Below, one piece after another: positions 1-64,000 of a DNA stretch of 64,000 nt (the first letter of the stretch is position 1; each line of letters starts with the position of its first letter). Position numbers and translations under genes: made by a program. Origin of the DNA: Nocardioides sp. S5 (GTDB lineage: Bacteria > Actinomycetota > Actinomycetes > Propionibacteriales > Nocardioidaceae); the NCBI RefSeq assembly GCF_017310035.1, contig NZ_CP022296.1:992001-1056000 (forward strand), written 5' to 3'. Below the pieces are notes generated by a model, which was not told where the DNA came from, made no database searches, and worked only from the letters and a program-made list of their open reading frames with translations.

Positions 1-396
1 GACCACCACCGGTCGCGACTCTCCGGCGATGAACGACACCTGGTCCTGCGCGAGGGTGTTGTAGATCGACATCGGGACCGCGGCCGCCGTCATCGCGCCG
101 TAGTCAGCCAGCGTGTGGGCGGTGCGGTTGTTGGCCATGATCGCCACCGGGTCGCCGACCTGCACGCCGAGGTCCATGAACGCAGCGGCGACCTGCTGGG
201 TCTGCTCCCAGGTCTGCGCCCAGCTGATCGTCGACCAGGTCTCGCCGTCGGGCACGTCGTAGCGGTCGGAGAACGCCGGCTGGTCGGCGTACCTCTCGGA
301 CGCCTGGCGCACCGTGGCCGGCATGTGCAGGCCGAGGATGCGGGCCTCGTACTCCTCGCGCGCTGCGGCGACGTCGGCAGGGATCTCGTGCGACAT
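1..396 (-). CDS. Acyl-CoA synthetase (AMP-binding), N-terminal part, cut by the window edge
   Basis: The visible 132 codons encode the start of an acyl-activating enzyme that would form an acyl-adenylate from a fatty acid and ATP and pass it to coenzyme A. The N-terminus reads MSHEIPADVAAAREEYEA, followed by WAQTWEQTQQVAAAFMDLG and GDPVAIMANNRTAH, the pattern seen around residues 40-100 of long-chain-type AMP-binding enzymes. The P-loop-like AMP motif and the C-terminal domain lie outside the window. A GAGGAG ribosome site sits 5-10 bases upstream of the ATG. A Crp-like palindrome lies just upstream at 409-424. Family is clear; substrate is not. Confidence 0.85.
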   Translation of the reverse strand, partial: MSHEIPADVAAAREEYEARILGLHMPATVRQASERYADQPAFSDRYDVPDGETWSTISWAQTWEQTQQVAAAFMDLGVQVGDPVAIMANNRTAHTLADYGAMTAAAVPMSIYNTLAQDQVSFIAGESRPVVV

Positions 397-408
397 GGCT
401 CTCCTCGA

Positions 409-424
409 TGTGGCGGGGGTCACA
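409..424. promoter_or_regulatory. Crp/GlxR-like palindrome upstream of acyl-CoA synthetase
   Basis: TGTGG-N6-TCACA matches the Crp consensus TGTGA-N6-TCACA at 9 of 10 positions. It begins 13 bases upstream of the ATG at 396. Function is inferred from the motif and from similar sites at 54041-54079 and 61759-61774. Confidence 0.45.
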
Positions 425-450
425 TCATGATGGGCGGCGCCAAGCGATGG

Positions 451-987
451 CTAGAGCGGTCCGGTCCGGGGAGTCCCCGGCACCCTGGACGGGAGACGGT
501 GGAGCGTGAGGTCGTGCAGCTCTCCGGCGTCGAGGGTCAGCGTCATGTAGGTGCAGTGCGGCTGCCGTCGGCGGTCGGTGGGTGAGCCGGGGTTGAGCAG
601 CCGGAGACCGCTGGTCGTCGTGGTGTCCCACGGGATGTGGCTGTGGCCGAAGACCAGCACGTCGAGATGGGGGTACGCCGCTGACATGCGCGCCTCGCGC
701 CCCGTCGCCTGGCCGGTCTCGTGCACCACGCCGAGAGCGAGCCCCTCGACCTCGACGGTGGCCACCTCCGGCAGCCGCTCGCGCAGCTCCCCGTGGTCGT
801 TGTTGCCCCAGCACGCCACCAGCCGGCGCGAGCGCGCGTCGAGCTCGTCGAGGAGGCGTACGTCCACCCAGTCGCCCGCGTGCACCACCAGGTCGGCGTC
901 GTCGACCGCACGCCACAGCTCCTCGGGCAGGTCCCGGGCCCGCTTGGGCAGGTGGGTGTCCGCCATCAGCAGCACGCGCGTCGCCAT
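451..987 (-). CDS. YfcE/MJ0936-type metallophosphoesterase
   Basis: This 178-residue protein has the calcineurin-like metal-binding motifs in order: the first metal site in LLMADTHLP (residues 6-14), GDWVD near residue 40, GNNDHGEL near residue 65, and the C-terminal GHSHIPW near residue 120. Size and spacing fit the small YfcE/MJ0936 phosphodiesterases, which hydrolyse phosphodiester bonds with two metal ions. A longer open frame continues upstream to 1392, but the family's N-terminus begins at the ATG at 987, and the extension is antisense to the next gene. Natural substrate cannot be told. Confidence 0.88.
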   Translation of the reverse strand: MATRVLLMADTHLPKRARDLPEELWRAVDDADLVVHAGDWVDVRLLDELDARSRRLVACWGNNDHGELRERLPEVATVEVEGLALGVVHETGQATGREARMSAAYPHLDVLVFGHSHIPWDTTTTSGLRLLNPGSPTDRRRQPHCTYMTLTLDAGELHDLTLHRLPSRVPGTPRTGPL

Positions 988-1021
988 GGGGCCAGTCAAC
1001 GCGGCGGGCCAAGGCGGTCGG

Positions 1022-1027
1022 TAGGTT
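1022..1027 (+). promoter_or_regulatory. -10 hexamer of a probable leaderless promoter
   Basis: TAGGTT ends 7 bases before the ATG at 1035, which places the expected transcript start at or next to the start codon. No clear -35 box is visible. Confidence 0.45.
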
Positions 1028-1034
1028 CGGGGGC

Positions 1035-1316
1035 ATGGCACCCGACGACTCCACCACCGACGACATCGTCGCCGAGGCCGCGCTCCAGCTGTGGTCGGCG
1101 GCGCAGACCGACTTCGACCCCTTCGAGGTCCCGTCCACCGAGTGGCCCGAGACGGCCGTCCCGGTCCGGGACGCCGACATCGCCGTCGACACCCACCTCG
1201 AGGTCGACGAGGTGCGCGCCGCCCTCGAGCGGCTCGACGGCGTGAAGGTCGTCCTGGGTCGCGAGGCCGGCACGTGCAGCGTGCTGCGGGTGATCCCGGA
1301 GGACGCCCCGCTCTGA
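1035..1316 (+). CDS. Small acidic protein of unknown function
   Basis: I do not recognise this 93-residue protein. It is strongly acidic, with no membrane segment and no cysteine pair. The second half (VDTHLEVDEVRAALERLDG) looks like a small alpha/beta fold in which a helix follows a strand, and it ends in VLRVIPEDAPL. The reading frame shows the third-position GC bias of the neighbours, and a -10 hexamer sits 7 bases before the ATG, so it is probably a real leaderless gene. The next gene starts 15 bases after its stop, so the two may be co-transcribed. Confidence 0.65.
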   Translation: MAPDDSTTDDIVAEAALQLWSAAQTDFDPFEVPSTEWPETAVPVRDADIAVDTHLEVDEVRAALERLDGVKVVLGREAGTCSVLRVIPEDAPL

Positions 1317-1331
1317 GGCGGGGGACACGAC

Positions 1332-1640
1332 ATGGTCGCGAGCCGATCAGCGCGCGAGCGCAAGGCGGGTGTGCAGGCGGGACCGTCGGCACGCGTGAAG
1401 ATCGACTTCGACGGCGAGCAGCAGTTCCTCTACCGGATCAGCTGCACGACGTGCGTGGCGCGCGGGCGCACGCCGTGGTCGACGCACCGCTCCGGTGGGG
1501 ACAACGGCTTCATGGCCGCGATGGACCGCTGGACCTTCCACCTCGTCGAGAAGCATCCCGGCGAGGACGCGCCGTGCCTGGCCTTCCTGGCGGAGGCCCA
1601 GCAGCGCCTGCACGAGCGGCGCGAGCAGGCGCCGGGGTGA
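1332..1640 (+). CDS. Small protein of unknown function with a CxxC pair
   Basis: This is a 102-residue basic protein that I do not recognise. The N-terminal 20 residues are Arg/Ser/Ala rich, and a central SCTTCVARG holds two cysteines in CxxC spacing that could bind metal or form a disulfide. Aromatic residues cluster in MDRWTFHLVEKHPGE, followed by one more cysteine in DAPCLAFL. There is no signal peptide. It lies 15 bases after the preceding small gene and converges on the PspC gene, with stop codons 6 bases apart. Function is open. Confidence 0.6.
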   Translation: MVASRSARERKAGVQAGPSARVKIDFDGEQQFLYRISCTTCVARGRTPWSTHRSGGDNGFMAAMDRWTFHLVEKHPGEDAPCLAFLAEAQQRLHERREQAPG

Positions 1641-1646
1641 GTCGGC

Positions 1647-1832
1647 TCAGTCGCCCTTGGGCATGACGATCCACGCGATGATGTAGGCGATCTCGCCGGC
1701 GCCCACCAGGCCGAACAGCACGAAGGCGAGGCGGACGAGACCGCGGGAGAGGCCGAAGCGGTCGGCGAGACCGGCGCAGACGCCGGCGATGATCTTGCCC
1801 TGACGGGGGCGGACGAGCGTCGAGGTGGCCAT
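1647..1832 (-). CDS. PspC-domain small membrane protein
   Basis: This 61-residue protein is almost entirely one PspC domain. The signature GKIIAGVCAGLADRFGLS occupies residues 12-29, followed by one hydrophobic helix, FVLFGLVGAGEIAYIIAWIV, ending in MPKGD. PspC proteins belong to phage-shock or envelope-stress systems and sit in the cytoplasmic membrane. This is a stand-alone version; two larger PspC proteins occur at 21.8-24.5 kb. The ATG at 1832 gives the canonical short N-terminus. Confidence 0.85.
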   Translation of the reverse strand: MATSTLVRPRQGKIIAGVCAGLADRFGLSRGLVRLAFVLFGLVGAGEIAYIIAWIVMPKGD

Positions 1833-1865
1833 GGTCCATGTCTACCCGACCAGTGCGCGCGCACC

Positions 1866-1871
1866 TAGGCT
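1866..1871 (+). promoter_or_regulatory. -10 hexamer of a probable leaderless promoter
   Basis: TAGGCT ends 6 bases before the ATG at 1878. No ribosome binding site and no convincing -35 box are present between the PspC gene and this start. Confidence 0.5.
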
Positions 1872-1877
1872 CGCTGC

Positions 1878-2468
1878 ATGCCCGACTTCACCTGGCTGCC
1901 GGCCAACCGAGCCGCGGTCGAGGACGTCGAGGCCGTCTTCGCCACGGGTGGCGCGCACAAGTGCCGCTGCCAGGCGATGAAGGTGCCGGGCTGGATCTGG
2001 CGCGACACCACGCAGGAGCAGCGCGACGTCGCACTGCTGGAGCAGACCGCCTGCGGCACGAGCGGGCCGACGTCCGGGCTGGTCGGCTACGTCGACGGTG
2101 AGCCGGCCGGCTGGGTCGCCGTCGAGCCGCGGGAGAACTACCCGCGCCTCTGGAGCCGCAAGCAGGCGTGGATGCGGATGGACCCCGAGATGGAGGGCGT
2201 CTGGTCGGTCACCTGCTTCGTGGTGCGCCCGGGATGGCGCCGGTCGGGGCTGAGCTACGAGCTCGCCCACGCCACCGTGGCCTACGGCCAGCAGGTCGGC
2301 GCGCGCGTCCTCGAGGGCTATCCGATCGAGCCACCGCCCGGGAAGTCAGTGATCTGGGACGAGGCCTCGGCCGGCCTGCTGCAGGTCTTCCTCGAGGCCG
2401 GCTACGAGGTGGTGGCGTCGCCCACCCTGCGGCGGCGGGTGGTGCGCCGAAGCCTCGGCGAGGCGTGA
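1878..2468 (+). CDS. GNAT-family N-acetyltransferase
   Basis: The 196-residue protein has a GNAT-like core. After an N-terminal region with a CRCQAMK stretch come GLVGYVDGEPAGWVAVEPRE (strands 2-4, residues 66-85), VTCFVVRPGWRRSGLSYELA (the acetyl-CoA pyrophosphate loop) and a C-terminal GYPIEPP and VFLEAGYEVVA. The loop RPGWRRSGLS is a variant of the usual Q/RxxGxG/A. Similar actinobacterial proteins are annotated only as GNAT enzymes, so the acceptor is unknown. It converges on grpB with 7 bases between stops. Confidence 0.78.
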   Translation: MPDFTWLPANRAAVEDVEAVFATGGAHKCRCQAMKVPGWIWRDTTQEQRDVALLEQTACGTSGPTSGLVGYVDGEPAGWVAVEPRENYPRLWSRKQAWMRMDPEMEGVWSVTCFVVRPGWRRSGLSYELAHATVAYGQQVGARVLEGYPIEPPPGKSVIWDEASAGLLQVFLEAGYEVVASPTLRRRVVRRSLGEA

Positions 2469-2475
2469 GGGACCG

Positions 2476-3042
2476 TCATGGCTGCCAGCCGGTCTCGGCG
2501 GCCCACTGCTCGGCGAGTGCCATGAGCAGCGGCTGCGCGGCGGCCTTCACCTGTCCGTAGGCGTAGATGTCCAGGCGCTCCTCGGCGAGGCGCGTCTTGA
2601 GGCGACCCCAGGTGTCGCGGTGGTGGGCGCTGCTCCGCAGGAAGTCGCGGAACAGCAGGGAGTATCTCGCCGTCGGCGCTCCCGCCTCGCGGACGTGGAT
2701 GTTCATCGACCTGCCGCCGACCGGGGGCGCGAAGACCCGCTTCGGGTGGGTGGAGCCGGCGAGGGCCTCGGCGCGGTTCCACTCCTCGGGCCGCTCGCGG
2801 TAGCCGGCCGCGGACAGCGGGCCCAGGTCGATGCGTGCGAGCGAGTCCACCCGCACCATCAGGTCGATGCAGTCTTTCGCCGGCAGGCCCGGGACCGCGG
2901 TGGAGCCGATGTGGTCGACGGCGAGGGCGTCGGGGAGCAGCTGTGCGAGCGCTGCCGCGATCTCACGCCCCTCCGCGGCCCAGCCGTGACGGTGCGGAAC
3001 CACCTCGACGCTGCGTGAGGACTTCTCGTCTGGGAACGGCAT
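2476..3042 (-). CDS. GrpB-family protein (nucleotidyltransferase-like fold)
   Basis: This 188-residue protein matches the GrpB/UPF0157 family. It shows ALAVDHIGSTAVPGLPAKDC (residues 38-57), where DHIGSTAVPGL.AK.xID is the signature of a nucleotidyltransferase-like site, followed by IDLMVRVDS. The C-terminal part has HIRxxG-like NIHVREAG and FRDFLRSS. Family members are sometimes fused to dephospho-CoA kinase, but no specific reaction is firmly established. The gene is divergent from the GAF-ANTAR gene, and its ATG overlaps a possible upstream start of that gene. Confidence 0.85.
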   Translation of the reverse strand: MPFPDEKSSRSVEVVPHRHGWAAEGREIAAALAQLLPDALAVDHIGSTAVPGLPAKDCIDLMVRVDSLARIDLGPLSAAGYRERPEEWNRAEALAGSTHPKRVFAPPVGGRSMNIHVREAGAPTARYSLLFRDFLRSSAHHRDTWGRLKTRLAEERLDIYAYGQVKAAAQPLLMALAEQWAAETGWQP

Positions 3043-3083
3043 GGCGACAGTGTCCCTGCCGCGGATCCGTGCCCGCGAAGATC

Positions 3084-3112
3084 TGGTCAGTGGACCGGCT
3101 GTCGGTCATGCT
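3084..3112 (+). promoter_or_regulatory. Probable promoter of the GAF-ANTAR gene
   Basis: TGGTCA (3084-3089) and CATGCT (3107-3112) are 17 bases apart. The -10-like hexamer ends 6 bases before the GTG at 3119, again the leaderless geometry, and this favours the GTG over the ATG at 3041. Confidence 0.4.
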
Positions 3113-3118
3113 GCTCCC

Positions 3119-3811
3119 GTGCCGCCCCACGATGTCTTCCGCGACGAGCTGGCCGAGGCCGCGCGCGGGATGCAGGACGACGACAGCCCGAGGGAAGCGA
3201 TGGAGCGGGCGGTGCAGATCGCCACGAAGATCATCCCCGGGTGTCGAGCGGCGGGCATCTGCGTCGTCCACCGGGGTGAGCGCATCGACACGCACGCCGC
3301 GAGCGACGACCTGGTGCGCCGGATCGACGCGCTCCAGCACGAGCTCAGCGAAGGGCCCTGCCTCGACGCGCTGCGCCAGGACCACACGGTGGTGAGCGGC
3401 GACCTCGCCACGGATGTCCGGTGGCCGAACTGGGGCCCGCAGGTCGTCCGCGAGCTGGGCCTGTCCAGCACCGTGAGCTACCGGCTCTACTCCACCGACA
3501 AGGACCTCGGTGCCCTCAGCCTCTACGGCGCCGAGGTGTCGGCCTTCACCGCCGACGACATCGCGGACGGCCTCGCGCTCGCTGCCCATGTCGCCGTCGC
3601 GCTGGCGGCCGCGCAGGAGGTCGAGCACCTGGAGAACGCGCTGCGTGGCCGGACGGTGATCGGCCAGGCCACGGGCGTGCTCATGGAGCGCTTCGACCTC
3701 GCTCCGGACCGCGCCTTCTCGGTGCTGAGCCGGCTCTCCCAGCAGAAGAACGTCAAGCTGCGGGACCTCGCCGAGCAGATCGTGACCACCCGGACCCTGC
3801 CGACGGCCTAG
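3119..3811 (+). CDS. GAF and ANTAR domain transcription antitermination regulator
   Basis: From the GTG the protein is 230 residues. Residues 20-165 form a GAF domain (SEGPCLDALRQDHTVVSGDL, DLGALSLYG), a small-molecule or redox sensor fold. Residues 172-225 are an ANTAR RNA-binding domain (VIGQATGVLMERF, AFSVLSRLSQ, KLRDLAEQIV), which binds paired hairpins in nascent RNA and prevents termination. The open frame extends to an ATG at 3041, but that overlaps the grpB start; the GTG has a better-placed promoter. No cognate ANTAR target hairpin pair was recognised in the window. Confidence 0.88.
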   Translation: MPPHDVFRDELAEAARGMQDDDSPREAMERAVQIATKIIPGCRAAGICVVHRGERIDTHAASDDLVRRIDALQHELSEGPCLDALRQDHTVVSGDLATDVRWPNWGPQVVRELGLSSTVSYRLYSTDKDLGALSLYGAEVSAFTADDIADGLALAAHVAVALAAAQEVEHLENALRGRTVIGQATGVLMERFDLAPDRAFSVLSRLSQQKNVKLRDLAEQIVTTRTLPTA

Positions 3812-3853
3812 CCGGGGTGCCGTCGCGCGGCGTCGGAGCGTGGTGGCGTTCAC

Positions 3854-3859
3854 TAGGGT
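3854..3859 (+). promoter_or_regulatory. -10 hexamer of a probable leaderless promoter
   Basis: TAGGGT ends 6 bases before the GTG at 3866. It is the likely promoter of the two overlapping FAD-oxidoreductase genes. Confidence 0.5.
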
Positions 3860-3865
3860 CGACGC

Positions 3866-5104
3866 GTGGAGACAGACGTCGTCGTCGTGGGTGCCGGACT
3901 CGCAGGGCTGCGGTGCGCGCAGGCGCTGGCCGCGGCGGGGCGTGAGGTCGTGGTCCTGGAGTCGTCCGACCGCGTCGGCGGCCGCGTCCGCACCGATCGG
4001 GTCGACGGCTTCCTCGTCGACCGGGGCTTCCAGCTGCTCAACCCCGCCTACCCCGCCGTACGCCGGTGGGTGGACGTCGACGCCCTCGGGCTCCAGCCGT
4101 TCGGGGCCGGGGTCGCCGCGCGCACCGACGACGGGCTCAGCGTGCTCGGCCACCCGTTGCGCGAGCCCGCGCTCGTCCCGCAGACGCTGCGCGCCGTCGC
4201 CCGTCGCCCGCGGGAGGTGGCCGCGCTCGCCCGCTGGGCCGCCCCGCTGCTGCGCCCGCGGCCGGGGACGTCGCTGTCGGAGGTGCTCGAGTCACGCGCG
4301 GACGTCGACCGGCGCACGGCCCTCGACGACGCCCACGTCGACGGCCTCCTGCGCCGGGTGGTGGACCGGTTCTTCGCCGGCGTCCTGCTCGAGGACGACG
4401 GCAGCACGGCCGACCGCTTCGCTCTGCTCCTGACCTGGATGTTCGTCCGCGGCGTGCCCGCGCTGCCTCGCGAGGGCATGGCCGCGCTGCCGGCCCAGCT
4501 GGCCGCGACCCTGGGCGACCGCGTGCACCTCGGCGAGCGGGTGCGGGCCGTGACCGGGACCTCGGTGACCACCGACGACGCCACCTGGTCGGCGCGCCGG
4601 GTGGTCGTGGCCACCGGTGCTCCCGAGGCTGCGGGGCTGACCGGCGCTCCGACCCCGGCCACCAAGGGCGTCGTCACCATGTGGTGGTCCGCGCCCGAGG
4701 CGCCGACCACCGACCTGCTCCACGTCGACGCCCGCCGGGCTCCCACCGGCCCGCTCGTCAACGCCGCCGTCGTGTCCCGGGCGGCCCCGTCGTACGCCCC
4801 GCCCGGGCGTCATCTCGTCGAGGGCTCCGCACTCATCGGCCCGGGGCGCGACACCGCCGAGCAGTCGATGCGCCGCCACGCGGGTGACCTGCTCGGGATC
4901 GACCCGGCTCGTTGGGAGGTGGTGGCACGCCACGAGGTCCCGGACGCGCTCCCGGTCCAGCCGGCGCCCTACTCGGCCGAGCGGCCGGTGCGCGTCGGTG
5001 ACCTCGTCGTCTGTGGCGACCACCGCGACACCGGCTCCCTCCAGGGCGCCCTCGTCAGCGGCCAGCGCGCCGCCGATGCCGTCCTGGGTGCGGGTGCACG
5101 ATGA
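3866..5104 (+). CDS. FAD-dependent amine-oxidase/phytoene-desaturase-like oxidoreductase
   Basis: This is a 412-residue flavoprotein. The dinucleotide-binding motif VVVVGAGLAGLRCAQALAAA starts at residue 5 and ends in the acidic residue of VVLES. It is followed by DRVGGRVRTDRVDGFLVDRG, the arginine-rich GG motif of the protoporphyrinogen oxidase, amine oxidase and phytoene desaturase superfamily. The C-terminal FAD-contact segment is VGDLVVCGDHRDTGSLQGAL (residues 375-394). Its length is slightly below the 450-500 usual for desaturases. The substrate is unknown. The stop overlaps the next start by 4 bases, so the two flavoproteins are translationally coupled. Confidence 0.85.
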   Translation: METDVVVVGAGLAGLRCAQALAAAGREVVVLESSDRVGGRVRTDRVDGFLVDRGFQLLNPAYPAVRRWVDVDALGLQPFGAGVAARTDDGLSVLGHPLREPALVPQTLRAVARRPREVAALARWAAPLLRPRPGTSLSEVLESRADVDRRTALDDAHVDGLLRRVVDRFFAGVLLEDDGSTADRFALLLTWMFVRGVPALPREGMAALPAQLAATLGDRVHLGERVRAVTGTSVTTDDATWSARRVVVATGAPEAAGLTGAPTPATKGVVTMWWSAPEAPTTDLLHVDARRAPTGPLVNAAVVSRAAPSYAPPGRHLVEGSALIGPGRDTAEQSMRRHAGDLLGIDPARWEVVARHEVPDALPVQPAPYSAERPVRVGDLVVCGDHRDTGSLQGALVSGQRAADAVLGAGAR

Positions 5105-6045
5105 CGGCCGACGTGGTGGTCGTGGGCGCCGGCCTGGCCGGCGTCGCCTGCGCGCACGAGCTGCGTGCGGCCGGGATCGGCGTACGCGTCCTCGACCGCG
5201 GACACGTGCCCGGTGGGCGGATGGCCTCGCGCCGGCTCTGGGAGCGCCGGGTGGACCTCGGGGCGTCCTACCTCACCGTCTCCGACGAGGGATTCCGCGC
5301 GGTGGTGGACGACTGGGCTGCGCGCGGCCTCGCCCACGAGTGGACCGACACCTTCACCGCGCTGGGCGCGGACGCGCCGGAGTCGAAGACGGGTCCGATG
5401 CGGTGGAGAGCCCCCGGTGGCCTGCGCTCACTCGTCGAGGACCTGGCCTCCGAACTGGAGGTGGAGCGCCGCGAGATCGCCGGGCTGGGCGACGTCGACG
5501 CCCCGGTCGTCGTGCTGGCCATGCCCGACCCGCAGGCACGCCGCCTGACCGGCGACCACCCGGTCACCGCCGTCCTCGACCGTGAGTGGGAGCCCGTCAT
5601 CGCGCTGGCCGCCCGGTGGTCCGAGCGCACGTGGGACGACGTGAGTCCCGCGGGCCGCTTCGACGGTGCCTTCGTCAACGACGACCCCGACGTGGCGTGG
5701 ATCGCCGACGACGGCAGGCGCCGGGGTGACGACGCGCCCGTCCTGGTGGCCCACTCCACGCCCGAGCGCGCCGCCCGGCACCTCGACGAGCCCGGGGGTG
5801 CGGGGCCCGCGATCATCGGAGCCCTACGCCGCCACCTGCACGTCGGGGAGCCGGTCGACGTCCACGTGCACCGCTGGACCTTCGCCCGCCCAGTTGGGGA
5901 GCGCGAGGACGCCTACGCCCTCGTCGACGGCCCGGACGCGCTGGTCGGCGTGTGTGGCGACGGGTGGGGACCGTCTCCCAAGGTCGAGACGGCGTGGCTC
6001 TCGGGCGTTCGACTGGGTCAGGCGCTGGCGGAGCGGCTCACCTAG
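5101..6045 (+). CDS. FAD-dependent oxidoreductase, renalase-like
   Basis: This 314-residue protein has the same Rossmann start, VVVVGAGLAGVACAHELRAA, then RVLDRGHVPGGRMASRR and DLGASYLTV, the form typical of renalase and short NAD(P)-binding amine-oxidase-like proteins. The C-terminal FAD segment is LVGVCGDGWGPS followed by VETAWLSGVRLGQAL. It is much shorter than true amine oxidases. It begins inside the stop codon of the preceding flavoprotein, implying a two-enzyme operon. It converges on the DinB gene with a 4-base overlap. Confidence 0.85.
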   Translation: MTADVVVVGAGLAGVACAHELRAAGIGVRVLDRGHVPGGRMASRRLWERRVDLGASYLTVSDEGFRAVVDDWAARGLAHEWTDTFTALGADAPESKTGPMRWRAPGGLRSLVEDLASELEVERREIAGLGDVDAPVVVLAMPDPQARRLTGDHPVTAVLDREWEPVIALAARWSERTWDDVSPAGRFDGAFVNDDPDVAWIADDGRRRGDDAPVLVAHSTPERAARHLDEPGGAGPAIIGALRRHLHVGEPVDVHVHRWTFARPVGEREDAYALVDGPDALVGVCGDGWGPSPKVETAWLSGVRLGQALAERLT

Positions 6046-6836
6046 CTCGCCAGCGTCGCGAGGTCGCGCTCGGCGTAGAGGCGGTGCTGCCACTCCTCGT
6101 TGACCACCACGCGCAGGCAGTGGCCGACGGTCAGGTCGGGCACGTCGGTGAGGAATGGCGTCGCGGAGGTGACCTGCCGGGTGAGGCCGGCGTCGTCCAT
6201 GCGCTCGAGCAGCTCCGCCACCGTCGCCCGACGCTGGCGGCGCAGTGCCAGCACCTCGTGCAGCTCGGGCCGTGCGCGGCGCTCCCAGGGCACGCCCTCG
6301 TGGACGGGCGCTTCGTCCCAGGGCAGGTCGAGGGGGTGCCACGGGGAGGGGAAGCCGTAGATGACGCCGCTGATCCAGCAAGCGTGGGCGAAGCCGAGGT
6401 GGCGCAGGGTCTGGATGAAGGACCACTCGCCGGCGACCTGCTCGTGCAGCTGCTCAGCAGGCAGCACCCGGGCGCGGTCGAGCGTCTCGCCCCAGAGCCG
6501 GTCGAGGATCGCGAAGGCCTCGCGGAAGCCGTCGGCGGTGGTCGGGCGCATCGCGGCGCGCTCGGGATGGCGACGGTCGAGCTCGGCCTCGACCAGCGGG
6601 CCGACCTCCACGCCGTTGACCACCAGTCGGCCGATCTGCCCGTCGATCTCGAGGTCGGGGACCTCCACCGCGGTCATCCTCACCTTGTCGAGCCAGCCGG
6701 AGTGGATGCGTACGCCGCTGAGGTCGACGTCGGTGAAGGACGCCTCGGCCAGGGAGACGTCGCGGAAGGTCGCGCGCTGCAGACTGACCTTCTCGAAGCT
6801 GGAGTCTGAGAGGTCCTGCTCGGTGAAGTCAGTCAT
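6042..6836 (-). CDS. DinB-superfamily protein with an N-terminal pentapeptide-repeat segment
   Basis: The 264-residue product combines two parts. Residues 1-50 contain pentapeptide-like units (SFEKVSLQRATFRDVSLAEA, SFTDVDLSGV), a short right-handed beta-helix pattern of A/S-F/L-x-x-x repeats. Residues 100-260 are a DinB four-helix domain with metal-ligand-like histidines in EWSFIQTLRHLGFAHACW and VVNEEWQHRLYAERDL; members include thiol-dependent S-transferases. A -10 hexamer lies 6 bases upstream of the ATG. Substrate unknown. Confidence 0.82.
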   Translation of the reverse strand: MTDFTEQDLSDSSFEKVSLQRATFRDVSLAEASFTDVDLSGVRIHSGWLDKVRMTAVEVPDLEIDGQIGRLVVNGVEVGPLVEAELDRRHPERAAMRPTTADGFREAFAILDRLWGETLDRARVLPAEQLHEQVAGEWSFIQTLRHLGFAHACWISGVIYGFPSPWHPLDLPWDEAPVHEGVPWERRARPELHEVLALRRQRRATVAELLERMDDAGLTRQVTSATPFLTDVPDLTVGHCLRVVVNEEWQHRLYAERDLATLAS

Positions 6837-6842
6837 GGCCGC

Positions 6843-6848
6843 AGGCTA
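6843..6848 (-). promoter_or_regulatory. -10 hexamer of a probable leaderless promoter
   Basis: Read on the minus strand, TAGCCT ends 6 bases before the ATG at 6836. No -35 box is obvious. Confidence 0.45.
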
Positions 6849-6882
6849 GTCCCGGAGGGGGACGTTCCGCGGCCGGATCAGC

Positions 6883-7098
6883 TCACCAGGTGAGCTCGAT
6901 CTCGATCTCGTTCTCGGTTCCCAGCTCGACCTCGACCTTGAGCTTCACCTCGTCGGGCACGGAGACGGTCACGCGTCCGCCGTCGCGGGCGAACTCGACC
7001 GAGTTGTGCTTGGCGAGCGAGTCGGCGAGGGCACGGAGCCGGGCGGCTGCCTCCTCGCGGGTCATGGTGCGGGTCTCGTCCATCTCGAAGAGGTCCAT
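6883..7098 (-). CDS. amphi-Trp domain-containing small protein
   Basis: This is a 71-residue protein with the amphi-Trp domain pattern. Helix TREEAAARLRALADSLAKHN (residues 13-32) is followed by alternating polar/hydrophobic beta strands, VTVSVPDEVKLKVEVELGTE, and it ends on EIEIELTW with the C-terminal Trp. The domain's function is unknown. It lies downstream of the azoreductase gene with 36 bases between, on the same strand, but has its own -10 hexamer 6 bases before the ATG. Confidence 0.85.
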   Translation of the reverse strand: MDLFEMDETRTMTREEAAARLRALADSLAKHNSVEFARDGGRVTVSVPDEVKLKVEVELGTENEIEIELTW

Positions 7099-7104
7099 GG
7101 CCCG

Positions 7105-7110
7105 ACCGTA
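7105..7110 (-). promoter_or_regulatory. -10 hexamer of a probable leaderless promoter
   Basis: On the minus strand TACGGT ends 6 bases before the ATG at 7098 of the amphi-Trp protein gene. Confidence 0.4.
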
Positions 7111-7134
7111 TCCAGCGGGTGGGCACCGCGCTCC

Positions 7135-7833
7135 TCAGTCGGCGAGCACCGCGGGCTTCGCCTCGGCGGGGATCGGCGGTTCGACGACCTGGGCGGCGAC
7201 GCCCCACTCGTCCTGCGCGACCCACGCCCGTACGTCGGCGATCGTCGACGCGAACGCGGTGCGCCGCAGCTCAGGGGTCACGTCCATCGGCTGGGCGTTG
7301 AAGAAGGTCTGGTCGGCGATGCCGACGAAGCCGAAGATGGTGCGCAGGTAGGACTCGAGGAAGTCGAGCGAGGCCAGCGGGCCGGAGTAGTCGGCGCCGC
7401 GGGAGGTGACGCACACCAGCTTCTTGCCGTGCACCAGGCCGCTCGGCACACCGTGCTCGTCGTACTGGAACAGGTAGCCCGGCTGCACGATGGCGTCGAT
7501 GTAGTACTTCAGCGCGTAGGGGACGCCGAAGTTCCACATCGGCACCGTCAGGAGGTAGACGTCGGCGGCGAGGAACTCCTCGATGGTCCGCTCGATGCTG
7601 CGCCAGGAGCCGCGGGCCGCGTCGTCGACCGGCTGCCCGGTCATGAGGGCGTACTTGGTCTTGATGTTGACGCCCGCGACCGCCGGCAGATCGGCGCTGA
7701 AGAGGTCGAGCGTCTGGACCTCGAGGTCGTCGTGCTTGGCGTGGAGCTCCTCCAGCAGCGCACCCGAGATGCGACCGGTGTGCGAAGCGAGCCCGCGGGG
7801 GGTGGCGGCGATGTGCAGCAGGCGTTTGGTCAT
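7135..7833 (-). CDS. azoR: FMN-dependent NADH-azoreductase
   Basis: The 232-residue protein is a flavodoxin-fold NAD(P)H oxidoreductase of the AzoR group. Landmarks are KRLLHIAATPRGLASHTGRI (residues 3-22, the FMN phosphate loop), LLTVPMWNFGVPYALKYYID (residues 95-114; the MWNF.xP.xLK motif contacts FMN and is near-diagnostic), and a VTSRGADYS loop. Enzymes of this family reduce azo dyes and quinones with NADH and help against thiol or quinone stress. The ATG at 7833 has a purine-rich ribosome site (GAGGAGAGG) upstream; longer frames upstream are shadows. Confidence 0.9.
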   Translation of the reverse strand: MTKRLLHIAATPRGLASHTGRISGALLEELHAKHDDLEVQTLDLFSADLPAVAGVNIKTKYALMTGQPVDDAARGSWRSIERTIEEFLAADVYLLTVPMWNFGVPYALKYYIDAIVQPGYLFQYDEHGVPSGLVHGKKLVCVTSRGADYSGPLASLDFLESYLRTIFGFVGIADQTFFNAQPMDVTPELRRTAFASTIADVRAWVAQDEWGVAAQVVEPPIPAEAKPAVLAD

Positions 7834-7931
7834 GGGAGGCCTCTCCTCGCGGCACTGGTGGCGCCGGAAGCGCCCATCGTCGTCCAGTCGGCGACGTCCC
7901 CGACAGTCCGGTCTGGACCGCGGTGGCGTGC

Positions 7932-9072
<1,141 letters not shown>

Positions 9073-9080
<8 letters not shown>

Positions 9081-9780
9081 GTGATCTCCGTTGTTCGGTC
9101 GTGTGACGCGCGCGGGCGACTGCCCGCGCCGCGACGTAGGCGGGCTCGCGCAGGCCTTCGACGAAGGCGTACTGCTCGAGCCCGGCGAGGGGGTGGGTGA
9201 TCGGGTCGAACCGGTCTGCGGTGTCCGCCTCGACCCACGCCACGTCGACGCGTGCGACGGGCTGCCAGCCGCCGGTCCCGAGCGCGAGGTCGAGTGCGTA
9301 CGTCGCGGGAGGCAGGTCGCCCTCCGGCGCCGACGCCGGGGTCAGGCGGAAGAGCACGGCCCGGCCGGCCGCGCGGGAGGGGATGAGCGTGGTCATGGGG
9401 CCGAAGTGACCCGGACCCCGCAACGTCAACAGGTAGCGACTCCACCTCCGCCCACCGGTGCTGGCGAAGAGCAGGTCGGCGTCGTCGCCGTCGGGCCCGG
9501 CGCCCTCGAGCCGGAGCGCGAGGCCCTCGATGTCGGGCCATCCCCGCGGAAGGCCCATCGAGCGCGACCAGCGTGCCCGGCACGGCCGGGCGCCGGCCCG
9601 GGTGAACGCCTCGAGGCCGAGGTCGGGCTTGGGAGCGTCGACCACGAGGTGCCCCGTCCCGAGGTGGCCGACGGGGTGCAGGGCCTTGTCGCGCCTGAGC
9701 AGGCCGGCAACGGCGGCTGCGCCGGCGAGCAGACCGCCGGGCAGGGCGCCGGCCAGGGACTGGGGGGATCGGTTGGTCAT
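9073..9780 (-). CDS. Protein of unknown function in an acyl-CoA dehydrogenase operon
   Basis: I do not recognise this 235-residue protein. It begins MTNRSPQSLAGALPGGLLAG, a hydrophobic stretch without a clear signal cleavage site. It then has mixed alpha/beta character with AGARPCRARWSRSMGLPRGW, LTLRGPGHFGPMTTLIPSR and LALGTGGWQPVARVDVAWVE. It overlaps the acyl-CoA dehydrogenase start by 8 bases and follows the LLM oxidoreductase by 37, so a role near fatty-acid or related acyl metabolism is plausible but only by context. The open frame extends to 10182, antisense-like; the ATG at 9780 is the likely start. Confidence 0.72.
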
Positions 9781-9817
9781 GACGTCCCGTACCCAGGTGC
9801 TCGGATCGTCATGGGGT

Positions 9818-10870
9818 TCAGGACACCCACTCCTTGACCTGCGCCACGGTGGCTGCGGGGTCCGGGTGGGAGGAGGTGCTGACGGGGGTGATGTTGAGGT
9901 CGGTGACTCCGGCCTCGGCGAAGGCAGCGATCCGCTCCTTGACGTACGACTCGGGGCCGACGAGGTTGGCGGCCTCGAGCCACTCGGTCGGGACGAGCGC
10001 CTCGGCCTCCTTCTTCTTGCCGGAGAGGTAGAGGTCCTGGATCTCCTCGGCCTCCGCCTCGTAGCCGTAGGCGCGGGCCACGTCGTTGTAGAAGTTCTTG
10101 CCCTTCGCGCCCATCCCACCGACGTAGAGGGCGAAGACCGGTCGCGCGAGGTCGAGCAGCGCCTTGGTCTCCGGGCCCTCACCGATCGCGAGCATGCCGC
10201 CGGCCATCACCTGCAGCGGCGCGAGGCCGTCGAGGCGCTTGGCGTTGCCCGCGGCCAGCGCGTCGCCCCACACCAGGTGCGCCTTCTCGGGGTGGAACAG
10301 GTGCGGGATCCAGCCGTCGGCGATCTCGGCGGTCTGCTCGACGTTCTTCGGACCGAGCGCCGCGATCCAGATGGGGATGGTGTCGCGCTCAGGGCGGGTG
10401 AGGAGCTTGAGCGGCTTGCCCAGTCCCGTGACCGCGCCGTGCTCCTTGGTCAGGGGCAGGTGGAAGGTGCCGTCGGCCGCCAGCGGCTCGCGCTTCAGGC
10501 CGCTGCGGATGATCTCCACGACCTCCGCCGTGCGCGCCATCGGCTTGGAGTAGGGGACGCCGTGGAAGCCCTCGATCACCTGCGGTCCGCTGACGCCGAG
10601 ACCGAGGATCGCGCGTCCCTGGCTGACGTTGTCGAGGCCGGCGGCGGTCTGCAGCAGCGCACCCGGGGTGCGGGAGTAGATGTTGAGGATCCCCGAGCCG
10701 ATCTGCACCGTCTCGGTCTTCGCGGCCAGGTAGCCCATCAGCGTGGGGGAGTCGAAGCCGTACGCCTCCGCGACCCACACGCTGTCCAGCCCGGCGCGCT
10801 CGAGCGCGACCACGTCGTCGGCCGCCTTGCGCGGGTTGCCGTCGTACATCAGGAGGGAGGCGAGGCGCAT
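9818..10870 (-). CDS. LLM-class F420-dependent oxidoreductase
   Basis: The 350-residue protein is a luciferase-like TIM barrel. The N-terminus RLASLLMYDGNPRKAADDV, then GLDSVWVAEAYGFDSPTLMG (residues 28-47), GSGILNIYSRTPGALLQTAA and GLGVSGPQVIEGFHG are characteristic of the F420-dependent branch, which oxidises or reduces substrates using coenzyme F420. The substrate is unknown. The gene has a leaderless promoter with a perfect palindrome in its spacer and heads an operon with the unknown protein and acyl-CoA dehydrogenase. Confidence 0.9.
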   Translation of the reverse strand: MRLASLLMYDGNPRKAADDVVALERAGLDSVWVAEAYGFDSPTLMGYLAAKTETVQIGSGILNIYSRTPGALLQTAAGLDNVSQGRAILGLGVSGPQVIEGFHGVPYSKPMARTAEVVEIIRSGLKREPLAADGTFHLPLTKEHGAVTGLGKPLKLLTRPERDTIPIWIAALGPKNVEQTAEIADGWIPHLFHPEKAHLVWGDALAAGNAKRLDGLAPLQVMAGGMLAIGEGPETKALLDLARPVFALYVGGMGAKGKNFYNDVARAYGYEAEAEEIQDLYLSGKKKEAEALVPTEWLEAANLVGPESYVKERIAAFAEAGVTDLNITPVSTSSHPDPAATVAQVKEWVS

Positions 10871-10876
10871 GCCGCA

Positions 10877-10905
10877 ATCGTGACAGTGGGACTGTCACGG
10901 TGCAA
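10877..10905 (-). promoter_or_regulatory. Promoter of the LLM/ACAD operon
   Basis: On the minus strand TTGCAC (10905-10900) and CACGAT (10882-10877) are separated by 17 bases. The -10 hexamer ends 6 bases before the ATG, so the transcript should be leaderless; no ribosome site is present. Confidence 0.5.
10879..10899. promoter_or_regulatory. Palindromic operator in the promoter spacer
   Basis: Perfect 9-base arms CGTGACAGT and ACTGTCACG flank a GGG centre. The site fills the space between the -35 and -10 boxes of the LLM/ACAD operon, the ideal place for a TetR-type repressor. There is no T-tract, so it is not a terminator. No repressor gene is adjacent. Confidence 0.55.
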
Positions 10906-10909
10906 GGTG

Positions 10910-13900
10910 CTAGTCCTGCGGGCAGACGGACCGGTAGGGCTGGGCGGGGAGGAACTGCGCCCACTCGGCCTCGGTCAGGTCGCGCCCGGCCATCTGGCAG
11001 GCGAAGTCGATGGCCCGGTCCAGGTCCGTGTCCCAGCGGTAGACCGTGCCGTCGTACGACGCAATGGCCACGTCGTGGGTGTCGCCGATGAAGCTCGTGC
11101 CGGAGATCACGGGCTTCCCCAGACGTGGCGGGTGCACGGTGCCGAGCAGCTCCAGCGTCGAGGCGTCCCACAGGCTGACGCCGCCGTCAGCGGCTCCCGA
11201 GACGAGCCGCTCGCCATCCTCGGAGTAGTCGAGCCAGTGCACGGCGCTGCCGAGGCTCGTGGCACGGCCCTGCTCGTCGCCCGTCGAGACGTCGAGCGTG
11301 ACGATCTCGCCAGTCTTGCCCGCCACCGCCACGGTGGTGGCGTCGGGCGAGGCGGTGGACGTGTAGGCGAGCAGGTCCACTTCGCCCTCTGCCAGCACTT
11401 CTCCGGTGCTCACGTTGAGCATTCGCACGTGCCCGGACCCCAGGTCCCGCGCAGCCTCATAGACCATGGCGGTGCCGTCCCTCCCGATCGCCGTGGCACA
11501 ACAGTTCGACGCGATGTCGAGGCGGTCGGGCGACAGCAGTGTCCCGGCATCGACGATGCTGGTGTGGAGGTCGTCGAAGTGCGCGAGCCCTTCCGTGAGG
11601 ATCAGGCTGCGACCGTCGTCGACGTACGCGATCCCGAAGATGTCACGGTCGCCGCCGAGGACGTCCTCCTGCTCGATGAGCTTGCCGGTGGCGGACTCGA
11701 GGATCCGCACGGAGCCCGGCTCCAGCATGCACTCGGGCACACCGTCGCACCAGTGCGCGGCGTAGCGAGTCCCATCGGGATGCCACGCTCCGGGGACCCA
11801 CGGGCTGCCCTCCCAGGCCGGGAGCCGGGTCGCCGGCGTCCGTCTCCCGGTGTCGGTGTCGACGAACCGGACCCATCCCCGGCCCACGCCGTCCACCCAT
11901 CGATAGGCCACCTGGTCCCCGTCGGGCGACACGTGCGCCCAGGCGAACTTGCCTGCATCGTCGACCTGGGTTGTCCGACGGAGGTAGGTGCCCTGGGCGG
12001 ACCGGTCCCAGGTGCGCAGCATCGAGTCGAGCCCACCGCCATGGACGAGGTCGTTGTCCGGGCCGAAGCCGACGCTGTAGGGATCGGAGGTGTCCCACCG
12101 CTCGAGGGGCCGGCCGGCCGTTGTGTCCCAGACGATGAGCTCGCCGTCGTTGGCCACTGAGCCCAGGAGCGTGCCGTCGGGCGAGAAGCGGATGTCGTTC
12201 ACGGTGCTCCGGTGTCCGCGAAGGGTGTGGACCGTCTCGCCGGTGACAGGGTCCACCAGGATGCCGTCCCTCGCGCTCATCTCGTCGCCCCAGTCCGACA
12301 CCGCGAGCAGGGTTCCCTCGCTGTTCAGGTCGAGAGCGGTGTACCACGTCGTCAGGTCCGGGCGCCGCCAGACCCGCGTGCCCGTCGCGACGTCGTACGC
12401 CGTCAGCGGCCAGCCGGTGTACAACGTGTCGCCGTCCGGGCTGAGCGCCATTCCCTGGACGTCGGTTCCGGTCGAGACCCGGACGGGCAGTGACGACGGT
12501 GAGCGGAGGTCCCACACGAGCGCGTGGCTCGGGCTCCTCCCATGTCCCTTGTACGGCCAGTTGACGGTCTGGACCGTGGTCGCGAGGTGGGTCCCGTCTG
12601 CACTGAACCGGGCGTCGACCGCCCACACCGGCTCGTCGTCAGGGAAGGTGAGCTCGGTCGCCGGGTCCATGGTGGTCGGGTCCAGGATCCGGATCGGCTC
12701 GGTGGACTTCGTGCCGTGCAGGACGACGGCCAGCTGCTTGCTGTCAGGGCTGAAGGCCGCCCCGAGGGCCTGCAGGCGGCTCCCGGTCCGACCCGCGTCG
12801 TAGCTGTCGTGCAGCTGGTTGGTGGCCGCGTCGTAGACGTGCATCCGGTTCTGGTCGTCCGAGGCAGCGATCCAGCGGCCGTCGTGGCTCACGTCGAAGA
12901 CGTCGAGGTATCCGCCACCCGGTGGCACGGACCTGACGAGGAGCGGTTGCTCGGCCAGTGCGGTCAGCAGGTTCGTCCGGGTCTCCGGCGAGACGTCCAG
13001 CCGTGTCCCCGCGACCGCGAGCAGGAGCGAGAGGCTGATGTCGTCGGTGAGCTGGGATCGCAGGCCCACCCGCCGCGCGTCGGCAGAGACGGCGAGCTGC
13101 TGGGCCCGGGCGGCGGTGTCGTTCGCGCGCTCGGACTGCACGACAGCGACACCGCCGGCAGCGAGGGCGAGGACGAGGAGGGCGACGGCGCCACCCAGCA
13201 CGATCCGCAGGCGGCGGATCATCCTTGCCTGCATCCTGGCCTGCTCCGCCGCACTCCGCTCCTCGACCTCGGCCTGTGCCCGCGCGGCCTCCAGGAAGTC
13301 CTGCTCCACGACGGTGAGGGTCACTCCTGCGCCGGCTGCCCAGTCGATCGTCCGGGTCAACCGACCTCCTCTGTACAGCTCGCTGTCGGGCCTGCCCAGG
13401 GTGTCCCAGGCGTCGGCGGTCGAGCTCAGGTGGTGCAGGATCCGGCGGCCCTCGACGTCGTCCTCGAGCCAGCCGCGCAGCCGTGGCCACGCCCGGGCCA
13501 GGGACTCGTGGGTGACCTCGAGGACCCCGTCGTCGCTGGTGACGAGCCGGGCGGCGACGAGCATCTCGATCAACCGCACGTGCTCGGGGCCGGTGGCGAC
13601 CAGACGGCGAGGGACCCGGGTTCGCACCGGCTCGCCCTCGGAGCCGGGGGAGAGCAGGCGCAGCACGAGGTCCCGCAGCGCTTCGCGGTGGTCCGGCTCG
13701 ACCTCGGCGTAGAGCCGCTCAGCCGACTGCGCCACCGCGCCGTGGATCCCCCCACTGGCGCGGTAGCCGTCGACGGTGAGGGTGTTGCCCTCGCGCCTCT
13801 TCCACGTCTCGAGCAGTGCGTGGGAGAGGAGCGGCAGCGCTCCCGGGTCGTCGCGGACCTCGGTGACCAGGACGTCGACGAGCCCCGGTTCGAGGAGCAG

Positions 13901-15178
13901 CCCGGCCTGCCGGGCGGGCTCGACCACGGCCAGCCGCAGCCCGGCCTCGTCCAGTCCTCCGACGAGGTAGAGCCCGCGCTCGACGAGCCGGCTGAAGGCC
14001 GGGTACGCCGTCAGGTCCGCCAGTCGATCGGCGCGAAGGGCCACCACGACCGGTCGGCACGCCGCCTCCTCCACGAGCCTGGCGATGAAGGTCGCGGACT
14101 CCTCGGGGTCCTCGCACAAGGTGAAGAGCTCCTCGGCCTGGTCCACCAGGAGGGCGTCACCGGCCTGCAGGGCCGTCAGCGAGCTGAGGGCCCGGACCGG
14201 GTACCTCCCCGGGGTGAGGATGGTGCACCGGGTGCCGCGCTCCTGGAGGCGCGCGCCGATCCCGGCGCGCATCAGCGAGGACTTGCCGGAGCCGGAGGGG
14301 CCGACCAGAGCGAGGAGGCGTCCCTCGGCGAGGATGGTCGAACCCGCCTCGATCTCCGCGTCACGACCGAAGAACCGGTCGGCCTCCGCGACGTCGTACG
14401 CCTGCAGCCCCTGCCACGGGCAGGTCGCAGAGCGCGGGCCCTCCGCGGACCCTCCGAGCGAGGGATCCTGCTGCAGGACGGACTGCTCGAGGGCCAGCAC
14501 CGCGGGTGCCGGGTCGATCCCGAGCTCCCGGGCGAGCACGGCTCGGAGCTGACGGATGGTCCGCAGGGCCTCGCCCTGGGCTCCGGTGCGGTACTGCGCG
14601 AGCGCGAGCAGCTCCCAGCGACGCTCGCGCAGGGGCGCAGCGCGCACCATGTCGTGCGCGCGCGGGAGGGCTTCGCGCGTGCGCCCGAGGCGCAGCTGCG
14701 CGTCGATCAGCAGCTCCTCCGCCTCGCGGCGCAGCTCGTCCAAGCGGCTGGCCTCCCGGCGTGCCGGTGGCCACTCCGAGAGGTCCGCGAACGCTGCGCC
14801 CCGCCACAGGTCGAGTGCCTGCTCCAACAGGTAGACGACCCGGTCGGCCTCCCCGAGCTCGAGGAGGTCCCGGGCCCGGACGACCTGGGCCTCGAACCGT
14901 CGGGCGTCGACCTCGTCGGCAGGCACGGCCAGCCGGTACCCCCGGTCCGTCGTCTCGATCGTCCCGGGGCCGAGCGTCTTGCGCAGCCGGACGATGCACG
15001 ACTGGAGGTTCTTGTGGGCCGAGGCCGGCGGGTGGGCTCCCCAGACGGCGTCGCCCAGCTCGTCGGCCGTGACGGGACCGCCCTGCCGGACGGTGAGGGC
15101 TTGGAGTACGGCGCGGTCCCGTGGGCCGAGGCGTCCCGAGCCGTCCACGGCGAGCGGGCCGAGGACCTGGATGCCCAC
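10910..15178 (-). CDS. SARP-type transcriptional regulator fused to nSTAND ATPase and WD40 repeats (AfsR-like)
   Basis: From the GTG at 15178 the protein is 1422 residues. Residues 3-85 are an OmpR-like winged helix (IQVLGPLAVDG, LVTAD-like PVTADELGDAVWG), 89-226 a bacterial transcriptional activation domain, and about 255-600 an nSTAND ATPase with Walker A GPSGSGKSSLMRAG near residue 290 and Walker B DALLVDQAEELF. A single membrane helix (LLVLALAAGGVAVV) lies near 656-680. The C-terminal half is a WD40 propeller with many FSPDG/WD units. The first half should be cytoplasmic and the propeller outside. Upstream ATG/TTG codons to 15316 would place the operator inside the gene. The ligand and target genes are unknown. 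Confidence 0.9.
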   Translation of the reverse strand: MGIQVLGPLAVDGSGRLGPRDRAVLQALTVRQGGPVTADELGDAVWGAHPPASAHKNLQSCIVRLRKTLGPGTIETTDRGYRLAVPADEVDARRFEAQVVRARDLLELGEADRVVYLLEQALDLWRGAAFADLSEWPPARREASRLDELRREAEELLIDAQLRLGRTREALPRAHDMVRAAPLRERRWELLALAQYRTGAQGEALRTIRQLRAVLARELGIDPAPAVLALEQSVLQQDPSLGGSAEGPRSATCPWQGLQAYDVAEADRFFGRDAEIEAGSTILAEGRLLALVGPSGSGKSSLMRAGIGARLQERGTRCTILTPGRYPVRALSSLTALQAGDALLVDQAEELFTLCEDPEESATFIARLVEEAACRPVVVALRADRLADLTAYPAFSRLVERGLYLVGGLDEAGLRLAVVEPARQAGLLLEPGLVDVLVTEVRDDPGALPLLSHALLETWKRREGNTLTVDGYRASGGIHGAVAQSAERLYAEVEPDHREALRDLVLRLLSPGSEGEPVRTRVPRRLVATGPEHVRLIEMLVAARLVTSDDGVLEVTHESLARAWPRLRGWLEDDVEGRRILHHLSSTADAWDTLGRPDSELYRGGRLTRTIDWAAGAGVTLTVVEQDFLEAARAQAEVEERSAAEQARMQARMIRRLRIVLGGAVALLVLALAAGGVAVVQSERANDTAARAQQLAVSADARRVGLRSQLTDDISLSLLLAVAGTRLDVSPETRTNLLTALAEQPLLVRSVPPGGGYLDVFDVSHDGRWIAASDDQNRMHVYDAATNQLHDSYDAGRTGSRLQALGAAFSPDSKQLAVVLHGTKSTEPIRILDPTTMDPATELTFPDDEPVWAVDARFSADGTHLATTVQTVNWPYKGHGRSPSHALVWDLRSPSSLPVRVSTGTDVQGMALSPDGDTLYTGWPLTAYDVATGTRVWRRPDLTTWYTALDLNSEGTLLAVSDWGDEMSARDGILVDPVTGETVHTLRGHRSTVNDIRFSPDGTLLGSVANDGELIVWDTTAGRPLERWDTSDPYSVGFGPDNDLVHGGGLDSMLRTWDRSAQGTYLRRTTQVDDAGKFAWAHVSPDGDQVAYRWVDGVGRGWVRFVDTDTGRRTPATRLPAWEGSPWVPGAWHPDGTRYAAHWCDGVPECMLEPGSVRILESATGKLIEQEDVLGGDRDIFGIAYVDDGRSLILTEGLAHFDDLHTSIVDAGTLLSPDRLDIASNCCATAIGRDGTAMVYEAARDLGSGHVRMLNVSTGEVLAEGEVDLLAYTSTASPDATTVAVAGKTGEIVTLDVSTGDEQGRATSLGSAVHWLDYSEDGERLVSGAADGGVSLWDASTLELLGTVHPPRLGKPVISGTSFIGDTHDVAIASYDGTVYRWDTDLDRAIDFACQMAGRDLTEAEWAQFLPAQPYRSVCPQD

Positions 15179-15184
15179 GTCCTC

Positions 15185-15213
15185 ACCGTCCTCCCGCGGT
15201 GGTGCCGCGTCAA
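15185..15213 (-). promoter_or_regulatory. Promoter of the SARP-nSTAND gene
   Basis: On the minus strand TTGACG (15213-15208), 17 bases, then GACGGT (15190-15185), then 6 bases to the GTG at 15178. The geometry predicts a leaderless transcript and supports this GTG as the true start. Confidence 0.5.
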
Positions 15214-15219
15214 CGGTGT

Positions 15220-15259
15220 GGATACCGGACCGATACCGGGACTGGACCAGTGGGATACC
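15220..15259. promoter_or_regulatory. Four direct heptads at 11-base phasing (probable SARP box)
   Basis: GGATACC (15220), CGATACC (15231), CTGGACC (15242, weaker) and GGATACC (15253) start exactly 11 bases apart. SARP activators bind direct heptads phased on one helical turn. The array sits 6 bases upstream of the -35 box of the SARP gene and 60 bases before the divergent small exported protein gene, so it may control either or both. Confidence 0.6.
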
Positions 15260-15319
15260 GCCCGGCAGCAGCGTCGAGGGCTCGGACCACTCCGTCCGGC
15301 CTGACTCAAGGAGCACCTC

Positions 15320-15619
15320 ATGAACAGCTACTCGCTCACCGCCGACTCCCGCCGCTGGTGGTGGCTCCCGGCCACTGCCGGAGCGCTCGGCACGGCGGCC
15401 GTCACCGCCATCCTGGTGGTCCCCGCCACGGGCAGTGCCTCGTTGCCGGCACCGCCGCCGACCGAGGTCGGCGGGACCGGCGTCGTCGTCGAACGGCCCT
15501 GCTACCTGGCCCGCCCGGGCTGGAACACCGCCCGTGGTTGGGACCAGCCCGTCTGCGGCACCGAGCTCCGTCGCCGGGTGCTGCCCGCGCCACGGCCGGC
15601 GCCCGACTACCTGCCGTGA
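15320..15619 (+). CDS. Small exported or membrane-anchored protein, unknown
   Basis: This is a 99-residue protein with an N-terminal hydrophobic helix (WWWLPATAGALGTAAVTAIL, residues 13-32) that can act as signal peptide or anchor. It is followed by a short Pro/Arg-rich mature part with two cysteines (ERPCYLARPG and DQPVCGTEL), which could form a disulfide outside the cell. An AAGGAG ribosome site lies 5-10 bases before the ATG. It is divergent from the SARP-nSTAND gene, with the phased heptads between, and may be its target. I do not recognise the family. Confidence 0.65.
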   Translation: MNSYSLTADSRRWWWLPATAGALGTAAVTAILVVPATGSASLPAPPPTEVGGTGVVVERPCYLARPGWNTARGWDQPVCGTELRRRVLPAPRPAPDYLP

Positions 15620-15640
15620 CCGATGCCGGCGACGGGCAGC

Positions 15641-16312
15641 TCAGCCCTCGACGTACGCCGCGCCGTCCAGGACCTCCGCGACGGCGCGGCTGCGCGGCTC
15701 CGACCCCAGCAACGTCGCGGTGACGAACTCCGCGGCGTACGACTCGAAGGTGGAGCCGTGGCGCAACATCGCGTGCCGGGCACCGGGCACCGAGACGTAG
15801 CCGACGGACGCGTCACGCCCGAGGCGACGCGCCAGGTCGGCGGACCGCGAGGGGAGGGCGATCCGGTCGTCGGTGCCGTGCACGACGAGGACCTGGCGAC
15901 CAGCCAGGTCGACGCGGTCGCTCGGCAGCACCCACGGGTTGAGGGCCACCACCGACCGGACCTGCGGCGCGTCGCCGCCGAGCAGCGCGGCCCGTCCGCC
16001 GAGCGAGTGGCCGACGAGGGCGACCGGCACGTCGCCGTGCCGCTCGGCGACCTGCTCGAGCGCCCACGCGAGGTCCATCACCGGCGTGGTCTGCGAGTCC
16101 CAGCCGCGGTGGGAGTTGAGGAGCCGGTGGACGGCCAGCCGCGAGCGCCCGGCGCGGGCGATGCGCCGCGCGACTGGCACCATCCGCAGCACCGACAGCT
16201 GGGTCGGGCTCACCATCGCGCGCTCGCCCCGGCTCGCCCCGCCGTGCAGCACGACCACCACACCCTCGGGGTCGCGGGGCGCGCGGACGGGGACGAGCCG
16301 GGCGTCGGTCAC
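15641..16312 (-). CDS. Alpha/beta hydrolase
   Basis: The 223-residue protein has the alpha/beta hydrolase layout: VVVVLHGGASRGE (oxyanion HGG, near residue 15), the nucleophile elbow VALVGHSLGGRAAL (GHSLG, near residue 100), an acidic residue in VVHGTDDRIALPS, and the final histidine in PGARHAMLRHG. This Ser-Asp-His set is complete. The GTG start overlaps the stop of the upstream gene by 4 bases (GTGA), so the two are coupled. The longer open frame to 16429 overlaps the neighbour and is not used. Substrate unknown. Confidence 0.87.
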   Translation of the reverse strand: MTDARLVPVRAPRDPEGVVVVLHGGASRGERAMVSPTQLSVLRMVPVARRIARAGRSRLAVHRLLNSHRGWDSQTTPVMDLAWALEQVAERHGDVPVALVGHSLGGRAALLGGDAPQVRSVVALNPWVLPSDRVDLAGRQVLVVHGTDDRIALPSRSADLARRLGRDASVGYVSVPGARHAMLRHGSTFESYAAEFVTATLLGSEPRSRAVAEVLDGAAYVEG

Positions 16313-16872
16313 CCGTGCAGGCCCGGGATCCGGGCGGTGATGCCCTCGAGCACGGTGGTCGGGCGCTGCTCCTCGCCGGCGCGCGCGCTGATCACGACGA
16401 GCGCGCCGGTGAGTGCGGGGACCGCCCATTGCAGCATCCGGAGCTGGCGCTGGGCCGCGGCGACGTCGCTCGGGGTGCCCGTCGAGGGCTCGGTGCCCGA
16501 CTCCGCGGGCACCGCGGTCTGTGCCGACACGCGCTTGCCCAGCACCCGGCTGTAGGCCGTCACGCCCAGCGCGGCGGCGGTCAGCCCGGTCTTGACCATC
16601 GTGGTGCGCAGGGCGCCCTTCTGGGCGGTCACGCGGCCGGCGTCGGAGCCGAGCATGCCGATGCTGCCGAGGAGGTGCGCCGCGATGGCGGCGGCGTTCA
16701 CCGGGGTCCAGCGGTCCCAGCCGACGTTGGCCACCGCGCCGGTGCCGCTCGGGGAGTCGGCCTGGGCGGCAGCCGCGTTGAGCGCGGTCGCGTTGGCCAG
16801 CGTGCCGCCGAACCAGGCCGCCAGGCCGATGTCGTGGAGCGAGCGGGACAGGGTGTTCGTGTTCTGGGACAT
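16309..16872 (-). CDS. Membrane-associated protein of unknown function
   Basis: This 187-residue protein has an N-terminal amphipathic/hydrophobic segment (SLHDIGLAAWFGGTLANATA, residues 10-29), a second in NAAAIAAHLLGSIGMLG, one in GLTAAALGVTAYSRVLG, and a C-terminal helix in LQWAVPALTGALVVISA. It therefore looks like a four-helix membrane protein. I do not assign a function. A strong GGAGGA site precedes the ATG at 16872. It is translationally coupled to the downstream alpha/beta hydrolase. Confidence 0.72.
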   Translation of the reverse strand: MSQNTNTLSRSLHDIGLAAWFGGTLANATALNAAAAQADSPSGTGAVANVGWDRWTPVNAAAIAAHLLGSIGMLGSDAGRVTAQKGALRTTMVKTGLTAAALGVTAYSRVLGKRVSAQTAVPAESGTEPSTGTPSDVAAAQRQLRMLQWAVPALTGALVVISARAGEEQRPTTVLEGITARIPGLHG

Positions 16873-16948
16873 GGTTCCTCCGGAGGTGACGGGGGGTGAC
16901 GTGGTCTGCTGACCGCTGTCCGTACCCCGCGTGCGCGGCCTCATGCCC

Positions 16949-17509
16949 TCAGCGGCCCAGACCCTCCACGACCTCGGCCCCCGGCAGGTCGGCCAGCAGC
17001 CGGCCGGGCACCAGCAGCTTGGAGCGGCGTACGCCGCTGCCGAGCACGACGACGGGCTCGTCGAGCAGCGCCTCGTGCACCAGCACCCGCCACCCGGCCG
17101 GCAGCCCGACCGGGGTGATGCCGCCGTGCTCCATCCCCGTCTCCTCGACGGCCCGGTCCATCGGCAGGAAGGACGCCTTGCGGACGTCGAGCATCTTGCG
17201 CACGAGCGTGTTGACGTCGGCGCGCGTGTCGGCGCGGACCACGCAGGCGGCGATCCGCTCGTCGCCGGCGCGGGTCCCGGCGACCACGACGCAGTTGCCG
17301 CTCGCGGTCATCGGGATGTCGTAGGCCCCGCTCATCGCCGCCGTGTCGGCGAGGTCGGGGTCGATGTCGACCACCGCGACCTCGCTCGCGCCGGACCAGC
17401 CGGCCAGGGCCTCGGCGACCGGAGCCGCCACCAGCGCGGTGTGGTCGGCGACCGGCAAGGACGTCAGGGACGGGAAGCTCGGGAGTGTCACGCGGCCATC
17501 ATGCGCCAT
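16949..17509 (-). CDS. YbaK/EbsC-family aminoacyl-tRNA deacylase-like protein
   Basis: The 186-residue protein fits the YbaK/ProX editing fold. CVVVAGTRAGDERIAACVVR is the central strand pair, VRKMLDVRKASFLPMDRAVE contains the lysine and the conserved A-S-F of the deacylase pocket, and TGMEHGGITPVGLPAGWRVL matches the family's T.G..xGG.xPxG motif. Such proteins hydrolyse mischarged tRNA, for instance Cys- or Ala-tRNA(Pro), as free-standing editors. Which mischarged tRNA is cleared cannot be read from the sequence. Confidence 0.85.
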   Translation of the reverse strand: MAHDGRVTLPSFPSLTSLPVADHTALVAAPVAEALAGWSGASEVAVVDIDPDLADTAAMSGAYDIPMTASGNCVVVAGTRAGDERIAACVVRADTRADVNTLVRKMLDVRKASFLPMDRAVEETGMEHGGITPVGLPAGWRVLVHEALLDEPVVVLGSGVRRSKLLVPGRLLADLPGAEVVEGLGR

Positions 17510-17557
17510 TCATGTCCGCGTCACCGCCCGGTCCCGCGCAGCCGTCACGGTGGTGCC

Positions 17558-18619
17558 ATGACGGTGACCCGCGAGGCGCTCGAGATGGCCCCGTCGTTGG
17601 TCCTCACGCCCGCCGTGGTTGCGCACCGCGGCGCCAGCGGGCACCGTCCCGAGCACACCCTCGACGCCTACCGGACCGCGATCCGCATGGGCGCCGACGA
17701 CATCGAGCTCGACCTCGTCTCCACCCGGGACGGGGTGCTGGTGGCCCGTCACGACCTCGAGCTCAGTGCGACCACCGACGTCGCGGGTCGCCCCGAGCTC
17801 GCCCACCTGCGCCGCACCGTCGTCGTCGACGGGGAGGAGCAGCACGGCTGGTTCGTCCACGACCTCACGCTGCGCGAGCTGAAGACGCTCACCGCCCGCG
17901 AGCGGATGCCGCAGACCCGTCCCGCCAGTGCGGCGTACGACGGGGTCGAGGGAGTGGCGACCCTCACCGAGGTGCTGGCGATGGTCGGGGCCGAGTCGGC
18001 GCGGCGCGGACGTGCCGTCGGGGTGCTGCTCGAGCTCAAGCACGCCGCCCACCACGACGCGATCGGCCTGCCGCTCGACGTCCCCCTCCTGCGCGAGCTC
18101 GCCCGCCACGGCCTCGACCACCCGTGGGCGCGGGTGTCGATCATGTCGTTCGAGACCACCATCCTGCGCCGGCTCGCGGGGCGGACCCGGCTCTCGCTGG
18201 TCCAGCTCCTCGGCTCGCTGCACCGGCGTCCGGCCGACCTCGAGGCGGCCGGTGAGCCCCGCACCTACGCCGACCTGGTCTCGCCCGAGGGCCTGGCGTG
18301 GATCGACGACTACGCCGACGGCATCGGGCCGCACACGTCGCTGGTGCTGCCGCGCGACCGGGCCGGGGCGATCGATGCCCCGTCCGGGCTGGTCCGCGAC
18401 GCGCACCGCCGCGGCCTCACGGTGCACGTGTGGACCGTGCGCGGCGAGAACCGCTACCTGCCGACCAACCTGCGCCGCGGGTCGGCTCCCGACGCACTGG
18501 GCGACATGGCCGGCGAGGTGCGCGCCCTGCTCGCTGCCGGGGTCGACGGCGTGATCACCGACCACCCGGACGCGGCCGTCGCGGTGCTGCGCGAGGGCCT
18601 CATGGCCGTCGGTCGCTGA
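17558..18619 (+). CDS. Glycerophosphodiester phosphodiesterase (cytoplasmic type)
   Basis: This is a 353-residue GDPD enzyme without a signal peptide. Catalytic motifs are AHRGASGHRPEHTLDAYRTA (residues 25-44; first His and Arg, then Glu), DDIELDLVSTRDGVLVARHD (metal-binding Glu/Asp and second His), VLLELKHA and the C-terminal VHVWTVRGEN and VDGVITDHPDAAV. It would release glycerol-3-phosphate and an alcohol from lipid-derived diesters. The next gene is a secreted paralogue of almost equal length with the same insert between the HD and LELK motifs, so the pair arose by tandem duplication. Confidence 0.92.
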   Translation: MTVTREALEMAPSLVLTPAVVAHRGASGHRPEHTLDAYRTAIRMGADDIELDLVSTRDGVLVARHDLELSATTDVAGRPELAHLRRTVVVDGEEQHGWFVHDLTLRELKTLTARERMPQTRPASAAYDGVEGVATLTEVLAMVGAESARRGRAVGVLLELKHAAHHDAIGLPLDVPLLRELARHGLDHPWARVSIMSFETTILRRLAGRTRLSLVQLLGSLHRRPADLEAAGEPRTYADLVSPEGLAWIDDYADGIGPHTSLVLPRDRAGAIDAPSGLVRDAHRRGLTVHVWTVRGENRYLPTNLRRGSAPDALGDMAGEVRALLAAGVDGVITDHPDAAVAVLREGLMAVGR

Positions 18620-18646
18620 CCCGTCACGGGACGTTCACCGGGGCGT

Positions 18647-18667
18647 GTCCCGGACGCCGTCCGGGAC
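18647..18667. promoter_or_regulatory. Perfect inverted repeat upstream of the secreted GDPD
   Basis: Arms GTCCCGGAC and GTCCGGGAC (9 bases each) surround GCC. It ends 16 bases before the ATG at 18684 and starts 27 after the previous stop. It could be an operator or a weak terminator; no T-tract follows. Confidence 0.4.
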
Positions 18668-18683
18668 GGGCAGCCTCGTCGGC

Positions 18684-19751
18684 ATGACCTCTCGGAAGGC
18701 CCCCGCGGCCGCTCTCGCCCTGGCACTCGCCGCCACCCTCACCTCCTTCTCGGCTCCCGCCACCGCCGCTCCGGCAGAGCCTCGCGAGCCGTCACTCGTG
18801 GAGCCGATCCTGATCGGGCACCGCGGCGCCTCGGGCTACCGACCCGAGCACACGCTCGCTGCCTACCGCCTCGCCATCGCGCAGGGCGCCGACTACATCG
18901 AGCCCGACCTCGTCAGCACCAAGGACGGGGTCCTCGTCGCGCGCCACGAGAACGAGATCAGCGGCACGACCGACGTCGCCGACCACCCCGAGTTCGCCGA
19001 CCGCCGCGCCACCAAGGTCATCGACGGCCGCCCGGTGACCGGCTGGTTCACCGAGGACTTCACCTACCGCGAGCTGCGCACCCTGCGCGCCAAGGAGCGG
19101 CTGCCGCAGGTGCGCCCCGACAACACGGCGTACGACGGCCAGGAGCGGATCCCGACCCTCGACCAGGTCATCAAGCTGGCCCGCCGCGCCGGCGTGGGCA
19201 TCTATCCCGAGACCAAGCACCCGTCCTACTTCGACTCCATCGGCCTCTCGCTGGAGGAGCCGCTCGTCGCGGCCCTGGAGAAGCGCAAGTGGGACGATGC
19301 CGACGACCCGGTCGTCATCCAGTCCTTCGAGGTGTCGAACCTCCGCGAGCTCGACACGATGGTGGACGTCCCGCTCGCCCAGCTCGTCGACGCCGCGGGC
19401 GGGCCCGCCGACCTCCCCGGCACGACGTACGCCTCGATGCTCACCGCCGCCGGCCTGCGCGCGATCGCGACGTACGCCGACGGGCTGGGCGCCAACAAGT
19501 TCGTCGTGCTCCCACGCGGTGCCACCGTCCCGACGGCCGTCGTCGCCGACGCGCACGCCGCCGGGCTGGTCGTGCACGTGTGGACGCTGCGCCTGGAGAA
19601 CCAGTTCATGGACGCCCGCTTCAGGAGCGGCACGGACCCGAACGCCGCCGGCGACCTGGCCGCCGAGGCGCGGGCCTTCCTCGACGCCGGTGTCGACGGC
19701 ATCTTCAGCGACCACCCGGACGTGGTGGCCGACGTCCTCGACGTGCGCTGA
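18684..19751 (+). CDS. Glycerophosphodiester phosphodiesterase, secreted
   Basis: The 355-residue protein starts with a signal peptide: basic MTSRKAP, a hydrophobic AAALALALAATLTSF, then an APATAAPAE cleavage region. The catalytic domain repeats the motifs of the upstream gene (IGHRGASGYRPEHTLAAYRL, EPDLVSTKDGVLVARHENEI, IYPETKHPSYFD, VDGIFSDHPDV). It should act outside the membrane and supply glycerol phosphate from extracellular diesters. An in-frame ATG at 18645 would extend the N-terminus through the inverted repeat; the ATG at 18684 gives a normal signal peptide. Confidence 0.92.
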   Translation: MTSRKAPAAALALALAATLTSFSAPATAAPAEPREPSLVEPILIGHRGASGYRPEHTLAAYRLAIAQGADYIEPDLVSTKDGVLVARHENEISGTTDVADHPEFADRRATKVIDGRPVTGWFTEDFTYRELRTLRAKERLPQVRPDNTAYDGQERIPTLDQVIKLARRAGVGIYPETKHPSYFDSIGLSLEEPLVAALEKRKWDDADDPVVIQSFEVSNLRELDTMVDVPLAQLVDAAGGPADLPGTTYASMLTAAGLRAIATYADGLGANKFVVLPRGATVPTAVVADAHAAGLVVHVWTLRLENQFMDARFRSGTDPNAAGDLAAEARAFLDAGVDGIFSDHPDVVADVLDVR

Positions 19752-19770
19752 TCGCGGGGCGGGGCGGGCG

Positions 19771-19776
19771 TAGGCT
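19771..19776 (+). promoter_or_regulatory. -10 hexamer of a probable leaderless promoter
   Basis: TAGGCT ends 6 bases before the GTG at 19783. There is no ribosome binding site in the 31 bases between the genes. Confidence 0.5.
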
Positions 19777-19782
19777 CGGGTC

Positions 19783-21471
19783 GTGACGCACGAATCCGCT
19801 GCCTCGTCCGCCCTCCTCGAGCGCATCCGCGCGTCCGTCATCGGCGACGACCAGGTGATGCAGGGCCCCTACGGCCCGCGCCGCGTGACCTATGCCGACT
19901 ACACCGCGTCCGGCCGCAGCCTGGCCTTCATCGAGGACTTCATCCGCGACGAAGTGCTGCCGGCCTACGCCAACACCCACACCGAGGCGAGCGGCACCGG
20001 CCTCCAGACGACCCGGCTCCGCGAGGACGCCCGGCGGATCATCCGCGAGGCCGTCGGGGGCGACGACGAGACGGTCGTGGTGTTCTGCGGCTCCGGCAGC
20101 ACCGCGGCGATCGACAAGCTGATCGGCATCCTGGGCCTGCGCGTCCCGGCGGCGCTCGAGGACCGCTACCACCTCACCGCCGCGATCCCGCCCGAGGAGC
20201 GCCCGGTGGTGTTCATCGGCCCCTTCGAGCACCACTCCAACGAGATCCCGTGGCGCGAGACGATCGCGGACGTCGTCACGATCCACGAGGACGCCGACGG
20301 CCGGGTCTCCCTCGACCACCTCCGCGAGGAGCTCGAGGCCCACGCCGACCGGCCGCTCAAGATCGGGTCGTTCTCCGCGGCCTCCAACGTCACCGGCATC
20401 GTGACCGACACCGAGGGCGTGGCCGACCTGCTCCACGAGCACGGCGCGCTGAGCTTCTGGGACTTCGCCGCGTGCGCGCCCTACGTCGACATCGAGATGT
20501 ACGGCCCCGGCAGGTCGGTCAAGGACGCGATCTTCATCAGCCCGCACAAGTTCATCGGCGGTCCCGGCACGCCCGGGGTGCTGGTCGTGCGCCGCGAGCT
20601 GATGACCAACCGGGTGCCGGTCGTGCCCGGCGGCGGCACGGTGATGTACGTCAACCCCACCGAGCACCGCTACCTCGACGACCCCGCCCACCGCGAGGAG
20701 GGCGGCACCCCCGCCATCGTCGAGTCGATCCGCGCCGGGCTGGTCTTCCAGCTCAAGCAGGCGGTCGGGGTCGAGACGATCCAGGCGCACGAGGAGGAGC
20801 TGCTGGGCCGGGCGGTCGAGGCGTGGGTCGCCGAGCCGACCATCCAGATCCTCGGCAACCTCGACTCCCAGCGGCTCTCGATCGTGTCGTTCGTCATCAA
20901 GGCGCCCGACGGGTCCTACCTCCACCACAACTTCGTGGTCGCGCTGCTCAACGACCTCTTCGGCATCCAGACCCGCGGCGGCTGCTCGTGCGCCGGTCCC
21001 TACGGCCACCGGCTGCTCGACATCGACCTCGACACCAGCCACCAGTTCGAGGCGCAGATCGCCGGCGGGTGCGAGGGCATCAAGCCGGGCTGGGTGCGGG
21101 TCAACTTCAACTACTTCGTCGACGAGGAGGTCTTCTCCTACGTCGTGGAGGCGGTGCGCCTCGTCGCCCGCGAGGGCTGGCGGCTGCTCGGCGACTACCG
21201 CTTCGACCCGCTCACCGGGCTGTGGCACCACCGCACCGGACCGGTGGAGCCGCCGCTGCGCCTCGCGGACGTGTCGTACGCCGCCGACGGGGCGATGACG
21301 TGGCCCTCGCACACGATGACGGCCCCCGTCTCGGTGCTCCGCGAGCACCTCGACGAGGGCCGCGCGATCATGGCCGCCGCGTCGCCGCCGGACTGGTCGG
21401 ACGCCGCGCACCTCGGTGCGGACTTCGACGGCCTGCGGTGGTTCGCGCTGCCGGCCTGCTCGCTGGGCTAG
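19783..21471 (+). CDS. Class V aminotransferase family PLP enzyme
   Basis: This 562-residue protein has a class V PLP fold. RVTYADYTASGRSLAFIEDF lies at residues 33-52, VFCGSGSTAAIDKLIG (phosphate loop) near 105, EHHSNEIPWRE (substrate and ring contact) near 150, the cofactor Asp in FWDFAACAPYVD near 230, and the Schiff-base lysine in FISPHKFIGGPGTPGVLV near 255. A late RGGCSCAGPYGH resembles the cysteine-bearing loop of cysteine desulfurases such as SufS, but with CSC. At 562 residues it is longer than IscS/SufS (about 400). A desulfurase- or lyase-like reaction is possible; the substrate is unknown. It overlaps the convergent gene by 4 bases. Confidence 0.87.
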   Translation: MTHESAASSALLERIRASVIGDDQVMQGPYGPRRVTYADYTASGRSLAFIEDFIRDEVLPAYANTHTEASGTGLQTTRLREDARRIIREAVGGDDETVVVFCGSGSTAAIDKLIGILGLRVPAALEDRYHLTAAIPPEERPVVFIGPFEHHSNEIPWRETIADVVTIHEDADGRVSLDHLREELEAHADRPLKIGSFSAASNVTGIVTDTEGVADLLHEHGALSFWDFAACAPYVDIEMYGPGRSVKDAIFISPHKFIGGPGTPGVLVVRRELMTNRVPVVPGGGTVMYVNPTEHRYLDDPAHREEGGTPAIVESIRAGLVFQLKQAVGVETIQAHEEELLGRAVEAWVAEPTIQILGNLDSQRLSIVSFVIKAPDGSYLHHNFVVALLNDLFGIQTRGGCSCAGPYGHRLLDIDLDTSHQFEAQIAGGCEGIKPGWVRVNFNYFVDEEVFSYVVEAVRLVAREGWRLLGDYRFDPLTGLWHHRTGPVEPPLRLADVSYAADGAMTWPSHTMTAPVSVLREHLDEGRAIMAAASPPDWSDAAHLGADFDGLRWFALPACSLG

Positions 21472-21749
21472 GCGCGTCCCTCGCCCGCGCGGCGCGAGGC
21501 CCACACCGTCGCCGCGAGACCGGCGGCGCCGGCCGCGATCCACGGGATAGGCATCAGCCACCGCAGCTCGTCGTCCGCGACGACGCCGCCCTGGACGAGG
21601 GCCCAGACCAGCACCATCCCGGCGAAGGCCACGCCCATCACGAGGTGGCCGACGTTGACCGGGTGGAAGCCCCTGCGCCGCTCCGGAGCGTCGAGGGGGC
21701 CGACCATCGGCTCGTCGTAGCCGTAGTGCTCGTTCATGTCTGTGCTCAT
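21468..21749 (-). CDS. Two-helix membrane protein, unknown
   Basis: This is a 93-residue protein. Residues 1-28 are hydrophilic (MNEHYGYDEPMVGP), then come two transmembrane helices, VGHLVMGVAFAGMVLVWALV and LMPIPWIAAGAAGLAATVWA, and a short basic tail. It starts 12 bases after the stop of the PspC/LiaF-like gene and has an AGGAG ribosome site overlapping that stop region, so the two are probably one operon. This suggests a small partner in the envelope-stress locus. The family is not recognised. Confidence 0.72.
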   Translation of the reverse strand: MSTDMNEHYGYDEPMVGPLDAPERRRGFHPVNVGHLVMGVAFAGMVLVWALVQGGVVADDELRWLMPIPWIAAGAAGLAATVWASRRAGEGRA

Positions 21750-21761
21750 CTCGGGTGCTCC

Positions 21762-23021
21762 TCAGGCTGCTTCGCGGACGATGACCTCGCCGGCGAACAG
21801 GTCGATGGTGATGGACATGTCGGGGACCTCGTCGCCGCCGTCGCGGAACCCGTCGAGGTTGACGTCGAGACCGTCGCGACGCTCGTCGAAGACCCGGCTG
21901 TCGCCGGCGAACAGGTCGGTCCGCACGGTGACGTCCATGCCGTCGGGGACCACCACCTCCACGCGGCCGCCGACACCGTCGACGGTCACGGCGCGTCCGT
22001 CGAGCGCGTCCACGTCGGAGACGTCGGACAGGTCGAGGGTGAGCTCGCCGCCCCCGAGGTCGTAGGAGTCACGCACGTCGGCGGCGCTGGTCGGCGCGTA
22101 GGACAGCCGGTCGTCGGGGAAGCTGCTCGTGGCGGTGGTGGCCGCCGTGGCCAGGGCGGCCACCAGGCCGAGGGCGATCAGGCCGCCTGCACGGCCCCAG
22201 AAGGCGCCGACCACGAGCATGGCCGCGGTGATGCCGAGCGCCAGCGCCGGGTAGGCGCTCTCCGCCACGGCCACCCCGGCGAGGTCGACCACGCCGAGCA
22301 CGCCCTCGGCGAGCGCGATCAGCGCGACGGTGAAGAAGAAGAGGATCGGGCCGCGGCGACGCGGGTTGCGGTACTGCCGCGGCGCCCGGGCGTACGCCTC
22401 CGGCGGCTGCCACGCGGTCTGGTCCCAGCCGCTCTGGTCCCAGCCGCCCTGGTCCCAGCCGCCCTGGTCCCACCCGGCGGGGTCGAGCCCGGTCGTGGGG
22501 TCGGGCTGCTGCGCGCTGCCCGGCGCGGCAGGACCGGCGTACCCGTAGCCGGAGCGGGAAGTGGAGCGGTCCTTGCGGTTGAGGAACCAGATGACGATCG
22601 CGGCCACGATCGCCAGCGGCCACGGGAACCAGAACGCCCCGGCCCAGTCGCCGACGGCGCTCAGCAGCGCCAGGACGCCGACACCCGCGAGGGCGAGCGA
22701 GCGGCTGCGCACGTCGAGGCCGAGCGGCCGGTCGTCGGTGCCCTCCTCGGGCACGAGGAGCCATGCGCCGACGTAGGCGATGAGCCCGGCCCCGCCGAAG
22801 AAGACCCCGACGACCAGCGCGACGCGGATGATGATGACGTCGACGTCGAGGTGGCGGGCCAGGCCGCCGGCGACCCCGGCGACGTGCCGGTCGGTGACGC
22901 TGCGCCGCAGCCGGCCGAGGTCCTTCATCTCGTCGCGGCTCACGCGGGGGCCGGCAGGGCCCGACGGCGGAGGCGTCGGCTGCTCGTCCGTGCCGGTGGG
23001 GGTGGTGCTCGGGGTGTCCAT
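21762..23021 (-). CDS. PspC-domain and LiaF-like membrane protein
   Basis: The 419-residue protein has a Pro/Thr-rich start and a PspC domain at about 37-95 (RSVTDRHVAGVAGGLARHLD, then a helix ending LLVPEEG). Two further helices follow, then a hydrophilic loop with the near-repeat GWDQGGWDQGGWDQSGWDQT, more helices (LFFFTVALIALAEGVLGVVD and others), and a C-terminal beta domain (VTVDGVGGRVEVVVPDGMDV, FAGEVIVRE) like that of LiaF. LiaF-type proteins hold the LiaS kinase inactive until envelope stress. It is divergent from a PspC-histidine kinase with 144 bases between, so the two proteins likely act in one sensing circuit. Confidence 0.85.
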   Translation of the reverse strand: MDTPSTTPTGTDEQPTPPPSGPAGPRVSRDEMKDLGRLRRSVTDRHVAGVAGGLARHLDVDVIIIRVALVVGVFFGGAGLIAYVGAWLLVPEEGTDDRPLGLDVRSRSLALAGVGVLALLSAVGDWAGAFWFPWPLAIVAAIVIWFLNRKDRSTSRSGYGYAGPAAPGSAQQPDPTTGLDPAGWDQGGWDQGGWDQSGWDQTAWQPPEAYARAPRQYRNPRRRGPILFFFTVALIALAEGVLGVVDLAGVAVAESAYPALALGITAAMLVVGAFWGRAGGLIALGLVAALATAATTATSSFPDDRLSYAPTSAADVRDSYDLGGGELTLDLSDVSDVDALDGRAVTVDGVGGRVEVVVPDGMDVTVRTDLFAGDSRVFDERRDGLDVNLDGFRDGGDEVPDMSITIDLFAGEVIVREAA

Positions 23022-23066
23022 GGCTCCACTCTGCTCTTCCCCGACCCCGGCCACCATCGGGGACAG

Positions 23067-23106
23067 CCCTGATTCGCAGGCGTGCTGCGGGGGAGGCGAC
23101 TCAGGG
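23067..23106. promoter_or_regulatory. Imperfect inverted repeat between divergent PspC genes
   Basis: CCCTGATTCGC (23067-23077) and GCGACTCAGGG (23096-23106) match at 10 of 11 positions when inverted. The site sits near the middle of the 144-base divergent promoter region, and is a candidate binding site for the response regulator encoded at 24473. Confidence 0.4.
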
Positions 23107-23165
23107 TCGGCTCGGGGTCTGTCCTCATGGTGGCGCGCGCGGCGCCCTGCGACGATGGAGCCACG

Positions 23166-24476
23166 ATGACGCAGACCTACCCGCACCGCAGCAGCCGCTC
23201 GCGCCGCGCCTTCCGCGACCTGTCGTCGCCGATCGCCGGTGGCGTCGCCGGCGGCCTCGCGGTGCACCTCGCGGTCCCGGTGCTCTGGGTGCGGGGCTTC
23301 TTCGTCGCCACCGCGTTCCTCGGCGGCTTCGGGCTGATGCTCTACGCCGGGCTGTGGATGTTCCTGCCCGCCGACCAGCGCTTCGAGGTGGGCGCCCCCG
23401 GCCTCGAGAGCGCGTCGCGCACCGGCAAGCGGCCCGGTCGCCGCTCACGGCTGCGCGACGCAGGACCCGCGATCGCCCTCGGTGCGCTGTTCTTCGGCGT
23501 CGTGCTCGGCTTCGAGGGCATCTTCGGCCAGGGTGCGCTCTTCTGGCCGGTCGTCCTCGGCGTCTCCGGCATCGCGCTGCTGTGGCGCCAGGCCGACGAG
23601 GCGCAGCGCGAGCGCTGGACCGACACGACGGGACGCATCGACCCGTTCCGCGCGGTCTTCGGCAACGGCGGCTGGGCGGCGTACGGCCGCATCGCCGCGG
23701 GCCTGGGCCTGATCCTCTCCGCCCTCATCGTCTTCGCGGTCGCGGCCGGCCAGGCGCGCTTCGCCGTGCCCGTGGTGGTCGCCGGGCTGCTCGGTCTGCT
23801 CGGACTGGCCATCGTGGTGGGGCCGTGGGCGCTGCGCCTCGTCGACGACCTCGGCGCCGAGCGCGCCGAGCGGGTGCGCACCCAGGAGCGCGCCGACATG
23901 GCCGCCCACCTGCACGACTCCGTGCTCCAGACCCTCGCCCTGATCCAGAAGAACTCCCACGACGCCACCACCGTCGCCCGGCTCGCCCGCTCCCAGGAGC
24001 GCGACCTGCGCCAGTGGCTCTTCGAGGCCGAGAGCACCGACGCCACCACGCTGGCCGGTGCGCTGAAGGAGATGGCCGCCGACGTCGAGTCGCAGCACCG
24101 CGTGGTCGTCGACGTCGTCACCGTCGGCGACTGCCCCGTCGACGAGTCGCTGCGCCCCCTGGTGCACGCCGCGCGGGAGGCGGTGGTCAACGTCGCCAAG
24201 CACGCCGGCACCGAGCGCGCCGACGTCTACGCCGAGACGTCCGAGTCGGCCGTCGACGTCTTCGTCCGCGACCGTGGCGCCGGCTTCGACCCCGCCGCCG
24301 TGGCGACGGACCGCCACGGCGTGCGCAGCAGCATCGTGGACCGGATGGCGCGCCACGGCGGTCGGGCGGACGTACGCTCGGCGCCGGGCGAGGGCACCGA
24401 GGTCCGGCTGCACATGCCCCGCACCGCACCCCGCGCCGGCCACCCCGGCCGGGCCGCAGACGAGGAGAACCGATGA
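23166..24476 (+). CDS. PspC-domain sensor histidine kinase (LiaS/NarX class)
   Basis: This is a 436-residue kinase. Residues 18-75 are a PspC domain (IAGGVAGGLAVHLAV, ending LWMFLPADQRF), followed by four more hydrophobic helices. The DHp segment RADMAAHLHDSVLQTLALIQ (near residues 240-260) carries the phospho-accepting His in the HisKA_3 form, and the HATPase domain shows AAREAVVNVAKHAG, VFVRDRGAGFDPAAV and GRADVRSAPGEGTEVRLHMP. PspC therefore serves as membrane sensor input. Its stop overlaps the response-regulator start by 4 bases (ATGA). Confidence 0.92.
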   Translation: MTQTYPHRSSRSRRAFRDLSSPIAGGVAGGLAVHLAVPVLWVRGFFVATAFLGGFGLMLYAGLWMFLPADQRFEVGAPGLESASRTGKRPGRRSRLRDAGPAIALGALFFGVVLGFEGIFGQGALFWPVVLGVSGIALLWRQADEAQRERWTDTTGRIDPFRAVFGNGGWAAYGRIAAGLGLILSALIVFAVAAGQARFAVPVVVAGLLGLLGLAIVVGPWALRLVDDLGAERAERVRTQERADMAAHLHDSVLQTLALIQKNSHDATTVARLARSQERDLRQWLFEAESTDATTLAGALKEMAADVESQHRVVVDVVTVGDCPVDESLRPLVHAAREAVVNVAKHAGTERADVYAETSESAVDVFVRDRGAGFDPAAVATDRHGVRSSIVDRMARHGGRADVRSAPGEGTEVRLHMPRTAPRAGHPGRAADEENR

Positions 24477-25141
24477 GCCAGCCCACCCACGACGCCGACC
24501 CCGTGCGGGTCGTCCTGGTCGACGACCACGCGATGTTCCGGGGCGGGGTCCGTGCCGAGCTCGCCGCGAGCGGCGCCGGGGTCGTGGAGGTCGTCGGCGA
24601 GGCCGCCGACGCGGACGCAGCCGTCGCGGTGGTGAGCGACCTCCGTCCGCAGGTGGTGCTGCTCGACGTGCACCTGCCCGGCGGGGGAGGCGTGGAGGTG
24701 ATGCGCCGCCAGCCGTCGCCCGACACGCTCTACCTCGCGCTGTCGGTCTCCGACGCCGCCGAGGACGTCATCGGCACCATCCGCGGCGGCGCTCGCGGCT
24801 ACGTCACCAAGACCATCACCGGGCCCGAGCTGGTCGACGCGATCGTGCGGGTGGCGGGTGGCGACGCCGTCTTCTCGCCCCGCCTGGCCGGCTTCGTGCT
24901 CGACGCCTTCGCCGGGTCGATCGACGTCGCTGCCGTCGACGAGGACCTGGACCGGCTGACCGAGCGCGAGCGGGAGGTGATGCGCCTGATCGCCCGCGGC
25001 TACGCCTACAAGGAGGTCGCCAAGGAGCTGTTCATCTCGGTGAAGACCGTCGAGACCCACATGTCGTCGGTGCTGCGCAAGCTCCAGCTCTCGAGTCGCC
25101 ACGAGCTCACGAAGTGGGCCTCGGACCGGCGTCTGCTGTAG
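24473..25141 (+). CDS. NarL/LuxR-family response regulator
   Basis: The 222-residue protein pairs with the preceding kinase. The receiver domain has VRVVLVDDHAMFRGGV (residues 11-26, acidic pocket), the phospho-acceptor Asp in PQVVLLDVHLPGGGG (near residue 64), and the conserved Lys in GYVTKTITG. The C-terminal LuxR-type helix-turn-helix is LTEREREVMRLIARGYAYKE and SVKTVETHMSSVLRKLQLSS. It would bind DNA as a dimer on phosphorylation, with the 23067-23106 repeat as a candidate target. Confidence 0.93.
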   Translation: MSQPTHDADPVRVVLVDDHAMFRGGVRAELAASGAGVVEVVGEAADADAAVAVVSDLRPQVVLLDVHLPGGGGVEVMRRQPSPDTLYLALSVSDAAEDVIGTIRGGARGYVTKTITGPELVDAIVRVAGGDAVFSPRLAGFVLDAFAGSIDVAAVDEDLDRLTEREREVMRLIARGYAYKEVAKELFISVKTVETHMSSVLRKLQLSSRHELTKWASDRRLL

Positions 25142-25236
25142 GCGCGATGCCATCCGGCGGGGTGGGCGACGATTGACAACGTCGGGCGGAACCGATGGGC
25201 TCGACGCACCCATCTCCTCTCGGAAGCGAGGCCTCC

Positions 25237-26670
25237 GTGGCCGACAGCACTGCAACCTCGCCATCGCGCACTGACGACGACGGCGGCCTGAAGCGGTCTA
25301 TCACCGGGGCGCAGCTGTTCTTCTACACGCTGGGCGACGTTCTCGGGTCGGGCATCTACGTCCTCATCGGACTGGTGGCGGCAGCGGTCGGTGGGGCGTT
25401 CTGGATCGCCTTCGCCGCCGGGGTGACCGTCGCAGCGATCACCGGATCGGCGTACGCCGAGCTGGTCACCAAGTACCCCCAGGCGGCCGGTTCGTCGCTC
25501 TACGTCCAGAAGGCCTTCGGCAACAAGGCCCTGACCTTCCTGGTCACCGTGTCCTTCCTGTCGGCCAGCTTCGCCGCGTCCGGCTCGCTCGCCGCGGGGT
25601 TCGCCTCCTACTTCGGCCAGCTCTTCGACGGTGGCGGTCCGCCGGCGCTGCTCGTCTCGCTCGTCTTCGTCGCCCTGCTGGTGCTGATCAACTACATCGG
25701 CATCACCGAGTCGGTCGTGATGAACATGCTGATGACGTTCGTGGAGCTCAGCGGCCTGGTCATCGTGATGATCATCGCCGTCTACTACATCGCCCAGGGC
25801 AACGCGGACTTCGGGACGCTCACCGACATCAGCGTCTCCGGCAACCCGGCGCTCGCCGTCCTCGCCGGGGTGGCGCTGTCGTTCTTCGCCATGACGGGGT
25901 TCGAGAACACCGCCAACGTCGCCGAGGAGACGGTCGACCCCTACAAGGCGTTCCCGCGCTCGCTCATCGGCGGCATGATCGTTGCGGGCATCGTCTACGT
26001 GCTGGTCTCGATGGCGGCCGCGCTCACCGTGCCGGTCGACCAGCTGGCGGAGTCCGACGTCGCGCTGCTCGAGGTGGTCAAGCAGGGCATCCTGCCCTTC
26101 TCCACCGAGCTGATGACCACGATCTTCACCATCATCGCGCTCGTCGCCATCACCAACACCACCCTCGTCACCCTGGTGACGCAGCCCCGCATCCTCTACG
26201 GCATGGCGCGCGAGGACGTCGTCCCGGGTGTCTTCGCCAAGGTCCACTCCAGCCGGCGCAGTCCCTGGGTCGGCCTGCTGTTCAGCGGCCTGGTGGTGGG
26301 CGGGCTGCTCGTCGCCGGCACGCTGATCACCGAGGCGGGCGGCGGCATCGACATCGTCGAGCGACTGGCCCTGGTGACGGTCGTCTTCCTGCTCGCCATC
26401 TACGCGCTGGTGATCGTGACCTGTCTCAAGCTGCGCGGCCGGGACGAGGACGAGCGCGCGTTCCGCGCCAGCACGCCCCTGCTGGTCGTCGGGCTCGTCG
26501 GGAACCTCGCCATCCTCTACTACGCCATCTACGACGACCCGGCCTCGCTCTGGTGGTGTGCCGGGCTGCTCGCCGTCGGGGTGGTCCTCTACGTGGCCGA
26601 GCAGCTGTTCGGCAACAAGTCCGAGCCGCGTCCCGGCACCGCCTCGCGCACCCCCAAGGGAGACCTCTGA
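25237..26670 (+). CDS. APC-superfamily amino acid permease
   Basis: From the GTG the protein is 477 residues with about 12 transmembrane helices. The first helix pair contains the substrate loop GDVLGSGIYVLIGLVAA (unwound GSGIY of TM1) and TM6 has FFAMTGFENTANVAEE, where FxGFE is the second binding segment of APC transporters; PYKAFPRSL follows. Soluble tail residues close the protein. A TTGACA box at 25173-25178 lies only 17 bases before an alternative ATG at 25195, so that ATG may not be transcribed; I prefer the GTG with AGCGAGG upstream. It is followed by a UspA gene whose start overlaps its stop by one base. Confidence 0.9.
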   Translation: MADSTATSPSRTDDDGGLKRSITGAQLFFYTLGDVLGSGIYVLIGLVAAAVGGAFWIAFAAGVTVAAITGSAYAELVTKYPQAAGSSLYVQKAFGNKALTFLVTVSFLSASFAASGSLAAGFASYFGQLFDGGGPPALLVSLVFVALLVLINYIGITESVVMNMLMTFVELSGLVIVMIIAVYYIAQGNADFGTLTDISVSGNPALAVLAGVALSFFAMTGFENTANVAEETVDPYKAFPRSLIGGMIVAGIVYVLVSMAAALTVPVDQLAESDVALLEVVKQGILPFSTELMTTIFTIIALVAITNTTLVTLVTQPRILYGMAREDVVPGVFAKVHSSRRSPWVGLLFSGLVVGGLLVAGTLITEAGGGIDIVERLALVTVVFLLAIYALVIVTCLKLRGRDEDERAFRASTPLLVVGLVGNLAILYYAIYDDPASLWWCAGLLAVGVVLYVAEQLFGNKSEPRPGTASRTPKGDL

Positions 26671-27122
26671 TGCACGTCATCGTCGCCACGGACGGCTCGA
26701 AGCAGTCGTTGGCCGCCGCCAAGCACCTCAAGTCCTTCGCCGACCCGACGAAGGTCACCGAGATCTCCGTCGTGGCGGTCGTCCGGCCCCTGGCGTCGGT
26801 GGCCTTCGCCGACGAGGTGTCCGAGGGCAGCGACGCGTGGCCCACGGGTTCGTTCCGAGAGGCCGCCGAGAACGCCGTCGAGACGATCGCGAAGGTCTTC
26901 GAGGGCTGGGGTCCCAAGGTCAACAAGCGGGTGCGGAGCGGCTCGGCTGCCAACGAGATCATCAAGGCGGCCAAGCAGTACGACGCCGGGCTGGTCGTGG
27001 TGGCGGCCGGCGGTCGCGGCCTGAGCGACGCCGTCCTCGTCGGCAGCACCGCCCAGCGCGTGCAGCACTACGCGCCGTGCCCGGTGCTCGTCGTACGCCC
27101 CGCGCCCCGGAAGAAGAAGTAG
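26670..27122 (+). CDS. Universal stress protein (UspA family)
   Basis: The 150-residue protein is a single Usp domain: MHVIVATDGSKQSLAAAKHL (first strand with the Asp that contacts adenine), VRSGSAANEIIKAAKQYDAG (near 85-105), and VVVAAGGRGLSDAVLVGSTA with the G-2x-G-9x-G-S/T type phosphate loop, then YAPCPVLVVRP. This suggests an ATP-binding UspA. It starts on the last base of the permease stop codon (TGATG), so it is coupled to the transporter; fused or coupled Usp domains often modulate APC transporters. Confidence 0.92.
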   Translation: MHVIVATDGSKQSLAAAKHLKSFADPTKVTEISVVAVVRPLASVAFADEVSEGSDAWPTGSFREAAENAVETIAKVFEGWGPKVNKRVRSGSAANEIIKAAKQYDAGLVVVAAGGRGLSDAVLVGSTAQRVQHYAPCPVLVVRPAPRKKK

Positions 27123-27135
27123 GCACCACCGGCCG

Positions 27136-27141
27136 TAGGAT
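27136..27141 (+). promoter_or_regulatory. -10 hexamer of a probable leaderless promoter
   Basis: TAGGAT ends 6 bases before the ATG at 27148, within the 25 bases after the UspA stop. Confidence 0.5.
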
Positions 27142-27147
27142 CCCGCC

Positions 27148-27501
27148 ATGGAGACCCTGCGGCTGGTGCTGCTCTTCGTCCACATCCTCGGCTTCGCGGC
27201 CCTGCTCGGTGGCCTGCTCGTGCAGCTGCGCTCGGAGCCGAAGGTGGTCAACTCCCTGATGCGCGACGGCATCGGGACGGCCTTCCTCGCCGGGCTGCTG
27301 CTGGTCGGCGTCCTGGAGAGCCTCGGCTCGCCGGACCACGCGAAGATCGGCGTGAAGTTCGCCGTCGGCCTGGTCATCCTGGTCCTGGTGATGGTCAACA
27401 TGCGCAAGCCGAGCGTCCCGCAGGGGCTCTACTTCGGGCTCCTCGCGCTCACGATCGCCAACATCGCGGTCGCGGTGTTCTGGTCGCCCACCCACGCCTG
27501 A
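27148..27501 (+). CDS. Four-helix membrane protein, unknown
   Basis: This 117-residue protein is almost wholly hydrophobic, with helices LRLVLLFVHILGFAALLGGL, IGTAFLAGLLLVGVLESL, FAVGLVILVLVMVNM and GLYFGLLALTIANIAVAVF. The charged loop segments are short. I do not recognise the family; the histidine in the first helix could be a ligand but nothing proves it. It has its own -10 hexamer and stands between uspA and pcrA on the same strand. Confidence 0.75.
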   Translation: METLRLVLLFVHILGFAALLGGLLVQLRSEPKVVNSLMRDGIGTAFLAGLLLVGVLESLGSPDHAKIGVKFAVGLVILVLVMVNMRKPSVPQGLYFGLLALTIANIAVAVFWSPTHA

Positions 27502-27544
27502 TCCACAGGAGCGGGCGGGGCCTCCGGCTGTCCCACCTCCCGCA

Positions 27545-27550
27545 TAGGCT
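27545..27550 (+). promoter_or_regulatory. -10 hexamer upstream of pcrA
   Basis: TAGGCT ends 9 bases before the ATG at 27560. The spacing is slightly longer than in the other cases, so the leader would be zero to three bases. Confidence 0.4.
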
Positions 27551-27559
27551 TGGCCGGTC

Positions 27560-29926
27560 ATGAGTCCTACCGATGCCGCCCTCGTCGACCACCCCCTCCT
27601 CGAGGGCCTCAACGACCCCCAGCGCGCGGCGGTGACCCACGCGGGCGCTCCGCTGCTCGTGGTCGCCGGTGCGGGCTCGGGCAAGACCCGCGTGCTGACC
27701 CGCCGCATCGCCTGGCTGATCAACGAGCGCAAGGCCCACCCGGGCTCGATCCTGGCCATCACCTTCACCAACAAGGCCGCGGCCGAGATGAAGGAGCGCG
27801 TGCAGGAGCTGGTGGGCAACCGCGCCCGCATCATGTGGGTCTCGACCTTCCACTCCTCGTGCGTGCGGATCCTGCGCAAGGAGATCGACCGGGTCGGCTT
27901 CAAGTCCAGCTTCTCCATCTACGACGCCGCCGACTCCAAGCGCCTGATGACCCTGGTGCTGCGCGACCTCGAGCTCGACCCCAAGCGCTACCAGCCCAAC
28001 GCCGTGCTCAACTGGGTCTCGGACCAGAAGAACGAGCTGCGCGACCCCGAGGACGTCACCAAGGAGGCGCGCAACAGCTTCGAGGAGGCCTACGCCAAGG
28101 CCTACACCCACTACCAGCGCCGCCTGCGCGACGCCAACGCCCTCGACTTCGACGACCTGATCATGACCACGGTCCACCTGCTGCAGGCGTTCCCCGACGT
28201 GCGCGAGAACTACCGCCGCCGCTTCCGCCACGTGCTGGTGGACGAGTACCAGGACACCAACCACGCCCAGTACAGCCTCATCCAGCAGCTGTGCGGGCAG
28301 TCCTTCGAGGAGGAGGATGCCGCGGGGGAGCGGGTCGAGCCCAGCGAGCTCATGGTCGTGGGTGACGCCGACCAGTCGATCTATGCCTTCCGCGGTGCCG
28401 ACATCCGCAACATCCTCGACTTCGAGCAGGACTTCCCCAACGCCACCACCATCCTGCTGGAGCAGAACTACCGCTCCACCCAGACGATCCTGTCCGCGGC
28501 CAACGCGGTGATCGGCAACAACCGCAGCCGCAAGCCCAAGCGGCTGTGGACCGATGCCGGGGAGGGTGCCCGCATCGTCGGCTACGTCTCCGACGACGAG
28601 CACGACGAGGCCCGCTTCGTCAGCCAGGAGATCGACACGCTCGTCGACGACGCCGGGGTCCGTCCGGCCGACGTGGCCGTCTTCTACCGCACCAACGCCC
28701 AGTCGCGCGTCTTCGAGGAGGTGTTCATCCGCACCGGCCAGCCCTACAAGGTCGTCGGCGGGGTCCGCTTCTACGAGCGCAAGGAGGTCCGCGACGCGCT
28801 CGCCTACCTTCGGGTGCTGGTCAACACCGCCGACGAGATCTCCCTGCGACGGGTGCTCAACACCCCCAAGCGCGGCATCGGCGACCGGGCGGAGGCTTGC
28901 ATCGCCGCGCTCGCCGAGCGCGACCGCACGACCTTCTGGGAGGCGCTCACCCGTGCCGCCGAGGCGCCGGGCCTGGCCACCCGGAGCCTGAAGAACATCG
29001 AGGCCTTCGTCGCGATCATCCAGGAGCTCCAGTCGATGGTCGAGGCCGACGAGCGCCCCGACGTGATCCTGGAGTCGGTCCTCGAGCGCTCCGGCTACCT
29101 CGCCGAGCTCGAGGCCAGCGACGACCCGCAGGACGACACCCGCGTGGAGAACCTCGCCGAGCTCGTCGCCGTGGCGCGCGAGTTCGCCGAGGACCCCCAG
29201 CCCGGCCCCAGCGCGGACCCCGCCGAGGTGGAGGCCGGGACGGTCGCGGTGGGGCTCGGCGACTTCCTCGAGCGCGTCGCCCTGGTCGCCGACGCCGACC
29301 AGATCCCCGACTCACCGGACGGCGACGACTCCGGCGTCGTCACGCTGATGACGCTCCACACCGCCAAGGGCCTGGAGTTCCCGGTCGTGTTCCTCACCGG
29401 GCTGGAGGACGGCGTCTTCCCCCACCAGCGCTCGCTGGGCGACCAGCCGGAGCTGGAGGAGGAGCGCCGTCTGGCCTATGTCGGCCTCACCCGCGCCCAG
29501 CAGCGCCTCTACGTCTCCCGAGCCCTCGTCCGCTCCGCCTGGGGCGCCCCGAGCCACAACCCCGCCAGCCGGTTCCTCGACGAGCTGCCCATCGACCTCG
29601 TCGACTGGCGGCGCACGGCTGCGGAGCAGACCCGCTGGGGCCGTGCCGACCACGCCGGCGGCTCCACCCGCCTCGGCGCACCCACCGAGGCCGGACGCCG
29701 CAACTTCTCCTCCGCCGCACTGCGTGCCGACGCCGCCGCCAAGGCCAAGCCGGCGCGCGAGATCCCCAGCCTGGCGCCGGGGGACAGGGTCCTGCACGAC
29801 TCGTTCGGCATGGGCACCGTCGTGGCCGTCGACGGGGTGGCGGAGAAGTCGGTCGCCTCGATCGACTTCGGCTCCGACGGCGTCAAGCGCCTGCTGCTGC
29901 GCTACGCGCCGGTCGAGAAGCTGTAG
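27560..29926 (+). CDS. pcrA: ATP-dependent DNA helicase UvrD/PcrA
   Basis: This 788-residue superfamily 1A helicase has every motif in order: Q-motif LNDPQRAAV, Walker A AGAGSGKTRVLTRR (residues 36-49), motif Ia ITFTNKAAAEMKER, motif II VLVDEYQDTN, motif III VVGDADQSIYAFRGAD, motif IV EQNYRST, motif V TLHTAKGLEFPVVF and motif VI RLAYVGLTRAQQRLYV. The C-terminus LAPGDRVLHDSFGMGTVVAV is the Tudor-like PcrA tail that contacts RNA polymerase. It unwinds 3'-5' in nucleotide excision and mismatch-type repair and removes RecA. Confidence 0.95.
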   Translation: MSPTDAALVDHPLLEGLNDPQRAAVTHAGAPLLVVAGAGSGKTRVLTRRIAWLINERKAHPGSILAITFTNKAAAEMKERVQELVGNRARIMWVSTFHSSCVRILRKEIDRVGFKSSFSIYDAADSKRLMTLVLRDLELDPKRYQPNAVLNWVSDQKNELRDPEDVTKEARNSFEEAYAKAYTHYQRRLRDANALDFDDLIMTTVHLLQAFPDVRENYRRRFRHVLVDEYQDTNHAQYSLIQQLCGQSFEEEDAAGERVEPSELMVVGDADQSIYAFRGADIRNILDFEQDFPNATTILLEQNYRSTQTILSAANAVIGNNRSRKPKRLWTDAGEGARIVGYVSDDEHDEARFVSQEIDTLVDDAGVRPADVAVFYRTNAQSRVFEEVFIRTGQPYKVVGGVRFYERKEVRDALAYLRVLVNTADEISLRRVLNTPKRGIGDRAEACIAALAERDRTTFWEALTRAAEAPGLATRSLKNIEAFVAIIQELQSMVEADERPDVILESVLERSGYLAELEASDDPQDDTRVENLAELVAVAREFAEDPQPGPSADPAEVEAGTVAVGLGDFLERVALVADADQIPDSPDGDDSGVVTLMTLHTAKGLEFPVVFLTGLEDGVFPHQRSLGDQPELEEERRLAYVGLTRAQQRLYVSRALVRSAWGAPSHNPASRFLDELPIDLVDWRRTAAEQTRWGRADHAGGSTRLGAPTEAGRRNFSSAALRADAAAKAKPAREIPSLAPGDRVLHDSFGMGTVVAVDGVAEKSVASIDFGSDGVKRLLLRYAPVEKL

Positions 29927-30026
29927 CAGCCGCGGGTCGCGTGGCTCAGGTTGTCGGGCACATGGGTCGAAGATTTCGACGCGCCCGTCGCGGCTTCGTT
30001 CCTCAGCCGCGGGGCTTGCTCAATCT

Positions 30027-30064
30027 CCCCTGACTTCCGACTCGCTCCGCGAGTCGGTCAGGGG
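30027..30064. terminator. Bidirectional hairpin between pcrA and M23 peptidase
   Basis: The outer arms CCCCTGA (30027-30033) and TCAGGGG (30058-30064) enclose a three-base bulge and a perfect 9-base stem, CCGACTCGC / GCGAGTCGG, with a TCC loop. It overlaps the stop codon of the M23 gene and lies between convergent genes. T-tracts are lacking, as is common in actinobacteria. Confidence 0.55.
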
Positions 30065-30882
30065 ACAATCCCGTGCTCGACGAAGGCCTGGAACGGGTCG
30101 ACCGGACCGCCGCCGCCCGGCCGCACCTCGAGGTGGAGGTGGGAGCCGGTGACGTTGCCGGTCGCGCCTACGGTGCCGATGGTCTCGCCGCCGTTGACGC
30201 GGTCGCCGACCGAGACGTAGATCGAGGTCTGGTGGCAGTACCAGATCTCGGTGCCGTCATCGAGGGTGACCACGGTCTTGTTGCCATAGGCGCCGTCGTA
30301 GCCGGTCTCGGTGACGGTGCCGTTGGCCACCGACAGGATCGGGTCACCGGAGTTGGCGTTGAAGTCCAGGCCCGTGTGGTAGCTGGCCCAGAGGCCGTAC
30401 TGGCCGAAGGTCGCGGTGATGCCGTAGCTGTTGAGGGGGAGAACCCACTTGTTCTCCTCGATCTTCGCCGCCTGCGCCTCGGCCGCCTTGCGCATCTCGT
30501 CGAGCTTGGCAGCGCGCTCGGCCATCTGCTTCTCGGCGAGGGCGATCAGCTCGGGATCGCTCTCCTCGCCCGCCTGACGGGTGCCGTCACGGCTGACGAT
30601 CACGCCGCGGCGCGACATCGTCTGGCCGGTCACGGAGCCGATGGACCCGCTCGCCTCGATCTGGGAGCCGGCACTCGCGAGGGCCGACGTGCCAGCGGTG
30701 GACGCGGTGACAGCGCCGCCTGCGGAGATCGCCAGGACCGCGACCCCGGCCACGAGGGGCAGGGACGGGAGCCGGACAGGGGACCGCCGCGGCGGCGTTG
30801 CGGCACGGCGCTTGCCGTGCACAGGTGCGGCTGGTGCCGAGGTGCGTCGCTGGGGAGCGCGCTCCGCTCGGTGGTTGCCCAT
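30058..30882 (-). CDS. M23-family metallopeptidase, membrane-anchored
   Basis: The 274-residue protein has a basic N-terminus, one membrane helix (LPSLPLVAGVAVLAISAGGA, near residues 44-63), and a predicted coiled segment (LIALAEKQMAERAAKLDEMR). A LytM domain follows with the zinc ligands in SYHTGLDFNANSGDP (H and D) and GSHLHLEVRPGG (HLH). It would cleave peptidoglycan cross-bridges outside the membrane. A TTG codon at 30897 could extend it by five residues. I looked for a c-di-AMP riboswitch upstream, as in some actinobacterial cell-wall hydrolase genes, and could not support one. Confidence 0.88.
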   Translation of the reverse strand: MGNHRAERAPQRRTSAPAAPVHGKRRAATPPRRSPVRLPSLPLVAGVAVLAISAGGAVTASTAGTSALASAGSQIEASGSIGSVTGQTMSRRGVIVSRDGTRQAGEESDPELIALAEKQMAERAAKLDEMRKAAEAQAAKIEENKWVLPLNSYGITATFGQYGLWASYHTGLDFNANSGDPILSVANGTVTETGYDGAYGNKTVVTLDDGTEIWYCHQTSIYVSVGDRVNGGETIGTVGATGNVTGSHLHLEVRPGGGGPVDPFQAFVEHGIVP

Positions 30883-31032
30883 AGGGGTATTTACCAATCT
30901 GCCGGGTCAGGGGGGTCGGGTCGGCAAGACCGCGCACGACTGTAACGGATAGATCACGGGATCGGGCAATGCCCAGGAAAAAGGTGGAGGAATCGCGCAT
31001 ACGGTCGCTATGCGGACACGTTCGCGTCGAAA

Positions 31033-32379
31033 TCAGCCCCGTGCGGCCTGGTAGCGCTCGAGCGCCTCCTTGCGCTCGTCCGCGTGGTCGACGATGCGAC
31101 GTGGGTAGTCGTGCTCGTAGCCGAGGTCGAACTTCCACGGCTCGTGGGCGGCCTTGCCGGGCAGGTGGACCAGCTCGGGCACCCAGCGGCGTACGTAGTC
31201 GCCCTGCGGGTCGAACTTGAGGCCCTGGGTGACCGGGTTGAAGACCCGGAAGTAGGGGGAGGCGTCCGTGCCGGTGCCGGCCACCCACTGCCAGCCGTGG
31301 TTGTTCGACGCGACGTCCCCGTCGATCAGCAGGTCGAGGAAGTGCCGGGCGCCCACGGGCCACCAGACGTGCAGGTCCTTGGTGAGGAAGGACGCGGTGA
31401 TCATCCGGACCCGGTTGTGCATCCACCCCGAGTGGAGCAGCTGGCGCATCCCGGCGTCGACGATGGGGTAGCCGGTCGTGCCGGTGCGCCAGGCATCGAT
31501 CGCGTCCTCGGGGTCGTCGTAGCGCATGCCCTCCAGGGTCGGCTTGAGGTCGCGCCACGCCGAGGCCGGCTCGTGCCACAGGACGTCGGCGTAGAACTCG
31601 CGCCAGGCGATCTCGGTGGCCCAGGTGGACTCGGTGTCGATGTCGGCGAGGAGCGAGCGCGGGTGGAGCACGCCGAGGTGGAGGTACGCCGAGAGGCGCG
31701 AGGTGCCGTCGTGGTCGGGGCGGTCGCGCTCGGTGGGGTAGTCCTCCAGCCCGCCGTCGCGGAACTCCCGCCAACGGCGCCACGCGGCGTCCTCACCGGC
31801 TCCGGGCAGGTCGAACGGCGCGTCGGTGACCGCCTCCTCCATCATGTCGAGCGCGCGCTGGTGGGAGTCGGCCGGCGCCAGGTCGGGGGAGCGGGGCGTG
31901 TGCGCCGGCTCGGGCCACCCGTGCTCGCGCCAGGCCCGCGCGAAGGCGGAGAACACCTGGTAGGCGCCGCCGCTGCCGTTGCGGACCAGCCCCGGCCCCA
32001 CGGCGTACGGCGAGCCGGTGGAAACCAGCTCGACCTGCGAGCCGATCGCGTCGTCGCGGCGGCGTCCGTAGGGCGTGGTCTCTGCGGAGACGTGCACCCG
32101 GCGCCCGTCGGCCACCCGCGGCACCACCTCGCGGGGGTCTCCGACGTGGACCGACAGCGGGATGCGCTCGGCGAGGGCGAGGACGTTGGCCGACAGCCAG
32201 GCCCGTCGGGCGGGGCCGGCGCCCTTCCACAGCACCGGGTCGAGCACGAACAGCGCCGTGACCGTGCCCTCCTCGAGGGCGGCGAGCAGGGCCGGGTTGT
32301 CCCGGATCCTGAGGTCGCGCCTGAACCACATCACCGAGGACTTCTCCGAGGACTTCTCCGAGGACTTCGCCGAGGACAT
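31033..32379 (-). CDS. phrB: Deoxyribodipyrimidine photolyase
   Basis: This 448-residue flavoprotein repairs cyclobutane dimers with blue light. [20 protein letters not shown] (residues 16-35) opens the antenna domain. The FAD domain shows [57 protein letters not shown] and [20 protein letters not shown], all class I CPD photolyase signatures. Residues 1-15 are an unusual low-complexity SSEK-type repeat encoded by 12-base tandem units. A -10 hexamer 6 bases before the ATG at 32379 supports that start, though an ATG at 32331 would give the standard N-terminus. Confidence 0.93.
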
Positions 32380-32382
32380 GGC
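32335..32382. repeat. Four 12-base tandem units in the photolyase 5' end
   Basis: CGAGGACTTCTC occurs twice in direct succession, then CGAGGACTTCGC and CGAGGACATGGC. Read on the minus strand they encode the S-S-x-K/E units at the photolyase N-terminus and include its start codon. Copy number could vary by slippage. Confidence 0.7.
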
Positions 32383-32385
32383 CTC

Positions 32386-32391
32386 AACGTA
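32386..32391 (-). promoter_or_regulatory. -10 hexamer of a probable leaderless promoter
   Basis: On the minus strand TACGTT ends 6 bases before the ATG at 32379 of the photolyase gene. Confidence 0.45.
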
Positions 32392-32507
32392 GCCGGGGGG
32401 TGACCACCACCACGCTCACCCGACCTCGTGCGACCCCTGTGCGGAGGTCTAGGGTGCCGAGAGGGAAACCCCGCCACTGTTCGCAGACGAAAAGGACCGG
32501 TCACCTC

Positions 32508-33677
32508 GTGGACCTGATGGAATTTCAGGCGAAGGAGCTCTTCGCCAAGCACGGAGTCGCAACCACGCTGGGCGTGGTCGCCGAGACCCCCGAGGCTGCT
32601 CGCGCCGCCGCGGAGGAGATGGGCGGAGTCACCGTCGTCAAGGCGCAGGTCAAGGCCGGCGGCCGCGGCAAGGCGGGTGGCGTGAAGATCGCCAAGACCG
32701 CCGACGAGGCCGAGTCCTACGCCCGCGACATCCTCGGCATGGAGATCAAGGGCCTCACCGTCAACCGGGTCCTGGTGACCCCGGCGACGCCCCCGGTGGA
32801 GGAGTACTACTTCTCCTTCCTGCTCGACCGCTCCAACCGTTCGCACCTGTGCATCGCCTCGGTCGAGGGCGGCGTGGAGATCGAGGAGGTCGCCAAGACC
32901 AACCCCGACGCCGTCAAGAAGATCCGCGTGGACGCGCTCGAGGGCGTGACCCCCGAGAAGGCCGCCGCGATCGTCGACGAGGCCAAGTTCCCCGCCGAGC
33001 TGCGTGACCAGGCCATCGAGATGGTCCAGGCGCTGTGGAAGGTCTATGTCGAGGAGGACGCCACCCTCGTCGAGGTCAACCCGCTGGCCCGCCTCGAGGG
33101 CGACAAGCTCGAGGCCCTCGACGGCAAGGTGTCGCTGGACGACAACGCCTCCGAGGTCCGCCACCCCGACCACGCGCAGTTCGAGATCCGCGAGGAGGCC
33201 GACGCGCTGGAGTCGAAGGCCAAGGACAAGGGCCTCAACTACGTCAAGCTCGACGGCCAGGTCGGCATCATCGGCAACGGCGCGGGGCTCGTGATGAGCA
33301 CCCTCGACGTCGTCGCCTACGCCGGCGAGGCGCACGGCGGCGTGAAGCCCGCCAACTTCCTCGACATCGGCGGCGGCGCCAACGCCCAGGTCATGGCCGA
33401 CGGTCTCGACGTGATCATCAACGACCCGCAGGTGAAGAGCATCTTCGTCAACGTCTTCGGCGGCATCACTGCCTGCGACGAGGTCGCCAACGGCATCAAG
33501 GGTGCGCTGGAGATCCTCGGCGACGAGGAGAGCAAGCCCCTCGTCGTCCGCCTCGACGGCAACAACGTCGAGGAGGGCCGTCGCATCCTCGACGAGCTCA
33601 ACCACCCGCTGGTCACCCAGGTCGACACGATGGACGGCGCGGCCGACAAGGCCGCCGAGCTCGCCCACCAGGCCTGA
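32508..33677 (+). CDS. sucC: Succinate-CoA ligase, ADP-forming, beta subunit
   Basis: This 389-residue protein is the nucleotide- and succinate-binding subunit of succinyl-CoA synthetase, making ATP from succinyl-CoA in the TCA cycle. It begins [20 protein letters not shown], the family start, with an ATP-grasp domain ([16 protein letters not shown] near residue 45) and the C-terminal [10 protein letters not shown] and [17 protein letters not shown] that dock with the alpha subunit. Length is standard. The GTG at 32508 is preferred over the ATG three codons later because most homologues share the MDL start. sucD follows after 17 bases. Confidence 0.96.
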
Positions 33678-33694
33678 GAGAGAGAACTGAAGAG

Positions 33695-34576
33695 ATGTCT
33701 ATCTACCTCACCAAGGACAGCAAGATCATCGTCCAGGGCATGACCGGTGGCATGGGTGCCAAGCACACCACCCTCATGGTCGAGTCCGGCGCCAACATCG
33801 TCGGCGGCGTCAACGCGCGCAAGGCCGGCACGACCGTCGAGCTCGGCGGCAAGGAGCTGCCCGTCTTCGGCACCGTCGAGGAGGCGATGAAGGAGACCGG
33901 CGCCGACGTGTCGGTGGCCTTCGTGCCCCCGGCCTTCACCAAGGACGCCTGCATCGAGGCGATCGACGCCGAGATCCCGCTCCTCGTGGTCATCACCGAG
34001 GGCGTCCCCGTCCTCGACACCGCCGAGGTCGTGCAGTACCTCGAGGGCAAGAACACCCGGATGATCGGCCCCAACTGCCCCGGCATCATCACGCCGGAGG
34101 AGTCGCTGGCCGGCATCACGCCCCACACCATCGCGGGCAAGGGCCCGGTCGGCCTGGTGTCGAAGTCGGGCACGCTGACCTACCAGATGATGTACGAGCT
34201 GAAGGACTTCGGCTTCACGACCGCCATCGGCATCGGTGGTGACCCGATCGTCGGCACCACGCACATCGACGCGCTCGAGGCCTTCGAGAACGACCCGGAG
34301 ACCAAGGCGATCGTGATGATCGGCGAGATCGGCGGAGACGCCGAGGAGCGTGCCGCGGCCTACATCAAGAACCACGTCACCAAGCCGGTCGTCGGCTACG
34401 TCGCCGGCTTCACCGCTCCGGAGGGCAAGACCATGGGCCACGCCGGCGCCATCGTGTCCGGCTCCTCGGGCACCGCGCAGGCCAAGAAGGAGGCCCTCGA
34501 GGCCGCCGGGGTCAAGGTCGGCAAGACGCCGTCGGAGACCGCTGCCCTGATGCGGGCCATCCTCAACGAGCTCTAG
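33695..34576 (+). CDS. sucD: Succinate-CoA ligase, alpha subunit
   Basis: The 293-residue protein binds CoA ([20 protein letters not shown], Rossmann-like loop near residue 12) and carries the phosphorylated histidine in [12 protein letters not shown], here His249. PNCPGIITP and [20 protein letters not shown] complete the family signature. It pairs with sucC in an operon, with a GAAGAG ribosome site before the ATG. A strong hairpin terminator follows at 34615. Confidence 0.97.
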
Positions 34577-34614
34577 GCATCAGTTCCTCTGATCGAGGCT
34601 CGCGCCAGTTCCCT

Positions 34615-34656
34615 CCAGACGGCTCCGCAGGTCCACCTGCGGGGCCGTCTGGCTTT
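34615..34656 (+). terminator. Rho-independent terminator of sucCD
   Basis: Stem arms CCAGACGGC and GCCGTCTGG (9 bases), one T-G wobble pair, then CCGCAGG / CCTGCGG with a TCCA loop, followed by CTTT. The stem is 17 pairs long. Confidence 0.8.
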
Positions 34657-34803
34657 CGTGGCGGGCCGGGCGCCGGGCCTCCCAGAGCACGCGCCACACC
34701 ACGTGCGCGCCGAGCAGGCGTACGGGCGCGACGGCACGGCGCGGCGAGGAGGGCAGCGTCGGGCAGGCCGAGCTGGCCAGCGTGGATGGAATGGACATGG
34801 TTG

Positions 34804-36081
34804 TTAGCACCCCGTTCTCGTGAACACACACATCGCCGGAAGGATCTCTTCCGTGGTCCCCGTGACCCCGTCGGCCTGCTCGTCCAGCGATGCGAGCGAG
34901 CCCTCACCGTACGTGGCGACGAGCAGGCGGGCCGAACCGACCCGGGTGACCTGGAAGACCGAGCTCCCGAGGCCGTTGGAGTAGGTCAGGCCCACGGTCA
35001 CGGTGTCGTGGCCCGTGTCGCGGTCGAGCACCGTCCAGACCAGATCTCCCGATCCGCGGCACCCCGCGGTGGCCTGCCGCAGCACCTCCATGGCGGAGCC
35101 TGCGTGGTCGGCACCGGCGTGGACGAACAGCTCGCGCCACTCGAAGTCCTCGGGAGCGAGCGCGGAGGCCACCAGGCGGCGGAGGCCTCCTGGTGTCTCG
35201 CGCTGCGGCCAGACCACCTGCCCGCACATCTCGACCTCGCCCAGGCCGTCACCGTCGGGTGACGGCGCCGAGACCCGGGTGTCGCCGTCCGCCCCCGGCA
35301 GACCGACGTCCAGCGGGAAGTCCGGGGGGATCCGGGGAAGCTCGGGTGCGCTGGAGGGCTCGGCGCCGTCGTCGAAGATCGCCAGCGCGTCGACGGTGGC
35401 GCGCAGCGGCTCGACGGTGGACGCGACGCCGTCGTCGAGGCTGTCGGACGGCCACTGGCCGTAGGTCGAGGTGACCAGCAGCGCGGCGCCGACAGGTACG
35501 ACGTGGAGGACGGTCGCGCCGTCGCCGGGTGTCCCGTCGAAGGCGTAGGTCTGCACGAGCGTGGTGGCCGGGGCGGCGCCGAAGGGCGACTCCCGCACCT
35601 CGGTCAGCGTCTCCATGCCGTCGGGGCCGCCGTCGGGGCCGCCGTCGGGGCCGCCGTCGGGCGGGTCGCACTCCGCCGGCAGGTCGGTGAAGGACCGTGC
35701 CACGTCCTGTGCCTCGTCCGGGGTCCCCAGGAGCACCAGCTCGCGGGTGTCGGCCGACTCACCGCCGCTGTTGCCCGCGACCATCCGGTCGCGCAGGCCG
35801 AGCCCGCGCAGGGGCGAGGTCCCGCACAGCGACAGGTCGCGCAGGCCGGTGCCGCTGCGCGAGGTCGCGACGGTGTCGGAGGGTCCGCCCATCCCGGCGG
35901 ACAGCGCGAAGCCGTCGGGGATCGCGGTGCCGGTCGCCACCGCCGTGTCAGCGGCCCTCGCGTCGGCGGCGCTGTCGGTGCCGCCGGCCCCCGAGGCGTC
36001 GACCGGGCCCCGGTCGACGCAGCCGGCGAACGCCAGCACGCAGGCGACGGCGCCGGTGACGAGCGGTGCGCGGAGCCTCAT
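34804..36081 (-). CDS. Lipoprotein of unknown function
   Basis: The 425-residue protein has a lipoprotein signal: MRLRAPLVTGAVACVLAFAG followed by Cys21 (lipobox AFAGC). The mature part has two similar halves. Each has a cysteine-containing strand near a GLRDLSLCG/EVEMCGQVVW type segment, and later EVLRQATAGCRGSG and a terminal MCVFTRTGC, suggesting a duplicated extracellular fold. A low-complexity DGGPDGGPDGGPDG stretch lies at residues 142-155. It starts 33 bases downstream of the sigma-like fusion gene on the same strand, so they probably form an operon. No function can be assigned. Confidence 0.8.
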   Translation of the reverse strand: MRLRAPLVTGAVACVLAFAGCVDRGPVDASGAGGTDSAADARAADTAVATGTAIPDGFALSAGMGGPSDTVATSRSGTGLRDLSLCGTSPLRGLGLRDRMVAGNSGGESADTRELVLLGTPDEAQDVARSFTDLPAECDPPDGGPDGGPDGGPDGMETLTEVRESPFGAAPATTLVQTYAFDGTPGDGATVLHVVPVGAALLVTSTYGQWPSDSLDDGVASTVEPLRATVDALAIFDDGAEPSSAPELPRIPPDFPLDVGLPGADGDTRVSAPSPDGDGLGEVEMCGQVVWPQRETPGGLRRLVASALAPEDFEWRELFVHAGADHAGSAMEVLRQATAGCRGSGDLVWTVLDRDTGHDTVTVGLTYSNGLGSSVFQVTRVGSARLLVATYGEGSLASLDEQADGVTGTTEEILPAMCVFTRTGC

Positions 36082-36114
36082 GCATGTGAGACACCCGAGC
36101 GGGGCAAAAGGTTG

Positions 36115-38013
36115 TCAGCCGGCGCCGTCGAGCGCGGCGAGGCGCTCCATCACCCGGCCGGCGAGGGCGATGAAGTCGGGGCGCGACATCGTCATGTTGC
36201 GGTCCGGTGCGAAGCCGAGCTGGGAGACCGCTGAGCCGTCGCGCACGATCGCCATCAGGAACGGGAACGACTGGCGGTCGTTGAGCTCGATCGTCAGCGC
36301 CCACACGCTCAGGTCGGTGGCCTGCGAGGACGAGGACTCCAGCTGGGTCACGGTGGTGCCGAGGTTGGCGCGGCCGCACTCGCGGATCCGGTTCCGGACC
36401 TGCTCGACGAAGGAGCGCGCGCGGGCCTGGTCCATCTTCCCGACCGTCTGGGTCAGGCCGAGCTGGGAGGCGTTCGGCGTCTCGGGGAAGAGGAAGGTCC
36501 GGGTCAGCGCCCGACTGATGCCCTTGCCGGTGAAGGCGGTGCGGTCGCAGCGGGTGGCGGCGTAGTTGTTGCGGGCCTTCTCGGGGTCGGTGCCGACCCA
36601 GGGGCCGCGGACGGCCGCGACGGGCGGGAGGTCGATCACCGACAGCAACCCGGGCGGCGTACCGACGCCGAGCGGCCCCGTGGCCCGGGCCCGGGCGCGT
36701 CCGGCGCAGGTGCCCGCCCCCTCCGCGCCGCACACGGCGTTGACGGCGGCGGCGAGCCCGGTGAGGACCGCCTTGTCCGAGGCGGCCCGGCCCTGGCTGC
36801 GTACGACGTGGGTGAGGACGAGGCTGCCGGTGCGGGCGGCGCCGACGGTGATGGTGGTCGGCTGCTTGCCCCAGGAGCGGAGCCGGAAGGTGCGCGCCTC
36901 GTCGCCGACGCGCTTGACCGCGTGCGTCGACAGCAGCTGCGTGCGCGGGTCCGCGCAGCCGGCGAACCACGACGACGCGGTGTCGAAGCCGCGCGCAGCC
37001 TGCCGCGGGCCGCGCGACATCTCGACCATCTGGACGGCGGTCGACTCGACGTTGCTGACCCGGCGCTTCTTCGTGCGCCGATCCTCGCCCTGGCCCACGG
37101 TGCGGCGGACCACGCGGGTGGCGGAGCCCTCCCACGTGCGGGCCAGCGCGGTGACCCCGTCGGGGTCGGAGAAGCGCTCGCGCTGGCACGGGGCCAGCAG
37201 CCCGTCGCCGGAGAGGTTGTCGGTGGTCGCGGTCTCCTCCCAGTCCAGGCCGGCGCCGAAGCGCGACATCTGGGTGGCCGACAGCAGGGCGGACTCGCCG
37301 ATGATCTCCTCGCCCGCGGAGTCGTCCACGGGGGCGTGGACCGTCACGCCGGCGGTGGCCTTCTCCTCGTCGAGGCTGGTGGCCTCGGCGCCGGATCCGG
37401 TCGCGACGAGGGATCCCGACACGACGAGCGCGGCGGTCGCCAGGCCCGCGCCGATGACGGTGTGCGTACGCCGTCGCGCCGAGCCCGACCGGCGGACCGC
37501 GGTCGCGCGCGGCCAGCGGATCTCCTCCAGCGGTGCGGCGAGGTCGTGCAGGAGGCGGGACACCTCCGTGGTCGGCGCGTCGCGGTGCAGCGCGAACTGC
37601 GCGGTCGCCGTCTGCAGCTCACGCTCGGCGTCGCCGCGCGGCAGGCCGACCTCGCGGGCGAGGTCGGCGAGGGAGAGGGCGGACAGGCCGTTGAGCACGA
37701 GCAGCTCGCGCTGGCGCGCGGTCAGCTTGGACAGGGCGTCCAGGGTGCTGCGGGCCTCGGCGTCGAGGGACTTGTCGCGGTGCCAGATGCGCGCAGTGTG
37801 GCGCCGACGCGCCCGGCGCAGGGCGATCGGGCGTACATAGGCGTCGCGGTCGTCGAGGAGCGCGACCTTGCGCCAGTGGTGCCAGGCCACGACGAAGGCG
37901 TCCCGGACGGCCGCACGGGCGGCGGGCGCGTCACCGGTGAGCGCGTAGGCCTCGTGCAGGAGTCGGGTGCGGGTCTCGACGTAGTAGGCGTCGAACGTCT
38001 CGGGGCTCCTCAT
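36115..38013 (-). CDS. ECF sigma factor-like protein fused to a membrane helix and an extracytoplasmic domain
   Basis: The 632-residue protein has three parts. Residues 1-75 resemble sigma region 2 (FDAYYVETRTRLLHEAYALT, DAFVVAWHHWRKVAL). Residues 85-150 resemble region 4 (LDALSKLTARQRELLVLNGL, SLADLAREVGLPRG), a helix-turn-helix. After a linker with basic residues, a single helix at about 190-210 (GAGLATAALVVSGSLVATGS) is followed by over 400 residues outside the membrane. The outer part contains repeated patterns such as VQMVEMSRGPRQAARGFDTA and a few cysteines, loosely like PknH-type sensor domains. No release protease site is evident. A lipoprotein follows in the operon. Confidence 0.78.
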   Translation of the reverse strand: MRSPETFDAYYVETRTRLLHEAYALTGDAPAARAAVRDAFVVAWHHWRKVALLDDRDAYVRPIALRRARRRHTARIWHRDKSLDAEARSTLDALSKLTARQRELLVLNGLSALSLADLAREVGLPRGDAERELQTATAQFALHRDAPTTEVSRLLHDLAAPLEEIRWPRATAVRRSGSARRRTHTVIGAGLATAALVVSGSLVATGSGAEATSLDEEKATAGVTVHAPVDDSAGEEIIGESALLSATQMSRFGAGLDWEETATTDNLSGDGLLAPCQRERFSDPDGVTALARTWEGSATRVVRRTVGQGEDRRTKKRRVSNVESTAVQMVEMSRGPRQAARGFDTASSWFAGCADPRTQLLSTHAVKRVGDEARTFRLRSWGKQPTTITVGAARTGSLVLTHVVRSQGRAASDKAVLTGLAAAVNAVCGAEGAGTCAGRARARATGPLGVGTPPGLLSVIDLPPVAAVRGPWVGTDPEKARNNYAATRCDRTAFTGKGISRALTRTFLFPETPNASQLGLTQTVGKMDQARARSFVEQVRNRIRECGRANLGTTVTQLESSSSQATDLSVWALTIELNDRQSFPFLMAIVRDGSAVSQLGFAPDRNMTMSRPDFIALAGRVMERLAALDGAG

Positions 38014-38022
38014 GACCGCTCC

Positions 38023-38028
38023 ACGGTA
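38023..38028 (-). promoter_or_regulatory. -10 hexamer upstream of the sigma-like fusion gene
   Basis: On the minus strand TACCGT ends 9 bases before the ATG at 38013; a GGAG lies in between, so a leadered start cannot be excluded. Confidence 0.3.
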
Positions 38029-38061
38029 CGGGAGCCGACCACGGCGCGCACATCCTCCTGC

Positions 38062-38081
38062 CGATCTCCCCGGGGGGATCG
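38062..38081. promoter_or_regulatory. Imperfect palindrome in the sigma-like / DUF6350 divergent region
   Basis: CGATCTCCCC and GGGGGGATCG are inverted copies with one mismatch. A second small inverted repeat, ATCATCA (38104-38110) and TGATGAT (38123-38129), lies just before the DUF6350 start. Either could be an operator; this is inferred from symmetry only. Confidence 0.3.
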
Positions 38082-38138
38082 TCGGGGGCGGCGTGGGAGC
38101 ACGATCATCATCGCGGCCCGGGTGATGATGGGGCGGTC

Positions 38139-39380
38139 ATGACGTCGCTCCTCACCCGACCCGACAGTGCGCGGGCCACCCCTGCCCGACCGCGCCCGCT
38201 GGTGCTCGTCGCGACGCTCGGGGGAGTGCTGGCGGCCCTCGGTCCGCTGGTCGTGCTCCTCGCGGTGGGCGTGATCGGCTGGTTCATCACCGACGCCGGC
38301 GTGCACGGCACCCCTCGCGACGGCATGCGGGTCGGTGCCCTCGCCTGGCTGGCCGGGCACGGGTCCGGCGTGACGGTCATGGGAGCCCGGGTGACGCTCG
38401 TTCCCCTCGGCATCACCGTGATCGCAGCCTGGTCGATGTGGCGCCTGGGCCACCGGGTCGGCGACGCGGTGTCCGGCCACGGCCCCGACGCCGACCGGAT
38501 CTCCGACGGCGAGCGCGACTTCACCGTCCCCACCGCCGTGGCCACCTTCTTCGCCGGCTACGCCGTCGTGGCGGTCGTGGTCGCCACGCTCGCCGCCGGC
38601 ACCACGGTCGACCCGTCCGTGCCGCGGGTTCTCGCGTGGAGCCTGGTGATGACGGCGCTCGTGGCGGCGCCCGCCATCGCGGTCGGGTCCGGCCGTGCCG
38701 CGATCTGGGCGGCTTTCCTGCCCGCCACGGTCCGCGCCGGGGCCGCGGTCGCCGGCGCCGTCCTCACCTCCCTGCTCGTCGTCTCGATGCTGGTGTTCCT
38801 CGTCGCGCTCGGCCTGTCCTTCAGCGACGCGGCCACGACGACCGCCCAGCTGCACCCGAGCCCGTCCGAGATCGGCCTCTACTCCCTGCTCAACGCTGCG
38901 CTGCTCCCCAACGCCGCGCTCCTCTCCGGCTCGTTCCTGCTCGGCCCCGGCTTCGTCGTCGGGGGCGCCACGCTCGTCTCGCCCGCGGCCGTGGTGCTCG
39001 GGCCGCTCCCGGCGCTGCCGCTGCTCGCCGCGCTGCCCGCCGTCGGTACGCCACCGGCCTGGGTCGGCACGCTGATGGTCGTGCCACCGCTGGTCGCCGC
39101 CGTCGCGGCCCTGCGCACCCTGCGCGGCCGTCCGCTCACCTGGGACCGCATCGCCCTCGCCGGATGCGGCGGCGGGCTCGTCGCCGGCGTCGGGTTCGCC
39201 GTGCTGGCCGCCCTCTCCGGCGGCGCGGCCGGCCCCGGCCGCATGCGCTTCGTCGGGCCGCTGGTGCCCGACGTCCTCGTGCACGCCGTCACTGCGTGCG
39301 GTGTCGGCGCCCTGCTCGGCGCGGCCGTGGTGTCGCTCCAGGCCTGGCGTGCTGCGCGCGCCCGGGTGGACGAGGACTGA
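38139..39380 (+). CDS. DUF6350 multi-helix membrane protein
   Basis: The 413-residue protein has roughly ten transmembrane helices, for example PLVVLLAVGVIGWFITDAG and AAVAGAVLTSLLVVSMLVFL. It matches the DUF6350 family, found in actinobacteria next to purN/purH and sometimes annotated as a cell-division membrane protein (PerM). Conserved features seen here include GARVTLVPLGITVIAAW and LYSLLNAALLPNAALLSGSF. No catalytic residues are obvious and the function is not firmly known. The next gene follows after 2 bases. Confidence 0.85.
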   Translation: MTSLLTRPDSARATPARPRPLVLVATLGGVLAALGPLVVLLAVGVIGWFITDAGVHGTPRDGMRVGALAWLAGHGSGVTVMGARVTLVPLGITVIAAWSMWRLGHRVGDAVSGHGPDADRISDGERDFTVPTAVATFFAGYAVVAVVVATLAAGTTVDPSVPRVLAWSLVMTALVAAPAIAVGSGRAAIWAAFLPATVRAGAAVAGAVLTSLLVVSMLVFLVALGLSFSDAATTTAQLHPSPSEIGLYSLLNAALLPNAALLSGSFLLGPGFVVGGATLVSPAAVVLGPLPALPLLAALPAVGTPPAWVGTLMVVPPLVAAVAALRTLRGRPLTWDRIALAGCGGGLVAGVGFAVLAALSGGAAGPGRMRFVGPLVPDVLVHAVTACGVGALLGAAVVSLQAWRAARARVDED

Positions 39381-39382
39381 GC

Positions 39383-40573
39383 GTGGGGGCTGGTCACAGC
39401 CACGGCGACCGTCCCGGACTGGGACCCGCGCCGCGGCACCTCAGGGTGCTGATGGCAGTGCTCGTGGGCCCGCTCGTGCTCGCGACCGTCATCGGCGTGG
39501 CCCTGCTCTGGCCCGACGGCGACCTCGAGATCAGCGGACCCGGGGTGGACGTGCAACGGGGCACCGCGGAGGTCCAGGAGATCGGCGAGTGCCGCCAGGA
39601 CGTGGTCGGCTGCCAGCTGGCCCAGGTCGAGCTGCTCAGCGGACCGGGTGCGCCCGGCGAGGCGGAGGCGCTGCTGCCCTACGGCGAGCGCGCGCCCGTC
39701 GTGGAGCCCGGCGACCGGATCATCGTGTCCTTCGCCGCCGAGGCCCCCGAGGGCGAGCAGTACGCCTTCCAGGACTTCGACCGCGGTCCGCCGCTGCTCG
39801 TGCTGACGCTCCTCTTCGCCGTCGGCGTCCTCGCGCTGTCGCGCTGGCGCGGCATCGGGGCGCTGGCCAGCCTGGCGTACTCCCTCGTCCTCATCGCGGT
39901 CTTCACGCTGCCCGCGATCATGGAGGGCTCCTCGCCGCTCGCGGTCGCCGTGGTCACCGCGGCGGCGATCATGCTCGTCACCCTCTACCTCTCCCACGGC
40001 TTCGACGTGCGCTCGACCGTCGCGATGCTCGGCACGCTGGTCTCGCTGCTGGTCATCGGCTCGATCGGGTGGGTCTTCACCGGCGTCGGCCACTTCACCG
40101 GGCTCGTCGACGAGGGCAGCCAGTACATCTCCGGCATCGCCGCGCAGGTCGACCTCCGCGGCCTGTTGCTCGCCGGCCTGGTGATCGGGGCCCTCGGCGT
40201 GCTCGACGACGTCACCGTGACCCAGACGTGGGCGGTGTGGGAGCTCGCCGACGTCGATCCCGACGCCAGCACGCGGACCCTCTTCGTGCGCGCCATGCGC
40301 ATCGGGCGCTCGCACGCTGCGTCCACCGTCAACACCCTCGTGCTGGCCTACGTCGGGGCGACGCTGCCGCTGATGCTGGTCTTCTCCGCCCTCGACCTGC
40401 CGTTCGGCATCGCTGTCAGCCAGGAGATCGTGGCGCAGGAGGTCGTGCGCGGCCTCGTCGGCGGGCTCGGCATCCTCGCCGCGGTGCCGGTCACCACCCT
40501 TGTCGCAGCCCTGGTCGCGGGACGGCTGGTCCGGGAGCGGACGGCGGACGCCAGTCCCTCCCACCGCGCCTGA
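39383..40573 (+). CDS. YibE/F-family membrane protein
   Basis: From the GTG the protein is 396 residues: a short cytoplasmic start, one helix, an extracytoplasmic beta-rich region with two cysteines (IGECRQDVVGCQLAQVE), then about seven helices with the family hallmarks LTLYLSHGFDVRSTVAMLGT, GALGVLDDVTVTQTWAVWEL and GRSHAASTVNTLVLAYVGAT. YibE/F proteins are of unknown function, perhaps transport. An ATG at 39452 is an alternative start at the first helix. It begins 2 bases after DUF6350, so the two are an operon. Confidence 0.88.
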   Translation: MGAGHSHGDRPGLGPAPRHLRVLMAVLVGPLVLATVIGVALLWPDGDLEISGPGVDVQRGTAEVQEIGECRQDVVGCQLAQVELLSGPGAPGEAEALLPYGERAPVVEPGDRIIVSFAAEAPEGEQYAFQDFDRGPPLLVLTLLFAVGVLALSRWRGIGALASLAYSLVLIAVFTLPAIMEGSSPLAVAVVTAAAIMLVTLYLSHGFDVRSTVAMLGTLVSLLVIGSIGWVFTGVGHFTGLVDEGSQYISGIAAQVDLRGLLLAGLVIGALGVLDDVTVTQTWAVWELADVDPDASTRTLFVRAMRIGRSHAASTVNTLVLAYVGATLPLMLVFSALDLPFGIAVSQEIVAQEVVRGLVGGLGILAAVPVTTLVAALVAGRLVRERTADASPSHRA

Positions 40574-40601
40574 GGCGCGCCCAGCGACCCGGGCCTGCTG
40601 C

Positions 40602-40699
40602 GCGCCGCTCGGCACGCACGCTGGCTGCGTTGTCGTCAGTCGCCATGGCTCCGCCATGTCTCCCTCCTCCGCCTTGCCATCGCACGTCCCGAGCGGCGC
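40602..40699. repeat. Long imperfect extragenic palindrome
   Basis: The arms GCGCCGCTCGGCACG (40602-40616) and CGTCCCGAGCGGCGC (40685-40699) match at 14 of 15 positions when inverted. A small perfect hairpin, CATGGC-TCC-GCCATG (40644-40658), lies at the centre, and the flanking stretches pair partially. The design resembles dispersed extragenic palindromes; whether it is repeated elsewhere in the genome cannot be seen here. Confidence 0.55.
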
Positions 40700-40728
40700 T
40701 CGCGACGACCCGGACCGCAGGACACGCC

Positions 40729-40734
40729 TAGACT
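40729..40734 (+). promoter_or_regulatory. -10 hexamer of a probable leaderless purN promoter
   Basis: TAGACT ends 7 bases before the GTG at 40742, just downstream of the extragenic palindrome. Confidence 0.45.
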
Positions 40735-40741
40735 CCACCGC

Positions 40742-41359
40742 GTGAACAGTCCCGCCCGCATCGTCGTCCTGGTGTCCGGTGCCGGCACCAACCTGCAGGC
40801 CCTGCTCGACGCCTGCACCGAGTCGTCGTACGGCGCGCGCGTGGTCGCCGTCGGCGCCGACCGCGACGACATCGAGGGCCTGGCGCGGGCCGACCGGGCG
40901 GGGGTGCCGACCTTCGTCGCCAAGGTCGGCGACTACACCTCGCGCGAGCACTGGGACCGGGCGCTGGGCGACAAGGTGGGGGCCTTCGAGCCCGACCTCG
41001 TCGTGTCGGCCGGCTTCATGAAGCTGCTGTCCGCGGACTTCCTCGAGCGCTTCCTCACCCTCAACACCCACCCCGCGCTGTGCCCGGCCTTCCCGGGCAT
41101 GCACGGCCCGCGCGACGCCCTCGAGCACGGCGTCAAGGTCACCGGCGCGACCCTCTTCGTCGTCGACGCCGGGGTCGACACCGGCCCGATCGTGGCGCAG
41201 GTGCCCGTGACGGTGGAGCAGGACGACGACGTCGCCTCGCTCCACGAGCGGATCAAGACCGCCGAGCGCGCGATGCTCGTCGACGCGGTCGGCCGCATCG
41301 CCCGCGACGGCCTCTCGGTGGAGGGCCGTCGGGTTCGCATCGGGGCCGGTCCTCGGTAG
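40742..41359 (+). CDS. purN: Phosphoribosylglycinamide formyltransferase
   Basis: This is a 205-residue GAR transformylase that moves a formyl group from 10-formyl-tetrahydrofolate to GAR in purine synthesis. The start RIVVLVSGAGTNLQALLDAC carries the phosphate loop, LTLNTHPALCPAFPGMHGPR the catalytic Asn-His of the usual NIHPSLLP motif (here NTHPALCP), and VVDAGVDTGPIVAQ the essential Asp. Length is standard. It ends just upstream of the riboswitch of purH, 104 bases before the purH start. Confidence 0.95.
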   Translation: MNSPARIVVLVSGAGTNLQALLDACTESSYGARVVAVGADRDDIEGLARADRAGVPTFVAKVGDYTSREHWDRALGDKVGAFEPDLVVSAGFMKLLSADFLERFLTLNTHPALCPAFPGMHGPRDALEHGVKVTGATLFVVDAGVDTGPIVAQVPVTVEQDDDVASLHERIKTAERAMLVDAVGRIARDGLSVEGRRVRIGAGPR

Positions 41360-41364
41360 TCTGC

Positions 41365-41440
41365 TGCCACACGACTGGCGCAGGTGGGCCACCACCAGGG
41401 AGTGACGCGCGAGGACATCGAACGCCTGGGTGCCTCGACT
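41365..41440 (+). ncRNA. ZTP riboswitch (pfl RNA) in the purH leader
   Basis: The region carries the conserved pfl features: ACGACTGGCG (41371-41380), a short hairpin GGTGG / CCACC, the AGGGAG-type junction at 41397-41402, then a linker and the signature CGCCTGGGTGCC (41423-41434) that closes the pseudoknot. ZTP riboswitches bind ZTP or ZMP, which builds up when 10-formyl-folate is short, and turn purine and folate genes on. CCTCG (41433-41437) can pair with CGAGG (41452-41456) over the ribosome site of purH, a possible expression platform. Detected by eye, not by covariance model. Confidence 0.8.
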
Positions 41441-41462
41441 CAATCACCATCCGAGGAGTCCC

Positions 41463-43067
41463 GTGTCTTCTGAGTCCGCCCCGACCACCGCGGAGCGCAT
41501 CGCCATCCGCCGAGCGCTCGTCTCCGTCTACGACAAGACCGGCCTCGACGACCTCGTCCGCGGCCTCCACGACGGGGGCGTCGAGCTCGTCTCCACAGGC
41601 GGCTCGGCCGCGCTGATCGAGTCGCTCGGCCTGCCGGTGACCAGGGTCGAGGACCTCACCGGCTTCCCCGAGTGCCTCGACGGCCGGGTCAAGACGCTGC
41701 ACCCGCGCGTGCACGCCGGCATCCTCGCCGACCGCCGCCTCGACTCCCACGTCGCGCAGCTCGAGGAGCTCGGCGTCGAGCCGTTCGACCTCGTCGTGAG
41801 CAACCTCTATCCCTTCACCCAGACCGTCGCCTCCGGCGCGAGCCCCGACGAGTGCGTCGAGCAGATCGACATCGGCGGGCCGTCGATGGTGCGCGCCGCG
41901 GCGAAGAACCACCCCAGCGTCGCCATCGTCACCTCGCCCGCGGCGTACGGCGACGTGCTCGCCGCCGTGCCCGCCGGTGGCTTCACGCTGGCCGAGCGGC
42001 AGCGCCTGGCCGCCGAGGCGTTCGTGCACACCGCGACGTACGACGTCCACGTCGCCTCCTGGATGGGCAACGTGCTCACCGACACCAGCGAGGGGTCGGG
42101 CTTCCCGGCCTGGATGGGCGCCACGTGGAGCAAGGAGGCGGTGCTGCGCTACGGCGAGAACCCCCACCAGGGTGCCGCGCTCTACTCCAACGGCTTCCTC
42201 CCCGAGGGGCCCGGGTTGGCCCAGGCGAGGCAGCACCACGGCAAGGAGATGTCCTACAACAACTACGTCGACGCCGACGCTGCCCGCCGGGCGGCGTACG
42301 ACTTCGACGAGCCGGCCGTGGCGATCATCAAGCACGCCAACCCCTGCGGCATCGCCATCTGCTCCGACGACGTGCCTGACCCGATCTCGGTGGCCCACCG
42401 CCTGGCGCACGAGTGCGACCCGGTCAGCGCCTTCGGCGGCGTGATCGCGACCAACGTGCCGGTCTCGGTGGCGATGGCCCAGCAGGTCGCGGAGATCTTC
42501 ACCGAGGTGATCGTCGCCCCGGGCTACGAGGACGGTGCGGTCGAGGCGCTCCAGGCCAAGAAGAACATCCGCGTCCTCGAGTGCCCGCCCCTCACGCGCG
42601 GCGGCGGCGAGATGCGCGCGATCTCGGGCGGGCTGCTGCTGCAGGCCCGCGACGTGATCTCCGCCGAGGGCGACGACCCGTCGACGTGGACCCTCGCGAC
42701 CGGCGAGGCCGCGTCCGACGAGGTCCTTGCCGACCTCGCCTTCGCCTGGCGCGCCTGCCGCGCGGTGAAGTCCAACGCGATCCTCCTCGCCTCCGGCGGC
42801 GCGTCCGTCGGCGTCGGGATGGGGCAGGTCAACCGCGTCGACTCGTGCCGCCTCGCGGTCGAGCGTGCGGGGGAGCGGGCCGCCTCGGCCGTCGCCGCCT
42901 CCGACGCCTTCTTCCCCTTCGCCGACGGCCCTCAGATCCTCATCGACGCCGGCGTGAAGGCCATCGTCCAGCCCGGCGGCTCGGTGCGCGACGCCGAGGT
43001 GGTCGCAGCCTGCGAGGCGGCCGGCGTGACGATGTACCTCACCGGCACGAGGCACTTTTTCCACTAG
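41463..43067 (+). CDS. purH: Bifunctional AICAR transformylase / IMP cyclohydrolase
   Basis: This 534-residue enzyme makes the last two steps to IMP. The N-terminal cyclohydrolase domain has [20 protein letters not shown] (near 20), [11 protein letters not shown] and [11 protein letters not shown]. The C-terminal transformylase has [25 protein letters not shown] (catalytic Lys-His) and the final [17 protein letters not shown] and GTRHFFH. The GTG at 41463 has GAGGAG 6-11 bases upstream and lies directly after the ZTP riboswitch; an in-frame GTG at 41430 would be inside the riboswitch core. folD follows. Confidence 0.96.
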
Positions 43068-43096
43068 GAGGAGCGAAGCGACTCCGCGAGTGGAAA
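43058..43096. terminator. Hairpin over the purH stop codon
   Basis: TTTCCACT and AGTGGAAA form an 8-base outer stem with an inner GGAG/CTCC pair. The stop codon TAG is in the left arm. There is no T-tract after the hairpin; it may act as an RNA stabiliser or intrinsic terminator. Confidence 0.4.
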
Positions 43097-43178
43097 GGTC
43101 GAGTGCGCCCGCGACCGACGAAGGAGGTCGCGACGGCGTGTATCGAGACCCGACCGCCGGAGGCGAAGCGACTCCGCG
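43067..43178. repeat. Intergenic repeat block between purH and folD
   Basis: GCGAAGCGACTCCGCG occurs at 43073-43088 and again at 43163-43178. Between them CGCGACC (43110) and GGTCGCG (43126) form a hairpin whose flanks read GGTCGAG and CGAGACC. A 14-base part, GGAGGAGCGAAGCG (43067-43080), recurs inverted at 62673-62686. The block looks like a dispersed extragenic repeat. Confidence 0.55.
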
Positions 43179-43202
43179 CGCCCCAGCCCCACCCCCGATC
43201 CC

Positions 43203-43208
43203 TAGGAT
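43203..43208 (+). promoter_or_regulatory. -10 hexamer of a probable leaderless folD promoter
   Basis: TAGGAT ends 6 bases before the GTG at 43215, giving folD a promoter separate from purH. Confidence 0.5.
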
Positions 43209-43214
43209 GACCCC

Positions 43215-44060
43215 GTGACGGCACAGACCCTGGACGGCGCAGCGACGCTGCGGACCATCAAGGCGGAGCTGGCGCAGCGCGTCGCCGCGCTCAAGGAGCG
43301 GGGGGTCGTCCCCGGCCTCGGCACCGTGCTGGTCGGCGACGACCCCGGCTCGCACTGGTACGTCGGCGCCAAGCACAAGGACTGCGCCGAGATCGGCATC
43401 ACCTCGATCCGGCGCGACCTGCCCGCGACGGCGAGCCAGGCCGAGGTCGAGGCGGTCATCGACGAGCTCAACGCCGACGACGCGTGCACCGGCTTCATCG
43501 TGCAGCAGCCGACCGGCCTCGACGAGTTCGCCCTGCTCTCGCGGGTCGACCCTCACAAGGACGTCGACGGCCTGCACCCGATGAACCTCGGCAAGCTGGT
43601 GCTGGGGGAGGCGGGTCCGCTGCCCTGCACCCCGGTCGGGGCGATCGAGCTGCTGCGCCGCCACGACGTCGCCATCGCCGGCGCCGAGGTGGTCGTGGTC
43701 GGTCGCGGCCTCACCGTCGGGCGTCCCCTGGGCCTGCTGCTGACCCGCCGGTCCGAGAACGCCACCGTCACGCTGTGCCACACCGGCACCGTCGACCTCG
43801 CTGCGCACGTGCGGCGCGCTGACATCGTGATCGCCGCCGCCGGCGTGCCCGGCATCATCACCTCCGACATGGTGAAGCCGGGTGCCGCGGTCCTCGACGT
43901 CGGGGTCTCCCGCGTCGAGGGCAAGGTCACCGGCGACGTGGACCCGGGCGTGTGGGACGTGGCCGGCTGGGTCTCGCCCAACCCCAAGGGCGTGGGGCCC
44001 ATGACGCGAGCGATGCTGCTGAGCAACATCGTCGAGATCGCCGAGAGGTCCGTCGCCTGA
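43215..44060 (+). CDS. folD: Bifunctional methylene-THF dehydrogenase / methenyl-THF cyclohydrolase
   Basis: The 281-residue enzyme makes 10-formyl-tetrahydrofolate from methylene-THF with NADP, the cofactor used by PurN and PurH upstream. Landmarks are [17 protein letters not shown] (active-site Tyr and Lys), [28 protein letters not shown], the Rossmann loop [20 protein letters not shown] and [17 protein letters not shown]. The VQQPTG variant replaces the common VQLPLP. The start is GTG. The next gene begins 1 base after the stop. Confidence 0.95.
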
Positions 44061-44061
44061 C

Positions 44062-44421
44062 ATGGGTGAGCCGGACCGCGTCGAGCCGCCCGACTCCGTC
44101 GACCCGGTCTCGGCTGAGCCGGTCGACCCCGACGAACCACGCCGCTACCCCTCCACGCTCGGAGGAGGCTTCTACCTGGTCGTGCTCGGCGTCGTCGGGT
44201 TCGCCCTGGTGCTGGTCTCGCTCGGCGAGTGGCGCAACGGCATCCGTCTGTTCGGCGGCTCGCTGCTCCTCGCCGCCGCCGTACGCCTGGTCCTGCCCAC
44301 CCGCAACGCCGGCATGCTCGCCGTACGCCACAAGGTCCTCGACGCGCTCATCCTGCTCGCGCTCGGTGGCTCGCTGATCTTCCTGGCGGGCTCGATCCCG
44401 GACCAGCCGGGCGCCTTCTAG
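44062..44421 (+). CDS. DUF3017 membrane protein
   Basis: This is a 119-residue protein with an acidic start rich in E/D/P, then three helices (GGFYLVVLGVVGFALVLVSL, FGGSLLLAAAVRLVLP, LDALILLALGGSLIFLAGSI). It matches the actinobacterial DUF3017 family, usually found right after folD. Function is unknown. It is immediately coupled to folD and is followed by the IS30 element, which separates it from mdh. Confidence 0.87.
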   Translation: MGEPDRVEPPDSVDPVSAEPVDPDEPRRYPSTLGGGFYLVVLGVVGFALVLVSLGEWRNGIRLFGGSLLLAAAVRLVLPTRNAGMLAVRHKVLDALILLALGGSLIFLAGSIPDQPGAF

Positions 44422-44476
44422 CGCCGCCGAACGCACGAACGGTGCGTGAGGCAGGTTCCTCGGCGGTGACGTCAAG

Positions 44477-45727
44477 CGGTCGTTGCAACTTTGGTCATGC
44501 TGCTTGTTGCTCGAGTAGTTGATTGAGGGCCTGTGCTGGCGTGCGCATCTCGAGGGTGGGCCGGGGTCTGGCGTTGAGTGAGTCCGACGCCTTTTGGAGG
44601 TCCTCGACAGTGAATTGGCGTAGATCCACGCTCTTGGGGAACCAGTGGCGCAGCAGCCGGTTGGTGTTCTCGTTGGTGCCGCGCTGCCACGGTGAGTGCG
44701 GGTCGCAGAAGTAGACCGGCATCTTCAGGTCGGTCTGGATCCGCGTGTACTGGGTCATTTCGGTGCCGCGGTCCCAGGTCAGCGAGCGACGGAGGTGCTC
44801 GGGCAGTTGACCCATCTCACGGATCATCGCCTCTGCGACTTCCTCGGCTGTGTGGCGCCCGGGCAGGTGCAGCAAGATCGTGAACCGGGTCGAGCGTTCG
44901 ACCAGGGTCCCGATCGCTGAACGGGAGTACGGGCCCACGATGAGGTCGCCTTCCCAGTGCCCAGGCACTGCACGGTCAGCCACCTCGGCCGGCCGGTCGC
45001 TGATGGTGAACGCCTTGCTGTACGGGTTCCCGCTGCCCGGGCCTGCTCGGCCACGGGTACGACGCTTGGCGCGATGGGTGGACAACTGTTTGTGCAGGTC
45101 AGTGCGTAGTTGGCCACGGCCTTGGACGTATAACGCCTGGTAGATCGTCTCGTGGCTCACCCGCTCATTCTGGCCTCCGCCCTCGGCTTTGAGGGTGGCC
45201 GCGATCAACCCGGGCGACCAGCCGGCGTCCATCCAGCCCTCGATGCGCCGACACAGCTCGAGGTTGTCGAGCTTGAACTCCTTGGGCCGACGCCGCGCCC
45301 ACCATGCCTTGAAGTGCGCCACCGCTGCCACGTAGCGGCCGTTGGTGGTCTTGTTGCGAGCCACCTCACGGCTGACGACCGACTTGTCGCGACCCAACGC
45401 CACCGCGATCGTCGTGAGGAAGTCACCACGACCCAGGCCGTACTCGATGACGCGCCGCTCCGGCAGTGTCAGGAACCGTCCCGGCGTCACGTCTACTGCC
45501 GGACCGGCCAGCAGTCCGCCGATCTTGCCCTTGGCAACCTCAACATCCATGCCGACAGCCTGCCGCCACCACCGCGTGGACGAACCGACCCCGGCACCGA
45601 CCTCGATGACCGCGGCTGTCAGCGACAGACCATCGACACAGACCAGCTCATAGAACCGGTCCCGCATCGAAAGATCATGAACGAATCCCATTGCACCGCT
45701 TCCTTTCAAGAAGCGTTGCAACGACCG
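44477..45727. mobile_element. IS30-family insertion sequence
   Basis: A 1251-base element bounded by perfect 13-base inverted repeats, CGGTCGTTGCAAC (44477-44489) and GTTGCAACGACCG (45715-45727), and carrying one intact transposase gene. I find no short direct target duplication at the inner ends. It lies between the convergent DUF3017 and mdh genes, so it interrupts no gene. Confidence 0.85.
44495..45691 (-). CDS. IS30-family transposase
   Basis: The 398-residue transposase has an N-terminal helix-turn-helix (FLTLPERRVIEYGLGRGDFL, then IAVALGRDKSVVSREVARN at about residues 71-110), a second region WSPGLIAATLKAEGG, and the DDE catalytic domain: Asp in GHWEGDLIVG, Asp in LTWDRGTEM and Glu in WQRGTNENTNRLLRHWFPK. 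It cuts and joins the element ends. The frame is intact and the start ATG at 45691 gives the family-length protein. It is likely active, or was recently. Confidence 0.93.
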   Translation of the reverse strand: MGFVHDLSMRDRFYELVCVDGLSLTAAVIEVGAGVGSSTRWWRQAVGMDVEVAKGKIGGLLAGPAVDVTPGRFLTLPERRVIEYGLGRGDFLTTIAVALGRDKSVVSREVARNKTTNGRYVAAVAHFKAWWARRRPKEFKLDNLELCRRIEGWMDAGWSPGLIAATLKAEGGGQNERVSHETIYQALYVQGRGQLRTDLHKQLSTHRAKRRTRGRAGPGSGNPYSKAFTISDRPAEVADRAVPGHWEGDLIVGPYSRSAIGTLVERSTRFTILLHLPGRHTAEEVAEAMIREMGQLPEHLRRSLTWDRGTEMTQYTRIQTDLKMPVYFCDPHSPWQRGTNENTNRLLRHWFPKSVDLRQFTVEDLQKASDSLNARPRPTLEMRTPAQALNQLLEQQAA

Positions 45728-45783
45728 TATGACTTCGCCGGCTGCAGAACCTGTCCCACGCACCGCTCGGATGCGTCAGTGCC

Positions 45784-46770
45784 TCAGATGAGGCCGAGCT
45801 CGGTGACCGCCTGGCGCTCCTCGGCCAGCTCGGCAGTCGAGGCGTCGATGCGCGCACGGGAGAAGTCGTCGATCTCGAGGCCCTCGACGATCGACCAGTC
45901 GCCGCCCGAGGTGGTGACGGGGAACGACGAGATCAGGCCCTCGGGGACGCCATACTCGCCCTGGGACGCCACGGCCATCGAGACCCAGTCGTCGGCGGCG
46001 GAGCCGAAGAGCCAGTCGCGGGCGGCGTCGATGGTGGCGGACGCGGCCGAGGCGGCCGAGGACGAGCCCCGTGCGTCGATGATCGCGGCGCCGCGCTTGG
46101 CGACGGTCGGGATGAAGTCGTTCTCCAGCCACGCCTGGTCGCCGACGAGCTCGGCGGCGTTGCGGCCGCCGACCTCGGCGTGGAAGAGGTCGGGGTACTG
46201 CGTCGCGGAGTGGTTGCCCCAGATCGTCATCTTCTTGATGTCGGTGACGGACGCGCCGGTCTTGGCCGCGAGCTGGCTGATCGCGCGGTTGTGGTCGAGG
46301 CGGGTCAGCGCGGAGAAGCGCTCGCGCGGGATGTCGGGGGCGTTGCTCATCGCGATGAGGGCGTTGGTGTTGGCCGGGTTGCCGGTGACGCCGATGCGCA
46401 CGTCGTCGGCGGCGACCGCGTTGAGGGCCTTGCCCTGGGCGGTGAAGATCGCACCGTTGGCCGAGAGCAGGTCGCCGCGCTCCATGCCCGGGCCGCGCGG
46501 GCGCGCGCCGACGAGCAGGGCGAGGTTGACGCCGTCGAAGATCTTCTCGGCGTCCGCGCCGATCTCCACGCCGGCGAGCTGCGGGAAGGCGCAGTCGTCG
46601 AGCTCCATCACGACGCCCTCGAGCGCCTTGAGGGCGGGCTCGATCTCGAGCAGGCGGAGCTCGATCGGGCGGTCCGCGGCGAGGGCGCCGCTGGCGAGGC
46701 GGAAGAGCAGGCTGTAGCCGATCTGACCGGCGGCGCCGGTGACGGCGACCTTGAGCGGTTCGGAGGTCAC
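45784..46770 (-). CDS. mdh: Malate dehydrogenase
   Basis: This 328-residue NAD-dependent TCA enzyme starts with [20 protein letters not shown] (Rossmann loop, residues 6-25), then the substrate loop [16 protein letters not shown] with the mobile arginines, [25 protein letters not shown] and the catalytic His in [12 protein letters not shown]. It is of the cytosolic/actinobacterial MDH type. The GTG at 46770 with GAGGAG upstream is chosen; the open frame runs to 46968. DUF3017-mdh adjacency is usual in relatives, so the IS30 element was inserted between them. Confidence 0.95.
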
Positions 46771-46863
46771 GGTGGGTTTCTCCTCGTGAGGTGAGCGCGA
46801 GCGTGGTGTCCCGCTGACGCTAGCAGCGCCGCCGCCGCTGGTGGCGGGCTGGTGCGTGGCTGG

Positions 46864-46869
46864 CATGCT
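46864..46869 (+). promoter_or_regulatory. -10-like hexamer of a probable leaderless promoter
   Basis: CATGCT ends 7 bases before the ATG at 46877. The same hexamer occurs at the GAF-ANTAR gene. Confidence 0.35.
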
Positions 46870-46876
46870 GGCGCCC

Positions 46877-47560
46877 ATGACGAGGCCGCCCGGAGCCGTA
46901 CGCCGCCCGCGGGCCGCAGCAGTGCTGCTGGCCTGCCTTGCGCTCGGACTGTCGGGATGCGCGGGCATCGGCCAGCCGCAGCCCTACGACTCCCCGGGGA
47001 TCAATGGTCTGGTCATCCCGACGCCGACCCCGTCGCCCGGCGACTTCGTCGCACGCGTCGACAACCCGTGGCTCGCGCTCGAGCCCGGCGCCACGTGGCG
47101 CTACGACGTGAGCGAGGACGGGCGCACCCTCGGGACGATCGACGCGGAGGTCCTCGACGGCACCACCGAGATCGCCGGGCTGGAGGCCACCGCCCTGCGG
47201 GTCGTGATGGACCTCGACGGCCCGACCGGCGACGAGACGCGGTTCTACGCCCAGGACGAGGCCGGCAACGTGTGGCTGGTGGGCGTCGACTCGGCCACCG
47301 GGCTGTCGTGGCGGGCCGGGGTCGCCAGCGCCGAGGCCGGCCTGGCCATGCCCGCGGACCCGCGGCTCGGGGACGGCTGGGTGCGGTTCAGCGTGCCGAA
47401 CCTCCTCGAGGCCACCACCCGGGTCGAGGACCAGTCGCCCACGTTGGTGCAGACGCGCGACGAGGCCGGCACCACCACTCGCAACATCTACGAGCGGGGT
47501 GTCGGCCTCGCCAGCGTCGAGGACCTCACCGCCGGGTGGCAGGCGGTCCTGGCGCGCTAG
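46877..47560 (+). CDS. Lipoprotein of unknown function
   Basis: The 227-residue protein has a lipoprotein signal (hydrophobic [14 protein letters not shown], then the Cys of LSGC). The mature part is a beta-rich fold with the segments [59 protein letters not shown] and [11 protein letters not shown]. The pattern of long strands with Trp/Tyr resembles bacterial lipoproteins with an incomplete barrel, but I cannot name the family. An upstream ATG at 46841 is less likely because the hexamer promoter lies after it. Confidence 0.8.
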
Positions 47561-47581
47561 GTCGGTCGCGGCCGGTCAGGC

Positions 47582-48670
47582 TCAGTCCGGGCGGCGCACC
47601 TGGGTACGGCCGTCGTCGTCGCCGTCGGGGTTGCCCCAGTGGCCGGGAGCGCCCTGGCCGGGCTGCTGCTGCTGCGGCTGCTGCGGAGCACCCCACTGAC
47701 CGGGCTGCGTCGGCGGCTGCTGCTGCGGCACGGGCTGGCCCCACTGGCCGGGCTGCTGCGGTGCCGCCTGCGGCGTGGAGTACGGGTCGGGCTGCTGTTG
47801 CGGCGCGGGCTGGCCCCACTGCTGCTGCGGGGGAGCGCCCCACGCGGCGCCGGGCTGGCCCCAGCCGCCCTGCTGGCCCTGGTTCCACTGGGCCTCGTAG
47901 CTGCCGGGGACGAACTGGTCCTTGCGGCCGCCGCCGAAGTTGAGGCCGGAGCCGGCGACCGGGGCGGAGCCGTGGCCGAAGAGGAGCGGGTAGGTCAGTC
48001 CGGCGATCGCCGCGCCGACGAGCGGGGCCACGACGAAGAGCCAGAGCTGGACGATCGCGTCGGTGCCGGCGAAGACGCCCACGCCGATCGAGCGGGCCGG
48101 GTTGACCGAGGTGCCGGTGAGCGGGATCGCGACGAAGTGGATCATCGCCAGCGCCAGGCCGATCGCGAGCGGACCCATGGCGACGTTGACCTCGTTGCGC
48201 TCGTCGGTGACGGCGAGGATCACCCACAGGAAGATCGCGGTGAGCAGGATCTCCACGAGCAGCGCGGCCCACCAGGCATAGCCGGAACCTGCGTCGCCGA
48301 AGAAGTTCTGCCCCATGTTGCCCTCGGCGCTGAAGCCCTCGAAGCCGTTGCCGAGGCCGAAGAGCATCGCGCCGGCGAGTAGGCCGCCGAGGAGCTGGGC
48401 GGCCATGTAGATGCCGACCTGGTTCCACGGCAGCCGGCCGCCGAGCACGGCGCCCAGCGTCACGGCCGGGTTGAAGTGGCCGCCTGAGATGCGTCCGACG
48501 GCGTACGCCATGACCACCACGGTGAGACCGAAGGTCAGGGCGGTCGCAACGAGGTCGCCACCGCTGTAGACGGCAGCGCCGCAGCCGAAGAACACGAGCA
48601 CGAAGGTGCCCAGCGTCTCCGCGGTGAACTTCTGCCCAGTGGTCGGTGTGGCGTCGACGATGTCGCTCAT
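47582..48670 (-). CDS. Aquaporin / MIP-family channel with a long Gln/Pro/Gly-rich tail
   Basis: The 362-residue protein begins with a standard MIP channel of about 250 residues: ETLGTFVLVFFGCGAAVYSG, first NPA in SGGHFNPAVTLGAVLGGRLP, second in TGTSVNPARSIGVGVFAGTD, six helices and two half-helices. The aromatic/arginine filter looks AqpZ-like (the Arg after the second NPA and a His in AMIHFVAIP), so water is the likely solute. The last 110 residues are a low-complexity tail (QQGGWGQPGAAWGAPPQQQW and similar), cytoplasmic by topology, which is rare in this family. Confidence 0.87.
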   Translation of the reverse strand: MSDIVDATPTTGQKFTAETLGTFVLVFFGCGAAVYSGGDLVATALTFGLTVVVMAYAVGRISGGHFNPAVTLGAVLGGRLPWNQVGIYMAAQLLGGLLAGAMLFGLGNGFEGFSAEGNMGQNFFGDAGSGYAWWAALLVEILLTAIFLWVILAVTDERNEVNVAMGPLAIGLALAMIHFVAIPLTGTSVNPARSIGVGVFAGTDAIVQLWLFVVAPLVGAAIAGLTYPLLFGHGSAPVAGSGLNFGGGRKDQFVPGSYEAQWNQGQQGGWGQPGAAWGAPPQQQWGQPAPQQQPDPYSTPQAAPQQPGQWGQPVPQQQPPTQPGQWGAPQQPQQQQPGQGAPGHWGNPDGDDDGRTQVRRPD

Positions 48671-48728
48671 GGCGAGTCCCCTCCAGAGTCGTGATGGCCG
48701 TACCCCGCGTAGGCCACGCGAAGCCTAG

Positions 48729-51065
<2,337 letters not shown>

Positions 51066-51097
51066 GCCCCTCACACCAGCGCGACCCGCGTCACAGC

Positions 51098-51135
51098 CAG
51101 GACCCCCGGGGAATACTCCTCGGGGGTCCTGTCTT
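51098..51135 (+). terminator. Terminator after icd, close to the MFS start
   Basis: CAGGACCCCCG (51098-51108) and CGGGGGTCCTG (51121-51131) form a perfect 11-base stem with a 12-base loop, followed by TCTT. It ends only about ten bases before the MFS gene, so read-through or attenuation is possible. Confidence 0.7.
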
Positions 51136-51141
51136 GCGCCA

Positions 51142-52383
51142 GTGATGACGACTGCTGCTCCAGCCCCGGCCGAACCCACCCTCGACGACCTCGACGTCCC
51201 GACGGTGACCGCCCGGCACTTCGGTCTCGCCGTCCTGGCGCTGGCCATGGGTGGCTTCGCGATCGGCACGACGGAGTTCGTGACGATGGGGCTGCTGCCC
51301 CAGATCGCCGGCGGTGTCGACGTCTCGATCCCCACCGGAGGCCACGTCATCTCGGCGTACGCCGTGGGCGTGGTCGTGGGTGCCCCGGTGCTCGCCTTCC
51401 TCGGGGCCCGGCTCCCGCGGCGGGCGCTGCTCCTGGCGCTGATGGCCGCCTTCGCGGTCGGCAACAGCGTCAGCGCCCTGGCCACCTCCTACGAGCAGCT
51501 GATGCTCGCGCGCTTCGCCGCCGGCCTGCCCCACGGCGCCTACTTCGGCGTCGCCTCGCTGGTCGCGGCCAGCATGGCCCGCCCCTCGCGCAAGGGCCGA
51601 GCGGTCTCGCAGGTGATGCTCGGGCTCTCGGTCGCCAACGTGCTCGGCGTACCTGCAGCGACGGTGCTCGGCCAGGAGCTCGGGTGGCGTGCGGCCTTCT
51701 GGGCGGCCTCCGGGCTCGCCGTGCTGACGCTGGCCCTGGTCGCGTGGTTCGTCCCCTCGGTGCCGGGTGACACGGACGCGAGCGGGCGTCGTGAGCTCTC
51801 CGCCTTCAAGGTCCCCCAGGTGTGGCTGACCCTGCTGGCCGGGGCGGTGGGCTTCGGCGGCATGTTCGCCGTCTACACCTACATCGCGCCCGTCGTCACC
51901 GACGTCGCGGGACTGGGGGAGCGGTCGGTCGCGATCTTCCTGCTGTCCTTCGGCCTCGGCATGGTCGCCGGCACCTGGCTCGCCGGGATCATGGCCGACT
52001 GGTCGATCTTCCGCTCGCTGATCATCGGCGGCGTGGGCATGGCGGCGGCCCTGCTGGCCTTCTGGGTCGCCGCGCCCCACGGCTGGGCACTGCTGCCCAT
52101 CGTCTTCCTGATCACCACCTTGGGCTCGGTGCTGGTGGTGAACCTCCAGCTGCGCCTGATGGACGTCGCCGGCGACGCGCAGACGCTCGGTGCGGCGATG
52201 AACCACGCCTCGCTCAACATCGCCAACGCGCTCGGCGCCTGGTTGGGCGGCCTCGTCATCGCCGCGGGCTGGGGCCTGCGAGCCCCGGCGCTGGTGGGCC
52301 TCGGGCTCTCCCTGGCCGGAGTGGCGATCCTGCTGCTCTCCGCCACCCTCCACGTGCGTGGCCGCGCCTCGACCTCCGACTGA
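51142..52383 (+). CDS. MFS transporter (DHA1/AraJ-like)
   Basis: This 413-residue protein has 12 transmembrane helices and a DHA1-type N-half: FAIGTTEFVTMGLLPQIAGG (TM1 and loop), YAVGVVVGAPVLAFLGARLP (TM2 and loop 2-3), RFAAGLPHGAYFGVASLVAA, and GLSVANVLGVPAATVLGQEL. The pattern matches sugar/drug exporters such as AraJ or YdhP. The frame opens at a GTG followed directly by an ATG at 51145; either may serve. Substrate unknown. Confidence 0.9.
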   Translation: MMTTAAPAPAEPTLDDLDVPTVTARHFGLAVLALAMGGFAIGTTEFVTMGLLPQIAGGVDVSIPTGGHVISAYAVGVVVGAPVLAFLGARLPRRALLLALMAAFAVGNSVSALATSYEQLMLARFAAGLPHGAYFGVASLVAASMARPSRKGRAVSQVMLGLSVANVLGVPAATVLGQELGWRAAFWAASGLAVLTLALVAWFVPSVPGDTDASGRRELSAFKVPQVWLTLLAGAVGFGGMFAVYTYIAPVVTDVAGLGERSVAIFLLSFGLGMVAGTWLAGIMADWSIFRSLIIGGVGMAAALLAFWVAAPHGWALLPIVFLITTLGSVLVVNLQLRLMDVAGDAQTLGAAMNHASLNIANALGAWLGGLVIAAGWGLRAPALVGLGLSLAGVAILLLSATLHVRGRASTSD

Positions 52384-52490
52384 TTTTCCTTGGAGTTAAC
52401 ACAGTCGGAACTCCTGCGTAAGGCAGACTTGGAACGATCCAACACATGGAGGCGGGGGGTCCGCCCCGAAACTTTTCCGGAGGTGGAGTG

Positions 52491-52649
52491 ATGGACGAGC
52501 ACACGATCGACAACGCGATGGAGCGCCGTCGCGAGCTGCGCGACCGCAACGTGCACGACGTGGTGGAGCTGCTGGAGCGGCGCGAGGAGCTCAAGGGGGT
52601 CTACCCGATGGCCGACCTGGTCGTCGACAACCTCGGCTGGGTGGTCTGA
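52491..52649 (+). CDS. Small charged protein, unknown
   Basis: The 52-residue protein is highly charged and mainly helical (AMERRRELRDRNVHDVVELL, ERREELKGVYPMADLVVDNL), without cysteine or membrane segment. A good ribosome site (CCGGAGG) lies before the ATG. The composition and high-GC third positions suggest a genuine gene; the function is unknown. An inverted GGAGTT / AACTCC pair (52392-52414) and a GGCGG/CCGCC hairpin (52451-52464) lie in its leader. Confidence 0.65.
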   Translation: MDEHTIDNAMERRRELRDRNVHDVVELLERREELKGVYPMADLVVDNLGWVV

Positions 52650-52668
52650 GGCCGCAGCGCCGACGCAG

Positions 52669-52703
52669 CACGAGCCCCGCCCGGGGAGCGGGCGGGGCTC
52701 GTG
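52669..52703. terminator. Strong bidirectional terminator hairpin
   Basis: A perfect 14-base stem, CACGAGCCCCGCCC / GGGCGGGGCTCGTG, with a 7-base loop lies between the convergent small protein and lipase genes. Confidence 0.75.
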
Positions 52704-52722
52704 TCGTCCTGGCGGCGTCGGC

Positions 52723-53991
52723 TCAGATCAGCCAGCAGTTGCTGAGCTGCGGCAGGCCCAGGAACCTCGCCTCGAAGAACGGCAGCGCCTCCGCCGTCTG
52801 GGGCAGGATGCCGCCCACGTGGAGCGGGGCGATGTTGGTGGAGAAGACGACGTTGGCGCCCTTGCCGCACCACGACCTCGCCATCTGCTTGCCCACCGAG
52901 TAGGGGATCACGTCGTCCAGCGCGGAGTGCGTGACCAGCACCGGGACCCTCGGCTTGATCGTCCCGATCCGCTGGGCGGCCACGATCGACCTGAACGGCT
53001 CGGCCGCCATCAGGGTCGACATCGGCTGGCCGTTGTAGCTCAGCGTCGACGACTTCACGAAGGCGTTGTTGAGCAGGTCGAAGACGCACTCGGTCTCGAC
53101 CCGGTCGCTGGTCGCACGACCCGTTGCGTTCAGGTAGGGCGACAGGTCGACGTCGTAGCTCGCCGCGAGGCCGCGCAGCGCGAAGAAGGCGAACGAGGAG
53201 TAGAGCCCGCCGTCGAGGTTGGTGGCGACCTTGGTGAGGTCGGCCGGGACCGCGCCGACCACCGCGCCCCTGAGGCGGAGCTCGGGGGCGTACGTCGGGG
53301 CGAGCTCGACCGCGGACGCCGCGGCGCCACCGCCCTGGGAGTAGCCCATCAGCCCGACCGGGCTGGTGCTGCTCAGCCCGGTGCCGGACAGGCGCTGCGC
53401 GGCGCGTACGACGTCCAGCGTGGCGCGGCCCTGCGAGACGCGGTCCATGTAGGTGTGGAGGCCGACGGTGCCCAGGCCCTCGTAGTCGGGCATCGCCACG
53501 GCGTAGCCGCGCAGCAGCAGCCCCTCGATGCCGATGCCCTCGTACTCGATGCCCTCGGAGAACTGTCGCGACGGGGCGCACCGGTCCGCCATGCCCTGGG
53601 TGCCGGGTGCGTAGCCGATGACCGGGCGGGAGCCGACACCGATCCAGGGGGCGTTCGGCACCAGGACGGTGCCGGAGACCGCGATGGCCCTGCCGGCGCG
53701 GTTGGTGCTCTTGTAGAGCACGCGCTTGGCGTTGCGGACCAGGCTCGTCACGTCGAGCGGGTCGAGCAGGAACGTCATCGCCTCGCTGCGGATCAGCGCG
53801 CCGTTGGCGCTGGGCAGCGAGGCGGGGGTCTCGTAGAACGCGGGCCGCGGCGGCTCCGCGACCGCGGCGTGGGCCGTGGTCGGAGCCAGTGCCCCGGTCA
53901 CGAGCGTGGCGGTCAGGACGGTGAAGAGTGACGCGATCGCGCGTGCCGACCGACCCCGAGCGTGGGTTCGACGGCGAGATGTTGCTGCCAT
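52723..53991 (-). CDS. Secretory lipase (LIP family), signal peptide
   Basis: This 422-residue protein has a twin-basic N-terminus (RRRTHARGRSAR) and a hydrophobic stretch ending in TTAHAAVAE, a likely exported protein. The alpha/beta hydrolase core shows VIGYAPGTQGMADRCAPS (oxyanion region), the nucleophile elbow LMGYSQGGGAAAS (Ser near residue 225), acid VTHSALDDVIPYS and a late histidine in APLHVGGIL, matching fungal- and actinobacterial-type secretory lipases. It should hydrolyse lipids outside the cell. Two Crp-like sites lie at 54041-54079, upstream of a TAGGTT -10 box at 54033-54038. Confidence 0.9.
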   Translation of the reverse strand: MAATSRRRTHARGRSARAIASLFTVLTATLVTGALAPTTAHAAVAEPPRPAFYETPASLPSANGALIRSEAMTFLLDPLDVTSLVRNAKRVLYKSTNRAGRAIAVSGTVLVPNAPWIGVGSRPVIGYAPGTQGMADRCAPSRQFSEGIEYEGIGIEGLLLRGYAVAMPDYEGLGTVGLHTYMDRVSQGRATLDVVRAAQRLSGTGLSSTSPVGLMGYSQGGGAAASAVELAPTYAPELRLRGAVVGAVPADLTKVATNLDGGLYSSFAFFALRGLAASYDVDLSPYLNATGRATSDRVETECVFDLLNNAFVKSSTLSYNGQPMSTLMAAEPFRSIVAAQRIGTIKPRVPVLVTHSALDDVIPYSVGKQMARSWCGKGANVVFSTNIAPLHVGGILPQTAEALPFFEARFLGLPQLSNCWLI

Positions 53992-54040
53992 GGTGGCTTC
54001 CCTCCCGGACCGGACGACCCGGCCTCGAGCGAAACCTACT

Positions 54041-54079
54041 GGTGAGTCACATCACAGCGGGAGTGTGACGTCCGTCACT
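54041..54079. promoter_or_regulatory. Two tandem Crp-like sites upstream of the lipase gene
   Basis: GGTGA-N6-TCACA (54041-54056) and TGTGA-N6-TCACT (54064-54079) each match the Crp consensus at 9 of 10 positions. Centres are 23 bases apart. The distal site overlaps the trpS stop codon. If TAGGTT (54033-54038, minus strand) is the -10 box, the distal site is near -45, close to a class II activator position. Confidence 0.5.
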
Positions 54080-55124
54080 CGTAGACCATGCCCATCGCCT
54101 CGCGCACCTCGTCGAGCGTGACCTCGGCCATCTCGTTGGCTCGGGTGTTGCCGCGTCGCAGGACCTCCGAGAGGTAGCCCGGGTCGGCCTCGAGCTCGGC
54201 TCGGTGCGCGCGCAGCGGGGCGAGCTCGGCGTTGACCGCGTCGGTGAGCCGGCCCTTGAGCGCGCCACCGCCGCCGTCGCCGATCTCGTCGGCAACGGTC
54301 GCGGGGTCGGTGCCCTCGCAGAGCGCGATGAGGGTCAGGAGGTTGGCGACCTCGGGACGCCCGTCCGGGTCGTAGGTGATGACGCGGTCGCTGTCGGTCT
54401 TGGCACCCTTCAGCTTCTTGGCCGTCTCGTCGGCGCTCATCCGCAGCTCGACGACGTTGCCCTTCGACTTGCTCATCTTGGTGCCGTCGGTGCCGAGGAT
54501 GAGCGGGGCCTCCGACAACAGCGCGCCGGGCTCGGGGAAGACCGGTGCGTAGCGGTCGTTGAAGCGGCGCGCGACGACGCGCGTCTGCTCGAGGTGGGGG
54601 AGCTGGTCGCGCCCCACCGGGACGACGTTGGCCTTGCAGAACAGGATGTCGGCGGCCTGGTGGACGGGGTAGGTCAGCAGCAGTCCGCCGATCGAGGTGA
54701 TGCCGGCCGACCTGGCCTCGTCCTTGACCGTGGGGTTGCGCTGGAGCTCCGCCACGCTGACCAGGCTGAGGAAGGGCAGCATCAGCTGGTTGAGCGCCGG
54801 GACGGAGGAGTGGGTGAAGATCGTCGCCTTCTCCGGGTCGAGGCCGGCGGCGATGTTGTCGAGGAGCAGGTTGCGCACGTTGCCGGCGATGTCGCCGGCG
54901 ACCTCGCGGTCGGTGATCACCTGGTAGTCGGCGATGAGCTGCCAGATCTCGGCGCCGCTGTCCTGCAGGCGGAGGCGGTTGCGGATCGAGCCGAAGTAGT
55001 GGCCGATGTGCAGCGCTCCGGTCGGACGGTCCCCGGTCAGCATCCGCAGCGAGACCGGGTCGTCGGCCATCTGCTGCTCGATCGCCTCGCTGCGGGCCTG
55101 GGCGGCGCGGAAGGTGTCACTCAC
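54075..55124 (-). CDS. trpS: Tryptophan-tRNA ligase, type II-like
   Basis: The 349-residue class I synthetase has the HIGH box in LTGDRPTGALHIGHYFGSIR (residues 29-48) and KMSKS in LGTDGTKMSKSKGNVVELRM (near residue 210), with ADYQVITDR and VGRDQLPHLEQTR between. The TGDRPTGALHIGHYFG form differs from the usual housekeeping TIGN(Y/L)xG, and resembles the auxiliary TrpRS II of Deinococcus and the indolmycin-resistant enzymes of Streptomyces. It may be the only TrpRS or a second one. A -10 hexamer lies 8 bases before the GTG. Confidence 0.93.
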   Translation of the reverse strand: MSDTFRAAQARSEAIEQQMADDPVSLRMLTGDRPTGALHIGHYFGSIRNRLRLQDSGAEIWQLIADYQVITDREVAGDIAGNVRNLLLDNIAAGLDPEKATIFTHSSVPALNQLMLPFLSLVSVAELQRNPTVKDEARSAGITSIGGLLLTYPVHQAADILFCKANVVPVGRDQLPHLEQTRVVARRFNDRYAPVFPEPGALLSEAPLILGTDGTKMSKSKGNVVELRMSADETAKKLKGAKTDSDRVITYDPDGRPEVANLLTLIALCEGTDPATVADEIGDGGGGALKGRLTDAVNAELAPLRAHRAELEADPGYLSEVLRRGNTRANEMAEVTLDEVREAMGMVYE

Positions 55125-55132
55125 GACGGGCG

Positions 55133-55138
55133 AGCCTA
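55133..55138 (-). promoter_or_regulatory. -10 hexamer upstream of trpS
   Basis: On the minus strand TAGGCT ends 8 bases before the GTG at 55124, suggesting a leaderless or nearly leaderless mRNA. Confidence 0.4.
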
Positions 55139-55172
55139 CTTCCCGGCTGCACGGTGCGGCGAACCGGTTATG

Positions 55173-55178
55173 TAGGGT
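55173..55178 (+). promoter_or_regulatory. -10 hexamer of a probable leaderless promoter
   Basis: TAGGGT ends 6 bases before the GTG at 55185, on the opposite side of the short divergent region from trpS. Confidence 0.5.
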
Positions 55179-55184
55179 CGGCGA

Positions 55185-55694
55185 GTGCCCACCATCGGAG
55201 TAGCCATCGCGATCCCCGAGCCCTGGGCGAGTGAGCTCCAGGACTACCGCACCTCGGTCGGTGACACGACTGCGACGCAGATCCCGACGCACATCACCCT
55301 GATCCCGCCGGCGCAGGTCGAGGACGCCGAGCTCGACACCGTCACCGATCATCTCGCGCACGCGGCTTCGGCCGTGGAGCCGTTCGACATCCACCTCCGC
55401 GGCACCGGCACGTTCCGCCCGGTGTCCCCGGTGGTCTTCGTGACCGTGGCCGAGGGGATCTCCGCGTGCGAGCAGCTCGCCGGCGCCGTGCGCCGCGGGC
55501 CGCTCGAGGTCGACCTGCACTACCCCTACCACCCGCACGTGACGATCGCGCACCACCTCGACGACACCGCGCTCGACCGTGCCTTCGCCGAGCTCGCCGG
55601 CTTCGAGTGCCGCTTCACCGCCGAGGAGTTCAGCCTCTACGTCCACGACGACAGCGCCGGCTGGCAGCCCACCCGACACTTCGAGCTGGGCTGA
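55185..55694 (+). CDS. 2'-5' RNA ligase-like 2H phosphoesterase
   Basis: The 169-residue protein has the two HxT/S motifs of the 2H superfamily: IPTHITLIPP (residues 36-45) and YHPHVTIAHH (near residue 110). The fold is a pair of RNA-ligase-T-like lobes. Family members act on cyclic phosphates or 2'-5' bonds in RNA; the physiological substrate here is unknown. It starts with GTG, is leaderless-like, and its stop lies one base before the YihY gene. Confidence 0.88.
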   Translation: MPTIGVAIAIPEPWASELQDYRTSVGDTTATQIPTHITLIPPAQVEDAELDTVTDHLAHAASAVEPFDIHLRGTGTFRPVSPVVFVTVAEGISACEQLAGAVRRGPLEVDLHYPYHPHVTIAHHLDDTALDRAFAELAGFECRFTAEEFSLYVHDDSAGWQPTRHFELG

Positions 55695-55695
55695 C

Positions 55696-56745
55696 ATGTC
55701 CTTCGTCTCGGACCTGAAGGACCGCGTGGAGCGCGTCCGCGAGCGTCGTCCCCTCGTCGACCACGTCGTGCGCATGGTCGAGCACTTCGGCAACGTCAAC
55801 GGCAGCGCACTCGCCGCGGCCGTCACCTACTTCGCGTTCCTGTCCTTCTTCCCGATCCTGGCGCTCGCGTTCGCCGTCATCGGCCTGGTCTCGAGGGCGT
55901 ACCCCAACGCCGACGACGACCTGGTCACCGCGATCAACGACGTGCTCCCGGGGATCGTGGGGGGCAAGGACGGGCTCGACCTGGCCACCTTCCAGAACAA
56001 CGCGCCCGGCATCCTCAGCGTCGGACTCCTGCTCGCCCTCTACTCCGGCCTCGGCTGGCTGTCGGGGATGCGCACCGCGCTGATCGCGGTCTTCGAGGAG
56101 CCCGAGCGCGAGCAGCCCAACTTCGTCGTCGGCAAGGTGCGCGACATGCTGGCGCTGCTGACCCTCGGCTCCGTGCTCCTGGTGAGCGTCGCCGTGTCCG
56201 GCGTGGCCACCAAGATCGCCACGCCCATCCTCGAGCTCCTCGGCCTCGGCGCGGGCGCGAAGCCCCTGCTGTGGGCCCTCGCGCTCGCGCTGGGCCTGGC
56301 GGCGAGCACGGTGCTGTTCTTCGCCTTCTTCCGCCTCCTCGCCAGCCCCAACGTGCCGTCGCGGTCGCTCTGGTCGGGGGCGCTGCTCGGCGCCATCGTC
56401 TTCGAGCTGCTCAAGCAGCTCTCGACGGTGCTGCTGCAGGCCACTCGCGAGCAGCCGGCCGTGCAGGCCTTCGGCATCGCCCTGATCCTGCTGGTCTGGA
56501 TCAACTACTTCTCCCGCGTCGTCGTCCTCGCCGCCGCCTGGGCCCACACCTCGCCCGAGGCCCGCGCCGCGCGCGCGGCCCAGCTCGTCGCCGACCAGAC
56601 GGTCGAAGGGCCCCGGATCGACCTGGCCGCGGCAGCGGACGTCGTACGCACTGATTCTTCCGCTGGGTCCTCCCCGAAGGCCGCCTTCGCCGCGGGCGCC
56701 GCCTCGATGCTCGGCCTCGTGGCGCTCGTACGCCGCCGGCGCTGA
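55696..56745 (+). CDS. YihY/BrkB-family inner membrane protein
   Basis: This 349-residue protein has about six helices with the YihY pattern: ALAAAVTYFAFLSFFPILAL (residues 38-57), LLALYSGLGWLSGMRTALIA, and TVLFFAFFRLLASPNVPSRSL, then GALLGAIVFELLKQLS and VWINYFSRVVVLAAAWAHT. Former names (ribonuclease BN, BrkB) are not reliable; no enzymatic function is assigned. It begins 1 base after the 2H phosphoesterase gene, so the two are co-expressed. A C-terminal extension with a last helix follows. Confidence 0.9.
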   Translation: MSFVSDLKDRVERVRERRPLVDHVVRMVEHFGNVNGSALAAAVTYFAFLSFFPILALAFAVIGLVSRAYPNADDDLVTAINDVLPGIVGGKDGLDLATFQNNAPGILSVGLLLALYSGLGWLSGMRTALIAVFEEPEREQPNFVVGKVRDMLALLTLGSVLLVSVAVSGVATKIATPILELLGLGAGAKPLLWALALALGLAASTVLFFAFFRLLASPNVPSRSLWSGALLGAIVFELLKQLSTVLLQATREQPAVQAFGIALILLVWINYFSRVVVLAAAWAHTSPEARAARAAQLVADQTVEGPRIDLAAAADVVRTDSSAGSSPKAAFAAGAASMLGLVALVRRRR

Positions 56746-56878
56746 CGAGTGACCAGCCAGAGCGATGCACCTGCGGCGTCGGTCGGTCGCACGACCGGCC
56801 GGGTCTGCTGCCACGAGACGTACGCGAGGAGGTCGCGCGCGTCGTCACGGTGACGGACCGGTGGGACAGGGACGCTCG

Positions 56879-58120
56879 TCACGAGGAGACGGGCTCGACG
56901 GACGACGCCGCGCTCGGTGCGTGCAGGCGGATGGTCCGGGAGGCGAGCAGCAGCAGTGCCGAGGCCCCGAGCACGACGCCGACGCCGACCAGCAGTGCCT
57001 CCGCCGGCGCGACGAGGAGCGCGGGACCGACCAGCGCGAGCCCGAGGGGCCTGGTCGCGAGCGAGCCGACCTGGTCGATGGCGTAGACCCGGGCCAGCTT
57101 GTCCGTCGGCACACCCTCCTGCACCGCGACGTCCATGAGCACGCTGTAGAGCTGGAGGCCCAGACCGTGGACGAAGGCCGCGGCGAGCAGCGGAGCAGGC
57201 CCTTCGGCCAGGCCCATCGCCACGGGGAAGGCCCCTGTGGACGCCAGCGCGAGCATCGCCGTGACGAGTGGACGGGGTGGGTGGATCCGCATGCTGAGCA
57301 GGGAGCCGGCGACGACTCCGACGCCCAGGGCGGCCATCGCCCAACCCCACACGTCCCGGCCTATGCCCTCGCCCACCACGGTCGGGCCGAGCACGCCCTC
57401 GACGCCTCCGTAGGCGAGGTGGAAGACCATTGCCTGGCCGATCGTCAGCAGCAGCCACCTCTGGTGGACCACCTCGGCCAGGCCGTCTCGCACGTCGGAC
57501 AGGACCGACGGCCGGTCCGTCCCGGGCCGCGGCGCGGCCGGAAGCCGCATGGCGGCGAAGGCGGCGGCTGCGACGAAGAAGGTCAGGGCGTCGATGAGGA
57601 TCGCCCAACCCGAGCCGATGGCGACCACCAGCACGCCCGCGACCGCCGTGCCGGCGATGCGGGCGGAGTCCTGGCTGAGGGCGCGGACCTTGACGGCCGA
57701 CGGCAGCGCTTGTGCCGGAACGGTCAGGGGGGTGACCGAGCGCGACGCCGGCACCGAGAGCCCGGTCAGGACCCCGCTGATCGCCGACAGCAGCGCGAGC
57801 GCGGGCACGCCGCCGACCGAGGACAGCACCACAGCGGCGGTGAGGACCTGGATGACACCGCGCACCACCGAGGAACCGACCATGATCTTGTCCCGCGCCT
57901 CCCGGTCACCGATCACGCCCCCCCACAGCAACGCCGCCGCGAAGGTGACCGCGTAGGCCGCTCCCACGAGGCCGAGCTCGGCGGGCGAGCCCCCCAGGTC
58001 GAGGACGCCGAAGGCCAGCGCGATGGGCGCTATGCCGTTGCCCAGGCTCGTCACCGTCTGGCCGACGAGGAGAGCCCGGAACGGAGCATGGTTCAGTGCG
58101 GACGCAGGGTCGTGCGACAC
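56879..58120 (-). CDS. MFS transporter (EntS-like)
   Basis: The 413-residue protein has 12 helices and an MFS_3/EntS-like N-half: NHAPFRALLVGQTVTSLGNG (TM1), GLVGAAYAVTFAAALLWGGV (TM2) with the GDREARDKIMV loop 2-3, and SGVLTGLSVPASRSVTPLTV in the TM4-5 area. Such proteins export siderophores or drugs. It starts 36 bases downstream of the sdhB stop on the same strand, so it may be read through from the sdh operon. Specificity unknown. Confidence 0.9.
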   Translation of the reverse strand: MSHDPASALNHAPFRALLVGQTVTSLGNGIAPIALAFGVLDLGGSPAELGLVGAAYAVTFAAALLWGGVIGDREARDKIMVGSSVVRGVIQVLTAAVVLSSVGGVPALALLSAISGVLTGLSVPASRSVTPLTVPAQALPSAVKVRALSQDSARIAGTAVAGVLVVAIGSGWAILIDALTFFVAAAAFAAMRLPAAPRPGTDRPSVLSDVRDGLAEVVHQRWLLLTIGQAMVFHLAYGGVEGVLGPTVVGEGIGRDVWGWAMAALGVGVVAGSLLSMRIHPPRPLVTAMLALASTGAFPVAMGLAEGPAPLLAAAFVHGLGLQLYSVLMDVAVQEGVPTDKLARVYAIDQVGSLATRPLGLALVGPALLVAPAEALLVGVGVVLGASALLLLASRTIRLHAPSAASSVEPVSS

Positions 58121-58156
58121 GTCTTGCTCCCGAGAGAAGGCGGTTGCGGTGCTGGC

Positions 58157-58902
58157 TCAGTGGCCGTGGCGGATGGCGGTGCGGAGGTCCTTGTTGAGCT
58201 GGGAGATCACGTCGAGCGGGATCTCCTTGGGGCAGGCGGCGGTGCAGGCGCCGATGTTGGTGCAGCCACCGAAGCCCTCGTGGTCGTGCTGGGCGACCAT
58301 GTTGACCACGCGGCTGTCGCGCTCGGGCTGGCCCTGCGGGAGCTCGCCGAGATGGGTGATCTTGGCACCCATGAAGAGCGAGGCCGAGCCGTTGGGGCAC
58401 GCCGCGACGCAGGCGCCGCAGCCGATGCAGGTGGCGACGTTGAAGGCGCGCAGCGCGTCGTCACGCGGGACGGGCACCGAGTGGGCCTCGGGCGCCGAGC
58501 CGGTGTTGACCGAGATGTAGCCGCCCTGCTGGATGATGCGGTCGAAGGCGCTGCGGTCGACGACCAGGTCCTTGATGACCGGGAAGGCGTCGGCGCGCCA
58601 CGGCTCGATGGTGATCGTCTCGCCGTCGCTGAACGAACGCATGTGGAGCTGGCAGGTCGTGGTGACCTCCGGCCCGTGGGCGTCGCCGTTGATCATCAGC
58701 CCGCACGACCCGCAGATGCCCTCACGGCAGTCGTGGTCGAAGGCGACGGGATCCTCGCCCTTGTCGTTGAGCTGCTCGTTCAGCACGTCGAGCATCTCCA
58801 GGAAGGACATGTCCGGGGACACGTCGGAGAGCTGGTAGGTCTGCATCGCCCCGGCGGACGAGGCGTCCGGCTGGCGCCAGATCTTGAGGGTCAGGTTCAT
58901 GC

Positions 58903-58906
<4 letters not shown>
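58157..58906 (-). CDS. sdhB: Succinate dehydrogenase iron-sulfur subunit
   Basis: This 249-residue subunit carries three iron-sulfur clusters. The 2Fe-2S site is in [20 protein letters not shown] with a later Cys in TTTCQLH, the 4Fe-4S in [15 protein letters not shown], and the 3Fe-4S in [20 protein letters not shown]. It passes electrons from SdhA to the membrane quinone site. It overlaps sdhA by 4 bases (GTGA); a start at the ATG at 58900 is also possible. Length is standard. Confidence 0.96.
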
Positions 58907-60942
<2,036 letters not shown>

Positions 60943-60955
60943 GTGCGATGACCCC

Positions 60956-61675
60956 TTACTTGGTGATGATGCCGGCGAGGACGGCGAGCGGGACGAGCGA
61001 GTAGCCGACCGAGATGACCAGTGCCGTAGCGAGGCCGACCTGCTTGGCGCGGCGTCGCTTCGCGGCGGTGCCGGTCCAGCCGAGCGTCTGGGCGGCGCTC
61101 CAGATCCCATGGTGCAGGTGGGCGCCCAGCGCCAGCATCGCGACGAGGTAGATCACCGTCATCCACCACACGTCGAAGGTGTCGACCAGAAGGTTGTAGG
61201 GGTCGTTGGTCGCCCCGCCCTGCACGTTGACCTTGCCGATGGTGAAGTTGAGCAGGTGCCAGATCAGGAACACCAGGATGGTGACGCCGCCCCAGCGCAT
61301 CATCAGGCTCGCGCGCGTGACACCGGCGGTCTTCTTCACGGTGTACTTCGTGGTGCGGGCGCGCGCGGCGCGGCGCCACAGGATCACGCCGGTGACGACG
61401 TGCACCACCAGTGACAGGAGCAGACCCAGGCGCAGGATCCACAGCGCGCCCTCGTGCGGCAGCAGCGGCTCACCGAGCTCGCGCAGGTGCTCGGCGTACT
61501 CGTTGAACGCGTCGTGGCCGGCGAACGCCTTGAGGTTGCCGTACATGTGCGCGAGCACGAAGCCCACGAAGAGGAAGCCGCTGCCCGCCATGGCGAGCTT
61601 CAGCGCGACCGTGGTGCGCGATGCCCGCGCGCCCTTCACCAGGGTGGGACGTGAGTCTCTGAGTTCAGTTGGCAC
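60956..61675 (-). CDS. sdhC: Succinate dehydrogenase cytochrome b subunit, five-helix type
   Basis: This 239-residue membrane subunit has five helices, like the B. subtilis type that works without a SdhD. Heme-ligand candidates are the His in [47 protein letters not shown] and [19 protein letters not shown]. It anchors SdhAB and reduces menaquinone. The GTG at 61675 is chosen with GAGG upstream; an upstream frame to 61972 overlaps the divergent promoter. It is the first gene of sdhCAB. Confidence 0.93.
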
Positions 61676-61758
61676 TCCCTCACGGTATCGCGGCGTCCGC
61701 ACGGGCGACGCGCCGAGGCCGTGTGACGTTTGTCCGGGCGCGCCCACTTCCGCTGGAG

Positions 61759-61774
61759 TGTGACTCACGTCATA
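61759..61774. promoter_or_regulatory. Crp-like site between the two sdh loci
   Basis: TGTGA-N6-TCATA matches the Crp consensus at 9 of 10 positions. It lies in the 148-base divergent region, 84 bases from the sdhC start and 50 from the other start. A weaker TGTGA-N6-TCCGG is at 61722. Confidence 0.4.
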
Positions 61775-61823
61775 GTCACCAGTGTCGACAGGACCCGGGT
61801 CCCCGGACCCCCACGGAGGACGT

Positions 61824-62645
61824 ATGCCAACGACCGACCACGGCGTCACCAGCCCGACCCGCGCGCGCATCGGGGCGCGGACACTGCGACAGGACCGGTG
61901 GTGGCTCTCGCCGCTGGCGACGTTCGTCGTCTTCTCCGGCTTCGTCGTCTTCGCCACCGTGCGCGCCTTCATGGGTCGCGACTACTACGCCTCGCCCTAC
62001 CTCTCGCCGTTCTACTCGCCGTGCCTCGGCGACTGCGTGGAGGGCGCCTCGGACTTCGGCCAGCCGTTCGCGTGGTGGCCGCTGTCCGCGGCGCTGATCA
62101 TCCTGATCTTCCCGCTGGGCTTCCGGATGACCTGCTACTACTACCGCAAGGCCTACTACCGCGCCTTCTGGCTCTCCCCGCCCGCGTGCGGCGTCGCCGA
62201 GCCGCACCAGGCCTACTCCGGCGAGTCGAAGCTGCCGTTGGTCCTGCAGAACGTGCACCGCTACTTCTGGTACGCCGCAGTGCTGGTCGGGCTCGTGCTC
62301 ACCTTCGACGTCGTGCTCGCCTTCCGACCGATGCCGGCGGAGTACGCCATCGGCGACGGCGAGACCAGCGGCATCCACATGGGCCTCGGCACGCTGCTGA
62401 TGATCGTCAACGTCGCCTTCATCTGGCTCTACACGCTGTCGTGCCACTCCTGCCGCCACGTCGTCGGTGGTCGGCTCCGCCACTTCTCCAAGCACCCGGT
62501 GCGCTACAAGCTGTGGACCTGGGTCTCGCGGCTCAACACCAGCCACGGGAAGTGGGCGTGGTACTCGCTCTTCTCGGTCGCCGTCGTCGACTTCTACATC
62601 TACCTGCTCGCCACGGGCACGATCCAGGACCTGAGGTTCTTTTGA
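61824..62645 (+). CDS. Succinate dehydrogenase type-1 membrane subunit (mycobacterial Sdh1-like)
   Basis: This 273-residue protein has five helices and precedes a second SdhA gene. The first helix is LSPLATFVVFSGFVVFATVR. Cys/His groups occur in SPFYSPCLGDCVEGA, FRMTCYYYRKAYYRAFWLSP and LYTLSCHSCRHVVGG (Cys207, His208, Cys210, His212). The mycobacterial Sdh1 membrane subunit has been described as holding a membrane-embedded Rieske-type 2Fe-2S cluster; these residues are candidate ligands, which is inference. The ATG at 61824 has GGAGGA at 6-8 bases, better than the ATG at 61782. Confidence 0.83.
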   Translation: MPTTDHGVTSPTRARIGARTLRQDRWWLSPLATFVVFSGFVVFATVRAFMGRDYYASPYLSPFYSPCLGDCVEGASDFGQPFAWWPLSAALIILIFPLGFRMTCYYYRKAYYRAFWLSPPACGVAEPHQAYSGESKLPLVLQNVHRYFWYAAVLVGLVLTFDVVLAFRPMPAEYAIGDGETSGIHMGLGTLLMIVNVAFIWLYTLSCHSCRHVVGGRLRHFSKHPVRYKLWTWVSRLNTSHGKWAWYSLFSVAVVDFYIYLLATGTIQDLRFF

Positions 62646-62669
62646 ACCACCCCACGAAGTTCTCATCTC

Positions 62670-62704
62670 CCCCGCTTCGCTCCTCCGCTGACAACTCCGC
62701 GGGG
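62670..62704. repeat. Inverted repeat between the type-1 membrane subunit and sdhA
   Basis: CCCCGC (62670-62675) and GCGGGG (62699-62704) flank a stretch that contains CGCTTCGCTCCTCC, the inverted form of the GGAGGAGCGAAGCG found after purH. It lies in the 76 bases between the two genes. Confidence 0.4.
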
Positions 62705-62721
62705 ACCCCGGAAGGCTCCCG

Positions 62722-64000
62722 ATGATCAACGAGAACAGTTCCCCGGCGGAGGGCCGCCACCCGATGACCGGCAACGCGATGTCCGGCGAGGCCCGCGGCG
62801 GCATGGAGCGCCACGCGTACGACGTCGTGGTGGTCGGTGCGGGCGGGGCGGGGCTGCGCGCGGCGATCGCGGCCCACGACGCGGGTGCGCGTACGGCGAT
62901 CGTGTGCAAGTCGCTGCTCGGCAAGGCCCACACGGTGATGGCCGAGGGCGGCATCGCAGCGGCGATGGGCAACCGCTGGCCGGAGGACAACTGGGAGGTC
63001 CACTTCCGCGACACCATGCGCGGCGGCAAGATGCTCAACAACTGGCGGATGGCGCAGCTGCACGCGCAGGAGGCGCCGGAGCGGGTCCAGGAGCTCGAGG
63101 ACTGGGGTGCGCTCTTCGACCGCACCGAGGACGGGCTGATCTCCCAGCGCGACTTCGGGGGCCACAAGTACGCCCGGCTCGCGCACGTCGGCGACCGCAC
63201 CGGACTGGAGATGATCCGCACGCTCCAGCAGCGGGCGGTGTCGCTGGGCATCGACGTCTTCATGGAGTGCACGGTCACCGACGTCTTCAAGGAGGCCAAG
63301 GACGGGCAGAGCCGGGTCTCGGGCGCCTTCGCCTACTGGCGCGAGTCGGGGCGCTTCATCGTCTTCGACGCGCCCAGCGTCATCCTCGCCACCGGCGGCA
63401 TCGGGAAGTCCTTCAAGGTCACCTCGAACTCGTGGGAGTACACCGGTGACGGCCACGCGCTCGCGATGCGGGCCGGCGCGAGCCTGATCAACATGGAGTT
63501 CGTGCAGTTCCACCCCACCGGCATGGTGTGGCCGCCCTCGGTGAAGGGGCTGCTGGTCACCGAGTCGGTGCGCGGCGACGGCGGCATCCTCAAGAACTCC
63601 GAGGGCGAGCGCTTCATGTTCGACTACATCCCCGAGTTCTTCCGGGCCGAGACCGCGGACACCGTCGAGGAGGCGGACGCGTGGTACGAGGACAAGAAGA
63701 ACAACCGCCGTCCTCCGGAGCTGCTGCCACGCGACGAGGTGGCCCGCGCGATCAACTCCGAGATCAAGGCCGGACGCGGCACGCCGCACGGCGGCATCTA
63801 CCTCGACATCGCCTCGCGGCGTACGCCGGAGTTCATCCGCAAGCGGCTGCCGTCGATGTACCACCAGTTCAAGGAGCTCGCCGACGTCGACATCACGGCC
63901 GAGCCGATGGAGATCGGCCCCACCTGCCACTACGTGATGGGCGGCGTCGAGGTCGACGCCGACACCCAGGAGAGCGCGGTGACCGGGCTCTACGCCGTGG
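62722..64000 (+). CDS. sdhA: Succinate dehydrogenase/fumarate reductase flavoprotein (second SdhA), cut by the window edge
   Basis: The first 426 residues are visible. YDVVVVGAGGAGLRAAIAAH (residues 33-52) is the FAD loop, followed by KSLLGKAHTVMAEGGIAAAM with the covalent-FAD histidine, GHKYARLAHVGDRTGLEMIR, INMEFVQFHPTGMVWPPSVK and ESVRGDGGILKNSEGERFM. It is much less like the minus-strand SdhA than that protein is like B. subtilis, and fits the mycobacterial Sdh1 type. It is probably followed by an sdhB outside the window. The ATG has a GGAAGG site upstream. Confidence 0.93.
   Translation, partial: MINENSSPAEGRHPMTGNAMSGEARGGMERHAYDVVVVGAGGAGLRAAIAAHDAGARTAIVCKSLLGKAHTVMAEGGIAAAMGNRWPEDNWEVHFRDTMRGGKMLNNWRMAQLHAQEAPERVQELEDWGALFDRTEDGLISQRDFGGHKYARLAHVGDRTGLEMIRTLQQRAVSLGIDVFMECTVTDVFKEAKDGQSRVSGAFAYWRESGRFIVFDAPSVILATGGIGKSFKVTSNSWEYTGDGHALAMRAGASLINMEFVQFHPTGMVWPPSVKGLLVTESVRGDGGILKNSEGERFMFDYIPEFFRAETADTVEEADAWYEDKKNNRRPPELLPRDEVARAINSEIKAGRGTPHGGIYLDIASRRTPEFIRKRLPSMYHQFKELADVDITAEPMEIGPTCHYVMGGVEVDADTQESAVTGLYAV

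Follow-up and report, generated by a model that had tools for sequence, protein, structure and literature searches.

The short interval between purN and purH of Nocardioides sp. S5 raises the question of whether it encodes a functional ZTP riboswitch and, if so, which of the surrounding genes such an element controls and at what level. The initial annotation of the window (the whole 64 kb stretch of DNA that was analysed) had proposed a ZTP riboswitch at this position, with translational control of purH and with purN, purH and folD belonging to one circuit. The features concerned are as follows.

40742-41359 (+): purN (PF00551, E 3.8e-48), stop codon TAG at 41357-41359; the upstream gene, probably outside the control of this switch
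41334-41339 (+): weak -35-like element TTCGCA, 4/6 matches to TTGACA, 17 bases 5′ of the -10-like box
41357-41362 (+): -10-like box TAGTCT, bases 1-3 of which are the purN stop TAG
41369, about +/-2 (+): probable transcription start, A41369, seventh base past the box
41361-41438 (+): ZMP-ZTP aptamer, Rfam RF01750
41370-41372 (+): P1 5′ strand CAC, pairing with GTG 41402-41404 in 3 uninterrupted pairs
41373-41380 (+): core piece GACTGGCG, checked base by base
41377-41380 (+): GGCG of the conserved core, predicted pseudoknot partner of CGCC 41423-41426
41383-41396 (+): P2 hairpin, GGTGG 41383-41387 with CCACC 41392-41396, from the Rfam alignment and folding
41398-41404 (+): core piece GGGAGTG, checked base by base
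41410-41419 (+): P3 5′ side, with outer CGAGG 41410-41414, bulged A41415 and inner CATC 41416-41419
41423-41430 (+): core piece CGCCTGGG, checked base by base
41429-41437 (+): P3 3′ side, with inner GGTG 41429-41432 and outer CCTCG 41433-41437, the latter also the candidate anti-ribosome-site strand
41437-41460 (+): alternative hairpin, GACTC 41437-41441 with GAGTC 41456-41460, also covering the ribosome site
41453-41458 (+): purH ribosome-binding site GAGGAG, recognised from the sequence, 4 bases 5′ of GTG 41463-41465
41463-43067 (+): purH (PF01808, E 1e-108, and PF02142), the likely controlled gene
43215-44060 (+): folD (PF00763 and PF02882), after a 147-base gap behind purH

Judged from its sequence, the element is a genuine and ordinary ZTP/ZMP riboswitch before purH, the ligand presumably being that of the class. 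A cmscan search of the 64 kb window returned RF01750 (ZMP-ZTP) at 41361-41438 on the + strand with 42.2 bits (E 0.0015), where the gathering score is 39, and this was the sole RNA family to reach its gathering score. The match spans model positions 1-86 of 86, and its E value is 1.2e-5 when the search is confined to 41200-41700. Genome-wide, the ZTP search gave a single match above the cut-off, with the runner-up of 13 matches (E <= 10) at 21.4 bits. Actino-pnp RNA was considered and dismissed (13.9 bits versus 47.7).

The architecture agrees with this assignment. The pfl core motifs reported earlier are present base by base, and the P1-J1/2-P2 and P3 domains are recognisable in the sequence, with GGCG and CGCC able to pair; such a pseudoknot is described as a feature of the ZTP class (PMC10907184). 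The P3 duplex is predicted at -13.6 kcal/mol. The aptamer has purN on its 5′ side and purH-folD on its 3′ side, thus standing in the leader of a purine and one-carbon folate gene, with purH immediately 3′ and folD after it. The Pfam domains bear out all three gene names and place the gene of a DUF3017 protein among the neighbours. The motif had been said to end about 25 bases before purH; the RF01750 match stops 24 bases short of the GTG at 41463. The two strands on which translational control had been argued, CCTCG 41433-41437 and CGAGG 41452-41456, both exist as claimed. A second CGAGG inside the aptamer (41410-41414) and the -10-like box had gone unmentioned. The paper on the pfl motif lists purH among its five most common targets (PMC2864571), and the sensing of ZMP/ZTP was confirmed by Kim et al. 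in 2015, according to a review (PMC7266159). Both its class and its target gene are already known, and the aptamer adds one more member.

The riboswitch is conserved across the genus. Among 71 same-genus genomes, the present one included, 66 hold a match above the cut-off, a further genome reaches 38.5 bits and the other 4 lack any significant match. All searches of individual genomes taken together gave 94 of 116 above the cut-off, and 115 were above it in an evenly drawn sample of 296 genomes from the class. From the genus, 70 regions were fetched, three of which lay below the cut-off (28.3 to 29.2 bits) and were excluded, later to be used as negatives; the resulting set comprises 68 leaders, including that of the window. 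A PurH start motif lies downstream in 65/68, and these 65 were taken for the pairing tests described below. By eye, the remaining three precede folD (L024) or purH (L062 and L070). The genome that holds L024 (G004) has its folD-like gene, identified by eye, behind a second ZTP aptamer, in addition to one before purH (L097). In other families of the order, two ZTP aptamers (L106 and L109) precede what appears by eye to be the start of a metallophosphoesterase-like gene; that its product acts on Z nucleotides is a guess.

The sequence immediately 5′ of the aptamer bears on where the RNA begins. When the 68 leaders are aligned on GACTGGCG, the pattern TANNNT is found in every one of them, at offset -16 (43 leaders), -17 (24) or -21 (1), and it reads TAGNNT in 55. 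Over 1240 alternative fixed offsets upstream, the same pattern reaches a maximum of 7/68 with a mean of 0.06. In 19 leaders bases 1-3 of the box are the purN stop codon, and in 10 the stop starts at the final base of the box; in a further 34 the stop precedes the box by 1-60 bases, and 5 leaders have a doubtful or unparsed stop. Since the position of the stop varies relative to the box, the box is not merely a product of the stop codon. A -10-like box is also found in 81/81 wider relatives, ahead of several kinds of gene. This count combines 70/71 by script, the exception (L143) being positive once its anchor was corrected, with 10/10 by match coordinates for the loci whose core the script had not located; several loci per species are possible in the set, which is biased toward high-scoring matches. 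Upstream control windows carry the pattern in 29/1916. Overall, the box accompanies 149/149 examined true matches and 0/3 of the sub-cut-off same-genus matches.

The commonest spacing from the box to the outermost pair of P1 is 7 bases. P1 itself is short: it has 3 pairs in the window and in 54/68 same-genus leaders. In the wider set, the distance of the box rises with the length of P1 (Spearman 0.65, n 71, the P value being uncorrected for relatedness), as measured with two registers and one mismatch allowed, settings chosen after a first measurement had been seen. That first measurement, in which the register was wrong for some aptamers, gave 0.10. Within the genus, where P1 hardly varies, the correlation is 0.16 (P 0.19). 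Both the spacing and the link to P1 length would follow if a -10 element set the transcription start where P1 begins. The outer P1 pairs of the Rfam model are partly mismatched in the window, which would be expected if the bases 5′ of 41369 are untranscribed. A strict sigma-70 scan found no promoter. The -35 element is at best weak: 15/68 leaders reach 4 of 6 matches versus 84/1360 control sites reaching 4 or more, and since it sits in codons of purN its conservation may be coding.

The aptamer appears to have its own promoter, the -10-like box of which shares bases with the purN stop, and transcription probably begins near 41369, where the first bases of the aptamer lie. With a promoter of its own at the end of purN, the switch probably does not control purN in cis, and the earlier inclusion of purN in the controlled circuit is probably wrong. 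The likely target of control shifts to purH, perhaps with folD, and away from purN. The box also predicts transcription start sites and offers a cheap additional check for ZTP riboswitches in GC-rich actinobacteria, given the 149/149 and 0/3 above. The titles and abstract openings of those papers on ZTP riboswitches that the literature searches listed contain no mention of the promoter-aptamer arrangement, which is not proof of its being unreported.

The four same-genus genomes lacking a significant match (G047, G054, G070 and G003; purH loci L110-L113, in that order) show what the locus looks like when the switch is missing. Their purH loci contain no ZTP aptamer by cmscan even at E <= 1, and no TANNNT occurs in the 100 bases upstream of purH. 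In all four, the end of purN and the start of purH overlap as ATGA (three by script, L112 by eye). A PurH tree of 72 rows, built without L062, L070 and the intended outgroup L148 (motif missing), places the riboswitch-less rows in two positions. Three branch off close to the base of the genus, the riboswitch-bearing L096 being nested among them, and L110 lies deep within riboswitch-bearing rows. The three outgroup rows carry the riboswitch since they were chosen from its matches, and so are no test of the ancestral state; two of them sit on long branches. The branching of the tree was used, and group statistics, which compared riboswitch-less rows with outgroups only, were set aside. At least two separate gain or loss changes are needed, with loss the simpler reading for L110. 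The genus thereby supplies naturally occurring pairs in which one member carries the switch and the other lacks it. With somewhat better than even confidence, we propose that aptamer and -10 box form one inseparable cassette in this actinobacterial class. RNA would begin at base 1 of P1, the position of the promoter would limit the length of P1, and both parts would be gained and lost together. In the genus of the window, this cassette would swap with the ATGA coupling of purN and purH, making co-translated genes separately controlled.

The level at which the switch acts was approached through the pairing of the strands around P3. CCUCG 41433-41437 can pair with CGAGG 41410-41414, forming P3, or with CGAGG 41452-41456 at the ribosome site. 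Across the 65 leaders, the segment following P3 is complementary to the ribosome site, and the predicted duplex is stronger within a species than between species (-11.1 vs -9.4 kcal/mol). In a swap test, the P values of which are uncorrected for relatedness, 0/20000 permutations were as good as the true arrangement for the 65 leaders and 2/20000 for 30 non-redundant leaders (<0.86 similarity). The whole of P3 gave 0/20000 and 38/20000 in the same two sets. The outer helix of P3 alone was no better than swapped partners (6966/20000 and 14954/20000 as good). In the small clade of the window, whole P3 passes with 6/720 permutations, the true order included, on six sequence types hand-picked from ten rows. 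At least half of the ribosome site lies within the predicted pairing in 60/65 leaders, and the two predicted helices have at least 3 bases in common in 61/65. Set against the mean of shuffled segments, 20/65 leaders are lower by more than 2 standard deviations. The pairing in the window is by itself unremarkable, with 180/2000 shuffles as good.

Equilibrium folding, which covers neither the energy of the pseudoknot nor folding during transcription, gave no consistent direction. With the aptamer enforced, and counting shifts above 0.5 kcal/mol, the ribosome site opens in 23/65 leaders and closes in 25/65; the mean change, 0.29, falls within or only slightly above the swapped controls (-0.18 to 0.22). 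The window folds the opposite way, the cost of opening its ribosome site rising from 1.8 to 5.0 kcal/mol. In isolation, the extended P3 hairpin is predicted at -11.0 kcal/mol versus -4.8 and -5.9 for the ribosome-site hairpins; being the more stable, P3 would win at equilibrium even without ligand. The alternative pairing of GACUC 41437-41441 with GAGUC 41456-41460 is worth -5.9 kcal/mol alone and -2.3 once P3 takes CCUCG. When 33 bases of purH are included, the fold pairs the leader with the start region of purH. In one fold of the window, the GAGGACAT-like aptamer bases 41412-41418 can pair with the purH start at 41464-41470, a start that differs in relatives. No terminator-like site was found in 41000-41700, and no GC-rich hairpin with a T run lies over P3. 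The initial claim of translational control is thus partly supported. The preference of the post-P3 segment for its own ribosome site and the empty terminator search speak for a candidate platform at that site, and the shuffle result for the window and the folding without consistent opening of the site speak against it. As folding shows no such opening, the direction of switching rests on knowledge of the class, from which an ON switch would be expected.

These results can be set against other readings of the locus. That the match is a chance or decayed sequence with no working riboswitch is highly improbable: its score is merely 3 bits above the cut-off, but the core is the same at GACT in all 68 same-genus leaders, the aptamer is kept before purH and the modest score agrees with the genus-wide short P1. 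The initial annotation implied an intercistronic riboswitch inside a purN-purH-folD transcript, in which the aptamer would not be the 5′ end of the RNA and ribosomes finishing purN at 41359 would sit on the beginning of P1. The aptamer does begin only a few bases past the purN stop, the purN-purH order is retained, with overlapping genes, in genomes that lack the switch, and the strict promoter scan was empty. An operon-internal element would nevertheless leave unexplained a -10-like box at every one of the 149 true matches, including aptamers before other genes, and the disappearance of the box together with the aptamer; we regard it as unlikely.

A true ZTP riboswitch whose target is transcription instead of translation, working through Rho or a non-canonical terminator, seems slightly less likely still. 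In clostridial members, P3 is indeed invaded by a terminator through which the switch acts (PMC10085676), and folding revealed no clear switch at the ribosome site. Against this stand the lack of a terminator-like site in 41000-41700 and the reach of the complementary segment to the ribosome site, at least half of which it covers in 60/65 leaders.

The reading that we favour, and hold to be fairly probable, is a ZTP/ZMP riboswitch at the 5′ end of a separate purH transcript, perhaps one of purH-folD, acting as a translational ON switch. The promoter at the end of purN (box TAGTCT) would start the RNA near 41369, so that the aptamer forms its 5′ end. A shortage of 10-formyl-THF would lead to the accumulation of ZMP/ZTP, which would bind the aptamer. 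With ligand bound, P3 would be held, with CCUCG 41433-41437 paired to CGAGG 41410-41414; the retention of CCUCG by P3 would leave the purH ribosome site open and allow PurH to be made. Without ligand, the ribosome-site CGAGG 41452-41456 or the GACUC/GAGUC pairing would capture the strand and translation would drop. This scheme joins the computed family membership, the conserved box and, over the genus as a whole, the closer fit of the post-P3 segment to the ribosome site of its own leader than to exchanged sites, to a start site, a ligand, an ON direction, a switching event and a co-transcription of folD that we infer; folD is perhaps in the same transcript as purH.

In comparison with known members of the ZMP-ZTP class (pfl motif, RF01750), the element is alike in its covariance-model score above the cut-off and in its purH target (PMC2864571). 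It differs in having a 3-pair P1 at the probable RNA start, no terminator found and a candidate platform at the ribosome site. A 2026 paper took 187 terminator-bearing members as the starting point of its ZTP covariation model (PMC13273304). In the pfl switch of Clostridium beijerinckii, the terminator is reported to invade P3 (PMC10085676, PMC10907184). P3 would likewise be contested in the window between the aptamer and a downstream strand; the invader there is a transcription terminator, whereas the candidate here is the ribosome site, unconfirmed by equilibrium folding. When a Pectobacterium switch was fused translationally to lacZ in Pseudomonas aeruginosa, expression is reported to go up with trimethoprim and to need an intact aptamer (PMC10117056). 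The ON response of that Pectobacterium switch is the one expected for the window, although that switch belongs to another phylum.

Two further observations concern the region downstream. The 16-mer GCGAAGCGACTCCGCG occurs at 43073-43088 and 43163-43178, so that both of its genomic copies lie within the 147 bases that separate purH from folD, where they may form a hairpin. Beyond folD and the DUF3017 gene, a transposase-like ORF (rve integrase core, HTH_38) is located at 44495-45763 on the - strand.
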